Of a DNA stretch of 64,000 nt, positions 1 through 64,000 are shown piece after piece. The DNA is from Nocardia ninae NBRC 108245 (GTDB taxonomy: Bacteria > Actinomycetota > Actinomycetes > Mycobacteriales > Mycobacteriaceae), in NCBI RefSeq assembly GCF_007990755.1, contig NZ_BJXA01000037.1:16961-80960 (forward strand), read 5' to 3'. Each line of letters opens with the position of its first letter. Positions within the stretch are counted from its first letter, which is position 1. Position numbers and translations under genes: made by a program. The notes beneath the pieces are model-generated. The model had not been told where the DNA came from. It ran no database searches and worked only from the letters and a program-made list of their open reading frames with translations.

Positions 1-182
1 CGGTGCGCAATCCTCTGGCGGCGGTCGCTTTACGGCACACCGACAACGGTGAACCGCACCGCGGCCTGATCAACATGCGCGAGCGGGCCGCCGCGCTCGG
101 CGGAAACTTCACCGCCGGACCGGATTCCGGCGGGTGGCTGGTGCTGGCTCAGCTGCCGCTGACCACGGTGGGCGCCGTATGA
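1..182 (+). CDS. Two-component sensor histidine kinase, C-terminal fragment (cut by window edge)
   Basis: Only the last 59 codons are in the window, read in the frame starting at base 3. They contain the end of an HATPase_c domain: the run [14 protein letters not shown] is the typical last glycine box of the NarL/DesK-type (HisKA_3) kinases. The stop codon TGA at 180-182 overlaps the ATG of the next gene (ATGA), so kinase and response regulator are translationally coupled and very probably form one two-component system. The sensor and dimerisation domains lie outside the window, so the signal cannot be inferred. Confidence 0.85.
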
Positions 183-826
183 CCATCCGGGTAGTGATCG
201 CCGACGACCACGCCGCGATCCGCGCGGGCCTGCGGATGATCCTGGACGCCGAGGACGACATCGAGGTGGTCGGCGAGGCCGCCGACGGCGATGTCGCGGT
301 CGCGCAGGCCAAAGCGCTGCGCCCGCACGTGGTGCTGATGGATGTGCGCATGCCTGGTGTGGACGGGATCACCGCGACCGAGCGGGTCACCGCGGACGGT
401 CTGGCCAAGGTACTGATCCTGACCACGTTCGATCTGGACGAGTACGTCTTCCGCACCTTGCGGGCCGGGGCCTCGGGTTTCGTGCTGAAATCGGCGTCGG
501 GGCAGTCGCTGATCGACGCGGTCCGCACCGTGGCGGCCGGGGATGGAGTCCTCGCCCCTGAGGTGACGCGCGCGGTGATCACCGCCTTCGCCAAGACGAA
601 TACCGATGCGGCCGAACCGGAACCGAACGGGCTCGCCGATCTCACCGAGCGCGAACGCGAGGTGCTCGACTGCCTCGGCGACGGGCTGTCCAACGCGCAG
701 ATCGCGGGCCGGCTGTTCATCGGCGAGACGACGGTGAAGACGCACGTGTCCCGGGTGCTGACGAAACTCGGTGTGCGGTCGCGAGTTCAGGCGGCGATCC
801 TGGCCCGGGAGATCCGCGGCAGCTAG
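179..826 (+). CDS. LuxR/NarL-family response regulator
   Basis: This 215-residue protein is a complete two-domain response regulator. The receiver domain (about 1-120) has the acidic pair D9/D10 and the phosphoacceptor D55 in the run [10 protein letters not shown]. The C-terminal LuxR-type helix-turn-helix (about 150-212) begins at LTEREREVL and includes the recognition segment around [15 protein letters not shown]. The start is the ATG at 179 that overlaps the kinase stop codon; upstream GTG codons would add an unrelated extension read through the kinase end. It should be phosphorylated by the adjacent kinase and act as a DNA-binding transcription factor. Its targets are not evident. Confidence 0.93.
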
Positions 827-854
827 TCCGCTCGGGACTTCGGCCGGGCCTGCC

Positions 855-1214
855 TCACTTGGCGAGTGGCGCGAACACGCCGTCCTGACCGGGCTGGAAC
901 TCCTCGACCGCGATCACCGCGCCCGTCGGCAGTGGCCCGTACAGGTGCGGGAAGAGCATCGACTCGGGATCGGTCGGCACGCCCGGCTCCCACTTGACCG
1001 GCGCGCCGAGGCGGGCCGGATCCAGGCGCAGCAGCACCAGGTCGCGGCGCCCGGCGAAGAGCCGGTTGGCCGGCAGATGGACCTGCTGCGGCGCGGACAG
1101 GTGGATGAAGCCCACCTCGTCGAGCGAGGGCGCGCGGTACTCACCCGTTTGCCGAGCGGAAAGCCACTCGCCCAAAGTGCATATGTGAACAAGCGTGTGA
1201 GTGTCGTGGGTCAC
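855..1214 (-). CDS. DUF952 family protein
   Basis: A 119-residue soluble protein with the DUF952 pattern: an N-terminal strand HTLVHICTLGEW, the central FIHLSAPQQVHLPANRLF segment with the conserved histidine, and the closing FPHLYGPLPTGAV stretch. The family is small, widespread in actinobacteria and of unknown biochemical role, with a fold likened to glutathionylspermidine-type enzymes only at low similarity. I chose GTG at 1214 because a GGGAG ribosome site lies just upstream and similarity begins right after it. It is convergent with the response regulator and divergent from the small gene at 1487. Confidence 0.75.
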   Translation of the reverse strand: MTHDTHTLVHICTLGEWLSARQTGEYRAPSLDEVGFIHLSAPQQVHLPANRLFAGRRDLVLLRLDPARLGAPVKWEPGVPTDPESMLFPHLYGPLPTGAVIAVEEFQPGQDGVFAPLAK

Positions 1215-1347
1215 GGGTAATCTCCCGGTAGACAACTGGATCGGCCTGTTCGAGGTGGTGACCACACTGAGTTCGTAGCGTGACCTGGAATGTTCGCCTG
1301 TAGCGAAATCCCAGGTCGTGTTATCGAAAACACACAGAATCACTCAC

Positions 1348-1374
1348 GGGAACAAAGCCCCCGTCCCGAACGTC
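1348..1374 (+). promoter_or_regulatory. Candidate ECF sigma-factor promoter
   Basis: GGGAAC at 1348-1353 is followed by a 17-base spacer and CGTCTG at 1371-1376. This resembles actinobacterial ECF promoters (-35 GGAAC, -10 CGTC/GTT). It points at the small gene at 1487 and would leave a leader of about 100 bases. It is a motif match only. Confidence 0.35.
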
Positions 1375-1486
1375 TGACAGAGTAGTCATACCACTGCTGG
1401 GAAGTAGCGGTAGCGAGCCCGCGGAGTGACCACGGGCCCCACACCAGGCAAACGGTCTGTGAACCGGGAGCCAGGACGGAGGAGTC

Positions 1487-1681
1487 ATGCCAGGAACCCT
1501 GACTAGCACCCCACTGACCGCGGTCGATCGTTGCGACCGCTGCGGGGCGGCAGCACGAGTGCGCGCCGTTCTGCCCGCAGGTGGCGAGTTGCTCTTCTGC
1601 CAGCACCACGCGAACGAACACATGGATCGACTGCGTGAGTTGGAAGCCGTGATCGACACGGAGTCCGCTCCCGCCCTCTGA
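1487..1681 (+). CDS. Small conserved actinobacterial protein with paired CxxC (DUF7455-like)
   Basis: A 64-residue protein with CDRCGAAARVRAVLPAGG near residues 16-33, then CQHHANEH around residues 38-45. The C-x2-C plus C-x-H-H arrangement suggests a single zinc site, as in the short zinc-ribbon-like proteins that many actinobacteria carry near vegetative sigma-factor genes. Its function is unknown. The ATG at 1487 is preceded by GGACGGAGGAGT, an excellent ribosome site. It stands alone between a divergent DUF952 gene and a convergent TetR gene, with an ECF-like promoter upstream. Confidence 0.75.
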   Translation: MPGTLTSTPLTAVDRCDRCGAAARVRAVLPAGGELLFCQHHANEHMDRLRELEAVIDTESAPAL

Positions 1682-1729
1682 TCAACTCCTCGCGTCCTGA
1701 GACAACAACATCCGACAACAGAAAACCGT

Positions 1730-2518
1730 TTACCGCAGCGGGCGATCCACGGATCGCCCGCTGTTGGTGTGTACCGGGGTCTCGAGGATCCCGTCGAGCA
1801 GCCGGTCGAGGCCGTAGTCGAAGGCACCGTCCGGGTCCGCCGGGGCTTGATAGAGCTCGCCGACCGCCGCACCCACCCGGGCGGCGAGCGGAAACGAACT
1901 GGACGGCATGGCCTCAGTGAGCAAGGGGCCATGCACGTCCCACCACTGGACGTCGGTCATCACTTGGGTGTCGCGCTGCGCGGCCACCGCGACACGCCCG
2001 TTGCCGGTGGCGAATTCGGACAAAACGGCGATCACCCGATCCATCTCGACATCCGACAGGCCGATGCCCTCGATCGCGGCCAGCTGGCGCTCGTAGCGGC
2101 GCATGCGACCGGGGCCGATCACCTGACGCCACGGCGATACCTCCAACAGCCACGGGTGGGCGATCAGCTCGGCGCGCACCTGGCGGGCAATCGCGGCCAG
2201 CCGCGCCCTCATCGGTAGGTCCGCCGGGATCGGCGCGTCCTCGTCGGCGACGGCGTCGACCATCAGCACGGTCAGCGCGTCCTTGCTGGGGACGTAGGTG
2301 TACAGGCTCATCGGCCGCAGGCCCAGCTCCGCCGCGACGGATCGAATCGACAGCTTCGCGTACCCGTCCCGGTCGGCGAGAGCCACGGCGACCTCGACCA
2401 CCGCGTCGACACTGACCGCAGGCTTCGGGCCGCGCGCGCCCGGGCGCGGCGGGAGTTCGTGCCGCCACAGCAGGCTCACCAGTTGTTTCGCCTGTTCGAC
2501 GGCGGATTCGTCGGCCAC
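1730..2518 (-). CDS. TetR/AcrR-family transcriptional regulator
   Basis: A 262-residue regulator. The TetR helix-turn-helix is clear: SVDAVVEVAVALADRDGY, then SIRSVAAELGLRPMSLYTYV and the trailing PSKDALTVLM. The rest matches the TetR_C domain found in repressors of drug-export and modification genes in actinobacteria. The GTG at 2518 is preferred because GAGGAG lies 7 bases upstream; an open frame continues to 2617 but has no ribosome site. It is divergent from the SNF2 helicase gene; the 79 bases between them hold short partial dyads (GTAC..GTAC around 2540-2570) that could be its operator. Ligand unknown. Confidence 0.85.
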   Translation of the reverse strand: MADESAVEQAKQLVSLLWRHELPPRPGARGPKPAVSVDAVVEVAVALADRDGYAKLSIRSVAAELGLRPMSLYTYVPSKDALTVLMVDAVADEDAPIPADLPMRARLAAIARQVRAELIAHPWLLEVSPWRQVIGPGRMRRYERQLAAIEGIGLSDVEMDRVIAVLSEFATGNGRVAVAAQRDTQVMTDVQWWDVHGPLLTEAMPSSSFPLAARVGAAVGELYQAPADPDGAFDYGLDRLLDGILETPVHTNSGRSVDRPLR

Positions 2519-2597
2519 GGGACTCCTCGGAACAAACTCGGTACTCTGTACGTTGTTCAGATACTTCGTACACCATACGCCGATAAAGGGGTTCGCT

Positions 2598-4379
2598 CTG
2601 CCCAGCACACAGGCCACCTATCTGCCCGACCGGCACATGTTCGCGCTGTGGACATGGACCGGGCAGCACACCGGGCCAGCGCCCGCCGCGCTCGGCGACC
2701 GGGAGACCCTCGCGCTCGCCGTGCCGACCGGTTACGACGGGGCGATCGAGGTCGCCGAAGTCGACTGCGCGCTGGTCGATCCCGCGACGTTCGCGACATT
2801 GGATCTCGCGGACGCAAGGGCATCGCTCGATATCTGGCGTACGACGCTGCATGCCGAGGCTGCGCGACAGCCAGAGGTCGAGTTACCCATAGCGGCCCAC
2901 GCGGTGCCCAATGCGGCGGGCACCTCCATCGTGTCCGCCGAGCGCGCGGTGCGCGTGCTGCGCGAGACACAGGCCGTGGCAACCGAGTTGCGTTCGGCGC
3001 TGAAGGCCGATCTGCGGCCCTATCAGGTGCGTGGGGTCAGTTGGCTGCGGGAAACGACCGCGGCGCACGGAGGGGCCGTGCTGGCCGACGAGATGGGGCT
3101 CGGAAAGACGGTGCAGACCATCGGCTTTCTGCTCGGGCGGGCAAGCGGGGGTCCGCAGCTCGTCGTGTGTCCGACTTCGTTGGTGGGCAACTGGGCGCAC
3201 GAGATCGATCGGTTCGCGCCAGGGCTGCGCGTGGTGGTGTGGCGCGGCGGTGAAATCGACGTTCCCGCTGGGACTGTCGTCGTCGCGGGATATCCCACGG
3301 TGCGGCTGCACGGCCAGTGGCTCGGCGAGCACCGCTGGGCGACCGCGGTTTTCGACGAGGCGCAGGCGTTGAAGAATCCGAGCACGCAGCTGGCCAAGGC
3401 CGCGCGGGCACTCGACGCCGAGGTGCGCGTCGCGTTGACCGGCACGCCGGTGGAGAACCACCTCGAGGAGCTGTGGGCGCTGCTGAACCTGGTGACGCCC
3501 AGGCTGTTCGGGCACAAGACGCAGTTTCGGCGGCGCTTCGTCCGGCCGATCCAGGAGGGCTCCACGGCCGCGGCGTCGCGGTTGCAGGACGCCATCGAAC
3601 CCGTCGTCCTCGCCCGGAAGAAGGCGCAGGTGGCCGCGTCGCTGCCGGCGAAGATCCACACCGATCTGCTGTGCGACCTCACCACCGAGCAGGAAGACCT
3701 CTACGACAAGCTGCTCGACCGGGCCATCGATGACGGTTTTGGTTCCGGTGTCGAACGACAGAGCCGGGTGCTCGCTGCACTGACCGCGCTCAAACAGGTC
3801 TGCAACCATCCCGGGCTGGTCACCGGTGAGCTCACCGAGCTGGCGGGACGCTCCGGAAAGCTGGATCTGTGCACCGACATCCTGGCCAACAATCTCGAAA
3901 TGGACGCGCCGACCCTAATTTTCACTCAGTACCGGCAGACCGGTGAACTGCTGGTCCGGCATCTCGCCGAGCAGTTCGGGGTCGAGGCGCCGTTCTTCCA
4001 CGGCGGCCTGAACCAAGCTGAGCGCGCCGCCATCGTGACCGGTTTCCAAGCCGAGGACGGGCCGCCGGTACTCGTGCTCAGCCTGCGCGCGGCGGGCACG
4101 GGTCTCACGCTGACCCGCGCCGCCGACGTCATCCATTTCGACCGCTGGTGGAACCCGGCGGTGGAGGCGCAGGCGTCGGACCGCGCGCACCGCATCGGCC
4201 AGACCCGCACGGTCACCGTCACCACGCTCACCTCGACCACTTCGGTCGAGGAGCACATCGCTCGCATGCACGATCGTAAGTCCGCGCTCTCGGACCTCGA
4301 CTCGGCGGGCATCGCCGCGCTCGCCCGCCTCGATGATGATCAACTGGTCGAGGTCCTGCGGCGTAAGAGGGAGAACTGA
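2598..4379 (+). CDS. SNF2-family DEAD/DEAH helicase (short form)
   Basis: A Swi2/Snf2-type ATPase of about 593 residues. Visible motifs: Walker A DEMGLGKTVQ, the DEAQ box (FDEAQALKN), motif III LTGTPVENHLEELW, and C-terminal motifs FDRWWNPAVEAQASDRAHRIGQ. The usual actinobacterial relatives (HelZ type) are roughly 900-1000 residues with a long N-terminal bacterial SNF2-associated domain. Here only about 130 residues precede the ATPase core, so this is a short form. The start is ambiguous: a strong AAAGGGG site sits 6 bases before a CTG at 2598, whereas the first ATG (2637) has no clear site. The stop overlaps the next ATG (TGATG), so it is coupled to the SWIM gene. Confidence 0.85.
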   Translation: MPSTQATYLPDRHMFALWTWTGQHTGPAPAALGDRETLALAVPTGYDGAIEVAEVDCALVDPATFATLDLADARASLDIWRTTLHAEAARQPEVELPIAAHAVPNAAGTSIVSAERAVRVLRETQAVATELRSALKADLRPYQVRGVSWLRETTAAHGGAVLADEMGLGKTVQTIGFLLGRASGGPQLVVCPTSLVGNWAHEIDRFAPGLRVVVWRGGEIDVPAGTVVVAGYPTVRLHGQWLGEHRWATAVFDEAQALKNPSTQLAKAARALDAEVRVALTGTPVENHLEELWALLNLVTPRLFGHKTQFRRRFVRPIQEGSTAAASRLQDAIEPVVLARKKAQVAASLPAKIHTDLLCDLTTEQEDLYDKLLDRAIDDGFGSGVERQSRVLAALTALKQVCNHPGLVTGELTELAGRSGKLDLCTDILANNLEMDAPTLIFTQYRQTGELLVRHLAEQFGVEAPFFHGGLNQAERAAIVTGFQAEDGPPVLVLSLRAAGTGLTLTRAADVIHFDRWWNPAVEAQASDRAHRIGQTRTVTVTTLTSTTSVEEHIARMHDRKSALSDLDSAGIAALARLDDDQLVEVLRRKREN

Positions 4380-4936
4380 TGCCGGACAATGAATTCGGTT
4401 ACACCAAGTGGGGTATGGATTGGGTGCGCCTCGCCGAACCGATCCGGCAGACCCGTCCCGAGCCGCTGCTGCCCCGAGCCCGCAGTGTCGCGCGCAACCA
4501 CGGCGTGCAGGCCACGATCGAGGGGCGCGTGGTGCGCGCCACCATTCATCGTGGCGGCGAGGCGTCGGTGATCCACCTGGAGGTGGCACCGCTGACCCGC
4601 GCGGCGATCACCGCGATCGGGGAGGTCGTGCCGGACACCACCGTGCTGACGGACGAGATGCATCGCGCGGTGGTCGACGCGGGGTGCACCGTGGCTCCGG
4701 TGCTGGCGGGTACCGACTGCTCGTGCAAGGCGAGGTCGGCGCGTTGTCTGCATGTGCTGGCCGCGTTCTACGACATGGCGCGCCGGGTGGACGAAAACCC
4801 GCGTCTCGCGCTGGAGATCCAGGGGTACTTCCAAGCGGCACAGGATGATTCGCCGGCACCGGTGGAAGTGCCGCGGTGGGTGCCGATCAACACGTTCGAT
4901 CCCGCGAACTACTTCGGTGAGCCGACCCTCGCCTGA
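4379..4936 (+). CDS. SWIM zinc-finger protein
   Basis: A 185-residue protein with a SWIM zinc finger: C114-x-C116-x6-C123-x-H125 in DCSCKARSARCLHVL. SWIM domains bind DNA or protein and are commonly encoded beside SNF2 ATPases in bacteria, as here. The gene overlaps the helicase stop codon, so the two products are probably made in a fixed ratio and act together on DNA or nucleoprotein. Residues 1-110 carry no other domain I recognise. Confidence 0.85.
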   Translation: MPDNEFGYTKWGMDWVRLAEPIRQTRPEPLLPRARSVARNHGVQATIEGRVVRATIHRGGEASVIHLEVAPLTRAAITAIGEVVPDTTVLTDEMHRAVVDAGCTVAPVLAGTDCSCKARSARCLHVLAAFYDMARRVDENPRLALEIQGYFQAAQDDSPAPVEVPRWVPINTFDPANYFGEPTLA

Positions 4937-5000
4937 GCCCACCATTCGGGCGCAACGGTTGCGTCTTCACAGAGCCGTACGGACGCTCTGCGGGTGTGAC

Positions 5001-5470
5001 TCAGGCGGGGCGGCGGGCGCGGAACCGGAAACTCGTTGCGCCGGTTTCGATGTCGACGTCGGTGAAGCCGATCCGGGTCAGCCGGTCGGCGGCGTGTTCC
5101 GGCGGGACGGGGACGCACGTGTCGCCCACGTGTATCAACCGGAAGAGGCGGCTGTCGAGGCCGTCACTGCCCGCGAACACGCCGCCGGGGCGCAGCACGC
5201 GCAGTGCGTCGGCGAACAACGCGTCCTGCTGGGCGGGGGTCGGTACGTGGTGCAGCATGGTGAAGCACACCACCGAGTCGAATTGCTGTGGCGGGAAAGG
5301 CATGTCGGTGCCGTCGCCGTCCACCACCGTCATCACCGACCCATGTCGGTTACGCAACCGGGCGGCCAGGTCGGGGTCGATCTCGACGCCGGTGAGCGAG
5401 CCCGCACGGTCGAGCAGCGGGCGGACGTTCGCACCGTAGCCGGGCCCGATCTCCAGGGCGCGCCGGATAT
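5001..5470 (-). pseudogene. Class I SAM methyltransferase lacking its N-terminus
   Basis: The readable part begins directly at motif I (ALEIGPGYGANV) and runs through VEIDPDL, the motif II/III region GDGTDMPFPPQQFDSVVC and LRPGGVF to the end. Family members normally have 30-60 residues before motif I. Upstream of the alanine codon (about 5459) the reading frame is the antisense of a neighbouring AraC gene and no plausible start exists. The first in-frame GTG (5519) would give residues that are simply shadow of that gene. I read this as a 5'-truncated gene created by a deletion of the divergent promoter region, so it is probably not expressed as an active enzyme. Confidence 0.65.
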
Positions 5471-6148
5471 TGGTTCGACACCCACGAGCATCCGCAGCAT
5501 CAGATCGCCTGGGCCGCACGGGGAGTCATCGCCGTCGAGGTCGGCGACAACCGCTGGGTGCTGCCGCCGACCCGGGCGCTGTGGATTCCCGGCGGCGTCC
5601 GGCATCGGACGGGCAGCGCCGACGGGGCCGACATGCGCGGCATCTACATCGAACCCGAACGCTGCCCGGTCGCCTTCACCGCGCCGACGATGATGCGGGT
5701 CACCCGACTGCTGCACGAGCTGTTCGACCATCTCGGCGCCCCCGGCACCGACGCCGCGCGCCGCGAACGCGCGGAGGCAGTGGTTTTCGATCTCGTCGAA
5801 CCGGTCGACGTGATCCCCATCGGCGCCCACTCCCCCACCGATCCCCGCGCCAAGCAAGTGGCCGATGCCCTGACCGCCGACCCCACCGACGATCGCACCC
5901 TCGCCGAGTTCGCCGCCGCCGTCGCCACCAGCCCGCGCACCCTGGCCCGACTATTCGTCACCGAGACCGGAATCAGCTTCGGCCAGTGGCGAACCCAGAT
6001 CCGCCTCACCGCCTCGCTGCCCCTGCTGGCCGCGAACCTCCCCATCGCGCGCATCGCGGGCCGCGTCGGCTACGCCACGGCCAGCGCCTACGTCGCCGCG
6101 TTCCGCCGGGCGGTGGGCGTGTCACCGGGCAAATACTTCACCAGGTAG
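5462..6148 (+). pseudogene. AraC-family regulator with cupin sensor, 5'-truncated
   Basis: In-frame similarity to cupin-type AraC regulators starts abruptly at GYWFDTHEHPQHQIAWAA (about 5465) and continues through the cupin half (ALWIPGGVRHR) and a complete C-terminal helix-turn-helix pair ending GYATASAYVAAFRRAVGVSP. Members of this family start 15-30 residues earlier; here that segment is missing and the frame runs into the antisense of the methyltransferase. An internal GTG at 5558 could still give a 196-residue protein with intact DNA-binding domains but a broken sensor. Both this gene and the methyltransferase are cut at the same point. Confidence 0.65.
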
Positions 6149-6426
6149 CACGGCATCCATCTAAGCCACCCACCCCAGCGTCCGAGACCCGCAGCCTGCT
6201 GCGCAGCGGCAGCGCAGCCCGTTCTTGTTGTGCCGCAAGGGCCATCGCCCACGTGAGCCGTTCACTCTCCGGCGGGCCGTCGACAGATCCCCGGGGCAAT
6301 GCTTTGCGGGGTCAGCGGAAACGGGACTACCGAGAAGCACACCGGCCAGGCAAGCTCGTGTGCCTCCACATCAGCTAGCCACCAACAGCACTCGCCCATG
6401 CCCCCGGCACCCGGAGAGACGGCGCG

Positions 6427-7167
6427 TTAAGCGTTCGTTCCGCTGTCGACCGTGAAGATCGCGCCCGTGATGCTCCGTCCGGTCTCCCCGGCGAGGAACG
6501 CGACCATCGCCGCCATGTCCGCCGGCTGCGCGAAGCGGCCGAGTGACGACAGCTCGAGCTGGGTGCCGTAGTGGTCGCCGTCGGCCGGGTTCATGTCCGT
6601 CACAGTCGATCCCGGCTGGAGCAGGTTCACCGTGATGTCGCGCGGTCCCAGTTCCCGCGCGAGCGCCTTGGTGAATCCGTTCAGCGCCGACTTGCTCAGG
6701 TTGTAGAGCGAGAGGCCTGCGAAGGGTGCGTGTTCGGACAGGTTGGTGCCGACGCTGATGATGCGGCCGCCGCCGGTCATGTGCGCCACCGCGGCCTGCG
6801 CGCCGACGAACGCGGCCCGCGCGTGGATGTTCAGCGCGCGGTCGATCTCCTCGAGCGTGAACTCCTCGAACGGCTTGGCCGGGAAGATGCCCGCGTTGTT
6901 CACCAAAATGTCCAGCCTGCCCAGCTCGGCTGCGGTCCGATCGACCGCGCTCACCACGGCACCGGCGTCGGCGCTGTCGGCGCGGATCGCCAGCGCGCGG
7001 CGGCCGAGCGATTCGATATCCGCGGCAACAGCTTTCGCCGGTACCTCGGCGTTCTGATAGGTGAACGCCACATCGGCGCCGTCGGCGGCCAGCTTCCGTG
7101 CGATCGCCGCGCCGATTCCTCGGCTACCGCCGGTCACCAGTGCCACCTTGCCCGCGAGATCAGTCAT
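6427..7167 (-). CDS. SDR-family oxidoreductase
   Basis: A 246-residue classical short-chain dehydrogenase. It has the nucleotide motif TGGSRGIG at residues 12-19, NNAGIFP, a catalytic Ser region and the YNLSK motif (Tyr-x3-Lys). The C-terminus (GRSITGAIFTVDSGTNA) is typical of 3-oxoacyl-ACP-reductase-like SDRs. The ATG at 7167 follows GGAGGAACG. It is transcribed divergently from a TetR gene across a region with two perfect 13-bp inverted operators, so it is probably repressed by that TetR protein. Substrate unknown. Confidence 0.88.
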   Translation of the reverse strand: MTDLAGKVALVTGGSRGIGAAIARKLAADGADVAFTYQNAEVPAKAVAADIESLGRRALAIRADSADAGAVVSAVDRTAAELGRLDILVNNAGIFPAKPFEEFTLEEIDRALNIHARAAFVGAQAAVAHMTGGGRIISVGTNLSEHAPFAGLSLYNLSKSALNGFTKALARELGPRDITVNLLQPGSTVTDMNPADGDHYGTQLELSSLGRFAQPADMAAMVAFLAGETGRSITGAIFTVDSGTNA

Positions 7168-7182
7168 CGTTCCTCCGCCAAA

Positions 7183-7263
7183 TTCTGTGTCGATCAGTAC
7201 ATAAATAGCTAAGCGCAGCGACCATCGCGGCGTCAAGGGGTATATTTAACGATCGACACAGAA
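7183..7263. promoter_or_regulatory. Paired inverted operators between SDR and TetR genes
   Basis: TTCTGTGTCGATC at 7183-7195 is the exact reverse complement of GATCGACACAGAA at 7251-7263. Each copy lies 10-16 bases upstream of one of the two divergent start codons (7167 and 7273), overlapping the expected transcription start or 5' leader. AT-rich stretches suitable as -10 elements (TATTTATGT, GTATATTTA) lie between the copies. The symmetry suggests the TetR protein binds both ends and represses both genes. Confidence 0.6.
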
Positions 7264-7272
7264 AGGACGACC

Positions 7273-7881
7273 ATGGCCGACCGGGGACGACCGCGCGCCT
7301 TCGACCGCACAGAGGCACTGCGCCGCGCCATGGAGGTGTTCTGGGAGCACGGCTACGAGGGCTCGTCGATGAGCGACCTCACCGCCGCAATGGGCATCAA
7401 CTCGCCCAGCCTCTACGCTGCGTTCGGCGACAAGGAGGCGCTGTTCCGGGAAGCCGTCAGCCTGTACGGGCAGACCGACGGCGGATACACCGACCGGGCG
7501 CTCCGGGAGGAGCCGACGGCGCGGGCCGCCATCGATGCGATGTTGCGGGACAACGCGATCGCCTACACCGTCGAGGACAAGCCGCACGGCTGCATGGTCG
7601 TGCTCGCGGGCTCCACCTACACCACGCGCAGCGAGAGTATCCGCGACTTCCTGATCGAGAAGCGCAGGGAGACAACCGAAGAGATCCGGCGACGGATGGA
7701 TCGCGGTGTCGCGGAAGGCGATCTGCCCGCCGACACCAACACTCCTGCACTGGCCCATTTCTACGCCACGGTGCTCTACGGACTGTCGATTCAAGCCCGC
7801 GACGGGGCGTCACTCGCGGAACTGACGCAGTCCATCGACGTCGCGATGGCCGCCTGGCCGGCCGGTGCCACATCTACCTGA
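7273..7881 (+). CDS. TetR/AcrR-family transcriptional regulator
   Basis: A 202-residue regulator with an N-terminal TetR domain: RTEALRRAMEVFWEHGYE, SMSDLTAAMGINSPSLYAAF, then GDKEALFREAV. The C-terminal part (residues 75-195), including PHGCMVV, matches the TetR_C domain of regulators that typically neighbour reductases and redox enzymes. A single cysteine (in HGCM) is a possible thiol sensor, as inferred for several members. ATG at 7273 follows AAAGGAC. It faces the SDR gene across a symmetric operator region. Confidence 0.88.
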   Translation: MADRGRPRAFDRTEALRRAMEVFWEHGYEGSSMSDLTAAMGINSPSLYAAFGDKEALFREAVSLYGQTDGGYTDRALREEPTARAAIDAMLRDNAIAYTVEDKPHGCMVVLAGSTYTTRSESIRDFLIEKRRETTEEIRRRMDRGVAEGDLPADTNTPALAHFYATVLYGLSIQARDGASLAELTQSIDVAMAAWPAGATST

Positions 7882-8036
7882 TCTGCGCCTGGCAGACATC
7901 CAGCAGCGCTGCGGCCAGCTGGCAGCGCAATGTCGTGGCGCACCAATACAATCAGGCGGCGGCCCGAACTAACCACCACCCGTGGCTCCCGGCCCACCGG
8001 CCGGGGTAAACAGGCGAGGGCGCGGTCGGTCGGACG

Positions 8037-9839
8037 CTACATCCGGCGCAACGCCGCGATCCGCTCCACCAACTGATCGGCTGACGCCAATGCCGTTGGC
8101 GGACCGCCACATTCGCGACGTAGCTCGCCGTGGATCACGCCGTGCGGTTTGTTGGTGCGGTGGTGGTGCATGGCGACCAGGCTGTTGAGTTCGCGCCGCA
8201 GCTCACCTAAACGGTCCGCCGTCGCGACGCGCTCTGCCGCGCTCGCGACCTGGGGGCCCGGATCGGGCGCCGACGACGACTCGCCGCGGTCGGCGATCTG
8301 CCGGGACTGGCGTTCGCGCAGCAACGCGCGCATCTGGTCGGCGTCGAGCAGGCCGGGGATACCGAGATAGTCGGCCTCCTCGTCGCTGCCCGCGAAAGTG
8401 GCGGTGCCGAAGGAGGATCCGTCGTAGATCACCTGATCGAGCTCGGCGTCCGCGGCCAGCGCGACGAAGGACTTCTCCTCCTCGCCCGGCTCGTCCTGCT
8501 GCTTGTTCGCATCGATCAGCAGCTCGTCGTCGAGGCCGTCCTTCTCCCGATGCGGCTTGCCGATCACGTGATCGCGCTGCAACTCCAGCTGCGCGGCCAG
8601 ATCGAGCAGCACCGGCACCGACGGCAGGAACACGCTCGCGGTCTCACCGGGCCTGCGGGCACGCACGAACCGGCCGATGGCCTGGGCGAAGTACAGCGGT
8701 GTCGAGGCGCTGGTCGCGTACACGCCGACGGCCAAGCGGGGCACGTCGACGCCCTCGGACACCATGCGCACCGCGACCATCCACGGCTCGCTGCTCGCGC
8801 CGAACGAGGCGATCCGGTCCGAGGAGGTCGGCTCGTCGGACAGCACCAGCGCGGGTTTCGTGCCCGAGATGTGTTCCAGCAGTTCGGCGTAGTCGCGGGC
8901 GCGGTCCTGGTCGGTGGCGATCACCAGGCCGCCCGCATCGGGCATGCCGGTGCTGCGCAGCTGACGCAACCGCATGTCGGCGGCGCGCAGCACCGCCGAA
9001 ATCCAGTCACCCGCCGGGTCGAGCGCGGTGCGCCAGGCGCGGGCGGTCTGTTCGGCGTTCAGCGGCTCGCCGAGGCGGGCGGTGTACTCCTCGCCCGCGC
9101 TGTCGCGCCAGTGCGCCTCGCCGGAGTAGGCGAGGAACACCACGGGCCGGACCACGCCGTCGGCGAGCGCCTCGGAGTACCCGTAGGCGTGGTCGGCGCG
9201 CGACCGCGGGAAACCGGACTCGTCGGGTTCGTAGGTGATGAACGGGATCTGGCTGTCGTCGCTGCGGAACGGGGTTCCGGTGAGCGCGAGCCGCCGCGTC
9301 GCGTCGCCGAACGCCTCGGCCGTCGCGTCACCCCAGCTCTTCGCGTCGCCCGCGTGGTGGATCTCGTCGAGAATGACCAGGGTCCTGCGGTTTTCGGTGC
9401 GCACCCGGTGCCGGGACGGGTGCGAGGCGACCTGGGCATAGGTGACCACGACACCGTGATAATCGCCGGAGGTACCGCCCGTCGCATTGGAGAACCGCGA
9501 ATCCAGCTGGATTCCCGCGCGCGCCGCGGACTGGGCCCACTGGTGCTTGAGGTGTTCGGTCGGGGCGACGACGGTGATCTGGTCGACGGTGCGGTCGGCC
9601 AGCAGTTCGGCGGCGACGCGCAGTGCGAAGGTGGTCTTACCGGCGCCCGGCGTGGCCACCGCGAGGAAGTCGCGTGGCTTGGACGACAGGTACTTGGTCA
9701 AGGCCCGGCGCTGCCAGGCACGCAGCGATCCGCCGCCCGATGTACCGGAGCTGTTCGGCGTCCCCGAGGCCTCGGGTCTAGCCGAATCGCCCGGTGTCTC
9801 CGCTCTTCCCGCCACAGCGGCGCCACCCGACCCAGTCAC
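8037..9839 (-). CDS. DEAD/DEAH-box helicase (superfamily 2)
   Basis: A 600-residue SF2 helicase. The first 40 residues are Gly/Ser/Pro-rich and probably disordered. Then come LRAWQRRALTKYL (Q-motif-like region), Walker A ATPGAGKTTF, the DEIHH Walker B box, LTGTPFR, and in the second RecA lobe VSEGVDVPRLAVG and the arginine-finger motif QAIGRFVRARR. The arrangement resembles RadD/SSL2-like helicases. A charged C-terminal region (about 430-600) ends in a helical part with MHHHRTNKPHG, which is common to actinobacterial members. It is divergent from the BrkB gene. Role in nucleic-acid repair is inferred only. Confidence 0.85.
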   Translation of the reverse strand: MTGSGGAAVAGRAETPGDSARPEASGTPNSSGTSGGGSLRAWQRRALTKYLSSKPRDFLAVATPGAGKTTFALRVAAELLADRTVDQITVVAPTEHLKHQWAQSAARAGIQLDSRFSNATGGTSGDYHGVVVTYAQVASHPSRHRVRTENRRTLVILDEIHHAGDAKSWGDATAEAFGDATRRLALTGTPFRSDDSQIPFITYEPDESGFPRSRADHAYGYSEALADGVVRPVVFLAYSGEAHWRDSAGEEYTARLGEPLNAEQTARAWRTALDPAGDWISAVLRAADMRLRQLRSTGMPDAGGLVIATDQDRARDYAELLEHISGTKPALVLSDEPTSSDRIASFGASSEPWMVAVRMVSEGVDVPRLAVGVYATSASTPLYFAQAIGRFVRARRPGETASVFLPSVPVLLDLAAQLELQRDHVIGKPHREKDGLDDELLIDANKQQDEPGEEEKSFVALAADAELDQVIYDGSSFGTATFAGSDEEADYLGIPGLLDADQMRALLRERQSRQIADRGESSSAPDPGPQVASAAERVATADRLGELRRELNSLVAMHHHRTNKPHGVIHGELRRECGGPPTALASADQLVERIAALRRM

Positions 9840-10006
9840 GCAGTCGACCCTACTGGCCCGGCCCGGCGTGTTGCCAAACCGACGCGGCGTGGGCGATGGG
9901 CATCACATGTTCAACTACCGACACGCCGGAATTCACCCATTGCCCGACGACACGTCGCCCCCGGAATCCGATGCGCACACCACTCGTGCGCGATGCTTGA
10001 GGGACG

Positions 10007-11179
10007 ATGCCCGAGGAAAACGCCCTGCCGGACCAACCGCTGCGGACCGACATACCGTCGCTCAGCGGTGGCCTGGCCGCGCGCAAACTGACCTCGGCGC
10101 AGCGGGTGACCATCCGGCTGCGCCGGGCCCGCAGGAAGACCGTCAGGCTGACGGTACGGGTGGCGGTGAAGGCCTGGGACGACTCGATCTTCGCCAAGTC
10201 CGCGGCCGCCGCGTTCTGGCAGACGTTGTCGCTGGCGCCGCTGCTGCTCGGGGTGCTCGGCAGCCTCGGGTACGTCGGCACCTGGTTCGGGCCGGACACC
10301 GTGCAGATCGTGGAATCGAAGATCATCTCGTTCAGCCGGGATCTGTTCAGCTCCAGTGTGGTGTCGGATCTGATCGAGCCGACCGTCAAGGACGTGCTCG
10401 GCAAGGGGCGCGGCGCGGTCGTCTCGGTGGGTTTCGTGCTGTCGCTGTGGGCCGGGTCGTCGGCGATGGCGACGTTCGTGGACGCGATCGTCGAGGCGCA
10501 TGGTCAGCAGGACTTGCGACATCCGGTGTGGCAGCGGATCTTCGCGCTGCTGCTGTATGTGGCGTTCCTGGTGGCCTCGGTGTTCATCCTGCCGCTGGTG
10601 GCGCTCGGGCCCACGATCATCGGGCGGGTGCTGCCGGAGCCGTGGCGGGTGACCGGGCTGCAACTGCTGGACTTCTTCTACTACCCCGGTGTCGGGCTAC
10701 TGCTGATCATCGTGCTGACCACGCTGTACAAGCTGGCGCTGCACACCTCGCTGCCCTGGCATCGCATGTTCGCGGGGGCGTTGGTCGCGGCCGTGTTCTT
10801 CATCGCGGCCAGTGAGGTGCTGCGCCGATATCTGTCCTGGGTGACCGAGACGGGTGTGAGTTACGGCGCACTGGCGACGCCGATCGCGTTTCTGCTCTTC
10901 ACGTACTTCCTCGGGTTCGCCATCATCCTCGGCGCGGAATTCAACGCCGCCGTGCAGGAGTTCTGGCCCGCGCGCACGACCCGGATGGAGCAGGTGCGGG
11001 AATGGATCACCAATCAGCTGACCGGGGATTCGCCCGACGAGGACGATCCGAAGACAGAAACCACCGAGACGGCGGAGAAGCCTCCGCCGTCACCTGTCGA
11101 CGCACCCGAGCAACCGGGCGCGGCGTCCGCGCAGACGCCGCCCCCACAACCTCATTCGCCCTTTTTCAGCCCGTCGTAG
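10007..11179 (+). CDS. YihY/virulence factor BrkB family membrane protein
   Basis: A 390-residue integral membrane protein with about six hydrophobic segments from residue 60 to 310. The family signature is present: the first helix after AKSAAAAFWQTLSLAPLLLG, a central GVGLLLIIVLTTLYK, and the last part YGALATPIAFLLFTYFLGFAIILGAEFNA. The acidic and proline-rich C-terminal 60 residues (about 335-390) are cytoplasmic and low complexity. The gene corresponds in position to M. tuberculosis Rv2707. Substrate or function of the family is unsettled. Its 3' end overlaps the convergent DUF3039 gene by 28 bases. Confidence 0.88.
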   Translation: MPEENALPDQPLRTDIPSLSGGLAARKLTSAQRVTIRLRRARRKTVRLTVRVAVKAWDDSIFAKSAAAAFWQTLSLAPLLLGVLGSLGYVGTWFGPDTVQIVESKIISFSRDLFSSSVVSDLIEPTVKDVLGKGRGAVVSVGFVLSLWAGSSAMATFVDAIVEAHGQQDLRHPVWQRIFALLLYVAFLVASVFILPLVALGPTIIGRVLPEPWRVTGLQLLDFFYYPGVGLLLIIVLTTLYKLALHTSLPWHRMFAGALVAAVFFIAASEVLRRYLSWVTETGVSYGALATPIAFLLFTYFLGFAIILGAEFNAAVQEFWPARTTRMEQVREWITNQLTGDSPDEDDPKTETTETAEKPPPSPVDAPEQPGAASAQTPPPQPHSPFFSPS

Positions 11180-11397
11180 ACCTTCTTGCAGTCCGGGCAG
11201 ACCGGCGAACCGGGCTTGGCCGAGCGCGTCACCGGAAAGACCTCTCCGCACAGCGCGACGACATGGGTGCCCATGACGGCGCTCTCCGCGATCCGGTCCT
11301 TCTTGACGTAGTGAAAGAACTTCGGGGTGTCGTCGCTCGTCGACTCGTCGGTGGTCGAATCGGGGCGAACCATGGTGTCGGTGTTCACGGATTCCAT
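11152..11397 (-). CDS. DUF3039 family small protein
   Basis: An 81-residue protein: an acidic N-terminus, then FFHYVKKDRIAESAVMGTHVVALCGEVFPVTR and CPDCKKVYDGL. The three cysteines (ALCG, VCPDC) look like a zinc ribbon, as in all DUF3039 members. Length and place match Rv2708c of M. tuberculosis, between the BrkB and DUF3099 genes. The ATG at 11397 gives the family length; the open frame continues upstream to 11463 without similarity. Function unknown. Confidence 0.85.
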   Translation of the reverse strand: MESVNTDTMVRPDSTTDESTSDDTPKFFHYVKKDRIAESAVMGTHVVALCGEVFPVTRSAKPGSPVCPDCKKVYDGLKKGE

Positions 11398-11492
11398 GAT
11401 GCCGCATCCGCGCAAACGGTGACCGATCACGGTCCAGTGTCCGGCTGACCACACTGTGTGCACTGGGGCTCCGACAGTGGAAGACTCGAAGC

Positions 11493-11903
11493 ATGCAGCA
11501 GCACGGCGACTCCCCCGACGCCGGCGACATCGGCCGTGGTGAGCGTCCGGACGTGACGATGCCGCCGAAATCCTCCGGCTACTTCCCCGGCACCGACGAC
11601 AAGCATCCGGTCCTGATCACCGAGGCGCAGCCCTCGCTGGAAGACCAGCACCGCTCGCGCGTGCGTCGTTACACCATCATCATGGCGTTCCGCATCCCCT
11701 GCCTGGTGCTGGCCGCGATCGCCTACAGCACCTTCAGCAGCGCCCTGCTGTCGATCCTGATCATCGCGGTCTCCATCCCGCTCCCCTGGATCGCCGTCCT
11801 CATCGCCAACGACCGTCCGCCGCGTCGCAAAGACGAACCGAGCCGCTGGGACGAGCGCCGCGCCGCGCTGGAAGCCCGGCCGCACAACGCCATCGACAGC
11901 TGA
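11493..11903 (+). CDS. DUF3099 family membrane protein
   Basis: A 136-residue protein. Residues 1-50 are hydrophilic and contain the family motif PVLITEAQPSLEDQH (about residues 45-59). Two transmembrane segments follow: MAFRIPCLVLAAIAYSTF and LLSILIIAVSIPLPWIAVLI. A basic PPRRKDEP segment comes next. It corresponds to Rv2709, placed before sigB in mycobacteria. Function unknown. Confidence 0.85.
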   Translation: MQQHGDSPDAGDIGRGERPDVTMPPKSSGYFPGTDDKHPVLITEAQPSLEDQHRSRVRRYTIIMAFRIPCLVLAAIAYSTFSSALLSILIIAVSIPLPWIAVLIANDRPPRRKDEPSRWDERRAALEARPHNAIDS

Positions 11904-11918
11904 CGGTCCGCTGCCCCG

Positions 11919-13556
11919 TCAGGTGGTGATGCCGAGGTCGGTGCAGGCGCGGGCGCCGCTTTCGAGTGCGCCTTCGATCCAGGCTCGGCCTCGGGTGGAG
12001 GTGGCATCGCCTGCGAACGCGACCCGCCCGTCCATTTCGGGGGTGCGGGTGTCCGGGCCGATCTCGACCGATTGCCCGGGCAGGTAGATCGCGGCTTCAC
12101 CGTTTGCCCAGCGGTCGGTGGCCCAGGAGTGCGAGGCGTAGCCGCCGGTCCATGCGGCGCGGACGGCGGGGCCGTGCACGTCGGCGAGGTGATCGAGGCA
12201 TTCGGCCGCGCGTTCGGCCGGGAGCAGGCCGTCCCAGGCATGCGCGTCGTCGGCCCAGGTGTAGGAGGCGATGACGACGCCACCGTCGCCGGTGGGATGA
12301 GAGGGGTACACCGTCAGTCGTGGTGGGGCGTCGGTGACGTCGATGCCGCCGTGCCCGGCCCACCAGCGGGTGGAGAACTCGAGGAAGGTTTTGGTGGCGG
12401 CGTCGTGATGCAGCTCCGCGATCGCGCGTTGTTTGCCGTAGGACAGGGCCGGCTGGAAGCCGAGGTAACGCAGCAGCGAATACGGTGCCGCGACCACGAC
12501 GCGATCGACCTCCACGGTGTCCTCGCCCGCGCCGTACCTCAGCCGCACCCGCGGGTGTCGTCCGTCGATCCCGGTGACCACGGAGTTCGTGATGATCTCC
12601 GCGCCGGCGGCTTTCGCGGCACCGGCCAACTCGACGATCAACCGGTCGGTGCCGCCCACGATTTCGACCAGCTCGGTGCCGGGTGCGAGATTGGTGGCGG
12701 TCATCAGGTTGTGCGTCAGACTCAAACCCATGCGGGCGGTGATGCCCTCGATGGAGCCCAGATGGTCGATGCTCGATTCCGAAAGCCCCTGGGCCAGTAG
12801 CCAATCCCGCAGCGACATCTCGTCGTAGCGGGCCAGGAAGTCGGTCCAGGCTGCTACATCGCTGTCTCGGTGCACGCCCGTGCTCGCCAGCACCTGATCG
12901 AGCAGCGCGCGGCCGTGCACCGCCTCGGCACCGAACACCCCCGCGATCGGTGCCGGATCAGTGGTGTATTCGGCCCGGGTCATCGATACGCCACCGGCGC
13001 TGACCAATCGATGCGGGTGGGTCATGTGAAAGGGGCGGGTCTGTACACCCAACCGGGCCAGCACCCCGGTGGTGATCATGTGCGTGGTGGGGATGCGCAT
13101 CGCACCGGCCTCGCCGTGACCACCGGTGGCCGTGAAAGGTTCCCGCAGCGTCCGAATCCGGCCGCCCACCCGGTCCGAACCCTCGAATACCCGCACCCGA
13201 TGCCCCGCCCGCGCCAGGATCCACGCCGCGGCCAACCCGGCGGCACCGGCACCCACCACGGCGACATCCTGCGGGTTGTCCGTGCGCTTCGGGCCCGCGC
13301 CGGCAAGCAACTCCCGGTGCAGGGCCCGAACATCGCGACCGGACTCGTCCACACCCACGATGTCCCGGGCGACCAGCCGAGCCCGATCCCGCCGAGACGG
13401 TGAAATATCGGCACCCCCGGCCGCGGGCCGCAACGCCTCGCGGCCGGCGAAATGGCCGGAAGCAACCGCACCACCCGCCGCCCCCAACACCAGCCCGGCA
13501 GCACCGGCAGCGGTGTAACGCAACAGATCACGCCGACCAACGGTGTTCTCACGCAC
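11919..13556 (-). CDS. Flavin monoamine oxidase family protein, Tat-exported
   Basis: A 545-residue FAD amine oxidase. The N-terminus has a twin-arginine signal: GRRDLLRYTAAGAAGLVLG followed by a small-residue region. The FAD dinucleotide fold starts around residue 115 (VAVVGAGAAGLAAAWILARAGH), followed by the GG doublet motif DRVGGRIRTLREPF. The C-terminus has the second flavin motif VAFAGDATSTRGRAWIEGALESG. Actinobacterial relatives include exported L-amino-acid or monoamine oxidases. The GTG at 13556 is chosen because AAGGAG lies upstream and the Tat motif falls at the right distance. It sits next to a repeat array and shares no operon with neighbours. Substrate unknown. Confidence 0.85.
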   Translation of the reverse strand: MRENTVGRRDLLRYTAAGAAGLVLGAAGGAVASGHFAGREALRPAAGGADISPSRRDRARLVARDIVGVDESGRDVRALHRELLAGAGPKRTDNPQDVAVVGAGAAGLAAAWILARAGHRVRVFEGSDRVGGRIRTLREPFTATGGHGEAGAMRIPTTHMITTGVLARLGVQTRPFHMTHPHRLVSAGGVSMTRAEYTTDPAPIAGVFGAEAVHGRALLDQVLASTGVHRDSDVAAWTDFLARYDEMSLRDWLLAQGLSESSIDHLGSIEGITARMGLSLTHNLMTATNLAPGTELVEIVGGTDRLIVELAGAAKAAGAEIITNSVVTGIDGRHPRVRLRYGAGEDTVEVDRVVVAAPYSLLRYLGFQPALSYGKQRAIAELHHDAATKTFLEFSTRWWAGHGGIDVTDAPPRLTVYPSHPTGDGGVVIASYTWADDAHAWDGLLPAERAAECLDHLADVHGPAVRAAWTGGYASHSWATDRWANGEAAIYLPGQSVEIGPDTRTPEMDGRVAFAGDATSTRGRAWIEGALESGARACTDLGITT

Positions 13557-13791
13557 GATCCAGCTCCTTTGCTGCGATCCGGTCCACACCACCGGATCGA
13601 CCACGCGGCCGATCCGTGCTGATCGGGCCACCGACCCACCCTCAGCGCAGACACTGTGTCACACGTCACCGCCCCGATCCCGGCACCTGAGGTGTGTCGC
13701 CGCCGACCAGTCCCGTTCACCACCCCAACCGCCCCACAAGATCAACTTCCCGGCCCCGGTCCCCTCGCCGAGATCGTGAGACTGATCGGCG
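13557..13791. other. Non-coding stretch between amine oxidase and repeat array
   Basis: No credible gene is seen here. It contains the promoter region of the amine oxidase (minus strand) and leads directly into the repeat array. Open frames on the plus strand are rich in Pro/Arg/Thr and look like GC-rich noise. Confidence 0.5.
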
Positions 13792-14850
13792 TCAGGCCTT
13801 ACAGCGGATGAATGTGGACACACCACCACGGCACCGACCGAGCGGGACCGCCATCAAGTCCCTACTCGCAAATGCCATCAGCAGCGACGGGACACCACGA
13901 CGGCATTTACTGCGTGGAACCGCCACAACGTCCCACTCGCGAATCCCGGCCGTACCCAACGGGACACCACGGCGCCACCCATCGAAGACGGCCGCCACCA
14001 TGTCCCGCGCGCGAATCCCATCAGCAGCCAACGGGACAGCACAGCGGCATCCATCGAGCAGACCCGCCAACATGTCCCGCTCGCGAATCCCGGCCGTCCC
14101 AACGGGCCACCACGGCGGCACCCTCCGAACGGGGCCGCCACCATGTCCCGCGTGCAAGCGCCGTCCGTGCCCAACGGGAGACCAGCGCGGCATCCGCCGA
14201 GTGACACCTCCACCACGTCCCGTTCAGGCGCACCACCGTGACGGCGGGGACATGAGCGTGCGGCGTCAGGCCTTACGGCGGATGAAGGCAGACACCACGG
14301 CGCAGCCACGGAGTGGGACCGCCACCACGTCCCACCCGCGAATGCCATCAGCAGCCAACGGGACGCCACGGCGGCATCCATCGAGCAGACCCGCCAACAT
14401 GTCCCGTTCGCGAATCCCGTCCGTGCCCAACGGGACACCACGGCGGCATGCGCCGGGTGACGCCTCCACCAGGTCCCACCCGCAGATGCCGACCACGCCC
14501 AACGGGACACCAGGAGGGCATCCGCCGAGCGACGCCGCAGACATGTCCCGTTCGCGCGCAGCAGCAACGCTGGCGGGGACATGGCGGCGGGCGTCAGGCC
14601 CTACAGCGGATGAAGGCGGACACGGCGACACCGGCCGAGTGGAACCGCCACGACGTCCTATCCGCGAATGCCATCGGCGCCCAACGGAAGACAACGGCAT
14701 CACTCACCGCGTCGAGCCGCCACCAGGTCCCACCCGCGGATGCCGACCACGCCCAACGGGACACCAGGACGGCATCCGCCGAGCGACGCCACCGTCATGT
14801 CCCGTTCGCGCGCAGCGTCAACGCTGGAGGGGACATGGCGGCGGGCGTCA
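13792..14850. repeat. Nested 72-bp tandem repeat array with duplicated MFS gene 3' ends
   Basis: The anchor GTCC(C) recurs at 13858, 13930, 14002, 14074, 14145, 14217, then 14329, 14401, 14473, 14545, then 14655, 14727, 14799. The step is 72 bases (once 71), except two junction steps of 112 and 110 bases. Each junction carries a copy of the last codons of the neighbouring MFS gene, including its stop (minus-strand stop at 13792, 14266 and 14594; genuine stop at 14848). The array is therefore three blocks of 'MFS tail + n x 72 bp'. Each unit has an imperfect inverted repeat: CGGGACACCACGGCGGC pairs with GCCGCCACCATGTCCCG. Because 72 is divisible by 3, both strands stay open; the minus strand reads 24-residue repeats ending FIRRKA. 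No protein function is inferred. Confidence 0.85.
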
Positions 14851-16134
14851 GGCCTTGCGGCGGATGAAGGCGGACATTACGGCTGCCGTGGCGCATAACC
14901 CGCCGGCCAAGTACCAGGCGAGGTCGTAGGTGCCTTGGACATCGCGGATGACGCCCGCGCCGGTGGCGGCGATGGCGGAGCCGATCTGGTGGGAGGCGAA
15001 GACCCAGCCGAAGGCGACGGGGCCGTCGTTGCCGAACAGTTCACGGCAGAGCATGACGGTCGGTGGGACGGTGGCTACCCAGTCGAGGCCGTAGAAGATG
15101 ATGAACACCCAGAGGCTGGGTTGGGTGTGCGGGCCCAGCAGCGACGGCAGGATGAGCAGGGACAGGCCGCGCAGCACGTAGTAGCCGACCAGTAGATAGC
15201 GCGGATCGATGCGGTCGGTCAGCCAGCCGGACGCGATGGTGCCCGCCACGTCGAAGATGCCGACCACGGCGAGCAGGCTCGCGGCGGCGGTCGGCGGCAT
15301 GCCGTGGTCGTGCGCGGCGCTGACGAAATGGGTGCCGACGAGACCGTTGGTCGACGCGCCGCAGACCGCGAAACCACCTGCCAGCAGCCAGAATCCGGGT
15401 GTGCGCGCGATCTTGGCCAGCACCGTGAGCGCGCGGGACGCGCCGACCGAGGCCGGTGTGCGGACGCCGACGACACTGCCCGGTTCCGCGCCGTACGCGG
15501 TGACCCCGACATCACTCGGATAGTCCCTGATGAACAGCAACACCAGCGGCACGACGGCCAGCGCCGTCCCGGCGACGATCAGCGACGGCAGCCGCCAGCC
15601 GTGCTCGTGCGCCAGCATCGACACCAGCGGCAGGAACACCAGCTGACCGGTCGCACCCGCCGCCGTGAGCACCCCGGTGACCAGTCCGCGCTGGCGCACG
15701 AACCAGCGGCCGGTGATGGTCGCCACGAACGGCATCGACATCGACCCGACCCCGACACCCACCAGCAGACCCCAGGTCAGCATGAGATGCCACGGCTGGG
15801 TCATGAACACGGTGAGCCCCGCGCCCGCCGCGACGAGCACCAGCGCCCCCGACACCACCTTGCGGATGCCGAACCGGTCCATCAGCGCCGCCGCGAACGG
15901 CGAAATCAACCCGTACAACAGCAGATTCAGCGAGACCGCCGCACCGATCGTGCCGTGCGACCAGCCGAACTCCGCGTGCAGCGGATCCATCAGCACACTG
16001 GGCACCGAGCGGAACGCGGCCGCACCGAGCAGCGCGACGAAGCCGACCCCCGCCACGATCCACGCCGGATGCGGACCGCGCCGGGCGACGGTGTCGTGCA
16101 ACGGTACTGGCGGTGGTGTCTGCAGCTCGGTCAC
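14848..16134 (-). CDS. Major facilitator superfamily transporter
   Basis: A 428-residue MFS permease with 12 hydrophobic segments in two sets of six. Loop 2-3 carries the MFS motif variant ALMDRFGIRKVV, and the second half has the equivalent GWLTDRIDPRYLL. The gene resembles the oxalate/formate-type or monocarboxylate MFS carriers (YbfB/OxlT-like), but the substrate cannot be given. The GTG at 16134 matches the start of similarity (VTELQTPPPVPLHD); no strong ribosome site is seen there. The final residues MSAFIRRKA are duplicated three times downstream in the 72-bp repeat array. Confidence 0.82.
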   Translation of the reverse strand: MTELQTPPPVPLHDTVARRGPHPAWIVAGVGFVALLGAAAFRSVPSVLMDPLHAEFGWSHGTIGAAVSLNLLLYGLISPFAAALMDRFGIRKVVSGALVLVAAGAGLTVFMTQPWHLMLTWGLLVGVGVGSMSMPFVATITGRWFVRQRGLVTGVLTAAGATGQLVFLPLVSMLAHEHGWRLPSLIVAGTALAVVPLVLLFIRDYPSDVGVTAYGAEPGSVVGVRTPASVGASRALTVLAKIARTPGFWLLAGGFAVCGASTNGLVGTHFVSAAHDHGMPPTAAASLLAVVGIFDVAGTIASGWLTDRIDPRYLLVGYYVLRGLSLLILPSLLGPHTQPSLWVFIIFYGLDWVATVPPTVMLCRELFGNDGPVAFGWVFASHQIGSAIAATGAGVIRDVQGTYDLAWYLAGGLCATAAVMSAFIRRKA

Positions 16135-16284
16135 CCGCTGAGCGTGCCGGAAATTCGGCCGCGCAACGAGCAGCCGGAAGGCCACAAAACACCAAGATCG
16201 TGCCAGGAACGGCGACACGCCAATCCGCTCGACACCGCGCGTCGCTTTCCCTATGGTGTCTGCGGGCACAAGACAGGAGTGAAC

Positions 16285-17025
16285 ATGATTCGGTGGATCT
16301 GGGCTTTCCTGGACCGCCCCGCACAGCGATTCGACGACTGCGCGAAGTTCTGGTCCACGGTCACCGGTACCGAACTGTCGGCTCGCCGCGGCGAGCACGA
16401 CGAATTCCTCACGCTGCTCCCCGATCCCGCGCTGTTCGCGGCGGCGGGCGTGAAGATGCAGGCGGTGACCGGTCTCGGCGGCGTCCATCTCGACCTCGAC
16501 GTCGACCACATCCCGACCGCCGTGCGCACCGCGCTCGACCTCGGCGCCGAACTGGTCGCGAATCACCCGGACTACGCCGTCCTGCGCTCCCCCGGCGGCC
16601 AGACCTTCTGCCTCACCCCGAGCGGTCACGGCCGGGGCACCCCCGCCCCCGCCACGAAAGCCCCCGACGGCACCCTCAGCCGCCTCGACCAGGTGTGCCT
16701 GGACATCGGCCCCGCCGACCACGCCGCCGAAACGGACTTCTGGAAATCGTTGACCGGCTGGAACTTCGAGCAGGGCAGGATGCCCGAGTTCGCCCGCCTC
16801 CGCGCCGCCGAATCCCTCCCCATCCAGCTCCTACTCCAGCGCCTCGAGAACGACCGCCCCACCAGCGCGCACATCGATCTGTCCTCCTCGGACATCGACG
16901 CCACCGCCCGCTGGCACGAAACCCTCGGCGCCACAGTGATAGATCGCTACGAACACTGGATCGTCATGCACGACCCCGCAGGCGCCACCTACTGCATCAC
17001 CGCCCGAGACCCTAGGGGCGTCTGA
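16285..17025 (+). CDS. VOC family protein (glyoxalase/bleomycin-resistance fold)
   Basis: A 246-residue protein built of two VOC modules, residues 1-115 and 125-246. Each begins with an aromatic helix-strand segment (DDCAKFWSTVTG; AAETDFWKSLTGW) and ends with a strand typical of the fold (LRSPGGQTFCLTP; MHDPAGATYCITA). The double-module type is common in Nocardia and Streptomyces as glyoxalase-like proteins of unknown substrate. ATG at 16285 follows AGGAGTGAAC. It is divergent from the MFS transporter, with about 150 bases between them. Confidence 0.85.
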   Translation: MIRWIWAFLDRPAQRFDDCAKFWSTVTGTELSARRGEHDEFLTLLPDPALFAAAGVKMQAVTGLGGVHLDLDVDHIPTAVRTALDLGAELVANHPDYAVLRSPGGQTFCLTPSGHGRGTPAPATKAPDGTLSRLDQVCLDIGPADHAAETDFWKSLTGWNFEQGRMPEFARLRAAESLPIQLLLQRLENDRPTSAHIDLSSSDIDATARWHETLGATVIDRYEHWIVMHDPAGATYCITARDPRGV

Positions 17026-17139
17026 CCAAGATTTCGCTACCGCGGCCCAGCACTATCCGACTGCTCCCCGGACGCGCACAGCTACCCGCGAGAGCACCAC
17101 CTGCGAAGTCGGCCGAGTAAGCGGTGGCAGAGTACCGAT

Positions 17140-18660
17140 GTGCCTACGAACCGATCGACGACCACCGGATCCCTGCTCACCGCGCTGTGCCCGGAGCTCC
17201 GGACGGCGCTGACCAGGGTCGGCTACGACGCCGACACCCTGCTGGCGGTACTCGGCGAAGACGTGCACGCGGCGCTGGGCCGATCGGAACCGGTCCCGGT
17301 GCGCCGTGCCGCCCGCGACGCCTGCGAACTGGGCACGCTCATCCGGTTGCTGCTACTCGGCGACGCACTGCCCGAACGCGATGTCGCGGCCGCCCTACTG
17401 CCGGTAGATATCGACCGCGCAGTGGCGGCGGGCCTGCTCGATCGCGACGGCGACACCGTCCGCGCCGCGCTCGACCTGCGCCCACTGGACGCCGGGGCAG
17501 GCACCCGCTGGATCCTGTCCGACCTCGACGATTCGATGCGCAGGCGCACGCTCACCGAAGACCACGTGCTCGGTGTCGGCCACGCCTCCCTCTCGCTTCT
17601 GCGCGCCACCCCGACCCGCAAGGTCGGCTCCGTGCTCGACCTCGGCACCGGCTGCGGCGTGCAGGCCGTGCACGCCGCCTCCTACGCGAACCAGGTGACC
17701 GCTACCGACGTGAACACCCGCGCGCTGTGGCTCGCCGAGGCCACCGCCGCGCTCAACGGACTCGATATCGAACTGCTCGAAGGCTCCTGGTTCGAACCGG
17801 TCGCTGGCCGCCGCTTCGACCAGGTGGTGGCGAACCCGCCGTTCGTGGTGGGTCCCGCGAGGATCGAGCACACCTACCGTGACTCCGGGCTCGCCCTCGA
17901 CGGCGCCAGTGAATTGGTGATCGGGCAGGCGGCGGACCTGCTCGCTCCGGGCGGCACCGCCGCGATGCTGGCCGCCTGGGTGCATGTGGACGGCGAGGAC
18001 TGGCGGCACCGGGTGTCGTCGTGGCTGCCCGCGCACGGCGTCGACGCCTGGGTGGTGCAGCGCGACGTCGCCGACCCCGCCCTCTATGTCGGCACCTGGC
18101 TGCGGGACGCCGGCCTCGACCCGCGCGACCCGGCCGCGCAGGCGCGCGCCGAGCAGTGGCTCGACGCCTTCACCGCGGCCGACGTCGAGGGCATCGGCTT
18201 CGGCTTCGTCTATCTGCGCGCCGTCGACGCCCCGACCGAACTGCTCGCCGAGGACCTCACGCACGGCTTCGACGACCCGCTCGGCGACGAGGCGACCCGC
18301 TACTTCGAGCGTTCGGCCTGGCTGCGTGCCGTCGCCGGTGACGAAAAACTGGCCTGGACTTCACGTTTCGTGGTGGACCCGGCGACCGCGCTGGAACGCG
18401 TCGCGCTGCCCGGCCCGGACGGCTGGGCCGAGCAGGTCGCGCGGGTGCACCGCGGCGACGGGCCGCGCTGGCAGCACGAGGTGGACGAGACAACCATCTC
18501 GCTGCTGGCGGGAATGCGCGCGGACGGCCTGCCGTTGTACGAACTGATCGAACTGCTGGCGGTTGCCCACGGATCTGCCGAAGTGACCACGGAGTTCGCG
18601 GCCGAAGCGTTGTCCGTGGTGGCCGGACTGGTCCGCCACGGATTGGTGCGGCCCGTGTAA
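17140..18660 (+). CDS. SAM-dependent methyltransferase with NPPF motif
   Basis: A 506-residue methyltransferase. Residues 1-140 form an actinobacterial N-terminal domain (DUF7059-like). The Rossmann core starts at VLDLGTGCGVQAVHAA and has the motif IV NPPFVVGP, typical of N6-adenine or glutamine methyltransferases such as RlmG, RsmC and PrmC. The last 100 residues form a separate C-terminal domain. An RNA or release-factor substrate is plausible but not proven. It starts at GTG 17140 and lies about 190 bases upstream of sigB in the same direction. Confidence 0.8.
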   Translation: MPTNRSTTTGSLLTALCPELRTALTRVGYDADTLLAVLGEDVHAALGRSEPVPVRRAARDACELGTLIRLLLLGDALPERDVAAALLPVDIDRAVAAGLLDRDGDTVRAALDLRPLDAGAGTRWILSDLDDSMRRRTLTEDHVLGVGHASLSLLRATPTRKVGSVLDLGTGCGVQAVHAASYANQVTATDVNTRALWLAEATAALNGLDIELLEGSWFEPVAGRRFDQVVANPPFVVGPARIEHTYRDSGLALDGASELVIGQAADLLAPGGTAAMLAAWVHVDGEDWRHRVSSWLPAHGVDAWVVQRDVADPALYVGTWLRDAGLDPRDPAAQARAEQWLDAFTAADVEGIGFGFVYLRAVDAPTELLAEDLTHGFDDPLGDEATRYFERSAWLRAVAGDEKLAWTSRFVVDPATALERVALPGPDGWAEQVARVHRGDGPRWQHEVDETTISLLAGMRADGLPLYELIELLAVAHGSAEVTTEFAAEALSVVAGLVRHGLVRPV

Positions 18661-18791
18661 ATCCGGCGATCGCGGGTAGGTCGGTGCAGGCACCGGACAG
18701 CAGGCGTTCCACCGCTGGGAGCTTCTCAGGAACTTCTCAGACGAGAGTGAGGAAAACCGCACGTCAAAGCGGTTTATCTGAGCCACGACGG

Positions 18792-18818
18792 GGAACTTTA
18801 TCTCTGTCGGGTCCGTTG
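18792..18818 (+). promoter_or_regulatory. SigE/SigH-type promoter of sigB
   Basis: GGAAC at 18792-18796, an 18-base spacer and GTTG at 18815-18818 lie 35-60 bases before the sigB start. This matches the GGAAC/GTT pattern of ECF sigma factors SigE and SigH, which are known to drive sigB in mycobacteria. AGGAGG at 18841-18846 is the ribosome site. Confidence 0.6.
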
Positions 18819-18852
18819 TTCGGAGTGAGACACCACCGACAGGAGGCAAGTC

Positions 18853-19821
18853 ATGACAAGCCCCGCCACCACTCGTGTGCGCATCAGCGATTCGGACCTC
18901 GACGCCCAGAGCCCCGCAGCCGATCTGGTACGCGTGTACCTGAATGGAATCGGCCGTACTGCGCTGCTCACGGCCGCCGACGAGGTCGAATTGGCCAAGC
19001 GTATCGAGGCGGGCCTCTACGCCCAGCACCTGCTGGAGACCGGCAAACGTCTGTCGGCCACCCGCAAGCGTGATCTGGCCCTCATCGTTCGCGAAGGCCA
19101 GGCCGCACGGTCGCACCTGTTGGAAGCCAACCTCCGCCTCGTGGTCTCCCTCGCCAAGCGCTACACCGGCCGCGGCATGCCGCTGCTGGATCTCATCCAG
19201 GAAGGCAACCTGGGTCTGATCCGCGCCATGGAGAAGTTCGACTACGCCAAGGGCTTCAAGTTCTCCACGTACGCCACCTGGTGGATCCGGCAAGCCATCA
19301 CCCGTGGCATGGCCGATCAGAGCCGCACCATCCGGCTGCCCGTCCACCTGGTCGAACAGGTGAACAAGCTGGCCAGGATCAAGCGCGAACTGCACCAGCA
19401 GCTCGGCCGCGAGGCCACCGACGCGGAACTGGCGAACGAGTCCGGCATCCCGGTCGAGAAGATCTCCGATCTGCTCGATCACAGCCGCGACCCGGTCAGC
19501 CTGGACATGCCGGTCGGCAACGACGAAGAGGCCCCGCTCGGCGACTTCATCGAAGACTCCGAGGCCACCTCCGCCGAGTCCGCGGTGATCGCCGGACTGC
19601 TGCACCACGACGTGCGCAGCGTCCTGGCCACCCTCGATGAGCGCGAGCAGCAGGTCATCCGCCTGCGCTTCGGTCTCGACGACGGCCAGCCGCGCACCCT
19701 CGACCAGATCGGCAAGCTCTTCGGGCTCTCCCGCGAGCGCGTCCGGCAGATCGAGCGCGAGGTCATGTCGAAGCTGCGCAAGGGCGAGCGGGCCGACCGG
19801 CTCCGCGCCTACGCCAGCTGA
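18853..19821 (+). CDS. sigB: RNA polymerase sigma factor SigB
   Basis: A 322-residue group-2 sigma-70 factor, close to M. tuberculosis SigB across its length. Region 1.2 starts at [17 protein letters not shown], region 2 includes [21 protein letters not shown] and [15 protein letters not shown], region 3 starts at [12 protein letters not shown], and region 4 ends with [19 protein letters not shown]. It directs general stress and stationary-phase transcription. A SigE/SigH-type promoter lies just upstream, fitting the known cascade. As in mycobacteria, ideR follows, but here several extra genes lie between. Confidence 0.97.
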
Positions 19822-19891
19822 CCCCGTGCCGGAACACTCCGGCCCCATAACGACGCCGGGTTCCCCCGAGACCAGCCCGGCGTCCAGACCT

Positions 19892-19910
19892 GGTGACCCT
19901 CGGGGTCACC
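19892..19910. terminator. Hairpin downstream of sigB
   Basis: GGTGACCC (19892-19899) and GGGTCACC (19903-19910) form a perfect 8-bp stem with a TCG loop, 71 bases after the sigB stop. There is no U-tract, as is usual in high-GC actinobacteria. Confidence 0.45.
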
Positions 19911-20044
19911 TGCCAACGCCGGCCGGTGCCGCGTATCTCCGCCCCCTCCGGGATAGCGCGAGCCGGTCGGCGTGAATTGTGCCGGGCCGTCCAATTCTGC
20001 GACGGCCCAACGACTCCCGGCAGTTGCTTCAGCTGCTGGATGCG

Positions 20045-20396
20045 TCAGACCTTCCGATAGTGCTCCGCCAGCGCACCGAACGCCACCTTGGGTTCCCAAG
20101 GCATATCCGGATAGGCCTGCCCGAGACCGGCATCCAGGACTTTGACGATGCCGTAGCTGGCCGAGTCCAAGTCGTCCTTCGGGTCGCCGTCAAAACGGTG
20201 CACATGGTCGTAGAGCGCGAAGAGGAACACGAAAGCGGCATCGACACCCTCGGCGGCGAAAATCTCCAGGAGCTCGCGCACGTACGCCACCTGACCCTCC
20301 TCATCGCGTGCGTACACGCCGTTCATGCGCACCGGGCCCTGGGCGTCGTACTCGATGATCTCCAGTCCCTGCGCGCCAGGACGCCGGACCCGGTGG
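20045..20396 (-). pseudogene. 3' remnant of a larger gene (abortive-infection-like hypothetical protein)
   Basis: About 117 codons remain open, from the boundary with the next gene to the stop at 20045. The sequence is not random: EEGQVAYVRELLEIFAAEG, DAAFVFLFALYDHVHRF, LDSASYGIVKVLD and YPDMPWEPKVAFGALAEHY. It resembles the C-terminus of TIM-barrel-like proteins of about 330-350 residues in actinobacteria that are often annotated as abortive infection or hypothetical proteins. The frame is open up to 20398, where the upstream gene's stop lies, and no start or ribosome site with a full domain is present. I read it as a truncated remnant. An ATG at 20332 could still give 95 residues. Confidence 0.55.
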
Positions 20397-20397
20397 G

Positions 20398-23070
20398 TCA
20401 GCCGAGGCGGCGGGGGCCCGTGTCGAAGCGGCTTGGTTCGGGGCCGATTCGGCCGCGGGCGTAGAGGATTTCGGCGGAGTTGGTGGAGGCCAGGACGGGG
20501 TCGAAGGAGAGTTCGCGCATGTGGGGGAGGTCGTCGAAGAGGGCTGAGATGCGTTGGGCGAGTTCGGCTAAGGCGGCCTTGTCTACGCGGGGGCTGGCGG
20601 GGGTGCCGGAGAGCAGGGGTGCTGCGCGGGGGGCGTCGATGAGGGCGGTTGCCTCGTCGGCGGTGAGGGGTAGGGCTCGGTAGGCGCGGTCGCCGAGGAG
20701 TTCGATGATCAGGCCGGAGAGGCCGAACTCGATGACCGAACCAAAGGACGGGTCATCCTGGACGCGCAGGACGCAGCCGACGCCCTTGGTGGCCATCTTC
20801 TGGATGTGCAGCACCGGGTCGCCGCACAGTTCGACCAGGTCCGCGTACGCCTGCCGCACCGCTTCGGGGCGCCACAGGTCCAGCCGAACACCGGTGAGAT
20901 CCGGTCGGCGACGCCACAATTCGCCGGTCGCCTTGGCCGCGACCGGGTAGCCGAGCTCTTCGGCCGCGGTGACCGCCTCGTCGGCGCTGCGCACCTCGCG
21001 GAACTCCACCACCGAAATGCCGTAGCAGCCCAGCAGTTCGACGGTTTCCAGGTCGGTGAGCCGACGGCCGCCGGATTCGGCCATCCACTGCGCGACCAGC
21101 GTGCGCGCCCGTTCGGTGTCGATACCGTCCGGACGCATCACCTGTGACACCGGTCGGGTGCGCCACTCCGCGTAGCGACGGACCCGAGCCAGCGCCCGTG
21201 CTGCGCGCTCCGGGTCGGGATACGAGGGAATCGACCCGCGCACCGCCGTCGCGCCCGCGCCGCGGACCGCCAGCAGATGCGGAATGCCCTGTTCGGCAAT
21301 GAATGTGGTCAGAATCGGTTTGCCTGAATCGGGGACAGCAGCGGCAGCCTCGCGGATGGCGTCGGCGAAGCCGGCCATCGGCAGCGGGACCGGTGGCGCG
21401 AAAACCACTAGCACCGAGTCGATATCGGCAGATTGCAGTGCTGCCACCGTCGCGTCGAGGTAGGCGCCGGGGGTCGCCTGTGGTCCCAGGTTCACCGGGT
21501 CGCCGACCGTCAGTCCCTCGCTCTGCGCGGCATCGACGGCCAGCCAGTTGAGCGCCGCACTGTTGCCGACAACCGCCAACCGGGAACCGCCGGGCAACGG
21601 CTGATACCCGAGCAGCGCGGCGCAGTCGAACAGCTCCGAGATGGAGTCGACCTGCACGATTCCCGCCTGCGCAAACAGGTCTCGCACGATCGAGCGGTCC
21701 ATATCGCCCGCCGGTTGGGCGGCGTGGCGACCGCTGCTCACCGCGACGATCGGCTTGGTCCTGGCCACCCGGCGCGCGATCCGGGAGAACTTGCGCGGGT
21801 TACCGAAACTCTCCAGGTAGAGCAGCACCACATCGGTATCCGGGTCGGTGTCCCAATACTGGAGCAGGTCGTTGCCGGACACGTCGGCGCGGTCGCCGGC
21901 CGACACGAACGTCGACAGCCCGAGATTCCTGGCCGCGGCCTCACCGAGGATGGCCGCCCCCAACGGCCCGGACTGACAGAAGAACCCGATCCGCCCGCGG
22001 CTGGGCAGCACCGATGCCAGCGTCGCGTTGAGCGCCACCTCAGGATCGGTGTTCACGATGCCGAGCGCGCTCGGCCCGACCACCCGCATCCCGTGTCCGC
22101 GTGCGGCGGCGACCAACTCCTGCTCGGCCGTCCCGCCGGCCACACCGGTCGTGTCGAAGCCGGCGGTGAGCACGACAAGCCCCTTGACGCCCTTGGCCAT
22201 ACAGTCGTCCAGCACCGAGCCGATCGCCTCCGGCGGCACCGCTACCACCGCGAGGTCGACCTCGTCGGGGATCTCCCGCACCGTCGCGTAGGCACGCACG
22301 CCGCGCACCGCGCGCCGATTCGGATTCACCGGGAACACCGGACCTTGGAACACACCGGACAGCAGGTTGTTCAGCACCGCGCCGCCCACCCGGCCGGTGC
22401 TCGGTGTCGCGCCGATCACCGCCACCGATCGCGGAGTGAGCAGATTGCCCACGCTGCGCGCCTCGGAGGCCCGCTCGCGCGAATCCCGCACGGAGAGCAA
22501 GGCTTCGGTGGGATCGATGGCGAATTCCAGGTGCAGCACCGACCCGTCCCTGCTGCGCTCCACCTGATAGCCCGCGTCCCGGAAGACCGTCACCATGGTG
22601 GTGTTCTCCGCGAGCACCTCGGCGACGAAGGTCTCGATCTTGTTCTCCGCGGCGGCACCGGCCAAGTGCTCCAACAGAATCGAGCCGAGCCCGCGGCCCT
22701 GATGCGCGTCGGCCACCACGAACGCGACCTCCGCGGACCGCCGCCCGTCCCGGTCCAGCAGCTCATACCGGCCCACCGCGACGATCGCGGTGCCGAGCAC
22801 CAGCACCAGGCCGACCCGGTCGTGATAGTCGACATGGGTGGTCCGGTAGAGATCCTTCGGCGAGATCCGCGGGTACGGACCGAAATAACGTAGATACCTG
22901 GTGCGATCGGACAGCGCGGCGTGGAACTCCTGCATCGCGTCGGCGTCGTCCGGCGTGATCGGCCGCAGCCGGACCACGCCGCCGTCGGAGGCGAGCACGT
23001 CGGCGAACCAGTGCTGCGGCGGCGGGGGCGGGACCGCCGGTGTGTCCGGAGTGTCTACGGGGTCAGTCAC
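20398..23070 (-). CDS. GNAT acetyltransferase fused to ADP-forming acyl-CoA synthetase (Pat-like)
   Basis: An 890-residue two-part protein. Residues 25-200 are a GNAT domain (VRLRPITPDDADAMQEF, then VADAHQGRGLGSILLEHL for acetyl-CoA binding). Residues about 215-500 are a CoA-binding and ligase region (SVAVIGATPSTGRVGGAVLNNLL, FCQSGPLGAAILGE), and residues 670-880 an ATP-grasp domain (LGYPVAAKATGELWRRRPD). This is the Pat architecture known from Salmonella, with the GNAT domain at the N-terminus as in several actinobacteria; such enzymes acetylate acyl-CoA synthetases and turn them off. Its GTG overlaps the stop of acuC by 8 bases after GGAGGACCCTC, so both are made together. Confidence 0.85.
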   Translation of the reverse strand: MTDPVDTPDTPAVPPPPPQHWFADVLASDGGVVRLRPITPDDADAMQEFHAALSDRTRYLRYFGPYPRISPKDLYRTTHVDYHDRVGLVLVLGTAIVAVGRYELLDRDGRRSAEVAFVVADAHQGRGLGSILLEHLAGAAAENKIETFVAEVLAENTTMVTVFRDAGYQVERSRDGSVLHLEFAIDPTEALLSVRDSRERASEARSVGNLLTPRSVAVIGATPSTGRVGGAVLNNLLSGVFQGPVFPVNPNRRAVRGVRAYATVREIPDEVDLAVVAVPPEAIGSVLDDCMAKGVKGLVVLTAGFDTTGVAGGTAEQELVAAARGHGMRVVGPSALGIVNTDPEVALNATLASVLPSRGRIGFFCQSGPLGAAILGEAAARNLGLSTFVSAGDRADVSGNDLLQYWDTDPDTDVVLLYLESFGNPRKFSRIARRVARTKPIVAVSSGRHAAQPAGDMDRSIVRDLFAQAGIVQVDSISELFDCAALLGYQPLPGGSRLAVVGNSAALNWLAVDAAQSEGLTVGDPVNLGPQATPGAYLDATVAALQSADIDSVLVVFAPPVPLPMAGFADAIREAAAAVPDSGKPILTTFIAEQGIPHLLAVRGAGATAVRGSIPSYPDPERAARALARVRRYAEWRTRPVSQVMRPDGIDTERARTLVAQWMAESGGRRLTDLETVELLGCYGISVVEFREVRSADEAVTAAEELGYPVAAKATGELWRRRPDLTGVRLDLWRPEAVRQAYADLVELCGDPVLHIQKMATKGVGCVLRVQDDPSFGSVIEFGLSGLIIELLGDRAYRALPLTADEATALIDAPRAAPLLSGTPASPRVDKAALAELAQRISALFDDLPHMRELSFDPVLASTNSAEILYARGRIGPEPSRFDTGPRRLG

Positions 23071-24331
23071 GAGGGTCCTCCGGGTCCAGGCCGAGCAACC
23101 CGAAAGTCGCTCGGCGAGTGGCCAGCACGGCCGTGTCGATGGCGCGTTGGGCGCGGTCGAAGCGCGCGTCCCCAGTCTCCCCCGTGCCGCCAGGGCCATC
23201 CCACGGGCGGTAGGCGATGTCGCCGCCGTCCCCCATGGTGCGCGGCGGATCGACCTTCGGCGCCGCCGCGCGGACCTGGTCGATCCACTGCTGGGGGATC
23301 TCGGTCTCCGGCGCGATGGTGCGGTCCAGCGCGGTGGCCAGCAGGTGCGTCCAGGACCGCGGCACCACCCGGATCAGCCCGTAGCCGCCGCCTCCCACGG
23401 CGAGCCAGCGCCCTTCGGCGTATTGGTCGGCCAGGTCGCGCATGGCACGGAACGCGGCGCGCTGACCGTCCACGGTGAGTTCCAGGTCGGCGAGTGGATC
23501 CTCGCGATGGGTGTCCACCCCGCATTGGCTGACCACGATCTGCGGCCGGAACGCCGCGACCGCACCGGGCACGACCGCGTGGAAACCGCGCAACCACTGG
23601 GCGTCTCGGGTGCCGGGCAGCAGCGGCAGATTGATCGCGCTCCCCTCGGCGGCGCCCGCACCCGTCTCCTCGGGCCAGCCGGTGTTCGGCCAGAGGGTCG
23701 CCGGGTGCTGGTGCAGCGAAACGGTGAGCACCCGCGGGTCGGCGTAGAACGCGCGCTGCACCCCGTCACCGTGGTGCACGTCGACGTCGAGATAGACGAT
23801 GCGGTCGAAGCCGTGATCCAGCAGCCAGGAGATGGCCACCGCCGCATCGTTGTACACGCAGAACCCGGACGCCGAGTCCGCCATCGCGTGGTGCATGCCG
23901 CCGCCGATACTCACCGCACGCCTGGTCCGGCCCTCGGCGATCTCCCTGGCCGCGGCCAGCGTGCCGCCGACGATCACCGAGGCCGCCTGATGCATGCCAG
24001 GGAACACCGGGTTGTCCGGCGACCCCAGACCGAACGGCGGGGCCTGCGGCGAACCGGCGGGCGCCGTGACGTGCTCGACCGCATCGATGTACGCGGCGGT
24101 ATGGATGCGCAACAGGTCGGCTCGATCGGCCGCGGCGGGTGCCAATAGCTCGACACCGTCGAGTAATCCGAGACTTTCGGCGAGCGCCATGGTGAACTTC
24201 AGGCGCGCAGGTTTCATCGGATGCTGCGGAGTCCAGGTGTAGTCGAGAAACCGGTCGGTCCACACGACGGTTCCTGGGCTGCGCTGTTCGCCGGGTGGCG
24301 CCGGACGTTCGCCGCGCGGTGCAGTGGCCAT
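23063..24331 (-). CDS. acuC: AcuC-type zinc-dependent lysine deacetylase
   Basis: A 422-residue class I-like histone deacetylase family protein. Metal and catalytic residues sit in the expected runs: GGGMHHAMADSASGFCVYNDAA (tandem His pair), LDVDVHHGDGVQ (Asp and His zinc ligands) and SQCGVDTHREDPLADL (third ligand region). The C-terminus contains the glycine-rich GGGGYG loop. In Bacillus and Saccharopolyspora AcuC removes acetyl groups from acetyl-CoA synthetase. Here it overlaps a Pat-like acetyltransferase gene, which gives a one-operon acetylation switch. ATG at 24331 is divergent from ideR. Confidence 0.9.
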   Translation of the reverse strand: MATAPRGERPAPPGEQRSPGTVVWTDRFLDYTWTPQHPMKPARLKFTMALAESLGLLDGVELLAPAAADRADLLRIHTAAYIDAVEHVTAPAGSPQAPPFGLGSPDNPVFPGMHQAASVIVGGTLAAAREIAEGRTRRAVSIGGGMHHAMADSASGFCVYNDAAVAISWLLDHGFDRIVYLDVDVHHGDGVQRAFYADPRVLTVSLHQHPATLWPNTGWPEETGAGAAEGSAINLPLLPGTRDAQWLRGFHAVVPGAVAAFRPQIVVSQCGVDTHREDPLADLELTVDGQRAAFRAMRDLADQYAEGRWLAVGGGGYGLIRVVPRSWTHLLATALDRTIAPETEIPQQWIDQVRAAAPKVDPPRTMGDGGDIAYRPWDGPGGTGETGDARFDRAQRAIDTAVLATRRATFGLLGLDPEDPRD

Positions 24332-24529
24332 GCTCGCAACGCTACGCGGGAAGGTACGGACCCTGTCGAACGTTGGTATGCAGTAGAAATACAGATAAGT
24401 GCGATCGCGGCGGCTAGCCGTGCGCCGAACGGAATCCCGCATTGCCGCGCACCATGCGGCGCGACACCGTCCGGCGCAGGGCCGTGTCGGTGTGCGTAGG
24501 TAGAATTCGTGCCGACGAAGGGGTAACTG

Positions 24530-25216
24530 GTGAAAGATCTGGTCGACACCACGGAGATGTATCTCCGTACCATCTACGACCTCGAGGAGGAGGGCGTGGT
24601 GCCCCTGCGTGCTCGCATCGCCGAGCGCCTCGAACAGAGTGGACCGACGGTGAGCCAAACTGTCGCTCGGATGGAGCGCGACGGTTTGCTGCTGGTCGCC
24701 GGAGACCGTCATCTCGAGCTGACCGAGAAGGGCCGCAGCATGGCGGTCGCCGTGATGCGCAAGCACCGGCTCGCCGAACGCCTGCTCGTCGACATCATCG
24801 GCCTGGACTGGCAGAACGTGCACGCCGAGGCCTGCCGCTGGGAACACGTGATGAGCGAGGACGTCGAACGGCGTCTGGTCGAGGTGCTCAACCACCCGAC
24901 CACCTCCCCTTACGGCAACCCGATCCCCGGCCTGGACGAGCTGGGCATCGCGCCGCCGGCCTCCGCCGAGGAAACCCTGGTTCGGCTCTCCGATCTGCCG
25001 CAGGGCCAGGTGCACGCCGTCGTGGTGCGCAGGCTGGCCGAGCACATCCAGACCGACCCCGAGGTCATCGGTCAGCTGCGTGAGGCGGGCGTGGTGCCCG
25101 ACGCACGCGTCACCGTCGAGAACAAGCCGGGCTCGGTGGTCATCACCGTGCCGGGCCACGAGGGGTTCGAGCTGTCCGACGAGATGGCGCACGCCGTCCA
25201 GGTCAAGCTGGTCTGA
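24530..25216 (+). CDS. ideR: Iron-dependent repressor IdeR (DtxR family)
   Basis: A 228-residue DtxR-family repressor, nearly identical in its first 140 residues to M. tuberculosis IdeR. Residues 1-70 are the winged helix (LVDTTEMYLRTIYDLEEEG, SGPTVSQTVARMERDGLL). Residues 75-140 carry the metal-binding dimerisation domain (KHRLAERLLVDIIG, EACRWEHVMSEDVERRL, HPTTSPYGNPIPG), including the Cys and His/Glu ligands. The rest is an SH3-like domain. It senses Fe2+ and represses siderophore genes. The GTG at 24530 follows AGGGGTAACTG. galE follows after 3 bases. Confidence 0.97.
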   Translation: MKDLVDTTEMYLRTIYDLEEEGVVPLRARIAERLEQSGPTVSQTVARMERDGLLLVAGDRHLELTEKGRSMAVAVMRKHRLAERLLVDIIGLDWQNVHAEACRWEHVMSEDVERRLVEVLNHPTTSPYGNPIPGLDELGIAPPASAEETLVRLSDLPQGQVHAVVVRRLAEHIQTDPEVIGQLREAGVVPDARVTVENKPGSVVITVPGHEGFELSDEMAHAVQVKLV

Positions 25217-25219
25217 CGC

Positions 25220-26200
25220 GTGAAACTTCTGGTCACCGGCGGAGCCGGGTACGTCGGCGGGGTCTGCGCGCAGGTGCTGCTCGAAGCAGGTCATGAGGTC
25301 GTCGTGGTCGACGACCTGTCCACCGGAAACGCCGAGGGCGTCCCGTCCGGCGCCCGCTTCGTCGAAGGCGATATCGCGCAGGCCGCGACTGCCCTGCTCG
25401 GGGCCGAATCCTTCGACGGCGTCCTGCATTTCGCGGCACAATCGCTGGTCGGCGAGTCGGTGCAGCAGCCGGAGAAGTACTGGCACGGCAATGTGGTGAA
25501 GACCTTCGAACTGCTGGAGGCGATGCGCAAGGCAGGCACGCCACGACTGGTGTTCTCCTCCACCGCCGCCGTTTACGGCGAACCGGAGCAGGTGCCGATC
25601 ACCGAGGACGCGCCGACCCGGCCCACCAACCCGTACGGTGCGTCGAAGCTCGCCATCGATCACGCCATCACCTCCTACTCGATCGCGCACGGACTGGCGG
25701 CGACCAGCCTGCGCTACTTCAATGTCGCCGGCGCCTATGGTGGCCTCGGCGAAAACCGCGTGGTGGAAACACATCTCATTCCGCTGGTGCTGCAGGTCGC
25801 GCTCGGGCACCGCAAGGCGATCTCGGTCTTCGGCACCGACTGGCCGACTCCGGACGGCACCGCCGTGCGCGACTACATCCACATCCGCGACCTCGCCGAG
25901 GCGCACCTGCTGGCCCTGGCCACCTCCGAGCCGGGCACCCACCGCATCTACAACCTCGGTAGCGGCACCGGATTCTCGGTCCGCGAAGTGATTTCGGCGT
26001 GCGAACGCGTCACGGGCCTGCCCATCACCGCCCAGGACGCCCCCCGCCGACCCGGCGACCCGGCAACCCTCATCGCCTCCAGCGAGCGGGCCATCGCCGA
26101 GCTCGGCTGGCGCCCGAAGCACAACGATCTCGACGAAATCGTCTCCGACGCCTGGGATTTCCTCCAGTCGCTCGGCCCACGCGCACACAGCGCTCGCTGA
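25220..26200 (+). CDS. galE: UDP-glucose 4-epimerase
   Basis: A 326-residue extended SDR. It has TGGAGYVGG at residues 6-14, the catalytic Ser-Ser-Thr segment SSTAAVYGE and Tyr-x3-Lys in NPYGASKLA, plus [13 protein letters not shown], the standard GalE signature. It converts UDP-glucose and UDP-galactose, which supplies galactan synthesis in the mycolyl-arabinogalactan cell wall. It starts 3 bases after the ideR stop, so it is part of the ideR transcript, as in corynebacteria (dtxR-galE). A strong hairpin at 26219 follows the stop. Confidence 0.95.
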
Positions 26201-26218
26201 GGATCCGCGTCCCGCATC

Positions 26219-26263
26219 GACCGGGGCAGCACGGCCGTCCACCTCCGCTGAGCTGCCCCGGTC
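26219..26263. terminator. Hairpin between galE and DUF4192 gene
   Basis: GACCGGGGCAGC (26219-26230) pairs perfectly with GCTGCCCCGGTC (26252-26263) over 12 bp around a 21-base loop. It starts 19 bases after the galE stop and lies between convergent genes, so it can end transcription both ways. No U-tract is present. The rest of the 268-base gap up to 26469 shows nothing recognisable. Confidence 0.55.
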
Positions 26264-26468
26264 ATCTGCTGCGTACTCGCGGGCCCCAGGGGATCGACGG
26301 TCGCCGAGCGCTGGCTCGCACCCGGTGGGTCGTCCACGCCGCTGTTCACCGTGTGCCCTTCGCCACCACCGGCGTAGCGGCCCGCGACGGGGCCGACCCG
26401 GTAGCCAGTGGCATACGTCGCGGTGACCGCTGGAAACCGACAGCGCAACCCCGTGTCGGGCTGGCCCT

Positions 26469-28367
26469 TCACGGTGCCGGAGAGCCTAGATCGATACCGA
26501 GGTCCGCGGCAGTGTCGTAACCGCTGCGGGCCAGGCGCCGCAGTTGGTCGGGACGCATACCGAGGTGCAATGACGTCTCCAGCAGTGTCGCCAGCGGATG
26601 GTCCGGGTCGGCATCCAATGCGGCGTCCAGCGCGATGCCGGCGAGCGGTCCATCGCCGCGCACGTAGGCGCTGTACCCGAGCAGTGCTGCCGCTTCGGCT
26701 CGATCGCGGCCGGTCAAGGCGCGGGTCAGGGCCGCCCACAACCCCTCGGCGGCGACGGCGTGATCGCCGACGGCCAAGGCGAACATGGTGTCGCGGACCG
26801 CTCGATCCCGCAGGGCCGCAGCGAGTTCCGCGATTTCGGGCACCATGAGCTGCCCACCGGATTCGGTGTTCGCGATCTGCCACAGCACATAGTCGAGCGC
26901 TTCCCTGCTGTAGGAGCTCGGATCACCGCGCCGCACCGCCCGCGCATACCGATCACGAGCCACGGCGACCGCGCTGTCCAACAGCGACGCCACCTGATCT
27001 TGCAGCTCGACATCCTCCACAACCATCGCCGTCAGTTCCGCTCGGGAGCCGCGCACGTGCTTGCCGTCGAGCACGTTCGACAGCGCGACCACCGAGGTCG
27101 CCGGATCCGGCAGCGCCCCACGCCGATCCGGGCCGAGCAAACTCCACCAGCCTTCCTCCGCCTCGATCGCGCACACCGCCCACGCGCCGGCCAGCGCGAT
27201 ATCGTGCGCGGCGAGTCGCCGGTCCAGTGCGTCGATCAACACCTCGAATCGCCCGGTGCCGCAGTGCTCCCCGATCTCCGAACGGTGCTCCGTCGGTTCC
27301 ACGGCCCTATCGTCGACCACCACCGCCAGCACCTCGGCCACGTCATCGTGCGCGCAGATCTGCATCACACATTTCGCCACCATCCCGGCCCGCAGCCTGC
27401 GCCGCCCACCGTCCTGGTCCAGATCGAACCGCACCACCGCGTCGATGATCGCCCCACCACCGCGCCCCGGCGCCGACCGCAACACCAGCACAACCAGCGA
27501 CCGCTCCGGCGGAAACCCGATCATCGCCGGCACCGCCGCGATCAACTCCCCCGGCTCGTCCACGTGCACAGCACTATCCGGCACGTCCGCCTCGAACGGC
27601 GGCGCCTGATCGGCACACACCACCATCCGCCCGTGCTCAGCCGACTCGAACACATCCCCTTCGGTCAGCGCGCCGAACCCGGCATCCAGCGAATCGCCGA
27701 TCCCCTCGGTCTCCGAATCGAACAGGGACGCACCGGTCTGATCGATATCCGCAGCGAGCACTGCATCTTCCGCTCGTACAGGGTCACCCCGCCGCACCGC
27801 GTCGTCTGTCCGGTCGGGGTTTCCGCCGAGCACCGCCGCCCCGGCCAGGTCGATATCGGCGGGGAGCGTAGCGTCTTCCACCCGCGCAGCGCTTTCCAGC
27901 CATGCAGCGTCCGCCTGCATATCGGCTTCCGGGCGCACGTTGTCTTCAGGTCGCACAGTGGTGCCCGGCCGCACAGCGTCGCGGACTCGCTCGATGGCCT
28001 CACCCAGCACGGTTGCGACATCCGGATCGGTATCAGAGGTGAGCACGAGCCCGCCCAGTCGTACGTCGTCGGGCTGACCGCCGTCGTCGGAAGGACTGCT
28101 GCCAACGGAGTTCTCGCTACCGTCGAATCGCCCGTCACGGTCCGCCCGCGCCGTACCGTGGTCGTCCTTCTCACCTCCCGGCCGAAGAAACTGACACGAT
28201 CGCATCGCCGCAGCGAGACTCACGGGTGCTCGGGAACTGGAGGTGCCGCGCAGCAGCGACGGACGCGCACAGAAGAGCTCATCGCCGGCAGGCCCGGTAT
28301 CACCGTGCTCGGAATCGGCCTGTGCCGCAGCACGACCGGTGGGTCGGGGGTTCGAGGGAGTGGTCAT
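26469..28367 (-). CDS. DUF4192 family protein with long acidic N-terminal extension
   Basis: A protein of about 632 residues. The C-terminal 400 residues match DUF4192, beginning at VDEPGELIAAVPAMIGFPPERSLVVLVL and ending with the tetratricopeptide-like GYSAYVRGDGPLAGIALDAALDADP region. Rv2712c in the same place in M. tuberculosis is about 350 residues. The extra N-terminal ~220 residues are rich in Asp, Glu, Ala, Val and Arg with degenerate repeats around 'VRPE/VR-DA-'; they look disordered. The ATG at 28367 is chosen (MTTPSNPRPTG); another ATG at 28388 is possible. Function unknown. Confidence 0.75.
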   Translation of the reverse strand: MTTPSNPRPTGRAAAQADSEHGDTGPAGDELFCARPSLLRGTSSSRAPVSLAAAMRSCQFLRPGGEKDDHGTARADRDGRFDGSENSVGSSPSDDGGQPDDVRLGGLVLTSDTDPDVATVLGEAIERVRDAVRPGTTVRPEDNVRPEADMQADAAWLESAARVEDATLPADIDLAGAAVLGGNPDRTDDAVRRGDPVRAEDAVLAADIDQTGASLFDSETEGIGDSLDAGFGALTEGDVFESAEHGRMVVCADQAPPFEADVPDSAVHVDEPGELIAAVPAMIGFPPERSLVVLVLRSAPGRGGGAIIDAVVRFDLDQDGGRRRLRAGMVAKCVMQICAHDDVAEVLAVVVDDRAVEPTEHRSEIGEHCGTGRFEVLIDALDRRLAAHDIALAGAWAVCAIEAEEGWWSLLGPDRRGALPDPATSVVALSNVLDGKHVRGSRAELTAMVVEDVELQDQVASLLDSAVAVARDRYARAVRRGDPSSYSREALDYVLWQIANTESGGQLMVPEIAELAAALRDRAVRDTMFALAVGDHAVAAEGLWAALTRALTGRDRAEAAALLGYSAYVRGDGPLAGIALDAALDADPDHPLATLLETSLHLGMRPDQLRRLARSGYDTAADLGIDLGSPAP

Positions 28368-28505
28368 GGCGTCGAGACTGCTCGCCATCCGCACCGAACC
28401 CGGCGCGTTCACCAGGCGATTCAGCCACCCTGGGGAATTCCCCCGCGCTGTGGACAACTCAGCCGCGACAGCCCGTCACCACCACTCGCCTGTCCGCGAG
28501 AACTG

Positions 28506-29216
28506 CTATCGTCCCGCGCCGGCTACCCGCCCCACCGCCGTCGTGAACAGCTCGTCCACCGCCGCCACATCCGGCTCGGCACCGGAAAAAGACATATACG
28601 TCACAGTGATTCGCACATCATCGACCTGCCCGACCGCCGTCCGCATCGTCTCGGTCAACCCGGCCCCGCCGACATCCGGTGTTACCGTTCGCCGCAACGC
28701 CAGCGCATCGTCCGCGTCGATCGACGGCGCAGGCACGAGCTCGGTGGTCACGGTCGTCAGCGCCCCACCCCGGCTGACCCGCACCGACGCACACTGTTTC
28801 AGCTGGCTGCGCAGCGCGGCGAGCGGCTGCTCGGTCCGCGTCAACTCCACCGTGAGGGTGGCTCGCGTGGCATCGTCGGTACCGACGGCGATTTCAGTCT
28901 TGTTCGCCCCGAACACCTGCTGCGGCGGCGTACATCCCTCCGGCTGCACCCGTGCACCCCGCCCGGCTCCGGTCAGATCCCCGGCCGCCTGCGCCGCCGC
29001 TTCGGGCGGCAGCACCACTGCCGGATACCTGGCCGGAAACTGCGCCGGTTCGACCAGCAAAGTCGACAGCGCGGCACCCACCTGCCGCGTCACTTCCGTC
29101 TGCTCGACCGCGACCGGATGACCGGCCACCGTCGCCCCACACCCGGCGAGCAACCCCGCACACGCCGCAGCCATGGCGAAGCTCACCCCCCTGCGCGCCG
29201 AATCCGCCACAGTCAC
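28506..29216 (-). CDS. Putative lipoprotein
   Basis: A protein of about 236 residues with a lipoprotein signal: SFAMAAACAGLLAGCGATV, lipobox LAGC. The mature part is a soluble domain with three Cys (CTPPQQVFGA, QLKQCASVRV) and many Val/Thr strands, similar to actinobacterial DUF5642-like or sensor-domain lipoproteins. No catalytic motif is visible. The start is probably GTG at 29216, with further GTG and ATG codons just downstream. It is divergent from the PAC2 gene. Function unknown. Confidence 0.7.
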   Translation of the reverse strand: MTVADSARRGVSFAMAAACAGLLAGCGATVAGHPVAVEQTEVTRQVGAALSTLLVEPAQFPARYPAVVLPPEAAAQAAGDLTGAGRGARVQPEGCTPPQQVFGANKTEIAVGTDDATRATLTVELTRTEQPLAALRSQLKQCASVRVSRGGALTTVTTELVPAPSIDADDALALRRTVTPDVGGAGLTETMRTAVGQVDDVRITVTYMSFSGAEPDVAAVDELFTTAVGRVAGAGR

Positions 29217-29463
29217 CCGACCCACTGTGCCAAACTCCCGGTGCCCACCCGCCTCGCCACGCCGCCCCACCGGGAATGCGCGGGGCGCCGATGCTGTTGG
29301 CTCGTCGTATGGGTCGGTGTCCTGACCGTGCACGGTGACAGTCACCGGCATGGGGGACAATGGACATGGTCCCCGTCTCGGACGCCGCTCGTCTCGAACG
29401 ACTCAGGTGTCGAACGCCCGAGCAGCAGCCGTGCCGGCGGACCCGCGCAGGAAGGAGTACGCG

Positions 29464-30417
29464 ATGGACCACGAGTCGCGAATGTACGAACTGGAGTTCC
29501 CAGCTCCGCAGCTGTCGTCCGACGACGGCGCGGGTCCGGTCCTGGTGCACGGACTGGAAGGTTTCACCGATGCGGGGCATGCGGTGCGGCTGGCCACCAC
29601 GCACCTGCGCGAGAGCCTCGAAAGCGAACTGGTCGCCTCGTTCGATGTGGACGAGCTGCTCGACTACCGCTCGCGGCGCCCGCTCATGACGTTCAAGACC
29701 GACCACTTCTCCGAGTACGCCGAGCCCGAGCTCAACCTCTGGGCCCTGCGTGACACGGCAGGCACCCCGTTCCTGCTGCTCGCGGGCATCGAACCGGACC
29801 TGCGCTGGGAGAAGTTCACCACCGCGGTCCGTCTGCTCGCCGAACAGCTCGGCGTCCGGCGCAGCATCGGCCTCAGCGCCATCCCGATGGCGATCCCGCA
29901 CACCCGTCCGCTCGGCGTGACCGCACACTCCTCGGACCGCGATCTCATCCCCGAGCATCAGCGCTGGCCCGGTGAGTTGCAGGTGCCCGGCAGCGCGTCC
30001 TCGCTGCTGGAATACCGGATGTCCCAGCACGGTCACGAGTCGGTCGGCTTCTCCGTGCACGTGCCGCACTACCTCGCGCAGACCGCGTACCCGGAGGCCG
30101 CGCAGACCCTGCTGGAGAACGTCGCCGACAACGCGGGCCTCGACATCCCGCTCGCCGCACTCGGCGAGGCGGCGGCCAGGGTGCGCGAACAGGTCAACGA
30201 GCACATCGCCGGAAACTCCGAGGTGGAGACGGTCGTGCACGCGCTGGAGCGCCAGTACGACAGCTTCGTCACCGCGCAGGAACGCCAGTCGAGCCTGCTC
30301 GTCGGTGACGGCGAACTGCCCAGCGGTGATGAACTCGGCGCCGAATTCGAGCGCTTCCTCGCCGAGCAAGGCGGCTACGAGGGCGAGGAAGGCCCGCCAC
30401 CGGGCGAACAGCGGTAG
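29464..30417 (+). CDS. PAC2 family protein
   Basis: A 317-residue protein of the PAC2 (proteasome assembly chaperone 2-like) family. It has the family start LVHGLEGFTDAGHAVRLA, ELVASFDVDELLDYRSRRP, the LLAGIEPDLRWEKF segment and the SIGLSAIPMAIPHTRP region. It is the counterpart of Rv2714 and matches that protein in length. The family is trimeric and its cellular role in actinobacteria is unclear. ATG at 29464 follows AAGGAGTACGCG. The DUF3516 helicase gene begins 36 bases after its stop, so they may share a transcript. Confidence 0.88.
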   Translation: MDHESRMYELEFPAPQLSSDDGAGPVLVHGLEGFTDAGHAVRLATTHLRESLESELVASFDVDELLDYRSRRPLMTFKTDHFSEYAEPELNLWALRDTAGTPFLLLAGIEPDLRWEKFTTAVRLLAEQLGVRRSIGLSAIPMAIPHTRPLGVTAHSSDRDLIPEHQRWPGELQVPGSASSLLEYRMSQHGHESVGFSVHVPHYLAQTAYPEAAQTLLENVADNAGLDIPLAALGEAAARVREQVNEHIAGNSEVETVVHALERQYDSFVTAQERQSSLLVGDGELPSGDELGAEFERFLAEQGGYEGEEGPPPGEQR

Positions 30418-30452
30418 CAAGCCCGTATGCGGCAGCCCGTAGGGTGTTCGGA

Positions 30453-32951
30453 GTGGATCTGACCGAGCTGCTGGAGATACCGGGAACCGACGCCGACGCG
30501 CTGTACGAGTCCTTCGGGGCGTGGGCGGCCGAGCAGGGCACCCCGCTGTATCCGGCGCAGGACGAGGCGCTGATGGAGTTGGCGTCGGGATCCAATGTCA
30601 TCCTCGCGACGCCGACGGGTTCCGGGAAGTCCCTGGTCGCGGTCGGCGCCCACCTCATCGCGCTGGCCCAGGGCAGACGCACCTACTACACCGCGCCGAT
30701 CAAAGCGCTGGTCAGCGAGAAATTCTTCGCCCTGTGCGAGGTTTTCGGCGCCGAACGCGTCGGCATGGTCACCGGCGACGCGGCGGTCAACGCCGACGCA
30801 CCGATCATCTGCGCCACCGCGGAAATCCTCGCGAACCTCGCGCTGCGCGAGGGGTCGGCGGCCGATGTCGGCCAGGTCGTGATGGACGAATTCCACTTCT
30901 ACGCCGACCCCGACCGCGGCTGGGCCTGGCAGGTCCCGCTGCTGGAACTCCCCCGTGCCCAGTTCCTGCTGATGTCCGCCACTCTCGGCGAGGTCGACTT
31001 TTTCGCCAAAGACATGGAACGCCGCACCGGCCGGCCGTCGGCGATCGTCGCGGGCACCGAACGTCCGGTGCCGCTGACCTTCTCGTACGCGCGCACCCCC
31101 ATCACCGAGACCCTGGAAGAACTCGTCACCACCCACCAGGCCCCGGTCTACGTGGTGCATTTCACCCAGGCCGCCGCCCTCGAGCGGGCCCAGGCACTGA
31201 CCAGCGTGAATTTCGCCACCCGCGCCGAAAAGGACGCGATCGCCACGGCACTGGGCGAATTCCGCTTCGCCTCCGGCTTCGGCAAGACGCTGTCGCGGCT
31301 GATCCGCCACGGAATCGGCGTGCACCACGCCGGCATGCTGCCGAAATACCGCCGCCTGGTCGAACGACTGGCCCAAGAGGGTCTGCTGAAAGTGGTCTGC
31401 GGCACCGACACCCTCGGCGTCGGCATCAACGTCCCCATCCGCACCGTGCTGCTCACCGGCCTGACCAAGTACGACGGCGTGCGCACGCGCAGGCTGAAAG
31501 CCCGTGAGTTCCACCAGATCTCGGGACGGGCGGGCCGCGCGGGGTACGACACCATGGGCACGGTCGTCGTGCAAGCACCGGAGCACGAAGTGGAGAACAC
31601 CCGCCTGCTCGCGAAGGCGGGCGACGACCCGAAGAAGCAGCGAAAGGTGGTGCGGCGCAAGCCACCCGAGGGTTTCGTCTCGTGGAGCGAGGAGACCTTC
31701 GACCGTCTCGTCACCGCCCAGCCGGAGCCGATGGTCTCCCGCTTCAACGTGACGAACTCCATGCTGCTCAACGTGATTGCCCGTCCGGGCAACTGCTTCG
31801 ACGCCATGCGCCACCTGCTCGAGGACAACCACGAGCCGCGCCCCGCCCAGCGCAGACACATCCTGCGCGCCATCCGCCTCTACCGCGCGCTGCGCGACGC
31901 CGGGGTGGTCCAGCAGCTCGACGAGCCCGACGCGCAGGGCCGCCGCGCCCGCCTCACCGTCGACCTGCAGCGCGACTTCGCCCTCGACCAGCCGCTGTCG
32001 CCGTTCGCGCTGGCCGCCTTCGAGCTCCTCGACAAAGACGCGCCCGGCTATACCCTCGATGTGGTGTCCCTCATCGAATCGACCCTCGAGGATCCGCGCC
32101 AGCTGCTGATGGCTCAGCAGCACAAGGCGCGCGGCGTGGCGATCAATGAGATGAAGGCCGACGGCATCGAGTACGACGAGCGGATGGAGCTGCTCGAAGA
32201 GGTCACCTGGCCCAAACCGCTCGCAGAGCTGATCGAGCCCGCCTTCGAGACCTACCGCGCCGGGCATCCGTGGGTGTCGGAGTTCGCGCCGTCACCCAAG
32301 TCGGTGGTGCGCGACATGATCGAACGGTCGATGACCTTCGCCGAACTGATCTCGCACTACGAACTGGCCCGCTCCGAGGGCGTGGTGCTGCGCTATCTCG
32401 CGGACGCTTACCGCGCGCTGCGCCGCACCGTGCCGGACGCCGCGCGCACCGAGGAACTCGACGACATCACCGAGTGGCTCGGCGAACTGGTCCGCCAGGT
32501 CGACTCCAGCCTGCTCGACGAGTGGGAGCAGCTCACCAACCCCGGCGCGGAGATCGACGCCGACCAGCTCGCCTTCGGCGCCGAGACGGTGCGCCCGATC
32601 TCCGCCAACGAGCGCGCGTTCCGGGTGATGATCCGCAACGCCATGTTCCGCCGGGTCGAGCTGGCCGCGCTGCGCCGCTGGGACGCGCTGGCCGAGATGG
32701 GCATCGGACCGGATTGGGAGACCGAACTGGCCCCCTACTTCGCCGAGTACGAAAGCATCGGCATCGGTCAGGACGCTCGCGGACCGCAACTGTTCCAGAT
32801 CGAACGAAGACCCGGTTTCTGGCAGGTGCGCCAGGTCCTCGACGACCCGGCGGGCGACCATGGCTGGTCGATCGTCGGTGTGGTGGACCTGGCCGAGTCC
32901 GATGCCGCCGGTGAGGTCGTCTTCGACGAAATCACGGTGTCCGCAGGCTGA
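30453..32951 (+). CDS. DEAD/DEAH-box RNA helicase with DUF3516 (Ski2-like)
   Basis: An 832-residue Ski2-like helicase. Walker A ATPTGSGKS near residue 52, Walker B MDEFHFY, SATLGE, and the second-lobe motifs GIGVHHAGMLPKYR, GTDTLGVGINVPI and FHQISGRAGRAGYD are intact. After about residue 380 the C-terminal DUF3516 region covers the rest of the protein. The family is restricted to actinobacteria and probably acts on structured RNA. GTG at 30453 (VDLTELLEIPG) is the likely start, after TAGGGTG. It may be cotranscribed with the PAC2 gene. Confidence 0.88.
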   Translation: MDLTELLEIPGTDADALYESFGAWAAEQGTPLYPAQDEALMELASGSNVILATPTGSGKSLVAVGAHLIALAQGRRTYYTAPIKALVSEKFFALCEVFGAERVGMVTGDAAVNADAPIICATAEILANLALREGSAADVGQVVMDEFHFYADPDRGWAWQVPLLELPRAQFLLMSATLGEVDFFAKDMERRTGRPSAIVAGTERPVPLTFSYARTPITETLEELVTTHQAPVYVVHFTQAAALERAQALTSVNFATRAEKDAIATALGEFRFASGFGKTLSRLIRHGIGVHHAGMLPKYRRLVERLAQEGLLKVVCGTDTLGVGINVPIRTVLLTGLTKYDGVRTRRLKAREFHQISGRAGRAGYDTMGTVVVQAPEHEVENTRLLAKAGDDPKKQRKVVRRKPPEGFVSWSEETFDRLVTAQPEPMVSRFNVTNSMLLNVIARPGNCFDAMRHLLEDNHEPRPAQRRHILRAIRLYRALRDAGVVQQLDEPDAQGRRARLTVDLQRDFALDQPLSPFALAAFELLDKDAPGYTLDVVSLIESTLEDPRQLLMAQQHKARGVAINEMKADGIEYDERMELLEEVTWPKPLAELIEPAFETYRAGHPWVSEFAPSPKSVVRDMIERSMTFAELISHYELARSEGVVLRYLADAYRALRRTVPDAARTEELDDITEWLGELVRQVDSSLLDEWEQLTNPGAEIDADQLAFGAETVRPISANERAFRVMIRNAMFRRVELAALRRWDALAEMGIGPDWETELAPYFAEYESIGIGQDARGPQLFQIERRPGFWQVRQVLDDPAGDHGWSIVGVVDLAESDAAGEVVFDEITVSAG

Positions 32952-33123
32952 CCAAGCACCGCCGCCGCACCCCGAAATCTACAGAATCCATACAGGTCAC
33001 CGCCCTCTCAGCGCCCGTATTCTGGTGCCGTCCGGGGGTGCTACCGACGCGAGGTTTGACGGATTCGTTTCTGGGTAGGGGCCGCTGATACTCTCTCCGC
33101 TGCTGCCAAGCGAAAGATCAACT

Positions 33124-34224
33124 ATGCCCGAATCACCGTTCCTTGTCATCTATCCCGAGCGAGTGCGCGAGAACTACAGCGCACTCCATGCCGTCATGCC
33201 CGCGGCAAGGATTCGCTTCGCGGTCAAGGCAAGCCCGGTGCCGGAGATTATTCGAGCACTCGACGAGGAAGGCGCCGAGTTCGATGTCGCCAGCATCGGC
33301 GAGATCGAGTTGTGCCTCGCGCTCGGTGTCGAACCGGACACACTCTGCTACGGCAACCCGATCAAGAAGGCCGCCGACATCGCCCGCGCCTACGCGTTGG
33401 GGGTGCGCCGGTACGCCTTCGACACCGAGGACGATCTGCTGCGCATCGTCGAGCACGCGCCGGGCTCGGAGGTCGAATGCCGCTTCCTGGCTTCGGCGCC
33501 GGAGTCGCGCACGCCGTTCGGCGCCAAGTTCGGCTGCACGCCGGGCGAGGCGTTCCGGCTGCTGGTGCGGGCGCGCGATCTGGGGTTGATCGTCGGCGGG
33601 CCGTACTTCCACGTCGGGTCCCAGCAGCTCGATCCGGACGCGTGGCGGATCGGCGTCGAGCAGGCGGGCCGGATCGTGGAAGCGTTGGCCGACAAGGACA
33701 TTCACGTCCGATCCGTGAATATCGGTGGCGGACTGCCGATCGCGTACGCCGACCCGGCGCCCGCGTTGCCCGAGATCGCGGCGGTGGTCGACGCCGCCGT
33801 GACCGAATTCCTGCCCGAGACCGCCGCATTGGTGGTCGAACCCGGCCGCGCACTGGTCGGTTCGGCGGGCATCATCCATGCCGAAGTCGTGGGCGTGCGC
33901 GTCGCGCCGGACGGCCGACGCTGGGTGTATCTCGACATCGGCCGCTACAACGGCATGGCCGAGACAGAGAACGAGTACATCGCCTATCGGTTCCGCACGG
34001 ACCGGGACGGTGACCCCGTCGACGAGGCGGTGGTGGCCGGTCCGACCTGCGACGGAGACGATGTACTGTATCAACGCACGCGAGTCCTCCTACCGACCAC
34101 GTTGCGAGCCGGTGATCGCATTCAGATCCTCGACACCGGCGCCTATACCGCGAGCTATTCGTCGGTGTCCTTCAATGGTTTTCCGCCCTTGACCGTTCAT
34201 GTCTCGGGCGCTGAGCGAGAGTGA
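33124..34224 (+). CDS. PLP-dependent ornithine/lysine decarboxylase (Orn/DAP/Arg decarboxylase 2 family)
   Basis: A 366-residue alanine-racemase-fold decarboxylase. The PLP lysine is K35 in FAVKASP, the phosphate-binding part is HVGSQ (residues 163-167) and NIGGGLP, and the active-site pair is C309-D310 in GPTCDGDD. These fit eukaryotic-type ornithine decarboxylases, which make putrescine (lysine gives cadaverine). The neighbouring fusion of AdoMet decarboxylase and spermidine synthase supports ornithine as substrate. The two genes are separated by 7 bases. The upstream 172 bases contain no gene. Confidence 0.88.
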   Translation: MPESPFLVIYPERVRENYSALHAVMPAARIRFAVKASPVPEIIRALDEEGAEFDVASIGEIELCLALGVEPDTLCYGNPIKKAADIARAYALGVRRYAFDTEDDLLRIVEHAPGSEVECRFLASAPESRTPFGAKFGCTPGEAFRLLVRARDLGLIVGGPYFHVGSQQLDPDAWRIGVEQAGRIVEALADKDIHVRSVNIGGGLPIAYADPAPALPEIAAVVDAAVTEFLPETAALVVEPGRALVGSAGIIHAEVVGVRVAPDGRRWVYLDIGRYNGMAETENEYIAYRFRTDRDGDPVDEAVVAGPTCDGDDVLYQRTRVLLPTTLRAGDRIQILDTGAYTASYSSVSFNGFPPLTVHVSGAERE

Positions 34225-34231
34225 GTTTGCC

Positions 34232-35434
34232 ATGACGGCGGATTTCACCGGCTGGCATGTGCTGGCCGAGTTCGGTGGTGTCGACGCGACCCTCTGCGAC
34301 GACCTCGAACGCCTCGAATCGGCGTTGCGTGAGTCTTTGATCGCGGCGGGCGTCACCATCTGCGATGTCGTACACAAGAAGTTCGATCCGCAGGGGGTGA
34401 CTGTCCTCGCGCTGTTGTCGGAGTCTCACGCCTCGATTCACACCTATCCAGAGTCCGGCGACATCTTTGTCGACGTCTTCACCTGCGGCAGTATCGGCGC
34501 CGGCGCGTCGAAGGCCGTCGAACTGTTGCGAGACAAGTTGTCTCCCAAGGATGTTCGCATGCAGGTCATCCGCCGCGGGCACGGCTCGCAGCGGATCGAG
34601 GAACCGGTGGGCGCGGGCCTGACCCGCATCTGGGATCTGCACGAAGTGATCGTGGACACCCGTACTCCGTTCCAGCACATGGTGATCGCGCGCACCGAGC
34701 AGGGCATCAGCCTGTTCTCCGACGACGATCGCCAGTCCACCGAGTTCTCCCAGCTGACCTACCACGAGGCGATGATGGTTCCGGCCTTCGCGCTCGCCGC
34801 GAAGCTGGACAAGGTGCTCATCATCGGTTCCGGTGAGGGTGTGGCCAGTCAGATGTCGGTCGCCGCGGGCGCGACGCTGGTCGACCACGTCGACATCGAT
34901 CAGCTCGAGGTCGAGCTGTGCGCCGAGCACCTGCCCTACGGCTACACCAGCGCCGACCTGGCCGCCGCCGTCAAGGGCGAAGGCCCGATCAAGGTGCACT
35001 ACGCCGACGGCTGGGACTTCCTCGCCAAGGCCGCCGAGGCCGGGACGCGCTACGACGTCATCGTGATCGACCTGCCCGACGAGCGGGTCGAGGACGCGCA
35101 GCACAACCGCCTCTACGAGGCGGAGTTCCTGTCCCGATGTCGGGCCCTGCTCGCTCCCGGCGGCGTGCTGAGCGCGCAGGCCGGTTGCGCGACCATGTGG
35201 CGCAACGAGACATTGAAGCGGTCCTGGAATCGGTTCCACGAACAGTTCGGCACCGTCGTGCAGTACGGCAGCGACGAGCACGAGTGGACCTTCCTGTTCG
35301 GCACGAACGAGCAGCTGGCCGACCCGGTGCAGACTATGACCGACCGTCTGCCCACCCTGCCCTACCGGCCCGAAACCGTCGACGCGCGAGCACTCGTGCG
35401 CGGCGCGATCGAACCCCACGCCCTGCGCGTGTAG
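34232..35434 (+). CDS. S-adenosylmethionine decarboxylase - spermidine synthase fusion
   Basis: A 400-residue bifunctional protein. Residues 1-115 are a prokaryotic class 1b AdoMet decarboxylase proenzyme: LSESHASIHTYPESGD gives self-cleavage at E64/S65 (pyruvoyl from S65), with H70 and C85 at the expected spacing. Residues 125-400 are spermidine synthase: YHEAMMVPA (residues 177-185), the AdoMet loop LIIGSGEG (GSGEG instead of GGGDG), HVDIDQLE and IDLPDERVEDAQHNRLY. The two domains make decarboxylated AdoMet and use it with putrescine from the upstream decarboxylase. ATG at 34232 follows GAGAGTGAG. A strong terminator ends the operon. Confidence 0.88.
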   Translation: MTADFTGWHVLAEFGGVDATLCDDLERLESALRESLIAAGVTICDVVHKKFDPQGVTVLALLSESHASIHTYPESGDIFVDVFTCGSIGAGASKAVELLRDKLSPKDVRMQVIRRGHGSQRIEEPVGAGLTRIWDLHEVIVDTRTPFQHMVIARTEQGISLFSDDDRQSTEFSQLTYHEAMMVPAFALAAKLDKVLIIGSGEGVASQMSVAAGATLVDHVDIDQLEVELCAEHLPYGYTSADLAAAVKGEGPIKVHYADGWDFLAKAAEAGTRYDVIVIDLPDERVEDAQHNRLYEAEFLSRCRALLAPGGVLSAQAGCATMWRNETLKRSWNRFHEQFGTVVQYGSDEHEWTFLFGTNEQLADPVQTMTDRLPTLPYRPETVDARALVRGAIEPHALRV

Positions 35435-35442
35435 TACACCCC

Positions 35443-35485
35443 GAAACGCACCGGGCCCCAGTTCCACTGGGACCCGGTGCGTTTC
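35443..35485. terminator. Strong bidirectional terminator hairpin
   Basis: A 19-bp stem with one mismatch (arms 35443-35461 and 35467-35485) encloses a 5-base TTCCA loop. The arms begin GAAACGCACCGGG and end CCCGGTGCGTTTC. It starts 8 bases after the speD-speE fusion gene and separates it from a convergent operon. Confidence 0.8.
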
Positions 35486-35578
35486 GACGTGACGTACGTT
35501 GCATGCTTTTGACGCAGGTTGCTGCGTGCGTCACGAGCACCTTTCATGCGTCAAGTCGCCTGGGCTTCGATGTTGTGG

Positions 35579-35779
35579 TCAGGAACGGTTGCGGTATTCC
35601 TCGACGTTCAGGCCGCCTACGCCCCAGTTGGCGAGGTCGACCTCATCGATGACCACAAATGTCGTTGCCGGGTCCTTGTCGAGGACGGTGTGGAGTAGCT
35701 CGGTGATGCCTTTGATCAAGAGCGCCTTCTGCTCTCGGGTCACGCCTTCGTCGGTGACCTTGATATTCACGTAGGGCAT
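35579..35779 (-). CDS. 4-oxalocrotonate tautomerase family protein
   Basis: A 66-residue tautomerase. After removal of Met the N-terminal Pro (MPYVNIKV) is the catalytic base. The segment TREQKALLIKGITELLHTVL and the C-terminal DEVDLANWGVGG are typical of this family, which forms hexamers. Its ATG overlaps the stop codon of the SDR gene (ATGA), so both proteins are coupled. This suggests a small degradation or detoxification pathway for a keto or enol substrate. Confidence 0.9.
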   Translation of the reverse strand: MPYVNIKVTDEGVTREQKALLIKGITELLHTVLDKDPATTFVVIDEVDLANWGVGGLNVEEYRNRS

Positions 35780-36513
35780 CAGGCCGACCTGCCGGAGATG
35801 AACCCGCCGTCGACGGGGAGGATGTGGCCGGTGGTGAACTCGGCGTCGGCGAGATACAAGACGGCGGCGGTTGTTTCGGATACCTCACCGATGCGGTTCA
35901 GCAAAGCTAGTCGGCCGGAGGAGGTTTCGTCGCCGGCGCCGAACAGTGGGGTGCGGATGATGCCGGCGGCGACGGCGTTGACGCGGATCCCGTCAGCTGC
36001 GAGTTCTGCGGCGAGACTGGTGGTCAGCGCATGTACACCGCCCTTGCTGACCAGTGCCGCGGAGGCGGGTAGCCCGGCGAGTGCGTGGTCGACCAGCACC
36101 GTGCCGATGTTCACGATGCTGCCGCCGGTCGCCTGCCGCTGCAGCTGACGCACCACCGCCTGCGTCGTGAAGTAGGTGCCCTTCAGGTTGCCGTTCACGA
36201 AGCTGTCGAGGTCCGCCTCGGTGACGTCCACGAACGGTTTGGCGCCGAAGATGCCCGCGCTGTTCACCAGCACCTGCACCCCGCCGAACCGATCGACGGC
36301 GGTCCGTACCAGCTCGGAACCCGTTGCGGGAGAGCCGATATCGCCCGCGAAGGTAGCGATCTGCTCAGGTGCGCCGAGCTTCGCGGCCACGTCGGCAAGC
36401 TTGCCGGGGTCGCGGCCATTGAGCACCACGTTGTCCCCGCGCGCCACGAACGCGCGGGCGACATCGCGCCCGATCCCACTGGAGGATCCGGTCACGATCA
36501 CCGTTTTCGACAT
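35779..36513 (-). CDS. SDR-family oxidoreductase lacking the catalytic Tyr
   Basis: A 244-residue SDR with an intact NAD(P)-binding TGSSSGIG and NSAGIFG. At the active-site position it reads SAALVSKGG, so Lys is present but the Tyr four residues before it is Ala. It may be a divergent subfamily rather than a dead enzyme. It starts at ATG 36513, is coupled to the tautomerase gene and has a perfect 12-bp palindrome about 20 bases upstream that recurs before the TetR gene next to it. Confidence 0.85.
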   Translation of the reverse strand: MSKTVIVTGSSSGIGRDVARAFVARGDNVVLNGRDPGKLADVAAKLGAPEQIATFAGDIGSPATGSELVRTAVDRFGGVQVLVNSAGIFGAKPFVDVTEADLDSFVNGNLKGTYFTTQAVVRQLQRQATGGSIVNIGTVLVDHALAGLPASAALVSKGGVHALTTSLAAELAADGIRVNAVAAGIIRTPLFGAGDETSSGRLALLNRIGEVSETTAAVLYLADAEFTTGHILPVDGGFISGRSA

Positions 36514-36533
36514 GTTCTCCCTCTTCCTTGAAT

Positions 36534-36545
36534 ACGACCGGTCGT
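36534..36545. promoter_or_regulatory. Operator of the SDR-tautomerase operon
   Basis: The perfect palindrome ACGACCGGTCGT lies 21 bases before the SDR start. The same 12 bases, with flanking AT on the left and CT on the right, occur at 37204-37215 before the TetR gene. These are probably binding sites of that TetR protein. Confidence 0.7.
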
Positions 36546-36601
36546 CTTGGAATGCGTATGCATCACGACCCTCGAATTACAACTCTGATGAATGCCCTGG
36601 T

Positions 36602-37192
36602 TCAGGGCCGAAAATAGTCGTCCAGCAGACGATCCAAACACTTCTGCAGCGGTTCCAGCGTCCGATCGATCTTCATCCGGATCACCGCCCCCTCCCACGA
36701 TTCCAGCAGCAGGTCAGCCAGATCGGTCGCGTCGATATCGCTCCGAATCATCCCCAGCCCCTGCGCTTCTCGCAGCTGCTCAGCCACCCGATCCCGCCAA
36801 GCCCCCCAAGCCTGCGACAACGACTCCCGAAGCAGCTCACTACCTTCCAGCTCCCCGCCCAGATTCGCGATCAAACACCCCCCGGTGAACTCCGCCTCGA
36901 CGAACTCCTCCATCAACCGTCCGAAAAACGCCCGCAACCCACTCACCGGATCCGCCGCCGCCCCGAACGCCGCACTCAAATTCCGCTGCACACACAGCGA
37001 ATGATGCTCGATCACCGCCCGCCCAAAACTCTCCTTGCTGTCGAAGTAGTTATAAAACGACCCCTTAGGCACCCCCACCTTGTCCAAAACCTGCTTGATC
37101 CCCGTCCCGTGATACCCACTGGCCAAAAACCCAGCCGCCCCCTCCTCCACCAAAAGCTGCCGAGTATCCCCACTCCGTCGCGGTCGCGCCAT
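36602..37192 (-). CDS. TetR/AcrR-family regulator of the SDR-tautomerase operon
   Basis: A 196-residue TetR protein. The DNA-binding part contains GFLASGYHGTGIKQVLDKVGVPKGSFYNYFDSKE in the first 55 residues, as in TetR regulators with the TetR_C_16/YcdC-like ligand domain that often control reductases for electrophiles. The conserved CLIANLGGEL motif (Cys in position to react with quinones or aldehydes) supports an electrophile sensor, as inferred for AcuR/NemR relatives. It probably represses itself and the operon downstream through the ACGACCGGTCGT palindromes. Start ATG 37192 is followed by MARPRRSGDTR. Confidence 0.85.
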   Translation of the reverse strand: MARPRRSGDTRQLLVEEGAAGFLASGYHGTGIKQVLDKVGVPKGSFYNYFDSKESFGRAVIEHHSLCVQRNLSAAFGAAADPVSGLRAFFGRLMEEFVEAEFTGGCLIANLGGELEGSELLRESLSQAWGAWRDRVAEQLREAQGLGMIRSDIDATDLADLLLESWEGAVIRMKIDRTLEPLQKCLDRLLDDYFRP

Positions 37193-37203
37193 ACCCCGAA
37201 TAT

Positions 37204-37215
37204 ACGACCGGTCGT
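37204..37215. promoter_or_regulatory. Autoregulatory operator of the TetR gene
   Basis: ACGACCGGTCGT is repeated here exactly as at 36534, 12 bases upstream of the TetR start codon. It would block transcription of the repressor gene. Confidence 0.7.
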
Positions 37216-37266
37216 CTACTAACGCAACCTCGGCCGGACGCCCTCCCGAGCTGGACAAGTGATCAC

Positions 37267-37317
37267 GGGGAACTGATGCAGGCAACGGCCGAGAGCTCAC
37301 CTACACCAGTTCCCCCT
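37267..37317. repeat. Left inverted repeat flanking the DUF559 gene
   Basis: GGGGAACTGATG (37267-37278) and CACCAGTTCCCC (37304-37315) form an imperfect inverted repeat with one mismatch. The motif GGGGAACTG-TG recurs in the perfect hairpin behind the DUF559 gene at 38227. Confidence 0.6.
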
Positions 37318-37355
37318 CGATCAACCATGTCGGTGGAGAGGGGGATAGTTCGGGC

Positions 37356-38342
37356 ATGGGGGTCTTGGATGAGCCGTTTCCGGGGTCTTGGGCGAGGGCA
37401 GCCGGGTTGGTGACCCGATGGGAACTTCAGCACAACTTCGTGCGAGTGTTCCCTGACGTCTACCTGCCCAAGGGATGCACGCTCGACGCGCAGAAGCGCG
37501 CACGCGCTGCAGCGCACTGGGCCAAGGGCGCCGGAGTGCTGATCGGGTTCTCGGCGGCCGCTTTGCACGGCACCCGCTGGCTGGATCCTGACCAACCCGC
37601 AGAGATCGCACGGACGGCGCACTGTAAGCCGCCCTGCGGAATTCGCGCCGTGCGCGCCACCATCGAGCCGGCCGAATACTGCGAAGTCGACGGATTCCGG
37701 GTGACGACACCCGCTCGAACCGCGTTCGACCTCGGCCGGCGGTTGCCCCGCGATCAGGCCGTACCGCTCCTGGACGCATTGAGCTCGGCCACCGGCCTGA
37801 ATCCGCTGGAAGTCGCGGCGTTGGCTCGCGACCATCCCGGCGCACGTGGCGTCGCGCGGCTGTCGAAGATCCTTCCGTTGATCGATGCAGGCGCCGAATC
37901 ACCTCAGGAATCACACACCAGACTCCTGCTGATCGATAGCGGATTAGCCGCACCCAGTACCCAACTCGTGGTCCGCGACCGCTGCGGCGCGTTCATCGCC
38001 CGTGTCGATATGGGGTGGGAAAAATGGCGCGTCGCCGTCGAATACGACGGTGCCCACCATTGGACCGACCCAGCCCAGCGCACAAAGGACATCGACAGGT
38101 TCGCAACCCTGGAAGCACTGGGCTGGCGCGTGGTCCGCGTCAACGCAACCCTCCTCCACCACCGCCCCCACGTAGTCCTCGACCGAGTCCGCGCCGCCCT
38201 CCTCGATCAGGGCTGGACGAATGATCAGGGGGAACTGGTGTCGGCGCACTCTCGCGATATGCCGACACCAGTTCCCCCTCACCGACGAAATGGGCGGGGG
38301 CGAGCACACTTGGCGGCGGACACAGGTAGACCGCGTGCTTAG
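37356..38342 (+). CDS. DUF559/Vsr-like endonuclease-fold protein (AbiEi-like N-terminus)
   Basis: A 328-residue protein. The C-terminal part has VAVEYDGAHHWTDPAQRTKD and LEALGWRVVRVNATLL, which is the DUF559 pattern of a PD-(D/E)xK nuclease fold. The N-terminal half (RAAGLVTRWELQHN..VFPDVYLP, GVLIGFSAAALHGTRWLD) resembles the sensor/antitoxin-type AbiEi proteins common in Nocardia and Mycobacterium. The last 40 residues run through a perfect inverted repeat (38227-38279) and may be a result of insertion or of readthrough. It is flanked on both sides by the same repeat motif. Function in DNA defence is plausible but unproved. Confidence 0.75.
   Translation: MGVLDEPFPGSWARAAGLVTRWELQHNFVRVFPDVYLPKGCTLDAQKRARAAAHWAKGAGVLIGFSAAALHGTRWLDPDQPAEIARTAHCKPPCGIRAVRATIEPAEYCEVDGFRVTTPARTAFDLGRRLPRDQAVPLLDALSSATGLNPLEVAALARDHPGARGVARLSKILPLIDAGAESPQESHTRLLLIDSGLAAPSTQLVVRDRCGAFIARVDMGWEKWRVAVEYDGAHHWTDPAQRTKDIDRFATLEALGWRVVRVNATLLHHRPHVVLDRVRAALLDQGWTNDQGELVSAHSRDMPTPVPPHRRNGRGRAHLAADTGRPRA
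38227..38279. repeat. Right inverted repeat within/after the DUF559 gene
   Basis: AGGGGGAACTGGTGTCGGC (38227-38245) pairs perfectly with the reverse complement at 38261-38279 around a 15-base loop. The 19-bp stem overlaps the 3' end of the DUF559 frame. It shares GGGGAACTG-TG with the repeat left of the gene. Confidence 0.75.
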
Positions 38343-38387
38343 GTTCCGTACCGACGGCAACGTTGGGTGTGATTTGGGATTGACCTT

Positions 38388-38849
38388 CTATAGATGACGC
38401 CGCCATTCGAGGCAGTGGGCTGCGAATTGGGTTAGGTGGGTGGTGGCGAAGGGTTGGGGGTGCCAATCATCTTGGGCGACAGTGGATGTCCAGATGTAGG
38501 TCCAGACCGGGGCGGTGGAGTCGGCTAATCGGATTGTGCGGAGGTCGTATTCGGGGTCTTCGAAGGCGTCGAGGATTTCCCACTCCGCTGCGGTGAGACC
38601 GCTGAGTACGGTGCCGTGGGCGAGGCCGTTCGGTGCGGGGACCAGGCCGGGATATAGGCGGTCGGTGAGGGTTGCGACGCGCCAGCCTGGTGCGGTGGCG
38701 GGTTGCAGTCGTGGGACGCGACCGATCAGGACCTCCAGTACCTCTGGAAATTGGAGCGTTCCGTACACGAACAATGCGTGCCGATGTCCAGCGTGTTCAG
38801 CAAGCCGGCTGGCATTTGGTGGTAACGAGTCCATCCGCATCCCTCTCAT
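38388..38849 (-). CDS. Gamma-glutamylcyclotransferase-like (AIG2/GGCT) protein
   Basis: A protein of up to 153 residues with the GGCT motif FVYGTLQFPEVL near the N-terminus and GHVLSGL-like strand followed by LDAFEDPEYDL, where the Glu in DAFED is the expected catalytic acid. Bacterial members act on gamma-glutamyl amines or are uncharacterised. Start ATG may be 38849 or 38834. It stands alone between the DUF559 gene (convergent) and a 19-bp tandem repeat. Substrate unknown. Confidence 0.75.
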   Translation of the reverse strand: MRGMRMDSLPPNASRLAEHAGHRHALFVYGTLQFPEVLEVLIGRVPRLQPATAPGWRVATLTDRLYPGLVPAPNGLAHGTVLSGLTAAEWEILDAFEDPEYDLRTIRLADSTAPVWTYIWTSTVAQDDWHPQPFATTHLTQFAAHCLEWRRHL

Positions 38850-38883
38850 ATCCGCGACATCCAGCTCACTGTGCGTGTCCGTC

Positions 38884-39011
38884 GTAGGTCGCGGGCGCCC
38901 CTCCTGGTTCAGAGCCGCACCCTAAGTCGCAGCCGCCCTGCTAAGTCCCAGCCGCCCTCCTAAGTCGCAGCCGCCCTCCAGGTCTCAGCCGGGCCTCCTA
39001 GGTCGGGGGCG
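38884..39011. repeat. 19-bp tandem repeat tract
   Basis: The unit CTAAGTCGCAGCCGCCCTC occurs at 38922, 38941, 38960 (one or two changes) and degenerates at 38979 and 38998. Two weaker copies precede it from 38884. It lies in the gap between the GGCT gene promoter and the end of oxyR. No function known. Confidence 0.7.
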
Positions 39012-39074
39012 AATTCGCATATTGCCACCCAGCCACCAGCTTCGAAACCGACTGCTGCCGAACACCTTCGAACC

Positions 39075-39983
39075 TTACGACGGCCGCATCGTCCGAATGA
39101 TGGCGGCAAGGTATTCATAGTCTTCCGCGCGAGCAGTCGAAGTGCGATATGCGAGGCCAATGGTGCGTCCGGGGGCAGGGGTAGCGAAGTGGGCGGTGCC
39201 GAGGGTGCCGCGGGCGGTTTCGGAGGCGACGGCCATCTCCGGGATGAGGGTAACGCCGAGACCGCCTGCGACACACTGCACTACGGTCGCCAAGGAAGCG
39301 GCGCGGGTATCGCCAACTGCGGCCGGGTGGACTTCGGCGGAGCGGCACAGGTCGAGGGCTTGGTCGCGCAGGCAGTGGCCCTCGTCGAGCAGCAGCAGGG
39401 GCAGCGAGTCGAGGACGGCGGGGGCCAGGTCGGTGCGGCCGGCCAGTTCGTGACCGCGCGGCGTCACCAGCACGAACTCCTCCGTGTACAACGGGATCTC
39501 GATCAACCCGGGAATGTCGGTCGGCAGCGCGAGCAGCGCGACGTCGAGCACGCCGGTGCGCAGCCCGTCCAACAGCCGCGCGGTCTGGTCCTCGATCACC
39601 TGCGGATGCAACGCGGGCAACTTCTTCTGCAACTCGGGCAAAAGGGCGGGCAGCACATATGGGGCAACTGTCGGAATTATCCCCATTCGCAGTGTGCCGC
39701 CGAGACCGTCGCCGGTCGCCGACGCGACGAAACGATCGGCCGCCTCGAGCGTCGCCATCGCCTTGGGCAGCAACCGCATGCCCGCGGCGGTGACGAGCAC
39801 CCGCCGCGTACTGCGCTCGATCAGTTGGAGTCCGAGCCCGTGTTCAAGTGCCGCGAGCGCCTGCGATAGCGTGGGCTGGCTCACACTGAGCCGCGCTGCG
39901 GCAGTGCCGAAATGGCGATATTCCGCGACCGCCACGAACGCACGCAGCTGTGACAGGGTCGGCTGATAAGTCTGATCGGTCAC
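39075..39983 (-). CDS. oxyR: Hydrogen peroxide-inducible regulator OxyR (LysR family)
   Basis: A 302-residue LysR regulator. The N-terminal winged helix ([36 protein letters not shown]) is intact. The redox cysteines are C204 and C213 in [14 protein letters not shown], exactly the OxyR pattern of reversible disulfide formation. It is divergent from ahpC-ahpD, as in mycobacteria and Streptomyces. In M. tuberculosis oxyR is broken; here it looks complete. GTG at 39983 is the start ([16 protein letters not shown]). Confidence 0.93.
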
Positions 39984-39987
39984 GGCT

Positions 39988-40007
39988 ATCAGTGTAGTGC
40001 GACTGAT
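39988..40007. promoter_or_regulatory. Candidate OxyR binding site in the oxyR-ahpC gap
   Basis: ATCAG (39988-39992), 10 bases, CTGAT (40003-40007) forms a LysR-type dyad (T-N11-A core) in the divergent promoter region, 4 bases upstream of the oxyR start. It suits autoregulation and ahpC activation. Confidence 0.5.
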
Positions 40008-40106
40008 CACCTTTACCTTTCATCGGCCCGTCGGGCAAGATCGAAAGGGAGCTTTTCTGCTTTTCTGCACAGTGCTAGCAAACCCACCAGAACGAGGAGA
40101 TTAGGC

Positions 40107-40694
40107 ATGGCCTTGCTGACCATCGGCGACCAATTCCCGGCATACAACCTCACCGCTGTCATCGGTGGTGATCTGTCCAAGGTCGACGCTCAGCAGCCTG
40201 ACGACTACTTCACCCAGATCACCAGCGACGATCACGCGGGCAAGTGGCGGATCGTCTTCTTCTGGCCCAAGGACTTCACCTTCGTCTGCCCGACCGAGAT
40301 CGCCGCGTTCGGCAAGCTCAACGAGGAGTTCGCGGACCGCGACGCGCAGGTGCTCGGCGCCTCGGTCGACAACGAGTTCGTGCACTTCCAGTGGCGCGCC
40401 CAGCACGAGGATCTGAAGACCCTGCCGTTCCCGATCCTGTCCGACCTCAAGCGCGAATTGGCCGCTGCCACCGGCGTTCTCAATGCCGACGGCGTTGCCG
40501 ACCGAGCCACCTTCATCGTCGACCCGAACAACGAGGTGCAGTTCGTCTCGGTCACCGCGGGTTCGGTCGGCCGCAATGTCGACGAGGTGCTGCGGGTGCT
40601 CGACGCGCTGCAGTCCGACGAGCTGTGCGCCTGCAACTGGAAGAAGGGCGACCCGACCATCAACGCAGGCGAGCTGCTCGCCGCCAGCGTCTGA
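40107..40694 (+). CDS. ahpC: Alkyl hydroperoxide reductase AhpC (peroxiredoxin)
   Basis: A 195-residue peroxiredoxin. The peroxidatic Cys is C61 in DFTFVCPTE, and C174/C176 in CACNW are the resolving cysteines of the mycobacterial three-cysteine type. It reduces hydroperoxides and receives electrons from AhpD, encoded 88 bases downstream. ATG at 40107 follows GAGGAGATTAGGC. It is controlled by the divergent OxyR gene. Confidence 0.97.
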   Translation: MALLTIGDQFPAYNLTAVIGGDLSKVDAQQPDDYFTQITSDDHAGKWRIVFFWPKDFTFVCPTEIAAFGKLNEEFADRDAQVLGASVDNEFVHFQWRAQHEDLKTLPFPILSDLKRELAAATGVLNADGVADRATFIVDPNNEVQFVSVTAGSVGRNVDEVLRVLDALQSDELCACNWKKGDPTINAGELLAASV

Positions 40695-40781
40695 GTCGAG
40701 TCGCAACGCACGATCCATGTACAAAATCCCCTGCACTGTTCCCCGTTCCCGCGGGGATGATCCGAACCGAGGAAGCAACGT

Positions 40782-41321
40782 ATGAGCATTGAGAACCTGA
40801 AGAACTCCCTCCCCGAGTACGCCAAGGACCTCAAGCTCAATCTGTCCTCGCTGGCCCGCACCACGGTGCTGAACGAGCAGCAGCTGTGGGGCACGCTGCT
40901 GGCGTCGGCGGCCGCGACCCAATCGGCGACCACACTGCGTGAGATCGCCGAGGAGGCCGCGGATGTGCTGTCCGAGCAGGCGTACAACGCCGCGCTCGGC
41001 GCCGCCTCGATCATGGGCATGAACAATGTGTTCTACCGGGGCAAGGCGTTCCTGGGTGGCCGCTACGACGACCTGCGGGCCGGTCTGCGCATGCAGATCA
41101 TCGGTAGCCCGGGGGTCGACAAGGCCGACTTCGAGCTGTGGTCGTTCGCGGTCTCGTCGATCAACGGCTGCCAGCATTGCCTGGAGGCGCACGAGCACAC
41201 GCTGCGTGAGGCGGGCGTGTCTCGTGAGGTGATCTTCGAGTCGCTGCGCGCGGCCGCGATCGTCGCCGGTGTCGGCCAGGCGGTGCAGTCGACCGAAACG
41301 CTTGCCGCCGCCACGGTCTGA
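40782..41321 (+). CDS. ahpD: Alkyl hydroperoxide reductase AhpD
   Basis: A 179-residue AhpD. The reactive pair is C130/C133 in [12 protein letters not shown], with Glu and His of the proton relay nearby. It accepts electrons from the dihydrolipoamide system and reduces AhpC. The gene is in the ahpC operon and is followed by a strong terminator. Size and sequence fit the M. tuberculosis protein. Confidence 0.96.
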
Positions 41322-41332
41322 GCACTCGATCC

Positions 41333-41376
41333 GAGGCCGCCGACGGTTCATCCAATGAACCGTCGGCGGCCTCTTT
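41333..41376 (+). terminator. Intrinsic terminator after ahpD
   Basis: An 18-bp perfect stem (arms 41333-41350 and 41356-41373, starting GAGGCCGCCGACGG) with a TCCAA loop is followed by TTT. It starts 12 bases after the ahpD stop and is the most classical terminator in the window. Confidence 0.9.
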
Positions 41377-41467
41377 CGTCTGGCCGACCTGCGACGACGG
41401 CGCAATGAACGGCCGGTGTGGGCTACGCGACAGCTCAGTGTCGGACCGGACTAGTAGGGTCGAAAAC

Positions 41468-42142
41468 ATGGGCACACAGGTTGACGTGGTGCGGGTGTTC
41501 ACCGACGCCGCCGGACGATTCGGCAACGAGCTGGGCATCGCGCGGGCAGCGGACGTGGCCGAAGCCGATCGGCAGGCCCTCGCGGCCAAAGCGGGCTACA
41601 GCGAGACCGTCGTGGTGGAGGACCCGGTCGACGAGGTCGCCCGGGTTCGGATCTACACCCCGGCTGTGGAACTTCCGTTCGCCGGCCACCCCTCGGTGGG
41701 CACCGCCTGGTGGTTCGCGGAACGCGGCGTACCCGTACGCCGGCTCAGCGTGCCCGCGGGCCCAGTGGCGGTCGAGCTGACCGAGGGCCTCACCTGGATC
41801 ACCGCCCGCGGCGAATGGGCGCCCGACTTCACCTTCCACCAGATCGCCGACCTCGACGAACTGGCGAACCTGCGCCCCGACGACTTCACCGGCGGCCCGC
41901 ACTATTTCTGGGCCTGGACCGACGAGAACCGCGGCGCCCTCCGCTCACGAATGTTCGCCCCCACCTTGGGAATTGCCGAAGACGAGGCAACCGGTGCCGC
42001 CGCCGTCGCCATCACCGCGCTGCTGCGCCGCGGCCTGGTCATCACCCAGGGCAAGGGATCTCAACTGTTCACCGCCTGGGACTCCGATGGTTGGGTTCGC
42101 CTGGGTGGACGCGTAGTCGCCGACCAGTCCGTGGAGATCTGA
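41468..42142 (+). CDS. PhzF family isomerase-like protein
   Basis: A 224-residue PhzF-fold protein. It has the typical start VDVVRVFTDAAGRFGNELGIA, the catalytic Glu in YSETVVV (the family's E-T motif), FAGHPSVGTAWW, and the second-half copy DEATGAAAVAITALL. It is shorter than most PhzF proteins (about 260-300), with the middle reduced. Substrate is not known; phenazine genes are absent nearby. ATG at 41468 follows the ahpCD terminator by about 90 bases. Confidence 0.82.
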   Translation: MGTQVDVVRVFTDAAGRFGNELGIARAADVAEADRQALAAKAGYSETVVVEDPVDEVARVRIYTPAVELPFAGHPSVGTAWWFAERGVPVRRLSVPAGPVAVELTEGLTWITARGEWAPDFTFHQIADLDELANLRPDDFTGGPHYFWAWTDENRGALRSRMFAPTLGIAEDEATGAAAVAITALLRRGLVITQGKGSQLFTAWDSDGWVRLGGRVVADQSVEI

Positions 42143-42203
42143 CCGCATAACCTCTTAGCAGGCCGGAATCATTTGCGGCACAGTCGCATCCAGGTCGCCA
42201 CCC

Positions 42204-42932
42204 TCAGACCAACGGCACACCGGCGATCGGCGGACTGGTCGGCGCCGCCGATCCGCCGGAGGGTTCGACGCTGACTGCCAGCGTCTCCCCGGGATCGAAG
42301 GTCGTCACGAATGGCTTTGCCGTCGAGGGCAATTCGACGAGCACCCCCGCCGACCGCGGCCGCGGCCGTTCACCGACGGGCACCAACCACACCTGGTAGA
42401 CCCGTCCGGACGGCGGCTCGGCCACTCCGGTGAACGCGACGACCGCGAGTCGCTGCTGGGCGGAGAACTCCACCATGACCGTGCCGCCGCCGGCCACCGG
42501 TTTCGTCAGCGTGCGCGAGTCCGGCTGCCGATGTATCCGCTCCGCGGTCGGTACACCGTCGGGCGGGCTACCGATCCGGTCGGCGATCACGCTGCCACCG
42601 ATCACCAGACAGGCCGCCGCGGCCACCGGCACCACCCAGCGCATGCGCCGCTGCCAGGCGGACGGAAGCCTGGCGCGCCCGTCGTCGGGCAGTGCCGCCA
42701 GAATCCGCGCCTCCAGTTCCGGTGGCGGGGCCTGGGCGTCGAGTGCGGCCACCTGCGCCATCACCTCGCGCAACCGCCGCACCGTGTCCGAGAATTCTTG
42801 CCGCACAGCGGGATCGGCGGCCGCCAGCCGCTCCTCGATGCGCCGGCGTTCGATCTCGCCGACGGCGTCCAACGCGCACGGGTACGCCAGGTCGAGCAGT
42901 TCCGCGTCCGATCGTGGCGGGTTATCGGCCAT
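42204..42932 (-). CDS. RskA-family anti-sigma factor
   Basis: A 242-residue membrane anti-sigma factor. Residues 1-90 form the cytosolic sigma-binding domain (LLDLAYPCALDAVGEIERRRIEERL). One transmembrane helix follows (VVPVAAAACLVIGGSVIA), and the extracellular RskA domain contains ERIHRQPDSRTL, SAQQRLAVVAFTGV and YQVWLVPVGERPRPRSAGVL. Its start overlaps the 3' end of the sigma factor gene by 11 bases, so the two are coupled. Regulation is expected by regulated proteolysis. Confidence 0.9.
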   Translation of the reverse strand: MADNPPRSDAELLDLAYPCALDAVGEIERRRIEERLAAADPAVRQEFSDTVRRLREVMAQVAALDAQAPPPELEARILAALPDDGRARLPSAWQRRMRWVVPVAAAACLVIGGSVIADRIGSPPDGVPTAERIHRQPDSRTLTKPVAGGGTVMVEFSAQQRLAVVAFTGVAEPPSGRVYQVWLVPVGERPRPRSAGVLVELPSTAKPFVTTFDPGETLAVSVEPSGGSAAPTSPPIAGVPLV

Positions 42933-43689
42933 CGGCGCATTCTCCGGACAAGCAGCTCTCCAGTCTCTTCAGCCCGTCACGGATGCGGGTTTTGACGGTC
43001 GGCAGCGGCACCGCTAGGTGGTCCGCGACTTCACGGTACGTCCGCCCGGTGTAGTAGGCGAGCGTGATCGCCTCGCGCTGCGTCGCGGTGAGCGCGGCGA
43101 GGCAGCCGAGGACCTCCTGTTCGTCCATGCGCTGCGTCACCGATTCCGCGACGACATCGTGGTCGCGGCCGCCGTGTGAGTGCGCGTAGGCCGATTCCCG
43201 GCCTGCGCAGGCGGCTTCGGCGCGCACCCGGTCGACCGCGCGCCGGTGCGCGAGCATCATGAGCCAGCCGATCGGACTGGCCAGTGCCGACTCGTAGCGA
43301 TCGGCGGTCGACCACACCTGGAGGTACACCTCCTGGCTGACTTCCTCCGCCGCGGCCCGGCTGCGCACGATGCGGGTGGCGAGCCCGAAGACCCGCGGGC
43401 TGGTGAGCCGGTAGAACTCGGTGAAGGCAGCGCGGTCTCCGTCGCCGATCGCGGCGAGCAGTGCGACGAGGGTGCGACCGGACAGCGCCGATCGCTGTCG
43501 GTCGAACGCGATGGGTGTCGGGTATCCACATAACGAGTGCTCGTCCAGTACGAGAGCACCGACCCGGTGCACCGCGGCGAGAACGCGCTCATTACCCGCG
43601 CCTCCCCCACACCCGAGTTTGTCGGGTGCACACCGCACGTCGGCACCTGATTCGTTCGCTACCTCATCGATGACCGAATCTGCCCGCAT
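42922..43689 (-). CDS. ECF RNA polymerase sigma factor (SigK-like)
   Basis: An ECF sigma factor. The sigma2 domain spans AAFTEFYRLTSPRVFGLATRIV..EEVSQEVYLQVWSTADRY and the sigma4 domain QREAITLAYYTGRTYREVADHLAVPLPTVKTRIRDGLKRL. It is closest in type to SigK and pairs with an RskA-like anti-sigma factor directly downstream. The core begins around residue 73 of the longest frame (ATG 43689); the first 70 residues are unusual for SigK and the true start may be further in, for instance the GTG at 43572. Targets unknown. Confidence 0.85.
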   Translation of the reverse strand: MRADSVIDEVANESGADVRCAPDKLGCGGGAGNERVLAAVHRVGALVLDEHSLCGYPTPIAFDRQRSALSGRTLVALLAAIGDGDRAAFTEFYRLTSPRVFGLATRIVRSRAAAEEVSQEVYLQVWSTADRYESALASPIGWLMMLAHRRAVDRVRAEAACAGRESAYAHSHGGRDHDVVAESVTQRMDEQEVLGCLAALTATQREAITLAYYTGRTYREVADHLAVPLPTVKTRIRDGLKRLESCLSGECADGR

Positions 43690-43738
43690 AGACAGGGGTT
43701 CGGTATGGGATGGCGCGCGGATTGGTCTGCAGCACCGG

Positions 43739-44461
43739 TCAACTCGAAACGGCCGCGATGAGCATGTAGGCGGTACCGAGATCCATCACCACGTGCGGCA
43801 CCACCGCTGAGCGTTGCCTCGGTCCGGTCAGCGCCGCGACACACCCACCGGAGCGCAGCAGAATGCCCAGGTGGCCCGGCGTGTCGGCGGCGGGACGGCC
43901 GACGGCGAAGGTGACCAGTAGCGCGTCCGCCGCAAACAGTGCGGCGAGGCCGAGCGCCGGAATCATGGCGGGTCCGCCGGTGTGGCCCGGCGCCGCGTGT
44001 CCGGACATGGCGTACAGCATGGCGGCGGCGGTTACCGTGTGGTAACCCAGCGGCACCAGCCGGTCCATCGGGGTCGCACGAGGCGTACTGCGCCACTCCA
44101 AAATTCGGCTCGCCAGCAGGATGGCGAACACCACGGTCATCGCGGTGAGCACCCCGCGCACGGCGACCGGACTCGCACCCGCCGGGAACACCAGCATCGC
44201 GAGCATCACCAAGCACATGATGAGGTGCGCGGCATCGGATTCATGATACCCACCGGTCGGTACGGAATCTGCCTTGCGGGTCGAATCACGCTGCCGCCGG
44301 TCAGGTTCGGCCACCGGAACGAGAACGGAGCCCCCGGCGTCGTTACCCACGGCAAGTGGCGCAGCCAACCGCCCGAGCACGATCGCCACCGCGAGCAGAA
44401 ACGCCGCCACCACCGACCACCGCAACGCGGCGTACTCCTGCACGAACTGAGCCACATCCAC
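43739..44461 (-). CDS. DUF5134 family membrane protein
   Basis: A 240-residue protein with six to seven hydrophobic segments: WSVVAAFLLAVAIVLGRL, HLIMCLVMLAMLVFPAG, VRGVLTAMTVVFAILLAS, HTVTAAAMLYAMSGHA and others. The histidine-rich HLIMCLVMLAMLVFP motif is typical of DUF5134 proteins, which often lie near copper or ECF sigma genes in actinobacteria. GTG at 44461 follows AGGAGGGG. It is 50 bases upstream of the sigma gene in the same direction, so it may be cotranscribed. Function unknown. Confidence 0.75.
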   Translation of the reverse strand: MDVAQFVQEYAALRWSVVAAFLLAVAIVLGRLAAPLAVGNDAGGSVLVPVAEPDRRQRDSTRKADSVPTGGYHESDAAHLIMCLVMLAMLVFPAGASPVAVRGVLTAMTVVFAILLASRILEWRSTPRATPMDRLVPLGYHTVTAAAMLYAMSGHAAPGHTGGPAMIPALGLAALFAADALLVTFAVGRPAADTPGHLGILLRSGGCVAALTGPRQRSAVVPHVVMDLGTAYMLIAAVSS

Positions 44462-44551
44462 CACCCCTCCTACGGCGACCGTGGACCTGCCCATTCCATG
44501 GTCGCACCCGAGATCGATGAGGGTGCCCTTTTAGCGGACGGCCGCGCGACT

Positions 44552-45589
44552 TCAGCGCGGCACGGACTGCCGATACCGATCGACCGTCGAGCGAGCGAAT
44601 CGCCCCGGCGACACACCGCGCCACTGCTTGAACGCGTTCGAAAAGCTCGGCGCGCCCGAATATCCCATCCGATACGCGACGTCCTCGACGGTCAGCCCGG
44701 TGGCGAGCAGCTCCTCGGCGAGGGTGCCGAACGTTTCGGCGCAGAGCTGCCGATAGGAGGTGCCCTCCTCGGCCAACCGCCGGCGCATCGTGCGCAGGCT
44801 CATGTGCAGCCCGGCCGCGACGTCCTCCTGGCTGAGCCTGCTGTTCATCCGGTGCATCAACATTTCCCGCACCGTGCCCGCCACACCCTGGCGCAGTCCG
44901 CGACGCTGCAGCAGATCGTCGCATTGCTCTTCGAACAGCTGCGCGGTGAGCGGACTGGCCTGCGGCATCGGCTCATCGATACCGGTGGCGTCGAACACCG
45001 CGAGCTGCAGTTCCGCGGATTCCGTGCTCGGAATCTCGAAGCTGTCGAACAGCGGCGCCAGCCGCGGGCGCAGACCGCCCGCTATCTCGACGCGGACCAC
45101 CGGCGGCGGCACGCCGAACACCATGAACCAATTGGTCAGCAGCGCAGACACATCGCGTTCGGCGAGGAACGCGCGCAGCTCGCCGGGCAGGTCGCGGTCG
45201 TCGCCGTAGAGCAGGATCTCGTCGTCGCGGTAGATGTGCCAGGCGCGGGCGAACGAGGTCATCAGGCTGAAGTAGCGCATGGCGACATCGATGGCCTGGC
45301 GCATGGTCGGGCTGCTGAGCACCGCCAAGGCGAGGACGCCGTGGGTGGTGAGGTGGGTGCGCGTGCCCGCTTCGACGCCGAGGCCCGGCGGATCGTCCAG
45401 CAGCGTGACGAGATTGCCGACGATGGCGAGTTCCTGCGCCGCGGTGATCTCCCCACCGGGTGTTTTCAGCAGCCGAGGATCGACGTCTGTGCCGCGTAGG
45501 CACTGATCCTGGGTGAGCCCGTGATCGTCCCCGAGTTCGACGAGGATCGCCGCGTTTGTTACCGACCGCCGCCACTCCCATGAGGCCAC
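44552..45589 (-). CDS. AraC-family regulator (VirS-like, Arabinose_bd domain)
   Basis: A 345-residue regulator. Residues 15-200 match the Arabinose_bd type sensor domain (GLTQDQCLRGTDVDP, MRYFSLMTSFARAWHIY). The C-terminal double helix-turn-helix is complete (SQEDVAAGLHMSLRTMRRRLAEEGTSY, VEDVAYRMGYSGAPSFSNAFKQWRGVSPG). Size and domain type match VirS of M. tuberculosis, which is divergent from a fatty-acid/SDR operon. Here too it faces an SDR with an acyl-CoA ligase following. The shared gap has three direct repeats. GTG 45589 is the likely start. Confidence 0.85.
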   Translation of the reverse strand: MASWEWRRSVTNAAILVELGDDHGLTQDQCLRGTDVDPRLLKTPGGEITAAQELAIVGNLVTLLDDPPGLGVEAGTRTHLTTHGVLALAVLSSPTMRQAIDVAMRYFSLMTSFARAWHIYRDDEILLYGDDRDLPGELRAFLAERDVSALLTNWFMVFGVPPPVVRVEIAGGLRPRLAPLFDSFEIPSTESAELQLAVFDATGIDEPMPQASPLTAQLFEEQCDDLLQRRGLRQGVAGTVREMLMHRMNSRLSQEDVAAGLHMSLRTMRRRLAEEGTSYRQLCAETFGTLAEELLATGLTVEDVAYRMGYSGAPSFSNAFKQWRGVSPGRFARSTVDRYRQSVPR

Positions 45590-45620
45590 GTATCCATCGT
45601 TGCCTGTCGTGGCCGATTTG

Positions 45621-45815
45621 CGCAAGGTTTCTGGCCGGAGATCGTATGTTCTGCTCTCCCAATGCGGTTCAGCCAGCCGAGCAAACCGTCCGACCGGTTC
45701 GCCATGGCCACAATCCGCAAGGTTCTTGGCCGAAGTCGCGATGGACAGCAAACCTGCGACGCGACTGGCGATCGACCCTATTCGCCCTGGCCGGATTGTG
45801 CAAAGTGCTGACCCG
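45621..45815. promoter_or_regulatory. Three degenerate direct repeats in the AraC-SDR gap
   Basis: CGCAAGGTTTCTGGCCG (45621), CGCAAGGTTCTTGGCCG (45716) and TGCAAAGTGCTGACCCG (45799) are in the same direction; similarity extends to about 36 bases, including the flanking TCG-ATG. AraC-type regulators bind such direct repeats. The gap between the genes is 292 bases. Confidence 0.55.
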
Positions 45816-45881
45816 ATATCGCATGGAGCACCACCCAGCGACCCTCTAGCGTTGTACAGAGACGAAGGCAGGCGAAACCAT

Positions 45882-46604
45882 ATGTCTCGGAAGACGCTCA
45901 CTGGCAAACGGATCGCGATCACCGGGGGCGCGCACGGCATCGGTCGCGAGACAGCGTCGGCGTTCCTGGCCGAGGGCGCCGATCTCGTCATCGGCGACGT
46001 GGACGTCGGCGCGGTGCGGGCGGTCGCCGATCAGCTCGGCAGATCCCGCGACGGCACCGTCGTCGGACTGGCCCTCGACGTCACCGACAGCGCCCGCTTC
46101 GGCAGCTTCCTCACCTACGCCGAACGCAGACTCGGCGGTCTCGACGTTGTGGTGAACGCCGCCGACGTGATGCCGTCGGGCCCCTTCCTCGCGGAGTCGG
46201 AAGCCGAATCGGACCGGCAGATCGATATCAACCTGCGGGCGGTGATCATCGGAACCCGGCTCGCCGCAGAACGATTCGCGAGCCAGGGACACGGCCAGAT
46301 CGTAAACATCGGCACGGTGGGCGGGGTGACCGCGGCGCTGGGCGTCGCCGTGTACTGCGCGACCAAGCACGGCGTGGTGGGTCTCGGCGCGGCGCTGGAC
46401 CAGGAACTGTCCGGCAAGGGCGTCACCGTCAGCACCGTCGCCTCGGGGTCGCTGGAAGATCCGGCGGCCGTCGCCGATTCCGTGGTCGAGTGCGTCCTGC
46501 ACGGGCGGGGTGGCCTGATCAGCGTGCCACCCACCAGCTTCCTGCGGGCCGCGTTGCGGCCACCGGGACTGGTGCGCCGCGTGTTCACCCGCAACGGCCG
46601 GTAG
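45882..46604 (+). CDS. SDR-family oxidoreductase
   Basis: A 240-residue SDR with TGGAHGIGRETA, NAADVMPSGPF and a complete catalytic VYCATKHG (Tyr-x3-Lys). The last 25 residues (FLRAALRPPGLVRRVFTRNGR) are a typical basic C-terminus of mycobacterial SDRs in lipid loci. ATG 45882 is preceded by AGGCGAAACCAT. It is controlled presumably by the divergent AraC regulator and ends only 3 bases before the convergent acyl-CoA ligase stop. Confidence 0.88.
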   Translation: MSRKTLTGKRIAITGGAHGIGRETASAFLAEGADLVIGDVDVGAVRAVADQLGRSRDGTVVGLALDVTDSARFGSFLTYAERRLGGLDVVVNAADVMPSGPFLAESEAESDRQIDINLRAVIIGTRLAAERFASQGHGQIVNIGTVGGVTAALGVAVYCATKHGVVGLGAALDQELSGKGVTVSTVASGSLEDPAAVADSVVECVLHGRGGLISVPPTSFLRAALRPPGLVRRVFTRNGR

Positions 46605-46607
46605 CGA

Positions 46608-48242
46608 TCAGAGTTCGCGCAGAACGCGTTTGAGCACCTTTCCGGTCGGGTTGCGCGGCAGTTCATCGATGAACACGACGTCGCGCGGCACCTTGAACCG
46701 CGCCAGATGCTCCTTGACGTACTCGCGCACCTCGTCCTCGTCGAGTGAATGTCCTTCGCGGACAACGATCACCGCGCGCAGCCGCTGCCCGTACCGATCG
46801 TCGGGCACGCCGAAGGCACTCACCTCGGCGACGGCCGGGTGCGCGGCCAGCAGTTCCTCGATCTCACCGGGGAAGACGTTCTCGCCGCCGGAGACGATCA
46901 TGTCGCCGTCCCGACCATCGATGAAAAGCCTTCCCGCACTGTCGAAATGGCCGACGTCACCGGTGGAGATCAGGTTGCCGACCCGCAACTTGTCGCCTCC
47001 GCCGGTGTACCCCTCGAACTGGAAGCTGTTGCCGACGAAGATCCGGCCGGCCTGCCCCGGCGGCAGCTCCGCACCGTCCTCGTCGAGGATTCGCACGGTC
47101 GCACTCGGCACCGGCCTGCCCACACAGCCCGGCTCGACGGCCAGGTCGGCGGGGGTGGCGATGGTCGCGTAGGCCACCTCGGTGGAGCCGTACATGTTGT
47201 AGACCACCGGGCCGAACGCCTCGGTCACCCTGGTGCACAGCTCGGCGCCCAGCTGTGAGCCCGCGACGAAGATGATGCGCAGCGCCGAGAAGTCTTGACC
47301 GGCACGGGCTTCCGGGCCGAGGTCGACCAGCCGCTGCAGCATCACCGGCACCGCGACGAGGGCGGTGGCGCGATGGCGGTGCAGGCTGTCCAGCACCGCC
47401 TGCGGGTCGAAGCGGCGGCGGATCACCAGCGTCGAGCCGAAGCCGAGCGCGATGAACAGGTGCGCAAACCCAAGCGTATGGAACAGCGGCGCCGGGCATT
47501 CGGTGATCTCGCGGGCCCGGAACGGCACCTTGTCCAGGATCGCGGCGAGCGGGGCCAGCGACGTCGGTTCGCCGCGCGGGGCGCCCTTCGGGGTGCCGGT
47601 CGTTCCGCTGGTCAGCAGGATGACCTTCGCGGTGGTGGTGGCGCGCCGCGGTGCGGAGCGGCTCGCGCCCGCGATCAGATTGTCCAATGTGTCGACACCG
47701 GGCCGATCGGCCCAGGCGCGATAGCGGCCACGCGGCGGGGTGAGGTCACCGAGCATGTCGGTGTACTCCTCATCGAACACCAGCAGATCGATGCCCTCCC
47801 TGGCCACCACCTCACGCAGCTGCGGGCCCGCGAAATCGGTGTTCAGCAGCACGATTCGGGCACCGCACTTGGCGGCGGCGAACACCGCGTAGTGGAAGCC
47901 GCGATGGTTGCGGGCCAGGATCGCGACGCCCTCGCCGTCGCGCAGGCCGCGGGCTCGCCAGGCGTTGGCCAGGGCGCTGGTGCGCTCGTCGAGCTCGCGG
48001 AAGGTGATCGAGCCAAGTTCGTCGATGAGCGCGGCCCGGTCCCGGTAGCGCAGCGCGGCGACCGAGACGAGCCCGCCGAGCATGCCGGACCGAACGACCG
48101 CCGCACCCATCTGGGCGAGCCGGTCGGGCCGTTCCAGGGTCACCAACCCGGCGCGGACCGCCAATGAGGCGTAATAGGTTTCGTCGGCGACCCGGCGGGC
48201 GGCGCCCGCGGCCAGCGTGGTGACCTTGGCAAGCTTCATCAT
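46608..48242 (-). CDS. Acyl-CoA synthetase (FadD-like, AMP-dependent)
   Basis: A 544-residue ANL-superfamily ligase. The AMP-binding motif is LLTSGTTGTPKGAPRG, followed by YNMYGSTEVAYATIA, STGDVGHFDSAGRLFIDGRDGDMIVSGGENVFPGEIE and the C-terminal catalytic Lys in LPRNPTGKVLKR. Similar to mycobacterial FadD2/FadD12. It activates a fatty or aromatic acid, substrate unknown. ATG 48242 follows AAGGGGTCCCA. Convergent with the SDR; the pair may be used in one lipid pathway. Confidence 0.9.
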   Translation of the reverse strand: MMKLAKVTTLAAGAARRVADETYYASLAVRAGLVTLERPDRLAQMGAAVVRSGMLGGLVSVAALRYRDRAALIDELGSITFRELDERTSALANAWRARGLRDGEGVAILARNHRGFHYAVFAAAKCGARIVLLNTDFAGPQLREVVAREGIDLLVFDEEYTDMLGDLTPPRGRYRAWADRPGVDTLDNLIAGASRSAPRRATTTAKVILLTSGTTGTPKGAPRGEPTSLAPLAAILDKVPFRAREITECPAPLFHTLGFAHLFIALGFGSTLVIRRRFDPQAVLDSLHRHRATALVAVPVMLQRLVDLGPEARAGQDFSALRIIFVAGSQLGAELCTRVTEAFGPVVYNMYGSTEVAYATIATPADLAVEPGCVGRPVPSATVRILDEDGAELPPGQAGRIFVGNSFQFEGYTGGGDKLRVGNLISTGDVGHFDSAGRLFIDGRDGDMIVSGGENVFPGEIEELLAAHPAVAEVSAFGVPDDRYGQRLRAVIVVREGHSLDEDEVREYVKEHLARFKVPRDVVFIDELPRNPTGKVLKRVLREL

Positions 48243-48357
48243 TGGGACCCCTTGGCCGGACAGCGAGGTCCGTCTAGCAAGTGCGGGCAAGTGCCCTCTC
48301 AGTAAAGCGTGTCCGCTCGGAGTCCGTCGAGTAGTCGCCGCCAGGCATGATGGACAA

Positions 48358-48873
48358 ATGTCTAGCAACACCGACCAGTCCGCTCCCGTGGGCGCTGCTA
48401 CCGGTTCGATCCCCGGCCTCCGTATCGTCGTCGACGACCTCTCCGGACCGGAGATCGCGGCCCTGCTCACCGAGCACCTGAGCGACATGGCCGCGCACTC
48501 CCCTGCCGAGAGCATGCACGCCCTGGACCTGGACGCGCTGCGCCGCCCGGAGATCACCTTCTGGAGCGGATGGGACGGCGACACCCTGGCCGGCTGCGCG
48601 GCCCTCAAACAGCTCGACGCCGAGCACGCCGAGATCAAGTCCATGCGCACCGCCGCGACGCACAAACGCCGAGGCATCGCCTCGATCATGTTGCGCCACC
48701 TGCTCGCCGAGGCCAACGCCCGCGGGTACCGGCGGGTCAGCCTGGAGACCGGTACGCCCGAGTTCTTCGTCCCGGCCCAAAAGCTTTATGCCGCGCATGG
48801 TTTCGAGTTCTGCGGGCCGTTCGGGGATTACGAACTCGACCCGTTCAGCGTCTTCATGACCCGCACGCTCTGA
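48358..48873 (+). CDS. GNAT-family N-acetyltransferase
   Basis: A 171-residue GNAT protein. It carries the core strand IKSMRTAATHKRRGIASIMLRHLLAEANARGY with the acetyl-CoA loop RRGIA, and LETGTPEFFVPAQKLYAAHGFEFCGPFGDY. It resembles small-molecule acetyltransferases of the PhnO/YafP type. ATG 48358 is chosen. Its 3' end overlaps the end of a convergent short frame at 48854 by 20 bases. Substrate unknown. Confidence 0.85.
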   Translation: MSSNTDQSAPVGAATGSIPGLRIVVDDLSGPEIAALLTEHLSDMAAHSPAESMHALDLDALRRPEITFWSGWDGDTLAGCAALKQLDAEHAEIKSMRTAATHKRRGIASIMLRHLLAEANARGYRRVSLETGTPEFFVPAQKLYAAHGFEFCGPFGDYELDPFSVFMTRTL

Positions 48874-49069
48874 GGTTCGTTCTCCCGCACAGGTTTGGCA
48901 GGCAGGGCAGTTCTGCGGCGATCAGTGCCTGTTCTCCCGCAGCAGCTTCGAGTTCGGACGCTTCTTGCGACACCCAGCGGCCGTTCTCCCACACCATGAT
49001 TCGCGTGCGGGAGACCAGCAGTGCCGGTGCTCCCGCACTGGTCTCACATGCGGGGAGAGCAGCACTCAT
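48854..49069 (-). CDS. Possible small protein coupled to aminotransferase
   Basis: A 71-codon frame whose ATG (49069) overlaps the stop codon of the class III aminotransferase gene as ATGA. The protein has RIMVWENGRWVSQEASELEAAAGEQALIAAELPCLPNLCGR, which is balanced in composition, with three Cys. I know no family. The stop-start overlap favours it being real, but it may also be a chance frame. Confidence 0.35.
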   Translation of the reverse strand: MSAALPACETSAGAPALLVSRTRIMVWENGRWVSQEASELEAAAGEQALIAAELPCLPNLCGRTNLRACGS

Positions 49070-50289
49070 CCGAGGGCGCGGGTGAACCCCTCGACCATCT
49101 CGTCGACCTGAGCATCGGTCATCACGAACGACGGCGAGATCTGCATCGCGCCCTGCCCGGCCGCCCGGCTGGAAACACCGTGCGTACGAAGGGTTTTCAC
49201 CATCGGCAGCCCCTCGGCGGGGTCGACCAGCTGAACGGCGGCCACGGCACCCAGCCCACTGCGCACCTCGGCCACGCGCGGATGCTCGGCCAGCGGGGCG
49301 AGCTTCTCGTGCAGGGTCGCTTCCAGGCGAGCCGACTCGTCGAGCAGGTTCTCGCGCTCGATGATGTCGAGGTTGGCCAGCGCGGCCGCGGCGGCGCCGG
49401 CGTGCCCGCCGTAGGTGTAGCCGTGCCGCCACCAGACGCCGCCCGCGAAGAACGGCTCGGCGATGTGCGGTGCGATGAACACGGCACCCATCGGGATGTA
49501 ACCGGAGGTGAGGCCCTTGGCGGTGGTCATCAGGTCCGGTTGCAGGTCGAAGCGGGACGAGGCGAACCAGGATCCGCCGATCCGGCCGAAGCCGGTGACG
49601 ACCTCGTCGGTGACGAAGAGGATGTCGTTGTCGCGGCAGATGCGGCGCACCTCGGCGAGGTAACCGGTCGGCGGCAGGTAGATGCCGCCCGCGCCGATGA
49701 TGGGCTCGCAGAAGAAGGCGGCGATGCGTTCGGCGCCGATCTCCTCGATCAACGCGAGCAGCGACTTGGCGTCGTCCCACTCGACGGTGCGCGCGTCGGC
49801 CATCAGCTCGCCGTAGCCCTCGCGGTTGGCCGGGATGCCCGCCAGCGCGGTGCCCGCGACATGCATGCCGTGATAGGCCTTGCTGCGCCCGACCACGATG
49901 GTCTTGTCCGGCCTGCCGAGCTCGTGCCAGTAGCGGCGGGCGAGCTTGGCCGCGGTGTCCACCGAGTCCGAGCCGCCGGAGGTGAAGAAGATCTTGCTAC
50001 CCGGCACCGGCGCCATCGCGGACAACCGCTCGGCGAGTTCCTGGGTGGCCGGTTCGGTGAAGTCGCCGAAGTTGGAGTAGTGCGCGATCCGGCGCAGCTG
50101 CGCGGCGACCGCGTCGGCGATCTCGCCGCGGCCGTGGCCGACGTTGGTGAACCAGAGCCCGGCCGTCGCGTCCAGGTAGCGGTTGTCGGCGGCGTCGTAG
50201 ATGTAGGCGCCCTCGCCACGGGCGACGACGAACGCGCCGTCCCGCTCGACCGCACCCATGTCGGCAAATCCATGCCATAGCGAGTTCAT
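49066..50289 (-). CDS. Class III PLP-dependent aminotransferase
   Basis: A 407-residue omega-type aminotransferase. The Schiff-base lysine is K258 in TTAKGLTSGYIPMGA, with D228 in TDEVVTGFGR and the PLP phosphate loop GGSDSVDTAAKLARRYW. The protein resembles Rv3329 and related aspartate/beta-alanine-type transaminases. Substrate is likely a diamine, omega-amino acid or beta-alanine; not determined. The ATG is at 50289 and the stop overlaps a small frame at 49069. Confidence 0.9.
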   Translation of the reverse strand: MNSLWHGFADMGAVERDGAFVVARGEGAYIYDAADNRYLDATAGLWFTNVGHGRGEIADAVAAQLRRIAHYSNFGDFTEPATQELAERLSAMAPVPGSKIFFTSGGSDSVDTAAKLARRYWHELGRPDKTIVVGRSKAYHGMHVAGTALAGIPANREGYGELMADARTVEWDDAKSLLALIEEIGAERIAAFFCEPIIGAGGIYLPPTGYLAEVRRICRDNDILFVTDEVVTGFGRIGGSWFASSRFDLQPDLMTTAKGLTSGYIPMGAVFIAPHIAEPFFAGGVWWRHGYTYGGHAGAAAAALANLDIIERENLLDESARLEATLHEKLAPLAEHPRVAEVRSGLGAVAAVQLVDPAEGLPMVKTLRTHGVSSRAAGQGAMQISPSFVMTDAQVDEMVEGFTRALG

Positions 50290-50438
50290 GTGTCCACCTT
50301 TACCGGAGGGAGGTGTCGCCCTCCGAATCGTGCCGAGTTCCGTCGAGATCGCTCAACCCGATGGCAACCCGGTCAACCAGGGAAAATCCACTATCGCCGC
50401 ACCTCGGCCCTATGGTCATTACCACGTTCGACCGCGAC

Positions 50439-51074
50439 CTACTCGGCTGGCGGCGTTCGCAGACGCGCTCGCCCGCCGACGGCCGCTATCGCGATGGCGA
50501 GCAGGGTGAAGACGCCGAGCAAGACGATAAGACCGATCGTCAGCGAGATGTAACCCTGCTGCCGGGGGTCGAGGAATGGATACGGGTACCAGTCGACGAT
50601 CGGGCCGCGGATCAGCGTGTAGACGCCATAGACCACCGGGTAGATCAGCCACAGCAGGACGAGCCGCGGCGACAGCGAGAGTCGCTCGCGGGCCGGGACG
50701 AGCACCCAGTCGGCGACCAGCACGATCGGCAGCACGCGATGCAGGATGTCGTTGATCCAGCGATCGGTGAGCATCACGTCGATATTGGCCAGCAGCACCG
50801 CGTAAACCACACCGGTGATGAGCAGATACAGCGCACTGGCCCCGCGCAGCACCTCCCAGCGGTGGCCCTGCGGGTCACGCAGGCCGCCGATCAGCAACAC
50901 CAGCATGCCGAGCACATTCGATTGAATGGTGAAGAAGCTGAAGTAGTTTCCGGTGGAGAACGCGGCCTCGTGCAGGTTCCGCAGCGGGATCCAGGCCAGC
51001 GCGACGGCGGCGAGCACACCGAAGGCGATCCGCAGACCTCGGTATATCCAAGCCGTGCCCGAATCGGCGTCCAT
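50439..51074 (-). CDS. Pr6Pr family membrane protein
   Basis: A 211-residue protein with six hydrophobic segments. It carries FFTIQSNVLGMLVLLIGG, INDILHRVLPIVLVADWVLV, and LLWLIYPVVYGVYTLIRGPIVDWYPYPFLD, the family motifs (FxxxS-N, H-P, Y-x-Y-P-F-LD). Members are related to FAR-17a/AIG1-like proteins and are of unknown function. ATG at 51074 gives the family length. It is divergent from hrpA. Confidence 0.85.
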   Translation of the reverse strand: MDADSGTAWIYRGLRIAFGVLAAVALAWIPLRNLHEAAFSTGNYFSFFTIQSNVLGMLVLLIGGLRDPQGHRWEVLRGASALYLLITGVVYAVLLANIDVMLTDRWINDILHRVLPIVLVADWVLVPARERLSLSPRLVLLWLIYPVVYGVYTLIRGPIVDWYPYPFLDPRQQGYISLTIGLIVLLGVFTLLAIAIAAVGGRARLRTPPAE

Positions 51075-51192
51075 TGCCCGATCCTCGCATATCAACCCCG
51101 GTTAACGCGCCACATCCGGACAGTCCGCACACTGTCGGCAACCCGGCCGCACCGCCTGACGGAAATACCAGTTGCCGCCCTTCGCTACGCTT

Positions 51193-54100
51193 ATGAATGC
51201 AATGACCAGGACAGCTGACACCGGACCCCGCGAGCTCCGCACCCGCCTGGCGAATCTCTCCCTCCGCGACGAATACCGGCTGCGCCGCCGGCTCGACCGG
51301 GTGCGCGGCGGCGACCTCGGCGAGGTCGAGGTTGAGATCGCCGCGGCCGAGCTCCGCATCGACGCGCGCCGCGCCGCCGTACCGGAGATCCGCTACCCCG
51401 AGCAACTGCCGGTCACCCAGCGCCGCGAGGACATCGCCGCCGCCATCGCCGCGCATCAGGTGGTGATCGTGGCCGGCGAGACCGGCTCCGGCAAGACCAC
51501 CCAGATCCCCAAGATCTGCCTGGAGCTCGGGCGCGGCATCCGCGGCACCATCGGCCACACCCAGCCGCGCAGGCTGGCCGCGCGCACCGTGGCCGAGCGC
51601 ATCGCCGAGGAACTCGGCACCGAGCTGGGCGACGTCGTCGGTTACACGGTGCGCTTCACCGATCACGCCTCCGACCGCACGCTGATCAAGCTGATGACCG
51701 ACGGCATCCTGCTCGCCGAGATCCAGCGCGACCGGCTGCTGCGCCGCTACGACACGATCATCATCGACGAGGCGCACGAACGCAGCCTCAATATCGACTT
51801 CCTGCTCGGCTACCTCAAACAGCTGCTGCCGCGCCGACCCGACCTGAAGGTGATCATCACCTCGGCGACCATCGACCCGGAGCTGTTCGCCCGGCACTTC
51901 GCCGACGAGAACGGCGCTCCCGCACCGATTGTCGAGGTGTCCGGCCGCTCGTATCCGGTGGAGCTGCGCTATCGGCCCCTGTCGCTGGAACTGCCCGGCG
52001 CCGACGACGAAGACGACGAGGACACCCGGGTGGTCGACCGCGACCCGGTGGATGCCATCGGCGACGCGGTCACCGAACTGTTCGCCGAGGGCGACGGGGA
52101 TGTCCTGGTGTTCCTGTCCGGCGAACGCGAAATCCGGGACACCGCAGACGCTTTGCGCGATTTGAAGCTGCCGCGCACCGAGATTCTGCCGCTCTACGCA
52201 CGGCTGTCCACCGCCGAGCAGCACCGGGTGTTCGCGCCGCACCCCGGCCGCCGGGTGGTGCTGGCCACCAATGTCGCGGAGACCTCGCTCACCGTCCCCG
52301 GCATCCGGTATGTGATCGACCCCGGCACCGCGCGTATCTCGCGCTATTCGATGCGCACCAAGGTGCAGCGGCTGCCGATCGAACCGGTCTCCCAGGCCTC
52401 GGCCCGGCAGCGCGCCGGACGCTGTGGCCGTGTCGCCGACGGTATCTGCATCCGGCTGTACTCCGAGGACGATTTCGAGTCCCGGCCCGCGTTCACCGAG
52501 CCGGAGATCCTGCGCACCAACCTGGCCGCCGTCATCCTGCAGATGACCGCGCTCGGGCTAGGCGATATCGAGAACTTCCCGTTCGTGGAGGCGCCGGACA
52601 AACGAGCGATCCGGGACGGCATCGCGCTGCTCGAGGAGCTCGGCGCGCTGGGACGGCGGACCTCTGACTCGAAAGACGCGGCCGAAACCCGCACCGATGA
52701 CTACGGATTGACGCTCACGCCGATCGGGCGCGACATGGCGCAGCTGCCGGTCGACCCGCGGATGGCGCGGATGCTGGTGGAAGCGCACGGCAACGGCTGT
52801 CTGGCGGAGGTGCTGATCATCGTTGCGGCACTGTCGATTCAGGATGTTCGCGAGCGACCCGCCGATAATCAGCAGGCCGCTGACCTCGAGCACGCGCGGT
52901 TCGTCGTCGAAGGCTCGGATTTCCTCGCCTACCTGCGACTCTGGGACTACCTGACCGAGCAGCGGAAATCGTTGTCGTCCAACCAGTTCCGGCGGATGTG
53001 CCGAGAGGAGTTCCTGCATTACCTGCGGATCAGGGAGTGGCAGGACCTGCACGGGCAGTTGCGCACCATCACGAAGGGCCTCGGGTGGTCGGCCGACACG
53101 TCGGAGCGCTCCGAGGCGGAGGACGAACCCGCCGCGGGCAGCTCACGGCGCGGGCGAGGCCGCGGCAAGGGCGCGGAGGGATCACCAGACGGGCGGCAGC
53201 AGACCGATAGTGGTTCACGCCGTGGTCGGACGGGCGGCAAGGCTGCTGCGCAATCCGCCGAAAGCCGGCAAGGCGACGAACGACCCGGCGCTACGGCATC
53301 GAACCGGCAGGACGCCGGCACTTCTCGCGACGGCCGGACCGGCTCTTCGACCGGCGGCGGGCAGCGCGGGGCGAAGCGGGGACGGCGCGGCGGTGCGCCG
53401 CAGGCTGCCGACAGTTCCTCGCTCGACTCCGATGACATGCCGTGGGATGCCACCGGCATCCATCAGGCTCTGCTGGCGGGCATGCTGTCCCATATCGGGC
53501 TGCGCGAGGCGGAGTCGCGGGAGTTTCTCGGTGCGCGCAACGCGAAGTTCATGATCTTCCCCGGGTCCTCGCTCGCGAAGAAGCCGCCGCGCTGGGTGAT
53601 GGCGGCGGAGCTGGTCGAGACGTCGCGGCTGTGGGGGCGGATGGCGGCCAAGGTCGAGCCGGAGTGGGCCGAGCGGCTCGCGGGCGATCTGGTGAAGCGC
53701 ACCTATTCCGAACCACATTGGTCGGCCAAGCGCGGCGCGGCCAGCGCCTACGAGCGCGTCACGCTGTACGGCATCCCGCTGGTGACCGGCAGGCAGGTGG
53801 ATTACGGCCGGATCGATCCGGAACTGTCGCGCGAGCTGTTCATCAGACACGCGCTGGTACAGGGCGAATGGCAGACCCGCCACGAGTTCTTCCACCGCAA
53901 CCGGGAACTGATCGACGATGTCGCCGACTTGGAGCACCGCGCCCGTCGCCGCGACATCCTGGTCGACGACGAGGTGCTGTTCGAGTTCTACGACAAGCGC
54001 CTCCCCGCCGACATCGTCTCTGTCCGGCACTTCGACAGCTGGTGGAAGTCCGCGCGCCGCAAAGACCCCGCGCTGCTGGACTTCTCGACCTCGACCGTCG

Positions 54101-55494
54101 TCAACGCGGGCACCGCGGCGCTGGATCCGGCGGCCTTCCCCGATGCCTGGCGGCAGGGCGAACTCAGCTTTCCGCTCACCTATCAGTTCGAGCCGGGCAA
54201 CGAGGAAGACGGTGTCACCGTACGGATCCCGGTCGAGCAACTGGCGCACGTGCGGGCCGTCGGCTTCGACTGGCTGGTGCCGGGCATGCGCGACGAACTG
54301 GCCGCGGCGCTGATCAAGACTCTGCCGAAGGCGTTGCGGCGCAGCGTGGTTCCGGCGCCGGACTTCGCGGCGCGGGCACTGGCCGCGCTCACCCCGCGCG
54401 CCGAACCGATGCGCATCGGGTTGGCGCGGGAGCTGTCTCGGCTCGGTGCGATCACCATCGATCCGACCGACTTCGATACCGCCGCGCTGCCGGATCATCT
54501 GCGAATGACCTTCGCGGCGGTCGACAGCGCGGGCAAGGTACTGGCCCGCAGTAAGAGTCTGCCTGCGCTGAAAACTCAGCTGGCCGAACAGGTTTCCGCC
54601 TCGGTTGCTCGCGCGACGGCCGGTGCCGAACGCTCGCCCGCCGCGGTGTGGACGTCGGAGTCGTTGGGCACGGTCGAGCCGACGGTTCGTCGTGAGGTCG
54701 CCGGACAGACCGTCACCGGTTATCCCGCGCTCGTACCCGAGGGCGAGGGTGTGGCGGTCCGGGTGCTCAGCTCCCCCGCCGCGCAAGCCGCCGCGATGCG
54801 CGCAGGCACCCGTGCGCTCGTCCTGAAGGCGCTGCCGACCTCCGTGCGCACCGTCACCTCGAGCCTGCGCCCCACGGAACGCCTTGCGCTGAGCCAGAAT
54901 CCGTACGGATCGCTGGAGGCGCTGGTCGAGGACTGCCGGGCCGCGGCCGCCGATGAGCTCATCGCCGCCGCAGGCGGACCGGTGCACAATCCGGATGACT
55001 TCGCGGCACTGGTGGCGAAGATCCGCCCCGAGTTCGCCACCGCGGTGGCGCGGCTCGTCCGCCTGGTGGTGCCGATTCTGGCCGAGGCACACCGGGTTTC
55101 GGTGGCGCTGGCGCAGACCTCCGAACGCGACATCGCCGACGACGTCCGCGACCAACTCGACAACCTGGTCTTCCCCGGTTTCATCGCCGAATGGGGCAGC
55201 GCCCGGCTGCGCGAACTCCCCCGCTACCTGCAGGCCGCCGTCGTCCGCTTGGAGTCGCTACCGGGCGCCGCGGTCCGCGACCGGCAGGGCATGATCGAGC
55301 TGGACCGCGCCCTCACCGCCTACGACCGGCTGGTCAACTCGCTACCGGAGAACCGGCGGCACGCGCCGGCCGTCACCGAGATCTGGTGGATGATCGAGGA
55401 GTTCCGGATCAGCCTGTTCGCCCAGAAGCTCAGCACGCCATATCCGGTGTCCGCCAAGCGTATCGAGAAGGCGGTCGCTGCCATCCGCCGGTAG
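51193..55494 (+). CDS. hrpA: ATP-dependent RNA helicase HrpA
   Basis: A DEAH helicase of about 1433 residues. Walker A GETGSGKTTQ, DEAHERS, SATIDPELFA, and SQASARQRAGRCGRVADG are intact. The C-terminal half contains the OB-fold and the DUF3418 region typical of HrpA. Residues about 640-760 hold a low-complexity insert rich in Gly, Arg, Ser and Gln (GRGRGKG, KRGRRGG), not present in E. coli HrpA. ATG is 51193 or 51202; the TACGCT at 51185 lies 3 bases from the first ATG, which may mean a leaderless transcript. Role: mRNA/ribosome rescue and RNA processing. Confidence 0.92.
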   Translation: MNAMTRTADTGPRELRTRLANLSLRDEYRLRRRLDRVRGGDLGEVEVEIAAAELRIDARRAAVPEIRYPEQLPVTQRREDIAAAIAAHQVVIVAGETGSGKTTQIPKICLELGRGIRGTIGHTQPRRLAARTVAERIAEELGTELGDVVGYTVRFTDHASDRTLIKLMTDGILLAEIQRDRLLRRYDTIIIDEAHERSLNIDFLLGYLKQLLPRRPDLKVIITSATIDPELFARHFADENGAPAPIVEVSGRSYPVELRYRPLSLELPGADDEDDEDTRVVDRDPVDAIGDAVTELFAEGDGDVLVFLSGEREIRDTADALRDLKLPRTEILPLYARLSTAEQHRVFAPHPGRRVVLATNVAETSLTVPGIRYVIDPGTARISRYSMRTKVQRLPIEPVSQASARQRAGRCGRVADGICIRLYSEDDFESRPAFTEPEILRTNLAAVILQMTALGLGDIENFPFVEAPDKRAIRDGIALLEELGALGRRTSDSKDAAETRTDDYGLTLTPIGRDMAQLPVDPRMARMLVEAHGNGCLAEVLIIVAALSIQDVRERPADNQQAADLEHARFVVEGSDFLAYLRLWDYLTEQRKSLSSNQFRRMCREEFLHYLRIREWQDLHGQLRTITKGLGWSADTSERSEAEDEPAAGSSRRGRGRGKGAEGSPDGRQQTDSGSRRGRTGGKAAAQSAESRQGDERPGATASNRQDAGTSRDGRTGSSTGGGQRGAKRGRRGGAPQAADSSSLDSDDMPWDATGIHQALLAGMLSHIGLREAESREFLGARNAKFMIFPGSSLAKKPPRWVMAAELVETSRLWGRMAAKVEPEWAERLAGDLVKRTYSEPHWSAKRGAASAYERVTLYGIPLVTGRQVDYGRIDPELSRELFIRHALVQGEWQTRHEFFHRNRELIDDVADLEHRARRRDILVDDEVLFEFYDKRLPADIVSVRHFDSWWKSARRKDPALLDFSTSTVVNAGTAALDPAAFPDAWRQGELSFPLTYQFEPGNEEDGVTVRIPVEQLAHVRAVGFDWLVPGMRDELAAALIKTLPKALRRSVVPAPDFAARALAALTPRAEPMRIGLARELSRLGAITIDPTDFDTAALPDHLRMTFAAVDSAGKVLARSKSLPALKTQLAEQVSASVARATAGAERSPAAVWTSESLGTVEPTVRREVAGQTVTGYPALVPEGEGVAVRVLSSPAAQAAAMRAGTRALVLKALPTSVRTVTSSLRPTERLALSQNPYGSLEALVEDCRAAAADELIAAAGGPVHNPDDFAALVAKIRPEFATAVARLVRLVVPILAEAHRVSVALAQTSERDIADDVRDQLDNLVFPGFIAEWGSARLRELPRYLQAAVVRLESLPGAAVRDRQGMIELDRALTAYDRLVNSLPENRRHAPAVTEIWWMIEEFRISLFAQKLSTPYPVSAKRIEKAVAAIRR

Positions 55495-55587
55495 CTGAAC
55501 CTCGCGCACTCGCTTGCGCCTCGCTCCGCGGCAACCTGGTCGCCGACCATGAAGCAGCAGATGTACGCAAACTGATTTGTCGCACCA

Positions 55588-55605
55588 GGAATCGCATGCG
55601 ATTCC
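55588..55605. terminator. Perfect palindrome between hrpA and nrdR
   Basis: GGAATCGCATGCGATTCC is an 18-bp perfect palindrome located 93 bases after hrpA and 33 bases before the end of nrdR on the opposite strand. The flanks extend the dyad imperfectly (CGCAC, GTGCG). A bidirectional terminator is likely. Confidence 0.5.
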
Positions 55606-55638
55606 GTGTGCGGGACATCGAAGTGTCTGCGGCTGTTG

Positions 55639-56109
55639 CTATTCGGCGGGCACCGCGGCCGCTGCACGGGCGCTGCGCATCTCTTGGATCTCGCGTTCGA
55701 AATCCGCTGCGGAGGTGAAGGATCGGTAGACCGAGGCGAAGCGGAGGTAGGCGACCTCGTCGAGGTCGCGCAGCGGGCCGAGGATGGCCAAGCCGACCTC
55801 GTGGCTCGGTACCTCGGGAGAACCCTTGGCACGCACCGCGTCTTCCACCTTCTGCGCGAGCAGGTTCAGTGCGTCGTCGTCGACTTCCCGGCCCTGGCAG
55901 GCGCGGCGGACACCGCGGATGACCTTTTCCCGGCTGAACGGTTCGGTGACGCCGCTGCGTTTGACCACGGACAGGATCGCGGTTTCCACCGTGCTGAACC
56001 GCCGCCCACAGTGCGGGCACGCGCGGCGGCGGCGGATGGCCGCGCCTTCGTCGGCCTCGCGCGAGTCCACCACCCGGGAGTCGGGGTGTCGGCAGTACGG
56101 GCAATGCAT
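55639..56109 (-). CDS. nrdR: Transcriptional repressor NrdR
   Basis: A 156-residue ATP-cone repressor. The N-terminal zinc ribbon has C3, C6, C31 and C34 ([32 protein letters not shown]). The ATP-cone begins at [19 protein letters not shown]. It represses ribonucleotide reductase genes when dATP is high. This matches Rv2718c in M. tuberculosis, which also lies just before the gene next to lexA. Start ATG 56109 follows GGATTCCCCGG. Confidence 0.96.
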
Positions 56110-56327
56110 CCGGGGAATCCTTCGTCGATGCGCGTGCTCGCGGCCGGCCCGGCAACCGATCGGGGTGACCGTCCCGGCGAGCACGTGTACAGGGGCCTAG
56201 ACCCCGGCACCAGGTAAACCTCAGGCGATATGCGGAATACCTGCATAGCACTTCGAGGATACCCGTCCGGGTACCCGGGATGTCTCACTCACCCTGTACC
56301 CACCGACCGACGGTCACCGCGGCGGGC

Positions 56328-57584
56328 CTATTCGACGATCTGCCACTGCGAGGTCAGGTCGGCGATCAGTTCGGGCAGGCGTGGGATCAGGCGGCCACGG
56401 GCCAGCTTGTTCCAGAACGACTCGCCGAGCACGACGGGGGCGAGTGCCGGGTCGAGCTCCATATCGATGTGCCGCGGGACGAGGTCGCCGGTGATGTAGG
56501 TCCAGCGGGTGTCGCGGTCGGCCCAGTTGAAGTCGGGCAGCGAGGTGCGCAGGGCCAGGGTGCGGCCGCCGAGGTCGGCGCGGACGGTGGCCGGGGCGAA
56601 CACGCCCGGGGCGCGGACACCGGGCACGGCGGGTTTGCCCGCGATGGTGCTCACGTAGGTGAGGACCCGGCCGATCGGGGCGCGGCCCGCGGCGGTCGCG
56701 TCCCACTGGTCGGCGATCACTCTGTTCTGTTCACGGTCGGTCATCCGGATCAGCGCGTCGATATTGCCTTCGCGGGTGCCCTGGGCGATGGACTGCCATG
56801 CGGTGTGGATGTCGTCGTCGAGCACGCCCGCCTCGAACATCTCGTCGATGCCACGCATGCCCAGCGCGATGTAGGCCTCGTGCATCGGGACCAGGTCGGT
56901 GAAGATGTGCTTCTGCATGATCATCAGCCGGGTCTGGTACCAGGCGACGTCCTCGGCGGTGAGGCGCGAGCCCTCGGTGGCGAGCAGCCGGATGTCGGCG
57001 GGCAGTTCGCGCACCAATTCGGGTGGGGTGTGGCGCAAGAGGTCGGCGACGGCGTCCCCGAGTTGGTGGATGCCGGGCACGTCGAGCACCACGCCGACGT
57101 CGCTCATGTCGAAGAAGCCGGAGGCGAACGAGCCGCCCGCGATGCCGGCCAGGCCGGTCCAGTAGAACTGTGGGTGCTGTGTGGTGAGCCGCAGGTAGTT
57201 GACATACACCTGATTAAAGGTGCGTTCATTGGCTCGGACACCGCGGGCCGGATCCCAGGCCGCGAGGTCGATGGCGGCGTTGCGGGTCGCGACGACCAGC
57301 CAGTACTGATGCAGCAGTGTCGCGTACCGGCGCGGGGACACGCCGTCGGCGCGGGCCGCGTCCACCGCGGCGGACAGGGTCGATTCGTCCAGCGGGAGCG
57401 CCGGATTCAGCCCGCCGCCGCCCGCGCCGTCACCGTTGACGGCGGGTAAGTCGAGGTAGTCCGCGTAGGCGGGCGCCGCATGGGCGGCCGGTACGGCGGC
57501 GACCCCGAAGACCAGACAGAGGGCGATCCCGAGAGTTCGGGCGAGCAGCCGGGTGGAGCGTCCGGCGGTGGCGAGATGCGTCAT
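56328..57584 (-). CDS. Secreted protein of unknown function
   Basis: A 418-residue protein with a Sec signal peptide: basic RSTRLLAR, hydrophobic TLGIALCLVFGVAAVPAA, and a cleavage site AHA-AP. The mature part has DFAA..NAAIDLAAWD, HQYWLVVATR, MIMQKHIFTDLVPMHEAYIALGM and ALIRMTDREQNRVIADQWD. It looks helical and contains no motif I recognise. It lies between nrdR and the SOS pair in the same direction and is not in the corresponding mycobacterial gene order. Confidence 0.75.
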   Translation of the reverse strand: MTHLATAGRSTRLLARTLGIALCLVFGVAAVPAAHAAPAYADYLDLPAVNGDGAGGGGLNPALPLDESTLSAAVDAARADGVSPRRYATLLHQYWLVVATRNAAIDLAAWDPARGVRANERTFNQVYVNYLRLTTQHPQFYWTGLAGIAGGSFASGFFDMSDVGVVLDVPGIHQLGDAVADLLRHTPPELVRELPADIRLLATEGSRLTAEDVAWYQTRLMIMQKHIFTDLVPMHEAYIALGMRGIDEMFEAGVLDDDIHTAWQSIAQGTREGNIDALIRMTDREQNRVIADQWDATAAGRAPIGRVLTYVSTIAGKPAVPGVRAPGVFAPATVRADLGGRTLALRTSLPDFNWADRDTRWTYITGDLVPRHIDMELDPALAPVVLGESFWNKLARGRLIPRLPELIADLTSQWQIVE

Positions 57585-57785
57585 TGCTAGATGTCCCGAA
57601 CTCGTGCGTAGGCGACGGCCGCGTGTGGCAAAGGGCTTTGCCAGATCGCGTGTTCAGCACACTAACAACATGTTCTAGTTGCTGATCAACAAATTCGGTC
57701 ACTCTGCGGCCGCACGATCAGGCCGGTGCCACGTGGTAGCCACGCCGAGGCCGGGAAGCACTGCCCGAAATGTCGGCCGATCTCG

Positions 57786-58325
57786 TCAACGGGTGCTGAC
57801 ACCTTGCGGCAGCACACTTCCGGGCACGGAATCCACGACCACCGACTGCCCGTCGACCACGGCGGGCACCGTGCTCGGGCCGGCGTCCCCACCCCAATCC
57901 CCCGCCCGCAGGTGCGCCAGCGTGATCAACGCGGCCACCACGAGCGCACTCAACAGCGCCGCCACCGCGAGCACGGCGAAACCGACCTGCGCCTGCTCGA
58001 CCAACTCCACCGGGTGCGCGCCGCGCGCCTGGCGCACCGGCGAACTCCGTGTGCCACGGTCGTATACGACGACGCCGCCACCGGGCCGCGCGCCACGCGG
58101 GCGCCGATCCACGGTCGACCGATGCGCCGAATCCACTGCGCGCGTACGCAACGTGCCCCGGTGCACGCGCGGGACCGTCGCGAACGCGAGATCTATCTCC
58201 GCCGAATCGGTGTCGCGCAAGTCGACCTCACGCGTGTCGACATCGCGAACATCGTCGACACGCCGTGCGATATCCGTGCCCGGCGCGCCGATCTCCATGT
58301 TGATGTCGCTGATCGCAGTGCTCAT
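57786..58325 (-). CDS. Small membrane protein divergent from lexA (Rv2719c/DivS position)
   Basis: A 179-residue protein. Residues 1-110 are charged and probably cytosolic; one transmembrane helix follows (VGFAVLAVAALLSALVVAALITLA), then a short tail of about 40 residues. In M. tuberculosis Rv2719c holds this place and has a LysM domain after the helix, inhibiting division during the SOS response. Here no LysM is visible in this frame or the two others just downstream. A LexA-type box lies 130 bases upstream of the ATG, which follows GGAGGT. Confidence 0.65.
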   Translation of the reverse strand: MSTAISDINMEIGAPGTDIARRVDDVRDVDTREVDLRDTDSAEIDLAFATVPRVHRGTLRTRAVDSAHRSTVDRRPRGARPGGGVVVYDRGTRSSPVRQARGAHPVELVEQAQVGFAVLAVAALLSALVVAALITLAHLRAGDWGGDAGPSTVPAVVDGQSVVVDSVPGSVLPQGVSTR

Positions 58326-58454
58326 CGGACAAACCTCCGTGGTGGGTGCTCCGTCTGTGTTCGAGCTGGGGTGTTCGAGCTGGGCGGACCGGTGGGGCTG
58401 CTCGGTACCGCTGTTCAGTGCCGCTTTTCGATGCATTGTTCGCTCAGGTGTTCG

Positions 58455-58470
58455 AAGAACTGATGTTCGA
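58455..58470. promoter_or_regulatory. LexA box (membrane protein side)
   Basis: AAGAACTGATGTTCGA has the core GAAC-N4-GTTC of the actinobacterial SOS box, with two outer mismatches to TCGAAC-N4-GTTCGA. It lies 130 bases before the membrane protein start. Confidence 0.6.
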
Positions 58471-58519
58471 TTTCTACCACGTGCCACCGACAATGTCAGC
58501 AGGAAACGCCCGACACTCC

Positions 58520-58535
58520 TCGAACAGATGTTTGA
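58520..58535. promoter_or_regulatory. LexA box (lexA side)
   Basis: TCGAACAGATGTTTGA differs by one base from the consensus TCGAAC-N4-GTTCGA. It lies 109 bases before lexA and supports autoregulation. Confidence 0.75.
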
Positions 58536-58643
58536 AACATCGGCCCGACCGGACTAGATTCGAAAGACGAAATTCAAGACAGGCCATGCAGGGATATGCC
58601 GGGCGGCGGATCAGCCCGGATACAGCACGGAAGGGCGGTTGCG

Positions 58644-59375
58644 GTGAGGCACACAGACGACACGGGCGTAGAGAGCGAAGGCGGCGCCGACACGGCGGTT
58701 ACCGAAGCGGATCTCACCGTGCGTCAACGCAAAGTGCTGGAGGTCATCCGGTCTTCGGTGAGCGAGCGCGGCTACCCGCCGAGCATCCGGGAGATCGGCG
58801 ACGCCGTCGGGCTGACGTCCACCTCCTCGGTGGCTCATCAACTGCGGGCGCTGGAGCGCAAGGGCTTTCTGCGTCGCGACCCGAATCGTCCACGCGCCGT
58901 CGATGTTCGCGGCCTCGACGAGGTGGGGCGCGCGGTGACCACCCTGCACGCCGCCGCCGTCGACGAATCCGATACGGGCGCAGCCGATCCGAACCGGCCC
59001 ACGCCGACGTTCGTGCCGGTGCTCGGCCGAATCGCCGCCGGTGGACCGATTCTGGCCGAGCAGGCCGTGGAGGACGTGTTCCCGCTGCCGCGCGAACTGG
59101 TCGGCGAGGGATCGCTGTTCCTGCTGAAGGTCGTCGGTCAGTCGATGATCGACGCGGCGATCTGCGACGGCGACTGGGTGGTGGTGCGCCAGCAGAACGT
59201 CGCCGACAACGGTGACATCGTCGCCGCCATGATCGACGGCGAAGCGACCGTGAAGACGTTCAAGCGCACCGGCAAGGATGTCTGGCTGATGCCGCACAAC
59301 CCGGTGTTCGAACCGATTCCCGGCAATGACGCACAGGTACTCGGCAAGGTCGTCACGGTCATCCGTAAGATCTAG
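58644..59375 (+). CDS. lexA: SOS repressor LexA
   Basis: A 243-residue LexA. The DNA-binding domain is [35 protein letters not shown] with the [14 protein letters not shown] helix. Autocleavage is at A132-G133 in GRIAAGGP. The catalytic dyad is S167 (GQSMID) and K204 (ATVKTFK). It represses the DNA-damage regulon. GTG at 58644 follows GGAAGGGCGG. A LexA box lies upstream. Confidence 0.97.
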
Positions 59376-59521
59376 CCGGAGTTCGATACGCGAACGGCCG
59401 CACGGTGATCCGTGCGGCCGTTCGCGTCCGATACCGCCGACGCGGATCCGGCGGCATCGTTCACAGCACATTGCCAGCGAGCGCCCAGCGCCTTCACCGC
59501 TGCGCGAGTCATGCTCCTGCG

Positions 59522-61516
59522 GTGACCGTGATCAGCGCCGAACCGGCCCTGCCCGAGGCAACCGCCACCGCAGCGGCCTTCCCCCCGGCTCGCCGCTGGG
59601 AGCGGGCCGGACTCGCCGCGCTGCTGATCGGTACGGCGGTCGCGTATCTCTGGCACATCACCGTCAACGGCATGGGCAACAACTTCTACGCCGCGGCGAC
59701 GTGGGCCGGTTCACGGAGCTGGAAGGCGCTGCTGTTCGGCTCGCTCGATCCGAGCAACTTCATCACCGTCGACAAGCCGCCGGTATCCCAATGGGTGATG
59801 GGGTTGTCCGGGCAGCTGTTCGGGTTCAGCAGTGCCAGCATGCTGGTCCCGCAGGCGTTGATGGCGGTCGCCGCGGTCTGGTTGCTGTACGCGGCCGTGG
59901 CCCGCGCCACCGGCAGCCGGGGCACCGGGCTGCTCGCCGGGGCGGTGCTGGCATCGACCCCGGTGGTGGCGTTGATGTTCCGGTTCAACAATCCCGACGC
60001 CGTGATGGTCCTGCTGATGACCGCGGGCGCCTACTGCACGATCAGGGCGCTGGAGCGGGCGAGCGCACGCTGGCTGGCATCGGCCGGTGTCGCGCTCGGA
60101 TTCGCGTTCCTGGCCAAGATGCTCGAAGGGTTGATGGTGCTGCCCGCGCTGGGTGTCGCCTACCTTCTTGTTGCGCCCACGACGCTGCGCAATCGGTTGT
60201 GGCACTTGACCGGCGCCGCCGTCGCGCTGATCATCTCATCCGGCTGGTACGTGGTGCTGACCATGCTGTGGCCCGCTTCGTCGCGGCCCTACCTCGCCGG
60301 GTCGACGAACAACACGTTCATGGATCTGGTGCTCGGTTACAACGGATTCGCGCGCTTCCTCGGCCAGAATCACAAGGGCGGCAATCTCTTCGAGCTGCCG
60401 CCCGGTTACGAGATGCCACACGACCTCGGGGCAGGCTTCGGCGGCTTCGGCGGATCGGGACCGTCGAGGCTGTTCACCGGTGAGATCGGATTCGAGATCT
60501 CCTGGCTGCTGCCCGCGGCGCTGCTGGCCTTCGGGATTGTGCTGGCGTCACGCTGGCGGGTGCCGCGCACCGATCTGATACGCGGCGCGGCAATGGTTTT
60601 CGGACTGTGGCTGATTATCGATGGGATCGCGTTCACCACCATGCGGGGTGGCATGCACGCTTACTACACCTTGGCCATCGGGCCTGCCGTCGCGGCGATG
60701 TTCGCGCTCGGTGTCCACGAAGCTTGGCGGCGGCGCGACGAGCTTTTCGGCCGAATTGCCGCTGCCGCATTGGTTCTGGCTACGGCTGGGTGGTCTTTCG
60801 TTCTGCTGCAACGTAACTCCGAGTGGCTGCCTTGGCTGCGCTGGACCCTGCTCACCGTGGCATTGCTCGCCGCGCTCGGGCTGCTGGCCGGTGCCTTCCC
60901 CGCCGTATCGCATCGGCTGCGCACTCGGACCACCTCGGTGCTGGTGATCGTGGGCGTGCTGGCCGGACTCGGCGGTTCCACCGCCTACGCAGCGGCCACC
61001 CTGCCGCAAGCGCATGTAGGCGGCAGCCCGACCGTCGGGCCCGCCGAACCCGAAAAGAACAGCCCCGCAAACGAAGTCCGCCGGGCCGTCACCGCATTCC
61101 TGGACGGCTCGACCGAACCGCAGGTCGTCGAACTGCTTCGGAATACTACGACCACCTGGTCGGCAGCTGTCGATCGATCCTCGACCGCCGCGAGCCTGGA
61201 GCTGGCCAGTCGTACCCCCGTGATCGCCATCGGCGGCTTCACCTCCGACGACCCGGTGCCCACCCTCCCCGACTTCGAGCATTTGGTCAGCGCCCACCAG
61301 GTCACGTACTACCTCTCACAGGAAGTGAAGTTGCCCGACGCCTGGAAAGTCGCCGATCAGCCGGGAATCATCCCCGAACCGGACCAGCCGCACACCGGCA
61401 ACGGCCTGTGGCGACCATCCGGAAACAAGGACATCGCGGAGTGGGTCGCCGCCCATTACACCCCCGTCCACTTCGGCAACGTAGCTGTCTACGACCTGAC
61501 GGCACCGCCGCGCTGA
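59522..61516 (+). CDS. GT39-like membrane glycosyltransferase (ArnT/mannosyltransferase family)
   Basis: A 664-residue polytopic protein with about 11-12 transmembrane helices in the first 490 residues. The family motif is near residue 85 (NFITVDKPPVSQWVMGLSGQLF), where the Asp is catalytic, as in PMT/ArnT enzymes that use polyprenyl-phosphate sugars. The C-terminal soluble part (about 510-664) is probably extracytoplasmic. In mycobacteria such enzymes add mannose or arabinose to lipids and proteins. GTG at 59522 is the likely start; the ribosome site is weak. A palindromic repeat hairpin follows the stop. Confidence 0.85.
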   Translation: MTVISAEPALPEATATAAAFPPARRWERAGLAALLIGTAVAYLWHITVNGMGNNFYAAATWAGSRSWKALLFGSLDPSNFITVDKPPVSQWVMGLSGQLFGFSSASMLVPQALMAVAAVWLLYAAVARATGSRGTGLLAGAVLASTPVVALMFRFNNPDAVMVLLMTAGAYCTIRALERASARWLASAGVALGFAFLAKMLEGLMVLPALGVAYLLVAPTTLRNRLWHLTGAAVALIISSGWYVVLTMLWPASSRPYLAGSTNNTFMDLVLGYNGFARFLGQNHKGGNLFELPPGYEMPHDLGAGFGGFGGSGPSRLFTGEIGFEISWLLPAALLAFGIVLASRWRVPRTDLIRGAAMVFGLWLIIDGIAFTTMRGGMHAYYTLAIGPAVAAMFALGVHEAWRRRDELFGRIAAAALVLATAGWSFVLLQRNSEWLPWLRWTLLTVALLAALGLLAGAFPAVSHRLRTRTTSVLVIVGVLAGLGGSTAYAAATLPQAHVGGSPTVGPAEPEKNSPANEVRRAVTAFLDGSTEPQVVELLRNTTTTWSAAVDRSSTAASLELASRTPVIAIGGFTSDDPVPTLPDFEHLVSAHQVTYYLSQEVKLPDAWKVADQPGIIPEPDQPHTGNGLWRPSGNKDIAEWVAAHYTPVHFGNVAVYDLTAPPR

Positions 61517-61520
61517 CGGT

Positions 61521-61587
61521 CATGATCGACGGGACATAGCGGCGGCACAGTGCGAGTAGGGCCGCCGTCATGTCCCGGTCGATCATG
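61521..61587. repeat. Palindromic repeat hairpin related to the 72-bp array
   Basis: The arms CATGATCGACGGGACATAGC (61521-61540, continuing GGCGGC to 61546) and the complement at 61561-61587 enclose a 14-base loop; the two arms differ by one insertion and a two-base change. The core CGGGACAT..GGCGGC and its complement are the same as in the 13.8-14.8 kb array. It lies 5 bases after the glycosyltransferase stop and could also work as a terminator. Confidence 0.8.
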
Positions 61588-61650
61588 GAGTTATGGCCGT
61601 GCAGAACTTCCCGCTGCAGACGATCCCGGTATCGGTGCCGCCGGACCGAA

Positions 61651-62298
61651 TCAGGTTGCCTCGGCCGGTCGGGTAGCGACGACCCCGGCCAGGATGACGT
61701 GCAGGCCGTGGACGAACTCGGCGTCGGGATCAGCGGTGAAGAGCTCGCCCACCAGCGCCGTGGTCAAGGGGTATCGCGTTGCGTCGATGAGGTTTTCGAG
61801 GCGCTCGGGCCGGTAGGGGTTGTCGTCGTACTCGGCGCCGGCTCGCGCCTGCTCTTCGATGACGAAGCCGATGGTGTAATGCAGCAGGATCGGGAAGACG
61901 CGGACCGACTGGACCATCGCGAAGCCCGCGTCCGCCAGCGTGCGCAGCGTCAATTCCACTGTGCGCCACATTGCTTCGTCGTTGACATAGGTGCCCGCGA
62001 GCACCTTCGCGCCGTCCCGGTAGCGCAGCATCGACCGGCGCAATCTGGCGGCGAGCTGGATGGTCCAGTCCTGCCAGTCTTCCCCGCGCCGCGGTGCCTC
62101 CAAGCCGTCGACAGCGGCGACGAAGACGGTGCGTGCCATCGCGTCGAGTAGTTCGCGCTTGTTCTTCACGTGCCAGTAGAGCGCGGGGGCCTGCACGTCG
62201 AGTGCGGCGGCCACCTTGCGCATGGTCAACCCGTCGAGGCCGACGTCGTCGAGAAGGTTCAGCGCCGCCTGGGCGATGACCTGGGTATCGAGCTTCAC
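61651..62298 (-). CDS. TetR-family regulator (TetR_C_1 type)
   Basis: A 215-residue TetR protein. The DNA-binding domain is AQAALNLLDDVGLDGLTMRKVAAALDVQAPALYWHVKNKRELLDAM. The C-terminal domain matches tetracycline-repressor-like regulators (TetR_C_1), with LLHYTIGFVIEEQA. The GTG at 62298 follows CAGGAGGCGGCT. It faces the monooxygenase gene across 92 bases with palindromic TTAACA-x-CGTTAA operators, as TetR faces tetA/tetX. The ligand is probably the substrate of the monooxygenase. Confidence 0.88.
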   Translation of the reverse strand: MKLDTQVIAQAALNLLDDVGLDGLTMRKVAAALDVQAPALYWHVKNKRELLDAMARTVFVAAVDGLEAPRRGEDWQDWTIQLAARLRRSMLRYRDGAKVLAGTYVNDEAMWRTVELTLRTLADAGFAMVQSVRVFPILLHYTIGFVIEEQARAGAEYDDNPYRPERLENLIDATRYPLTTALVGELFTADPDAEFVHGLHVILAGVVATRPAEAT

Positions 62299-62329
62299 AG
62301 CCGCCTCCTGTTCCGAACCGGTTGACAGC

Positions 62330-62380
62330 TTAACAATGTTCATGTCTCCTTAACAGCGTTAAAGAGCTTAACATCGTTAA
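62330..62380. promoter_or_regulatory. Palindromic operators of the TetR/monooxygenase pair
   Basis: TTAACAGCGTTAA (62350-62362) and TTAACATCGTTAA (62368-62380) are 13-bp palindromes whose starts are 18 bases apart. A partial third copy TTAACAATGTT is at 62330-62340. The last one overlaps the ribosome site of the monooxygenase (AAGGAG at 62379-62384). Confidence 0.75.
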
Positions 62381-62390
62381 GGAGAAGGTC

Positions 62391-63872
62391 ATGGAGACGA
62401 CCCATGTAGTTGTCGCTGGTGGCGGGCCTACCGGACTGATGCTGGCCGCTGAATTACGACTGGCCGGAGTGGACGTTGTTCTGCTCGACGGGCTCGCGCA
62501 GCGCACCGGCGAATCGCGGTCCGGCGGCATCCACGCCCGCACTATGGAGGTCCTCGACCAGCGTGGACTACTCGACTGTTTGCTGCCACAGGGGCGCATC
62601 CTGCAGGCCGGCCATTTCGGCGCGCTCCCTTTGGATTTCAGCGACTTCGACACTCGTCACCCATACATGCTCGCCGTGCTGCAGTCGGTGGTCGAGCGCG
62701 AACTCGACCGGCACGCAACCGAACTCGGGGCGCCGGTCCGGTGGGGATCGCCGGTCGTCGGGTTCCAGCAGGACGCGACGGGGATCGACGTCGAAGTCGG
62801 CGGAGCGGACGGCACCCACCGGATTCGGGCCGAGTACCTGGTCGGTTGCGACGGCGGGCGCAGTGCGGTCCGCAAGCTGGCAGGCATCGACTTCGTCGGC
62901 ACCGACGCGACGATGACCGGGATGCTCGCCGATGTCGAACTGGCCGAGCCACCTTCGGAGCAGTTCTTCGGTCACCGTCGCGGCGGCGGCGATTTCTCCG
63001 CGGTCCAGTTCGAGCCCGGCTGGTACCGGCTGGTCGTCCAGCGACACGACCTCGTCATGCCGCGCGGATCAGTCCTGACGTTCGAGGACTTCCGGGCCCA
63101 CTTCGCCGAGATCGCGGGCACCGATTTCGGCATGCACAGTCCACGCTGGGTGACGCACTACGGTGACGCGTCCAGGCAGGCGACGCGCTACCGCGACGGG
63201 CGCGTGTTCCTGGCCGGAGATGCCGCGCACATCCACTACCCCGCAGGCGGCCAAGGCCAGAACCTGGGAGCTCAGGACGCGGTCAATCTCGGCTGGAAGC
63301 TGGCAATCGCCTTGCACCGCAACGGATCAGACGCTGTGCTCGACACCTACGAATCCGAACGCCATCCGGTCGGTGCCCGCGTGCTGAACAACACCAGGGC
63401 GCAGACCGCGCTACAACGGCCCGGCGCGCATACCGAAGCACTGCGCGCTGTGCTGGGCGACCTGATCGACATGGACGTCGTGCGACAACGACTCGGACTC
63501 ATGATCACCGCCCTCGACATCCGCTATGACGTCAAGGGCGATCATCCGCTGGCCGGACGGCGGGTGCCCGACGGTGATCTCACCACCGACGCAGGTACCA
63601 CCCGGGTATGCGAACTGCTGCGCCCAGGCCGACCGATCCTGTTGCGCCTCAACGGAAACCAGAACACGTCGGCAGCGGGCTGGCTCGACCGAGTCGACGT
63701 GATCGACGCCCGCACCAGCGCCACCCACTGGCCCGTCCCCGGCGTAGGCGACATCGCGGTTCCCGCCGCCATCCTCATCCGACCCGATGGTTACGCAGCC
63801 TGGGTCAGCTCCGAACCCAGTACCGACGGCCTCACCGAAGCACTGACCACCTGGTTCGGCCCAGCGGCCTGA
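62391..63872 (+). CDS. Class A FAD-dependent monooxygenase (rifampicin-monooxygenase-like)
   Basis: A 493-residue flavoprotein hydroxylase of the PHBH fold. The FAD motif is VVVAGGGPTGLMLAAELRLAG, the DG motif is YLVGCDGGRSAVRKLAG, and the GD motif is GRVFLAGDAAHIHYPAGGQGQNLGAQDAVNLGWKLA. The C-terminal thioredoxin-like domain (about 390-493) ends RPDGYAAWVSS. The overall pattern and length are near those of Rox/Iri rifampicin monooxygenases of Nocardia and of aromatic polyketide hydroxylases. The substrate is unknown. The divergent TetR gene and tight operators suggest substrate-induced detoxification. Confidence 0.85.
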   Translation: METTHVVVAGGGPTGLMLAAELRLAGVDVVLLDGLAQRTGESRSGGIHARTMEVLDQRGLLDCLLPQGRILQAGHFGALPLDFSDFDTRHPYMLAVLQSVVERELDRHATELGAPVRWGSPVVGFQQDATGIDVEVGGADGTHRIRAEYLVGCDGGRSAVRKLAGIDFVGTDATMTGMLADVELAEPPSEQFFGHRRGGGDFSAVQFEPGWYRLVVQRHDLVMPRGSVLTFEDFRAHFAEIAGTDFGMHSPRWVTHYGDASRQATRYRDGRVFLAGDAAHIHYPAGGQGQNLGAQDAVNLGWKLAIALHRNGSDAVLDTYESERHPVGARVLNNTRAQTALQRPGAHTEALRAVLGDLIDMDVVRQRLGLMITALDIRYDVKGDHPLAGRRVPDGDLTTDAGTTRVCELLRPGRPILLRLNGNQNTSAAGWLDRVDVIDARTSATHWPVPGVGDIAVPAAILIRPDGYAAWVSSEPSTDGLTEALTTWFGPAA

Positions 63873-63937
63873 GCCATCGGCGGGCTGCAGAGTGCCCATG
63901 CGGCGTTCACCTCCATGCTGTCCCGGTCGGTGCTCGA

Positions 63938-64000
63938 TGCCCGGTGCCCGGTGCCCGGTGCCCGGTGCCCGGTGCCCGGTGCCCGGTGCCCGGTGCCCGG
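63938..64000. repeat. Heptamer tandem repeat (TGCCCGG), cut by window end
   Basis: Nine exact copies of TGCCCGG run from 63938 to the end of the window; the true length is unknown. It lies 66 bases after the monooxygenase stop. Confidence 0.9.

Follow-up and report, generated by a model that had tools for sequence, protein, structure and literature searches.

The window, that is, the whole stretch of 64,000 nucleotides analysed here, comes from the genome of Nocardia ninae NBRC 108245 (G000 in what follows, with G127 as its close relative). Its minus strand carries an MFS transporter gene (14848..16143; Pfam MFS_1, 7e-39) whose stop codon is at 14848 and whose last 30 bases (14848-14877, minus strand) encode the protein end MSAFIRRKA. 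Behind this stop codon, on the same strand, lies an array of three blocks, and between the array and a DUF3099 gene there is a flavin amine oxidase gene (11922..13631, minus strand; Pfam Amino_oxidase, 6e-61). Block 1 (14594..14847) begins with half a core directly 3' of the MFS stop and continues with two cores of 48 bp (14757-14804 and 14685-14732), a degenerate remainder and a copy of the MFS gene end (14594-14623). Block 2 (14266..14593) is built likewise from three cores (14503-14550, 14431-14478 and 14359-14406), a degenerate remainder and a tail copy (14266-14295), and block 3 (13792..14265) from five cores (14175-14222, 14103-14150, 14032-14079, 13960-14007 and 13888-13935), again with a degenerate remainder and a final tail copy (13792-13821). 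TRF assigns to 13820-14790 a period of 72, together with periods of 143-144 and a higher-order one of 328. Two further tandem repeats are present elsewhere in the window, a 7-bp repeat CGGTGCC in 10.4 copies (63928-64000) and a 19-bp repeat in 4.9 copies (38913-39005).

The cores were located with a position matrix trained on 29 array units from three genomes (G000, G041 and G009). At 17 bits or more it finds 2, 3 and 5 cores in the three blocks, 10 in total, and one further core in the window at 61530-61577; a shuffled copy of the window gave none at 14 bits or more. A sequence-only reading of this DNA had described three tail-plus-unit blocks of 2, 3 and about 5 units, each unit with the imperfect inverted repeat CGGGACA...GGCGGC/GCCGCC...TGTCCCG, and both descriptions hold; the core as a whole reads CGGGACATG.CGGCG..ACTCG..CGCC..CATGTCCCG. 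The same reading derived the tails from the MFS gene end. Indeed, the three copies match the original at 26/30 (14594-14623), 27/30 (14266-14295) and 25/30 (13792-13821) positions, while no gapless match in 200 shuffled versions of the region exceeded 20/30, and the end is native to the orthologous genes (see below). Long open frames cross the array, one of 411 aa on the plus strand and others of 234, 145 and 133 aa on the minus strand.

Folded as RNA, two units of the array gave z scores of -1.68 and -2.65 and longer stretches -2.75 and -1.50. No terminator-like site was seen in the array, and Rfam returned one match there, of 19.1 bits, below its gathering score of 37. The remaining core of the window is part of a complete family member that stands alone, a 64-nt hairpin (61522..61585, minus strand; 56.9 bits with the position matrix). 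It is located some 5 nt past the stop codon of a mannosyltransferase-like gene (TGA at 61514-61516) and faces a convergent TetR-type gene (both by Pfam). Its minimum free energy is -41.1 kcal/mol, with z scores of -8.1 and -5.8 on the two strands, and Rfam gave three sub-threshold matches, the best at 26.1 against 92.

Members of this family are dispersed through the genome. A BLAST search with the MFS array placed the best 40 of 156 candidates at 20 places of the host genome, among them the 3' sides of ispH, tuf and polA (gene names by Pfam), so that other loci also contain the unit. The alternation TGTCCCG -31 bp- CGGGACA -41 bp- was at least partially present in all ten regions inspected, with one complete step in the polA array. 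The exact pair GTCCCG-N24-CGGGAC occurs 58 times in the host genome against 2 for the reversed control, and 72 times against 5 in G127; with any gap from 11 to 38 the figures are 134 against 46, so that the gap of 24 carries most of the excess. When one mismatch is allowed, counts exceed the control in G000 (209/96), G127 (237/104) and G041 (240/114), and do not in G067 (78/90), G131 (98/176), G009 (86/82) and G118 (55/87). An apparent excess of GTCCCG pairs in G131 was considered as the same family and turned out to be a different palindrome of 25 bp, GTCCCGGC(A/G)(C/T)GCTTTTGGCCGGGAC, dispersed in at least 12 copies over the first 1.1 Mb of contig C1 of that genome. Twelve other Nocardia genomes gave matches of 28-34 bp (query positions 708-741), which were discarded as coincidental, since all 12 fall inside one conserved 344-aa ORF, probably that of aspartate-semialdehyde dehydrogenase.

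The phylogenetic distribution was followed with a sequence-only core model, R1, built on 29 cores, one per array. Among 148 Nocardia genomes, six (G000, G127, G041, G067, G009 and G108) contain at least 41 matches each, and at an E value of 0.05 87 of the 148 have a match, in many cases no more than one weak one. Of 301 genomes sampled from the host's taxonomic family, evidently drawn without the other five rich Nocardia genomes, five match at an E value of 0.001: the host's own and four weak ones, two of them Nocardia and two with single matches in other genera. The array as query had no matches in plasmid and phage collections. By their titles and the first part of their abstracts, the papers found on repeats, MITEs or terminators in Nocardia or Actinobacteria include no description of this hairpin family. 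Two observations concern the places occupied. On contig C1 of G127, where dnaA is at 0.41 Mb, the exact pair sites listed start 2.2 Mb clockwise of it, and 1.65, 2.29 and 8.92 Mb are the closest positions among the core matches listed; within these listings the family is possibly enriched away from the origin. In the host genome, the locus L120 (G000:C53:33000-40500) contains two blocks of 72-bp units surrounded by a long stretch of degenerate repeats, in which both strands have open frames.

The solitary members, hairpins of 64-66 nt found as lone elements in G067 and in several places of other genomes, provide the clearest picture of what the family conserves. Eight solitary entries, representing seven elements, fold at -31 to -50 kcal/mol with z scores from -3.0 to -8.6. 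In a gapless alignment of 28 of them over 64 columns (A3; 27 of 29 loci, with L170 and L202 omitted, plus the window copy), 15 of 24 mirrored pairs have changed on both sides, against 12.0 in shuffles that leave the relatedness of the copies in place, a value reached by 10 of 500. The same alignment contains 56 double-changed cells, against 33.6+-4.4 in the shuffles (none of 500 reached it) and 11-21 when the partners are slid; pair types are less striking, with 36 of them against 33.0 in the shuffles, 60 of 500 of which reached this number. The pairs 2-63, 5-60, 6-59 and 8-57 covary and lie outside the 48 columns by which copies were found. Part of the signal is explained by the existence of two flavours of flank, ATGATCAA..TTGATCAT and CGAR..YTCG. 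Over all 30 solitary elements, the position pair at -3 is complementary in 27 of 30, against 15.0+-2.7, and that at -4 in 22, against 18.3+-1.3. The solitary hairpin thus carries compensatory changes. The orthologous elements L206 and L219 were excluded from the solitary sets used for target duplications, alignment loci and T content, and included in the count of gene positions.

The arrays show a different regularity, namely their register. Among 194 neighbouring cores at distances of 63-103 bp, 148 are exactly 72 bp apart, 13 are at 71 and 6 at 73, a count of all neighbours within the collected stretches in which orthologous loci of the species entered separately and whose rates are biased upwards, as the loci were gathered partly through the motifs. 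The consensus cores of 23 arrays of the host's own genome agree over the central 34 columns with a mean identity of 0.619, against 0.335 when shuffled. In turn, the linker interiors of 25 arrays reach 0.384, against 0.348+-0.006 for shuffled letters, with 4 of 300 pairs above 0.7. Linkers are related within one array and nearly unrelated between arrays; in a CRISPR-like structure the spacers would differ inside an array. Most arrays are arranged head-to-tail. Clearly opposite cores 72 bp apart occur in L197 and L222, and the orientation of the cores in L208 and part of L220 is ambiguous owing to the near-palindromic nature of the core.

Base pairing in the arrays is looser than in the solitary copies. 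Over all arrays there are 4 double-changed cells, against 12.2 in shuffles, and among 28 mirrored pairs in 299 array cores, four lie more than 2.5 sd above the shuffles and five equally far below. The model alignment (A2) comprises 29 of the 30 listed units, L120 being omitted and L001 and L122 turned by hand. We read the arrays as amplified copies that have lost strict pairing. Copy number also differs between species, which the sequence-only reading had named as support for an expansion-prone family. Of 23 pairs of orthologous loci, 21 have flanks that match on either side; in 15 of these 21 the host genome and G127 contain unequal numbers of cores, such as 14 versus 4 or 3 versus 11, and in 6 the numbers are equal. 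This comparison is to be read knowing that G000 is a short-read assembly of 204 contigs in which arrays may be shortened, and that the 9.1-Mb contig of G127 makes assembly artefacts less likely in the arrays of the latter.

Regarding the genes around them, our own calls, based on the GC pattern and uncurated, are crude, and within them no cluster lies inside a called gene at a tolerance of 40-45 bp. Of 116 clusters, 59 have a called gene within 700 bp on each side: 25 are between convergent genes, 29 between tandem genes and 5 between divergent ones, counting orthologues of G127 and of the host genome apart; the other 57 have distant neighbours (37) or lie at the end of a stretch (20). In 19 of the 29 tandem cases it is the 3' end of a gene that is nearer. 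Solitary elements taken alone are convergent in 9 cases, tandem in 18, divergent in 4 and undetermined in 4. In G067, 11 of 19 have a core edge at most 30 bp from the upstream stop, one of them overlapping it, again with crude gene calls; outside G067 this holds for 3 of 16, so that a position near stop codons is marked in G067 only. The most likely role is one at the 3' ends of genes, where the hairpin would act in both directions by ending transcripts, stabilising the 3' side of RNA or forming a barrier to read-through. The more specific proposal of a terminator array found no U-tract in its favour: behind 29 solitary elements T is not enriched (0.204 and 0.184, against 0.185).

The history of the MFS locus can be partly reconstructed by comparison. 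In 32 orthologues from named Nocardia species, the transporter ends in S-x-x-[IVL]-R in 28 and in MSAxIRR in 8, followed by a variable tail, and the stretches around these 32 genes contain no 48-bp core at 20 bits. In G041 the MFS gene ends in the same way, and the array behind it lacks tail copies. The opposite derivation, of the gene end from the repeat, was rejected in view of the end shared among 28 of 32 orthologues, the core-free stretches around these genes and its full presence in G041 next to a tail-free array. Gene order in G041 and G067 is MFS, units, DUF3099, with no amine oxidase in between; in G127 (MFS gene at 99.5% identity) the amine oxidase gene has an array on either side, the first following MFS and the second preceding DUF3099. 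The window differs from G127 by having just the first of these arrays, with amine oxidase next to DUF3099. From the tail-free array of G041 and these gene orders it follows that the array is older than the capture of the tail, and that the amine oxidase gene took its place within or beside the array. The region around this gene (11463-13631 in the window; L117, L131 and L091) is continuous in G041 and G067. The second array of G127, behind the amine oxidase gene, was considered as a new dispersal and is better read as part of a split array, the units of G041 and G067 lying directly between MFS and DUF3099. It had been suggested that the expansion started inside the gene end; the tail-free units behind MFS in G041 and G067 and the dispersal of the family indicate instead that the element came first.

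The gene end is in register with the array, since a TGTCC within the MFS gene stands 41 bp before the first TGTCCC past the stop, itself 31 bp before CGGGACA, and these are the spacings of the family. Furthermore, the arrays behind ispH, in both the host genome and G127, carry tail copies together with the hybrid junction that follows the MFS stop, and the ispH loci of G041 and G067 contain no core at 12 bits or more in stretches of 4 kb. When 110 stretches with arrays or elements (the window's own MFS array being excluded) were scored for the MFS tail, the arrays of the MFS and amine oxidase locus of G127 gave 58 and 40 and those of ispH 37 and 32; the next best was 27 and the median 18. Taken alone, the 30-base tail at ispH is modest, with 29 against a maximum of 28 in 200 shuffles in the host genome and 24 against 25 in G127. 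Resemblance to the MFS array is also seen in the units on the 3' side of tuf (83% over 133 bp) and in those of contig C53 (79% over 159 bp), which contain no tail. That the array captured the MFS end and that this end was re-founded at ispH is strongly indicated. The same tail at ispH and the absence of the ispH array from G041 and G067 make seeding by the MFS array the most likely origin, in an order of events that leans on these two outgroup genomes. At ispH (L002, 1300-2400) the 72-bp units are in addition flanked on either side by another repeat, CGGCGCTGAGCTGCGGCGGACCATC-like and some 24 bp long.

Bringing these lines together, we hold, with slightly better than even confidence, that the array behind the MFS gene is an amplified copy of a dispersed palindromic Nocardia family, likely a 3'-end element, which captured the MFS tail and was re-founded behind ispH. 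The ancestral unit would be a solitary palindromic intergenic element of 64-66 bp, able to form a long hairpin. At some loci it would have been multiplied at a step of 72 bp (a 48-bp core plus a 24-bp linker). The most likely cause is that cores exchanged unequally or slipped against one another, in agreement with the earlier suggestion of such an expansion; thereafter copy number would drift and strict pairing decay. An exchange at the shared TGTCC would have joined the last 30 bases of MFS to the array, later duplications would have copied tail and units together, and a tail-bearing piece would have been copied behind ispH, founding a new array, before the window's species and G127 diverged, for which ectopic recombination may suffice. 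Unequal exchange in register would be the engine of amplification. Against this scheme, an exact step of 72 bp combined with nearly unrelated linkers is more than slippage alone explains.

The conservation of distances would also be expected of a protein-binding array, in which alternating inverted half-sites CGGGACA-N4-GGCG, at distances of 31 and 41 bp (some 3 and 4 helical turns), bind a putative multimeric protein that serves chromosome organisation or acts as a transcription roadblock. In the stretches of four genomes, exact 6-mers whose starts differ by 30 bp number 126, compared with 13 for 29 or 31, and those differing by 42 bp number 105, compared with 17 for 41 or 43, despite the near-random linker interiors between arrays, and the arrays show no overall covariation. 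Nevertheless, the solitary elements covary, also outside the motif, which a binding site does not need, and some single array pairs, such as the B pair 13-34, exceed chance; we regard this reading as unlikely. A somewhat stronger possibility, which we still consider improbable on balance, is a neutral or selfish palindrome spread by recombination and replication errors, its intergenic places being those where insertions are tolerated. It accords with the changes of copy number at 15 of the 21 orthologous loci, the concentration of copies (at least 41) in 6 of 148 Nocardia genomes, the ectopic founding at ispH and the scarcity of clusters between divergent genes and absence from called ones; the conservation of the core in 23 arrays and the covariation of solitary copies point, however, to constraint or active homogenisation.

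Fixed-length linkers, related within an array and nearly unrelated between arrays, together with long terminal inverted repeats, could be taken as the marks of a MITE-like element mobilised by a transposase in trans, inserting next to itself and leaving the linker as a target duplication of fixed length. This we find very doubtful: 30 true solitary elements gave no clear target duplication over 50 combinations of end and length (five ends, 2-24 bp), the largest deviations being 0.29 at 6 bp, where 0.23+-0.02 was the reference, and 0.30 at 24 bp, where it was 0.27+-0.01, and a 24-bp signal in a larger set of 44 supposed solitary copies was due to the array members included in it. Moreover, the Y1 transposase domain PF01797 was found in none of the six Nocardia genomes searched and in 5 of 14 controls, and the array DNA has no plasmid or phage matches. 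Finally, a repeat encoding units of 24 residues, or an extension of the MFS protein, would explain why 72 is a multiple of three and why frames are open on both strands. Spacings of 70, 71 and 73 bp within the family, stop codons in the tail copies, the lack of any cluster in a called gene and the hairpin covariation of the solitary elements make it scarcely credible, and the open frames do not resemble a conserved coding repeat.

The end of the MFS gene, stop codon included, is a natural tag marking the array that founded a second one, and the two outgroups give the direction; linkers may likewise reveal the ancestry of other arrays, such as the MFS-type units near tuf. If the solitary hairpins end transcripts, the family would also illustrate the multiplication and rewiring of gene 3' ends within a group of Actinobacteria. 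More tentatively, and we would not expect it to prove right, this Nocardia clade might have hairpins that spread by themselves with no transposase of their own, copying of array segments between distant loci that carries host gene pieces along, fixed-length linkers serving as bar codes of array ancestry, and a putative protein that keeps the array in helical phase, whence the 72-bp register, and has a part in its copying.

Among known systems, 3' transduction by retroelements carries flanking sequence to a new site, and here too a flanking piece of a gene was moved and tags its source, with the difference that no reverse transcriptase is implicated. MIRU and other mycobacterial minisatellites are intergenic tandem units adjacent to stop codons and variable in copy number. 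The Nocardia array shares the intergenic tandem arrangement, a similar unit size, the vicinity of stop codons and a related genus as host, whereas its unit is a palindromic hairpin, which sets it apart from MIRU, and R1 gives just two single weak matches in two other genera of the host's family. To intrinsic terminators and the TRIT model the resemblance lies in a hairpin that is, in part of the cases, close behind stop codons and could be used in two ways between convergent genes. It differs by having no U-tract and by being one sequence family that amplifies and moves. The TRIT model of Mycobacterium tuberculosis is named in PMC3526491. Of the options offered by the sequence-only reading, a REP/BIME-like cluster fits best: the family works like REP/BIME, and the missing Y1/RAYT gene keeps it from being classified as a RAYT-borne REP. 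REP and BIME of enterobacteria and pseudomonads are short palindromes scattered over extragenic sites. They form clusters joined by short linkers, seldom lie between divergent genes, are associated with the RAYT (Y1) transposase, alternate in orientation within clusters and bear a conserved tetranucleotide foot by the palindrome. The spread of REP-like hairpins independently of a RAYT transposase is, to our knowledge, an open question. The Nocardia family has in common with them short, dispersed extragenic palindromes in many copies and variable number, their grouping with short linkers and their scarcity between divergent genes, and its flanks come in at least two flavours; unlike them, it goes without RAYT/Y1 (PF01797 in 0/6 genomes), its palindrome is longer, at 64-66 nt, and its arrays run mostly head-to-tail at a 72-bp step with linkers nearly unrelated from one array to another.
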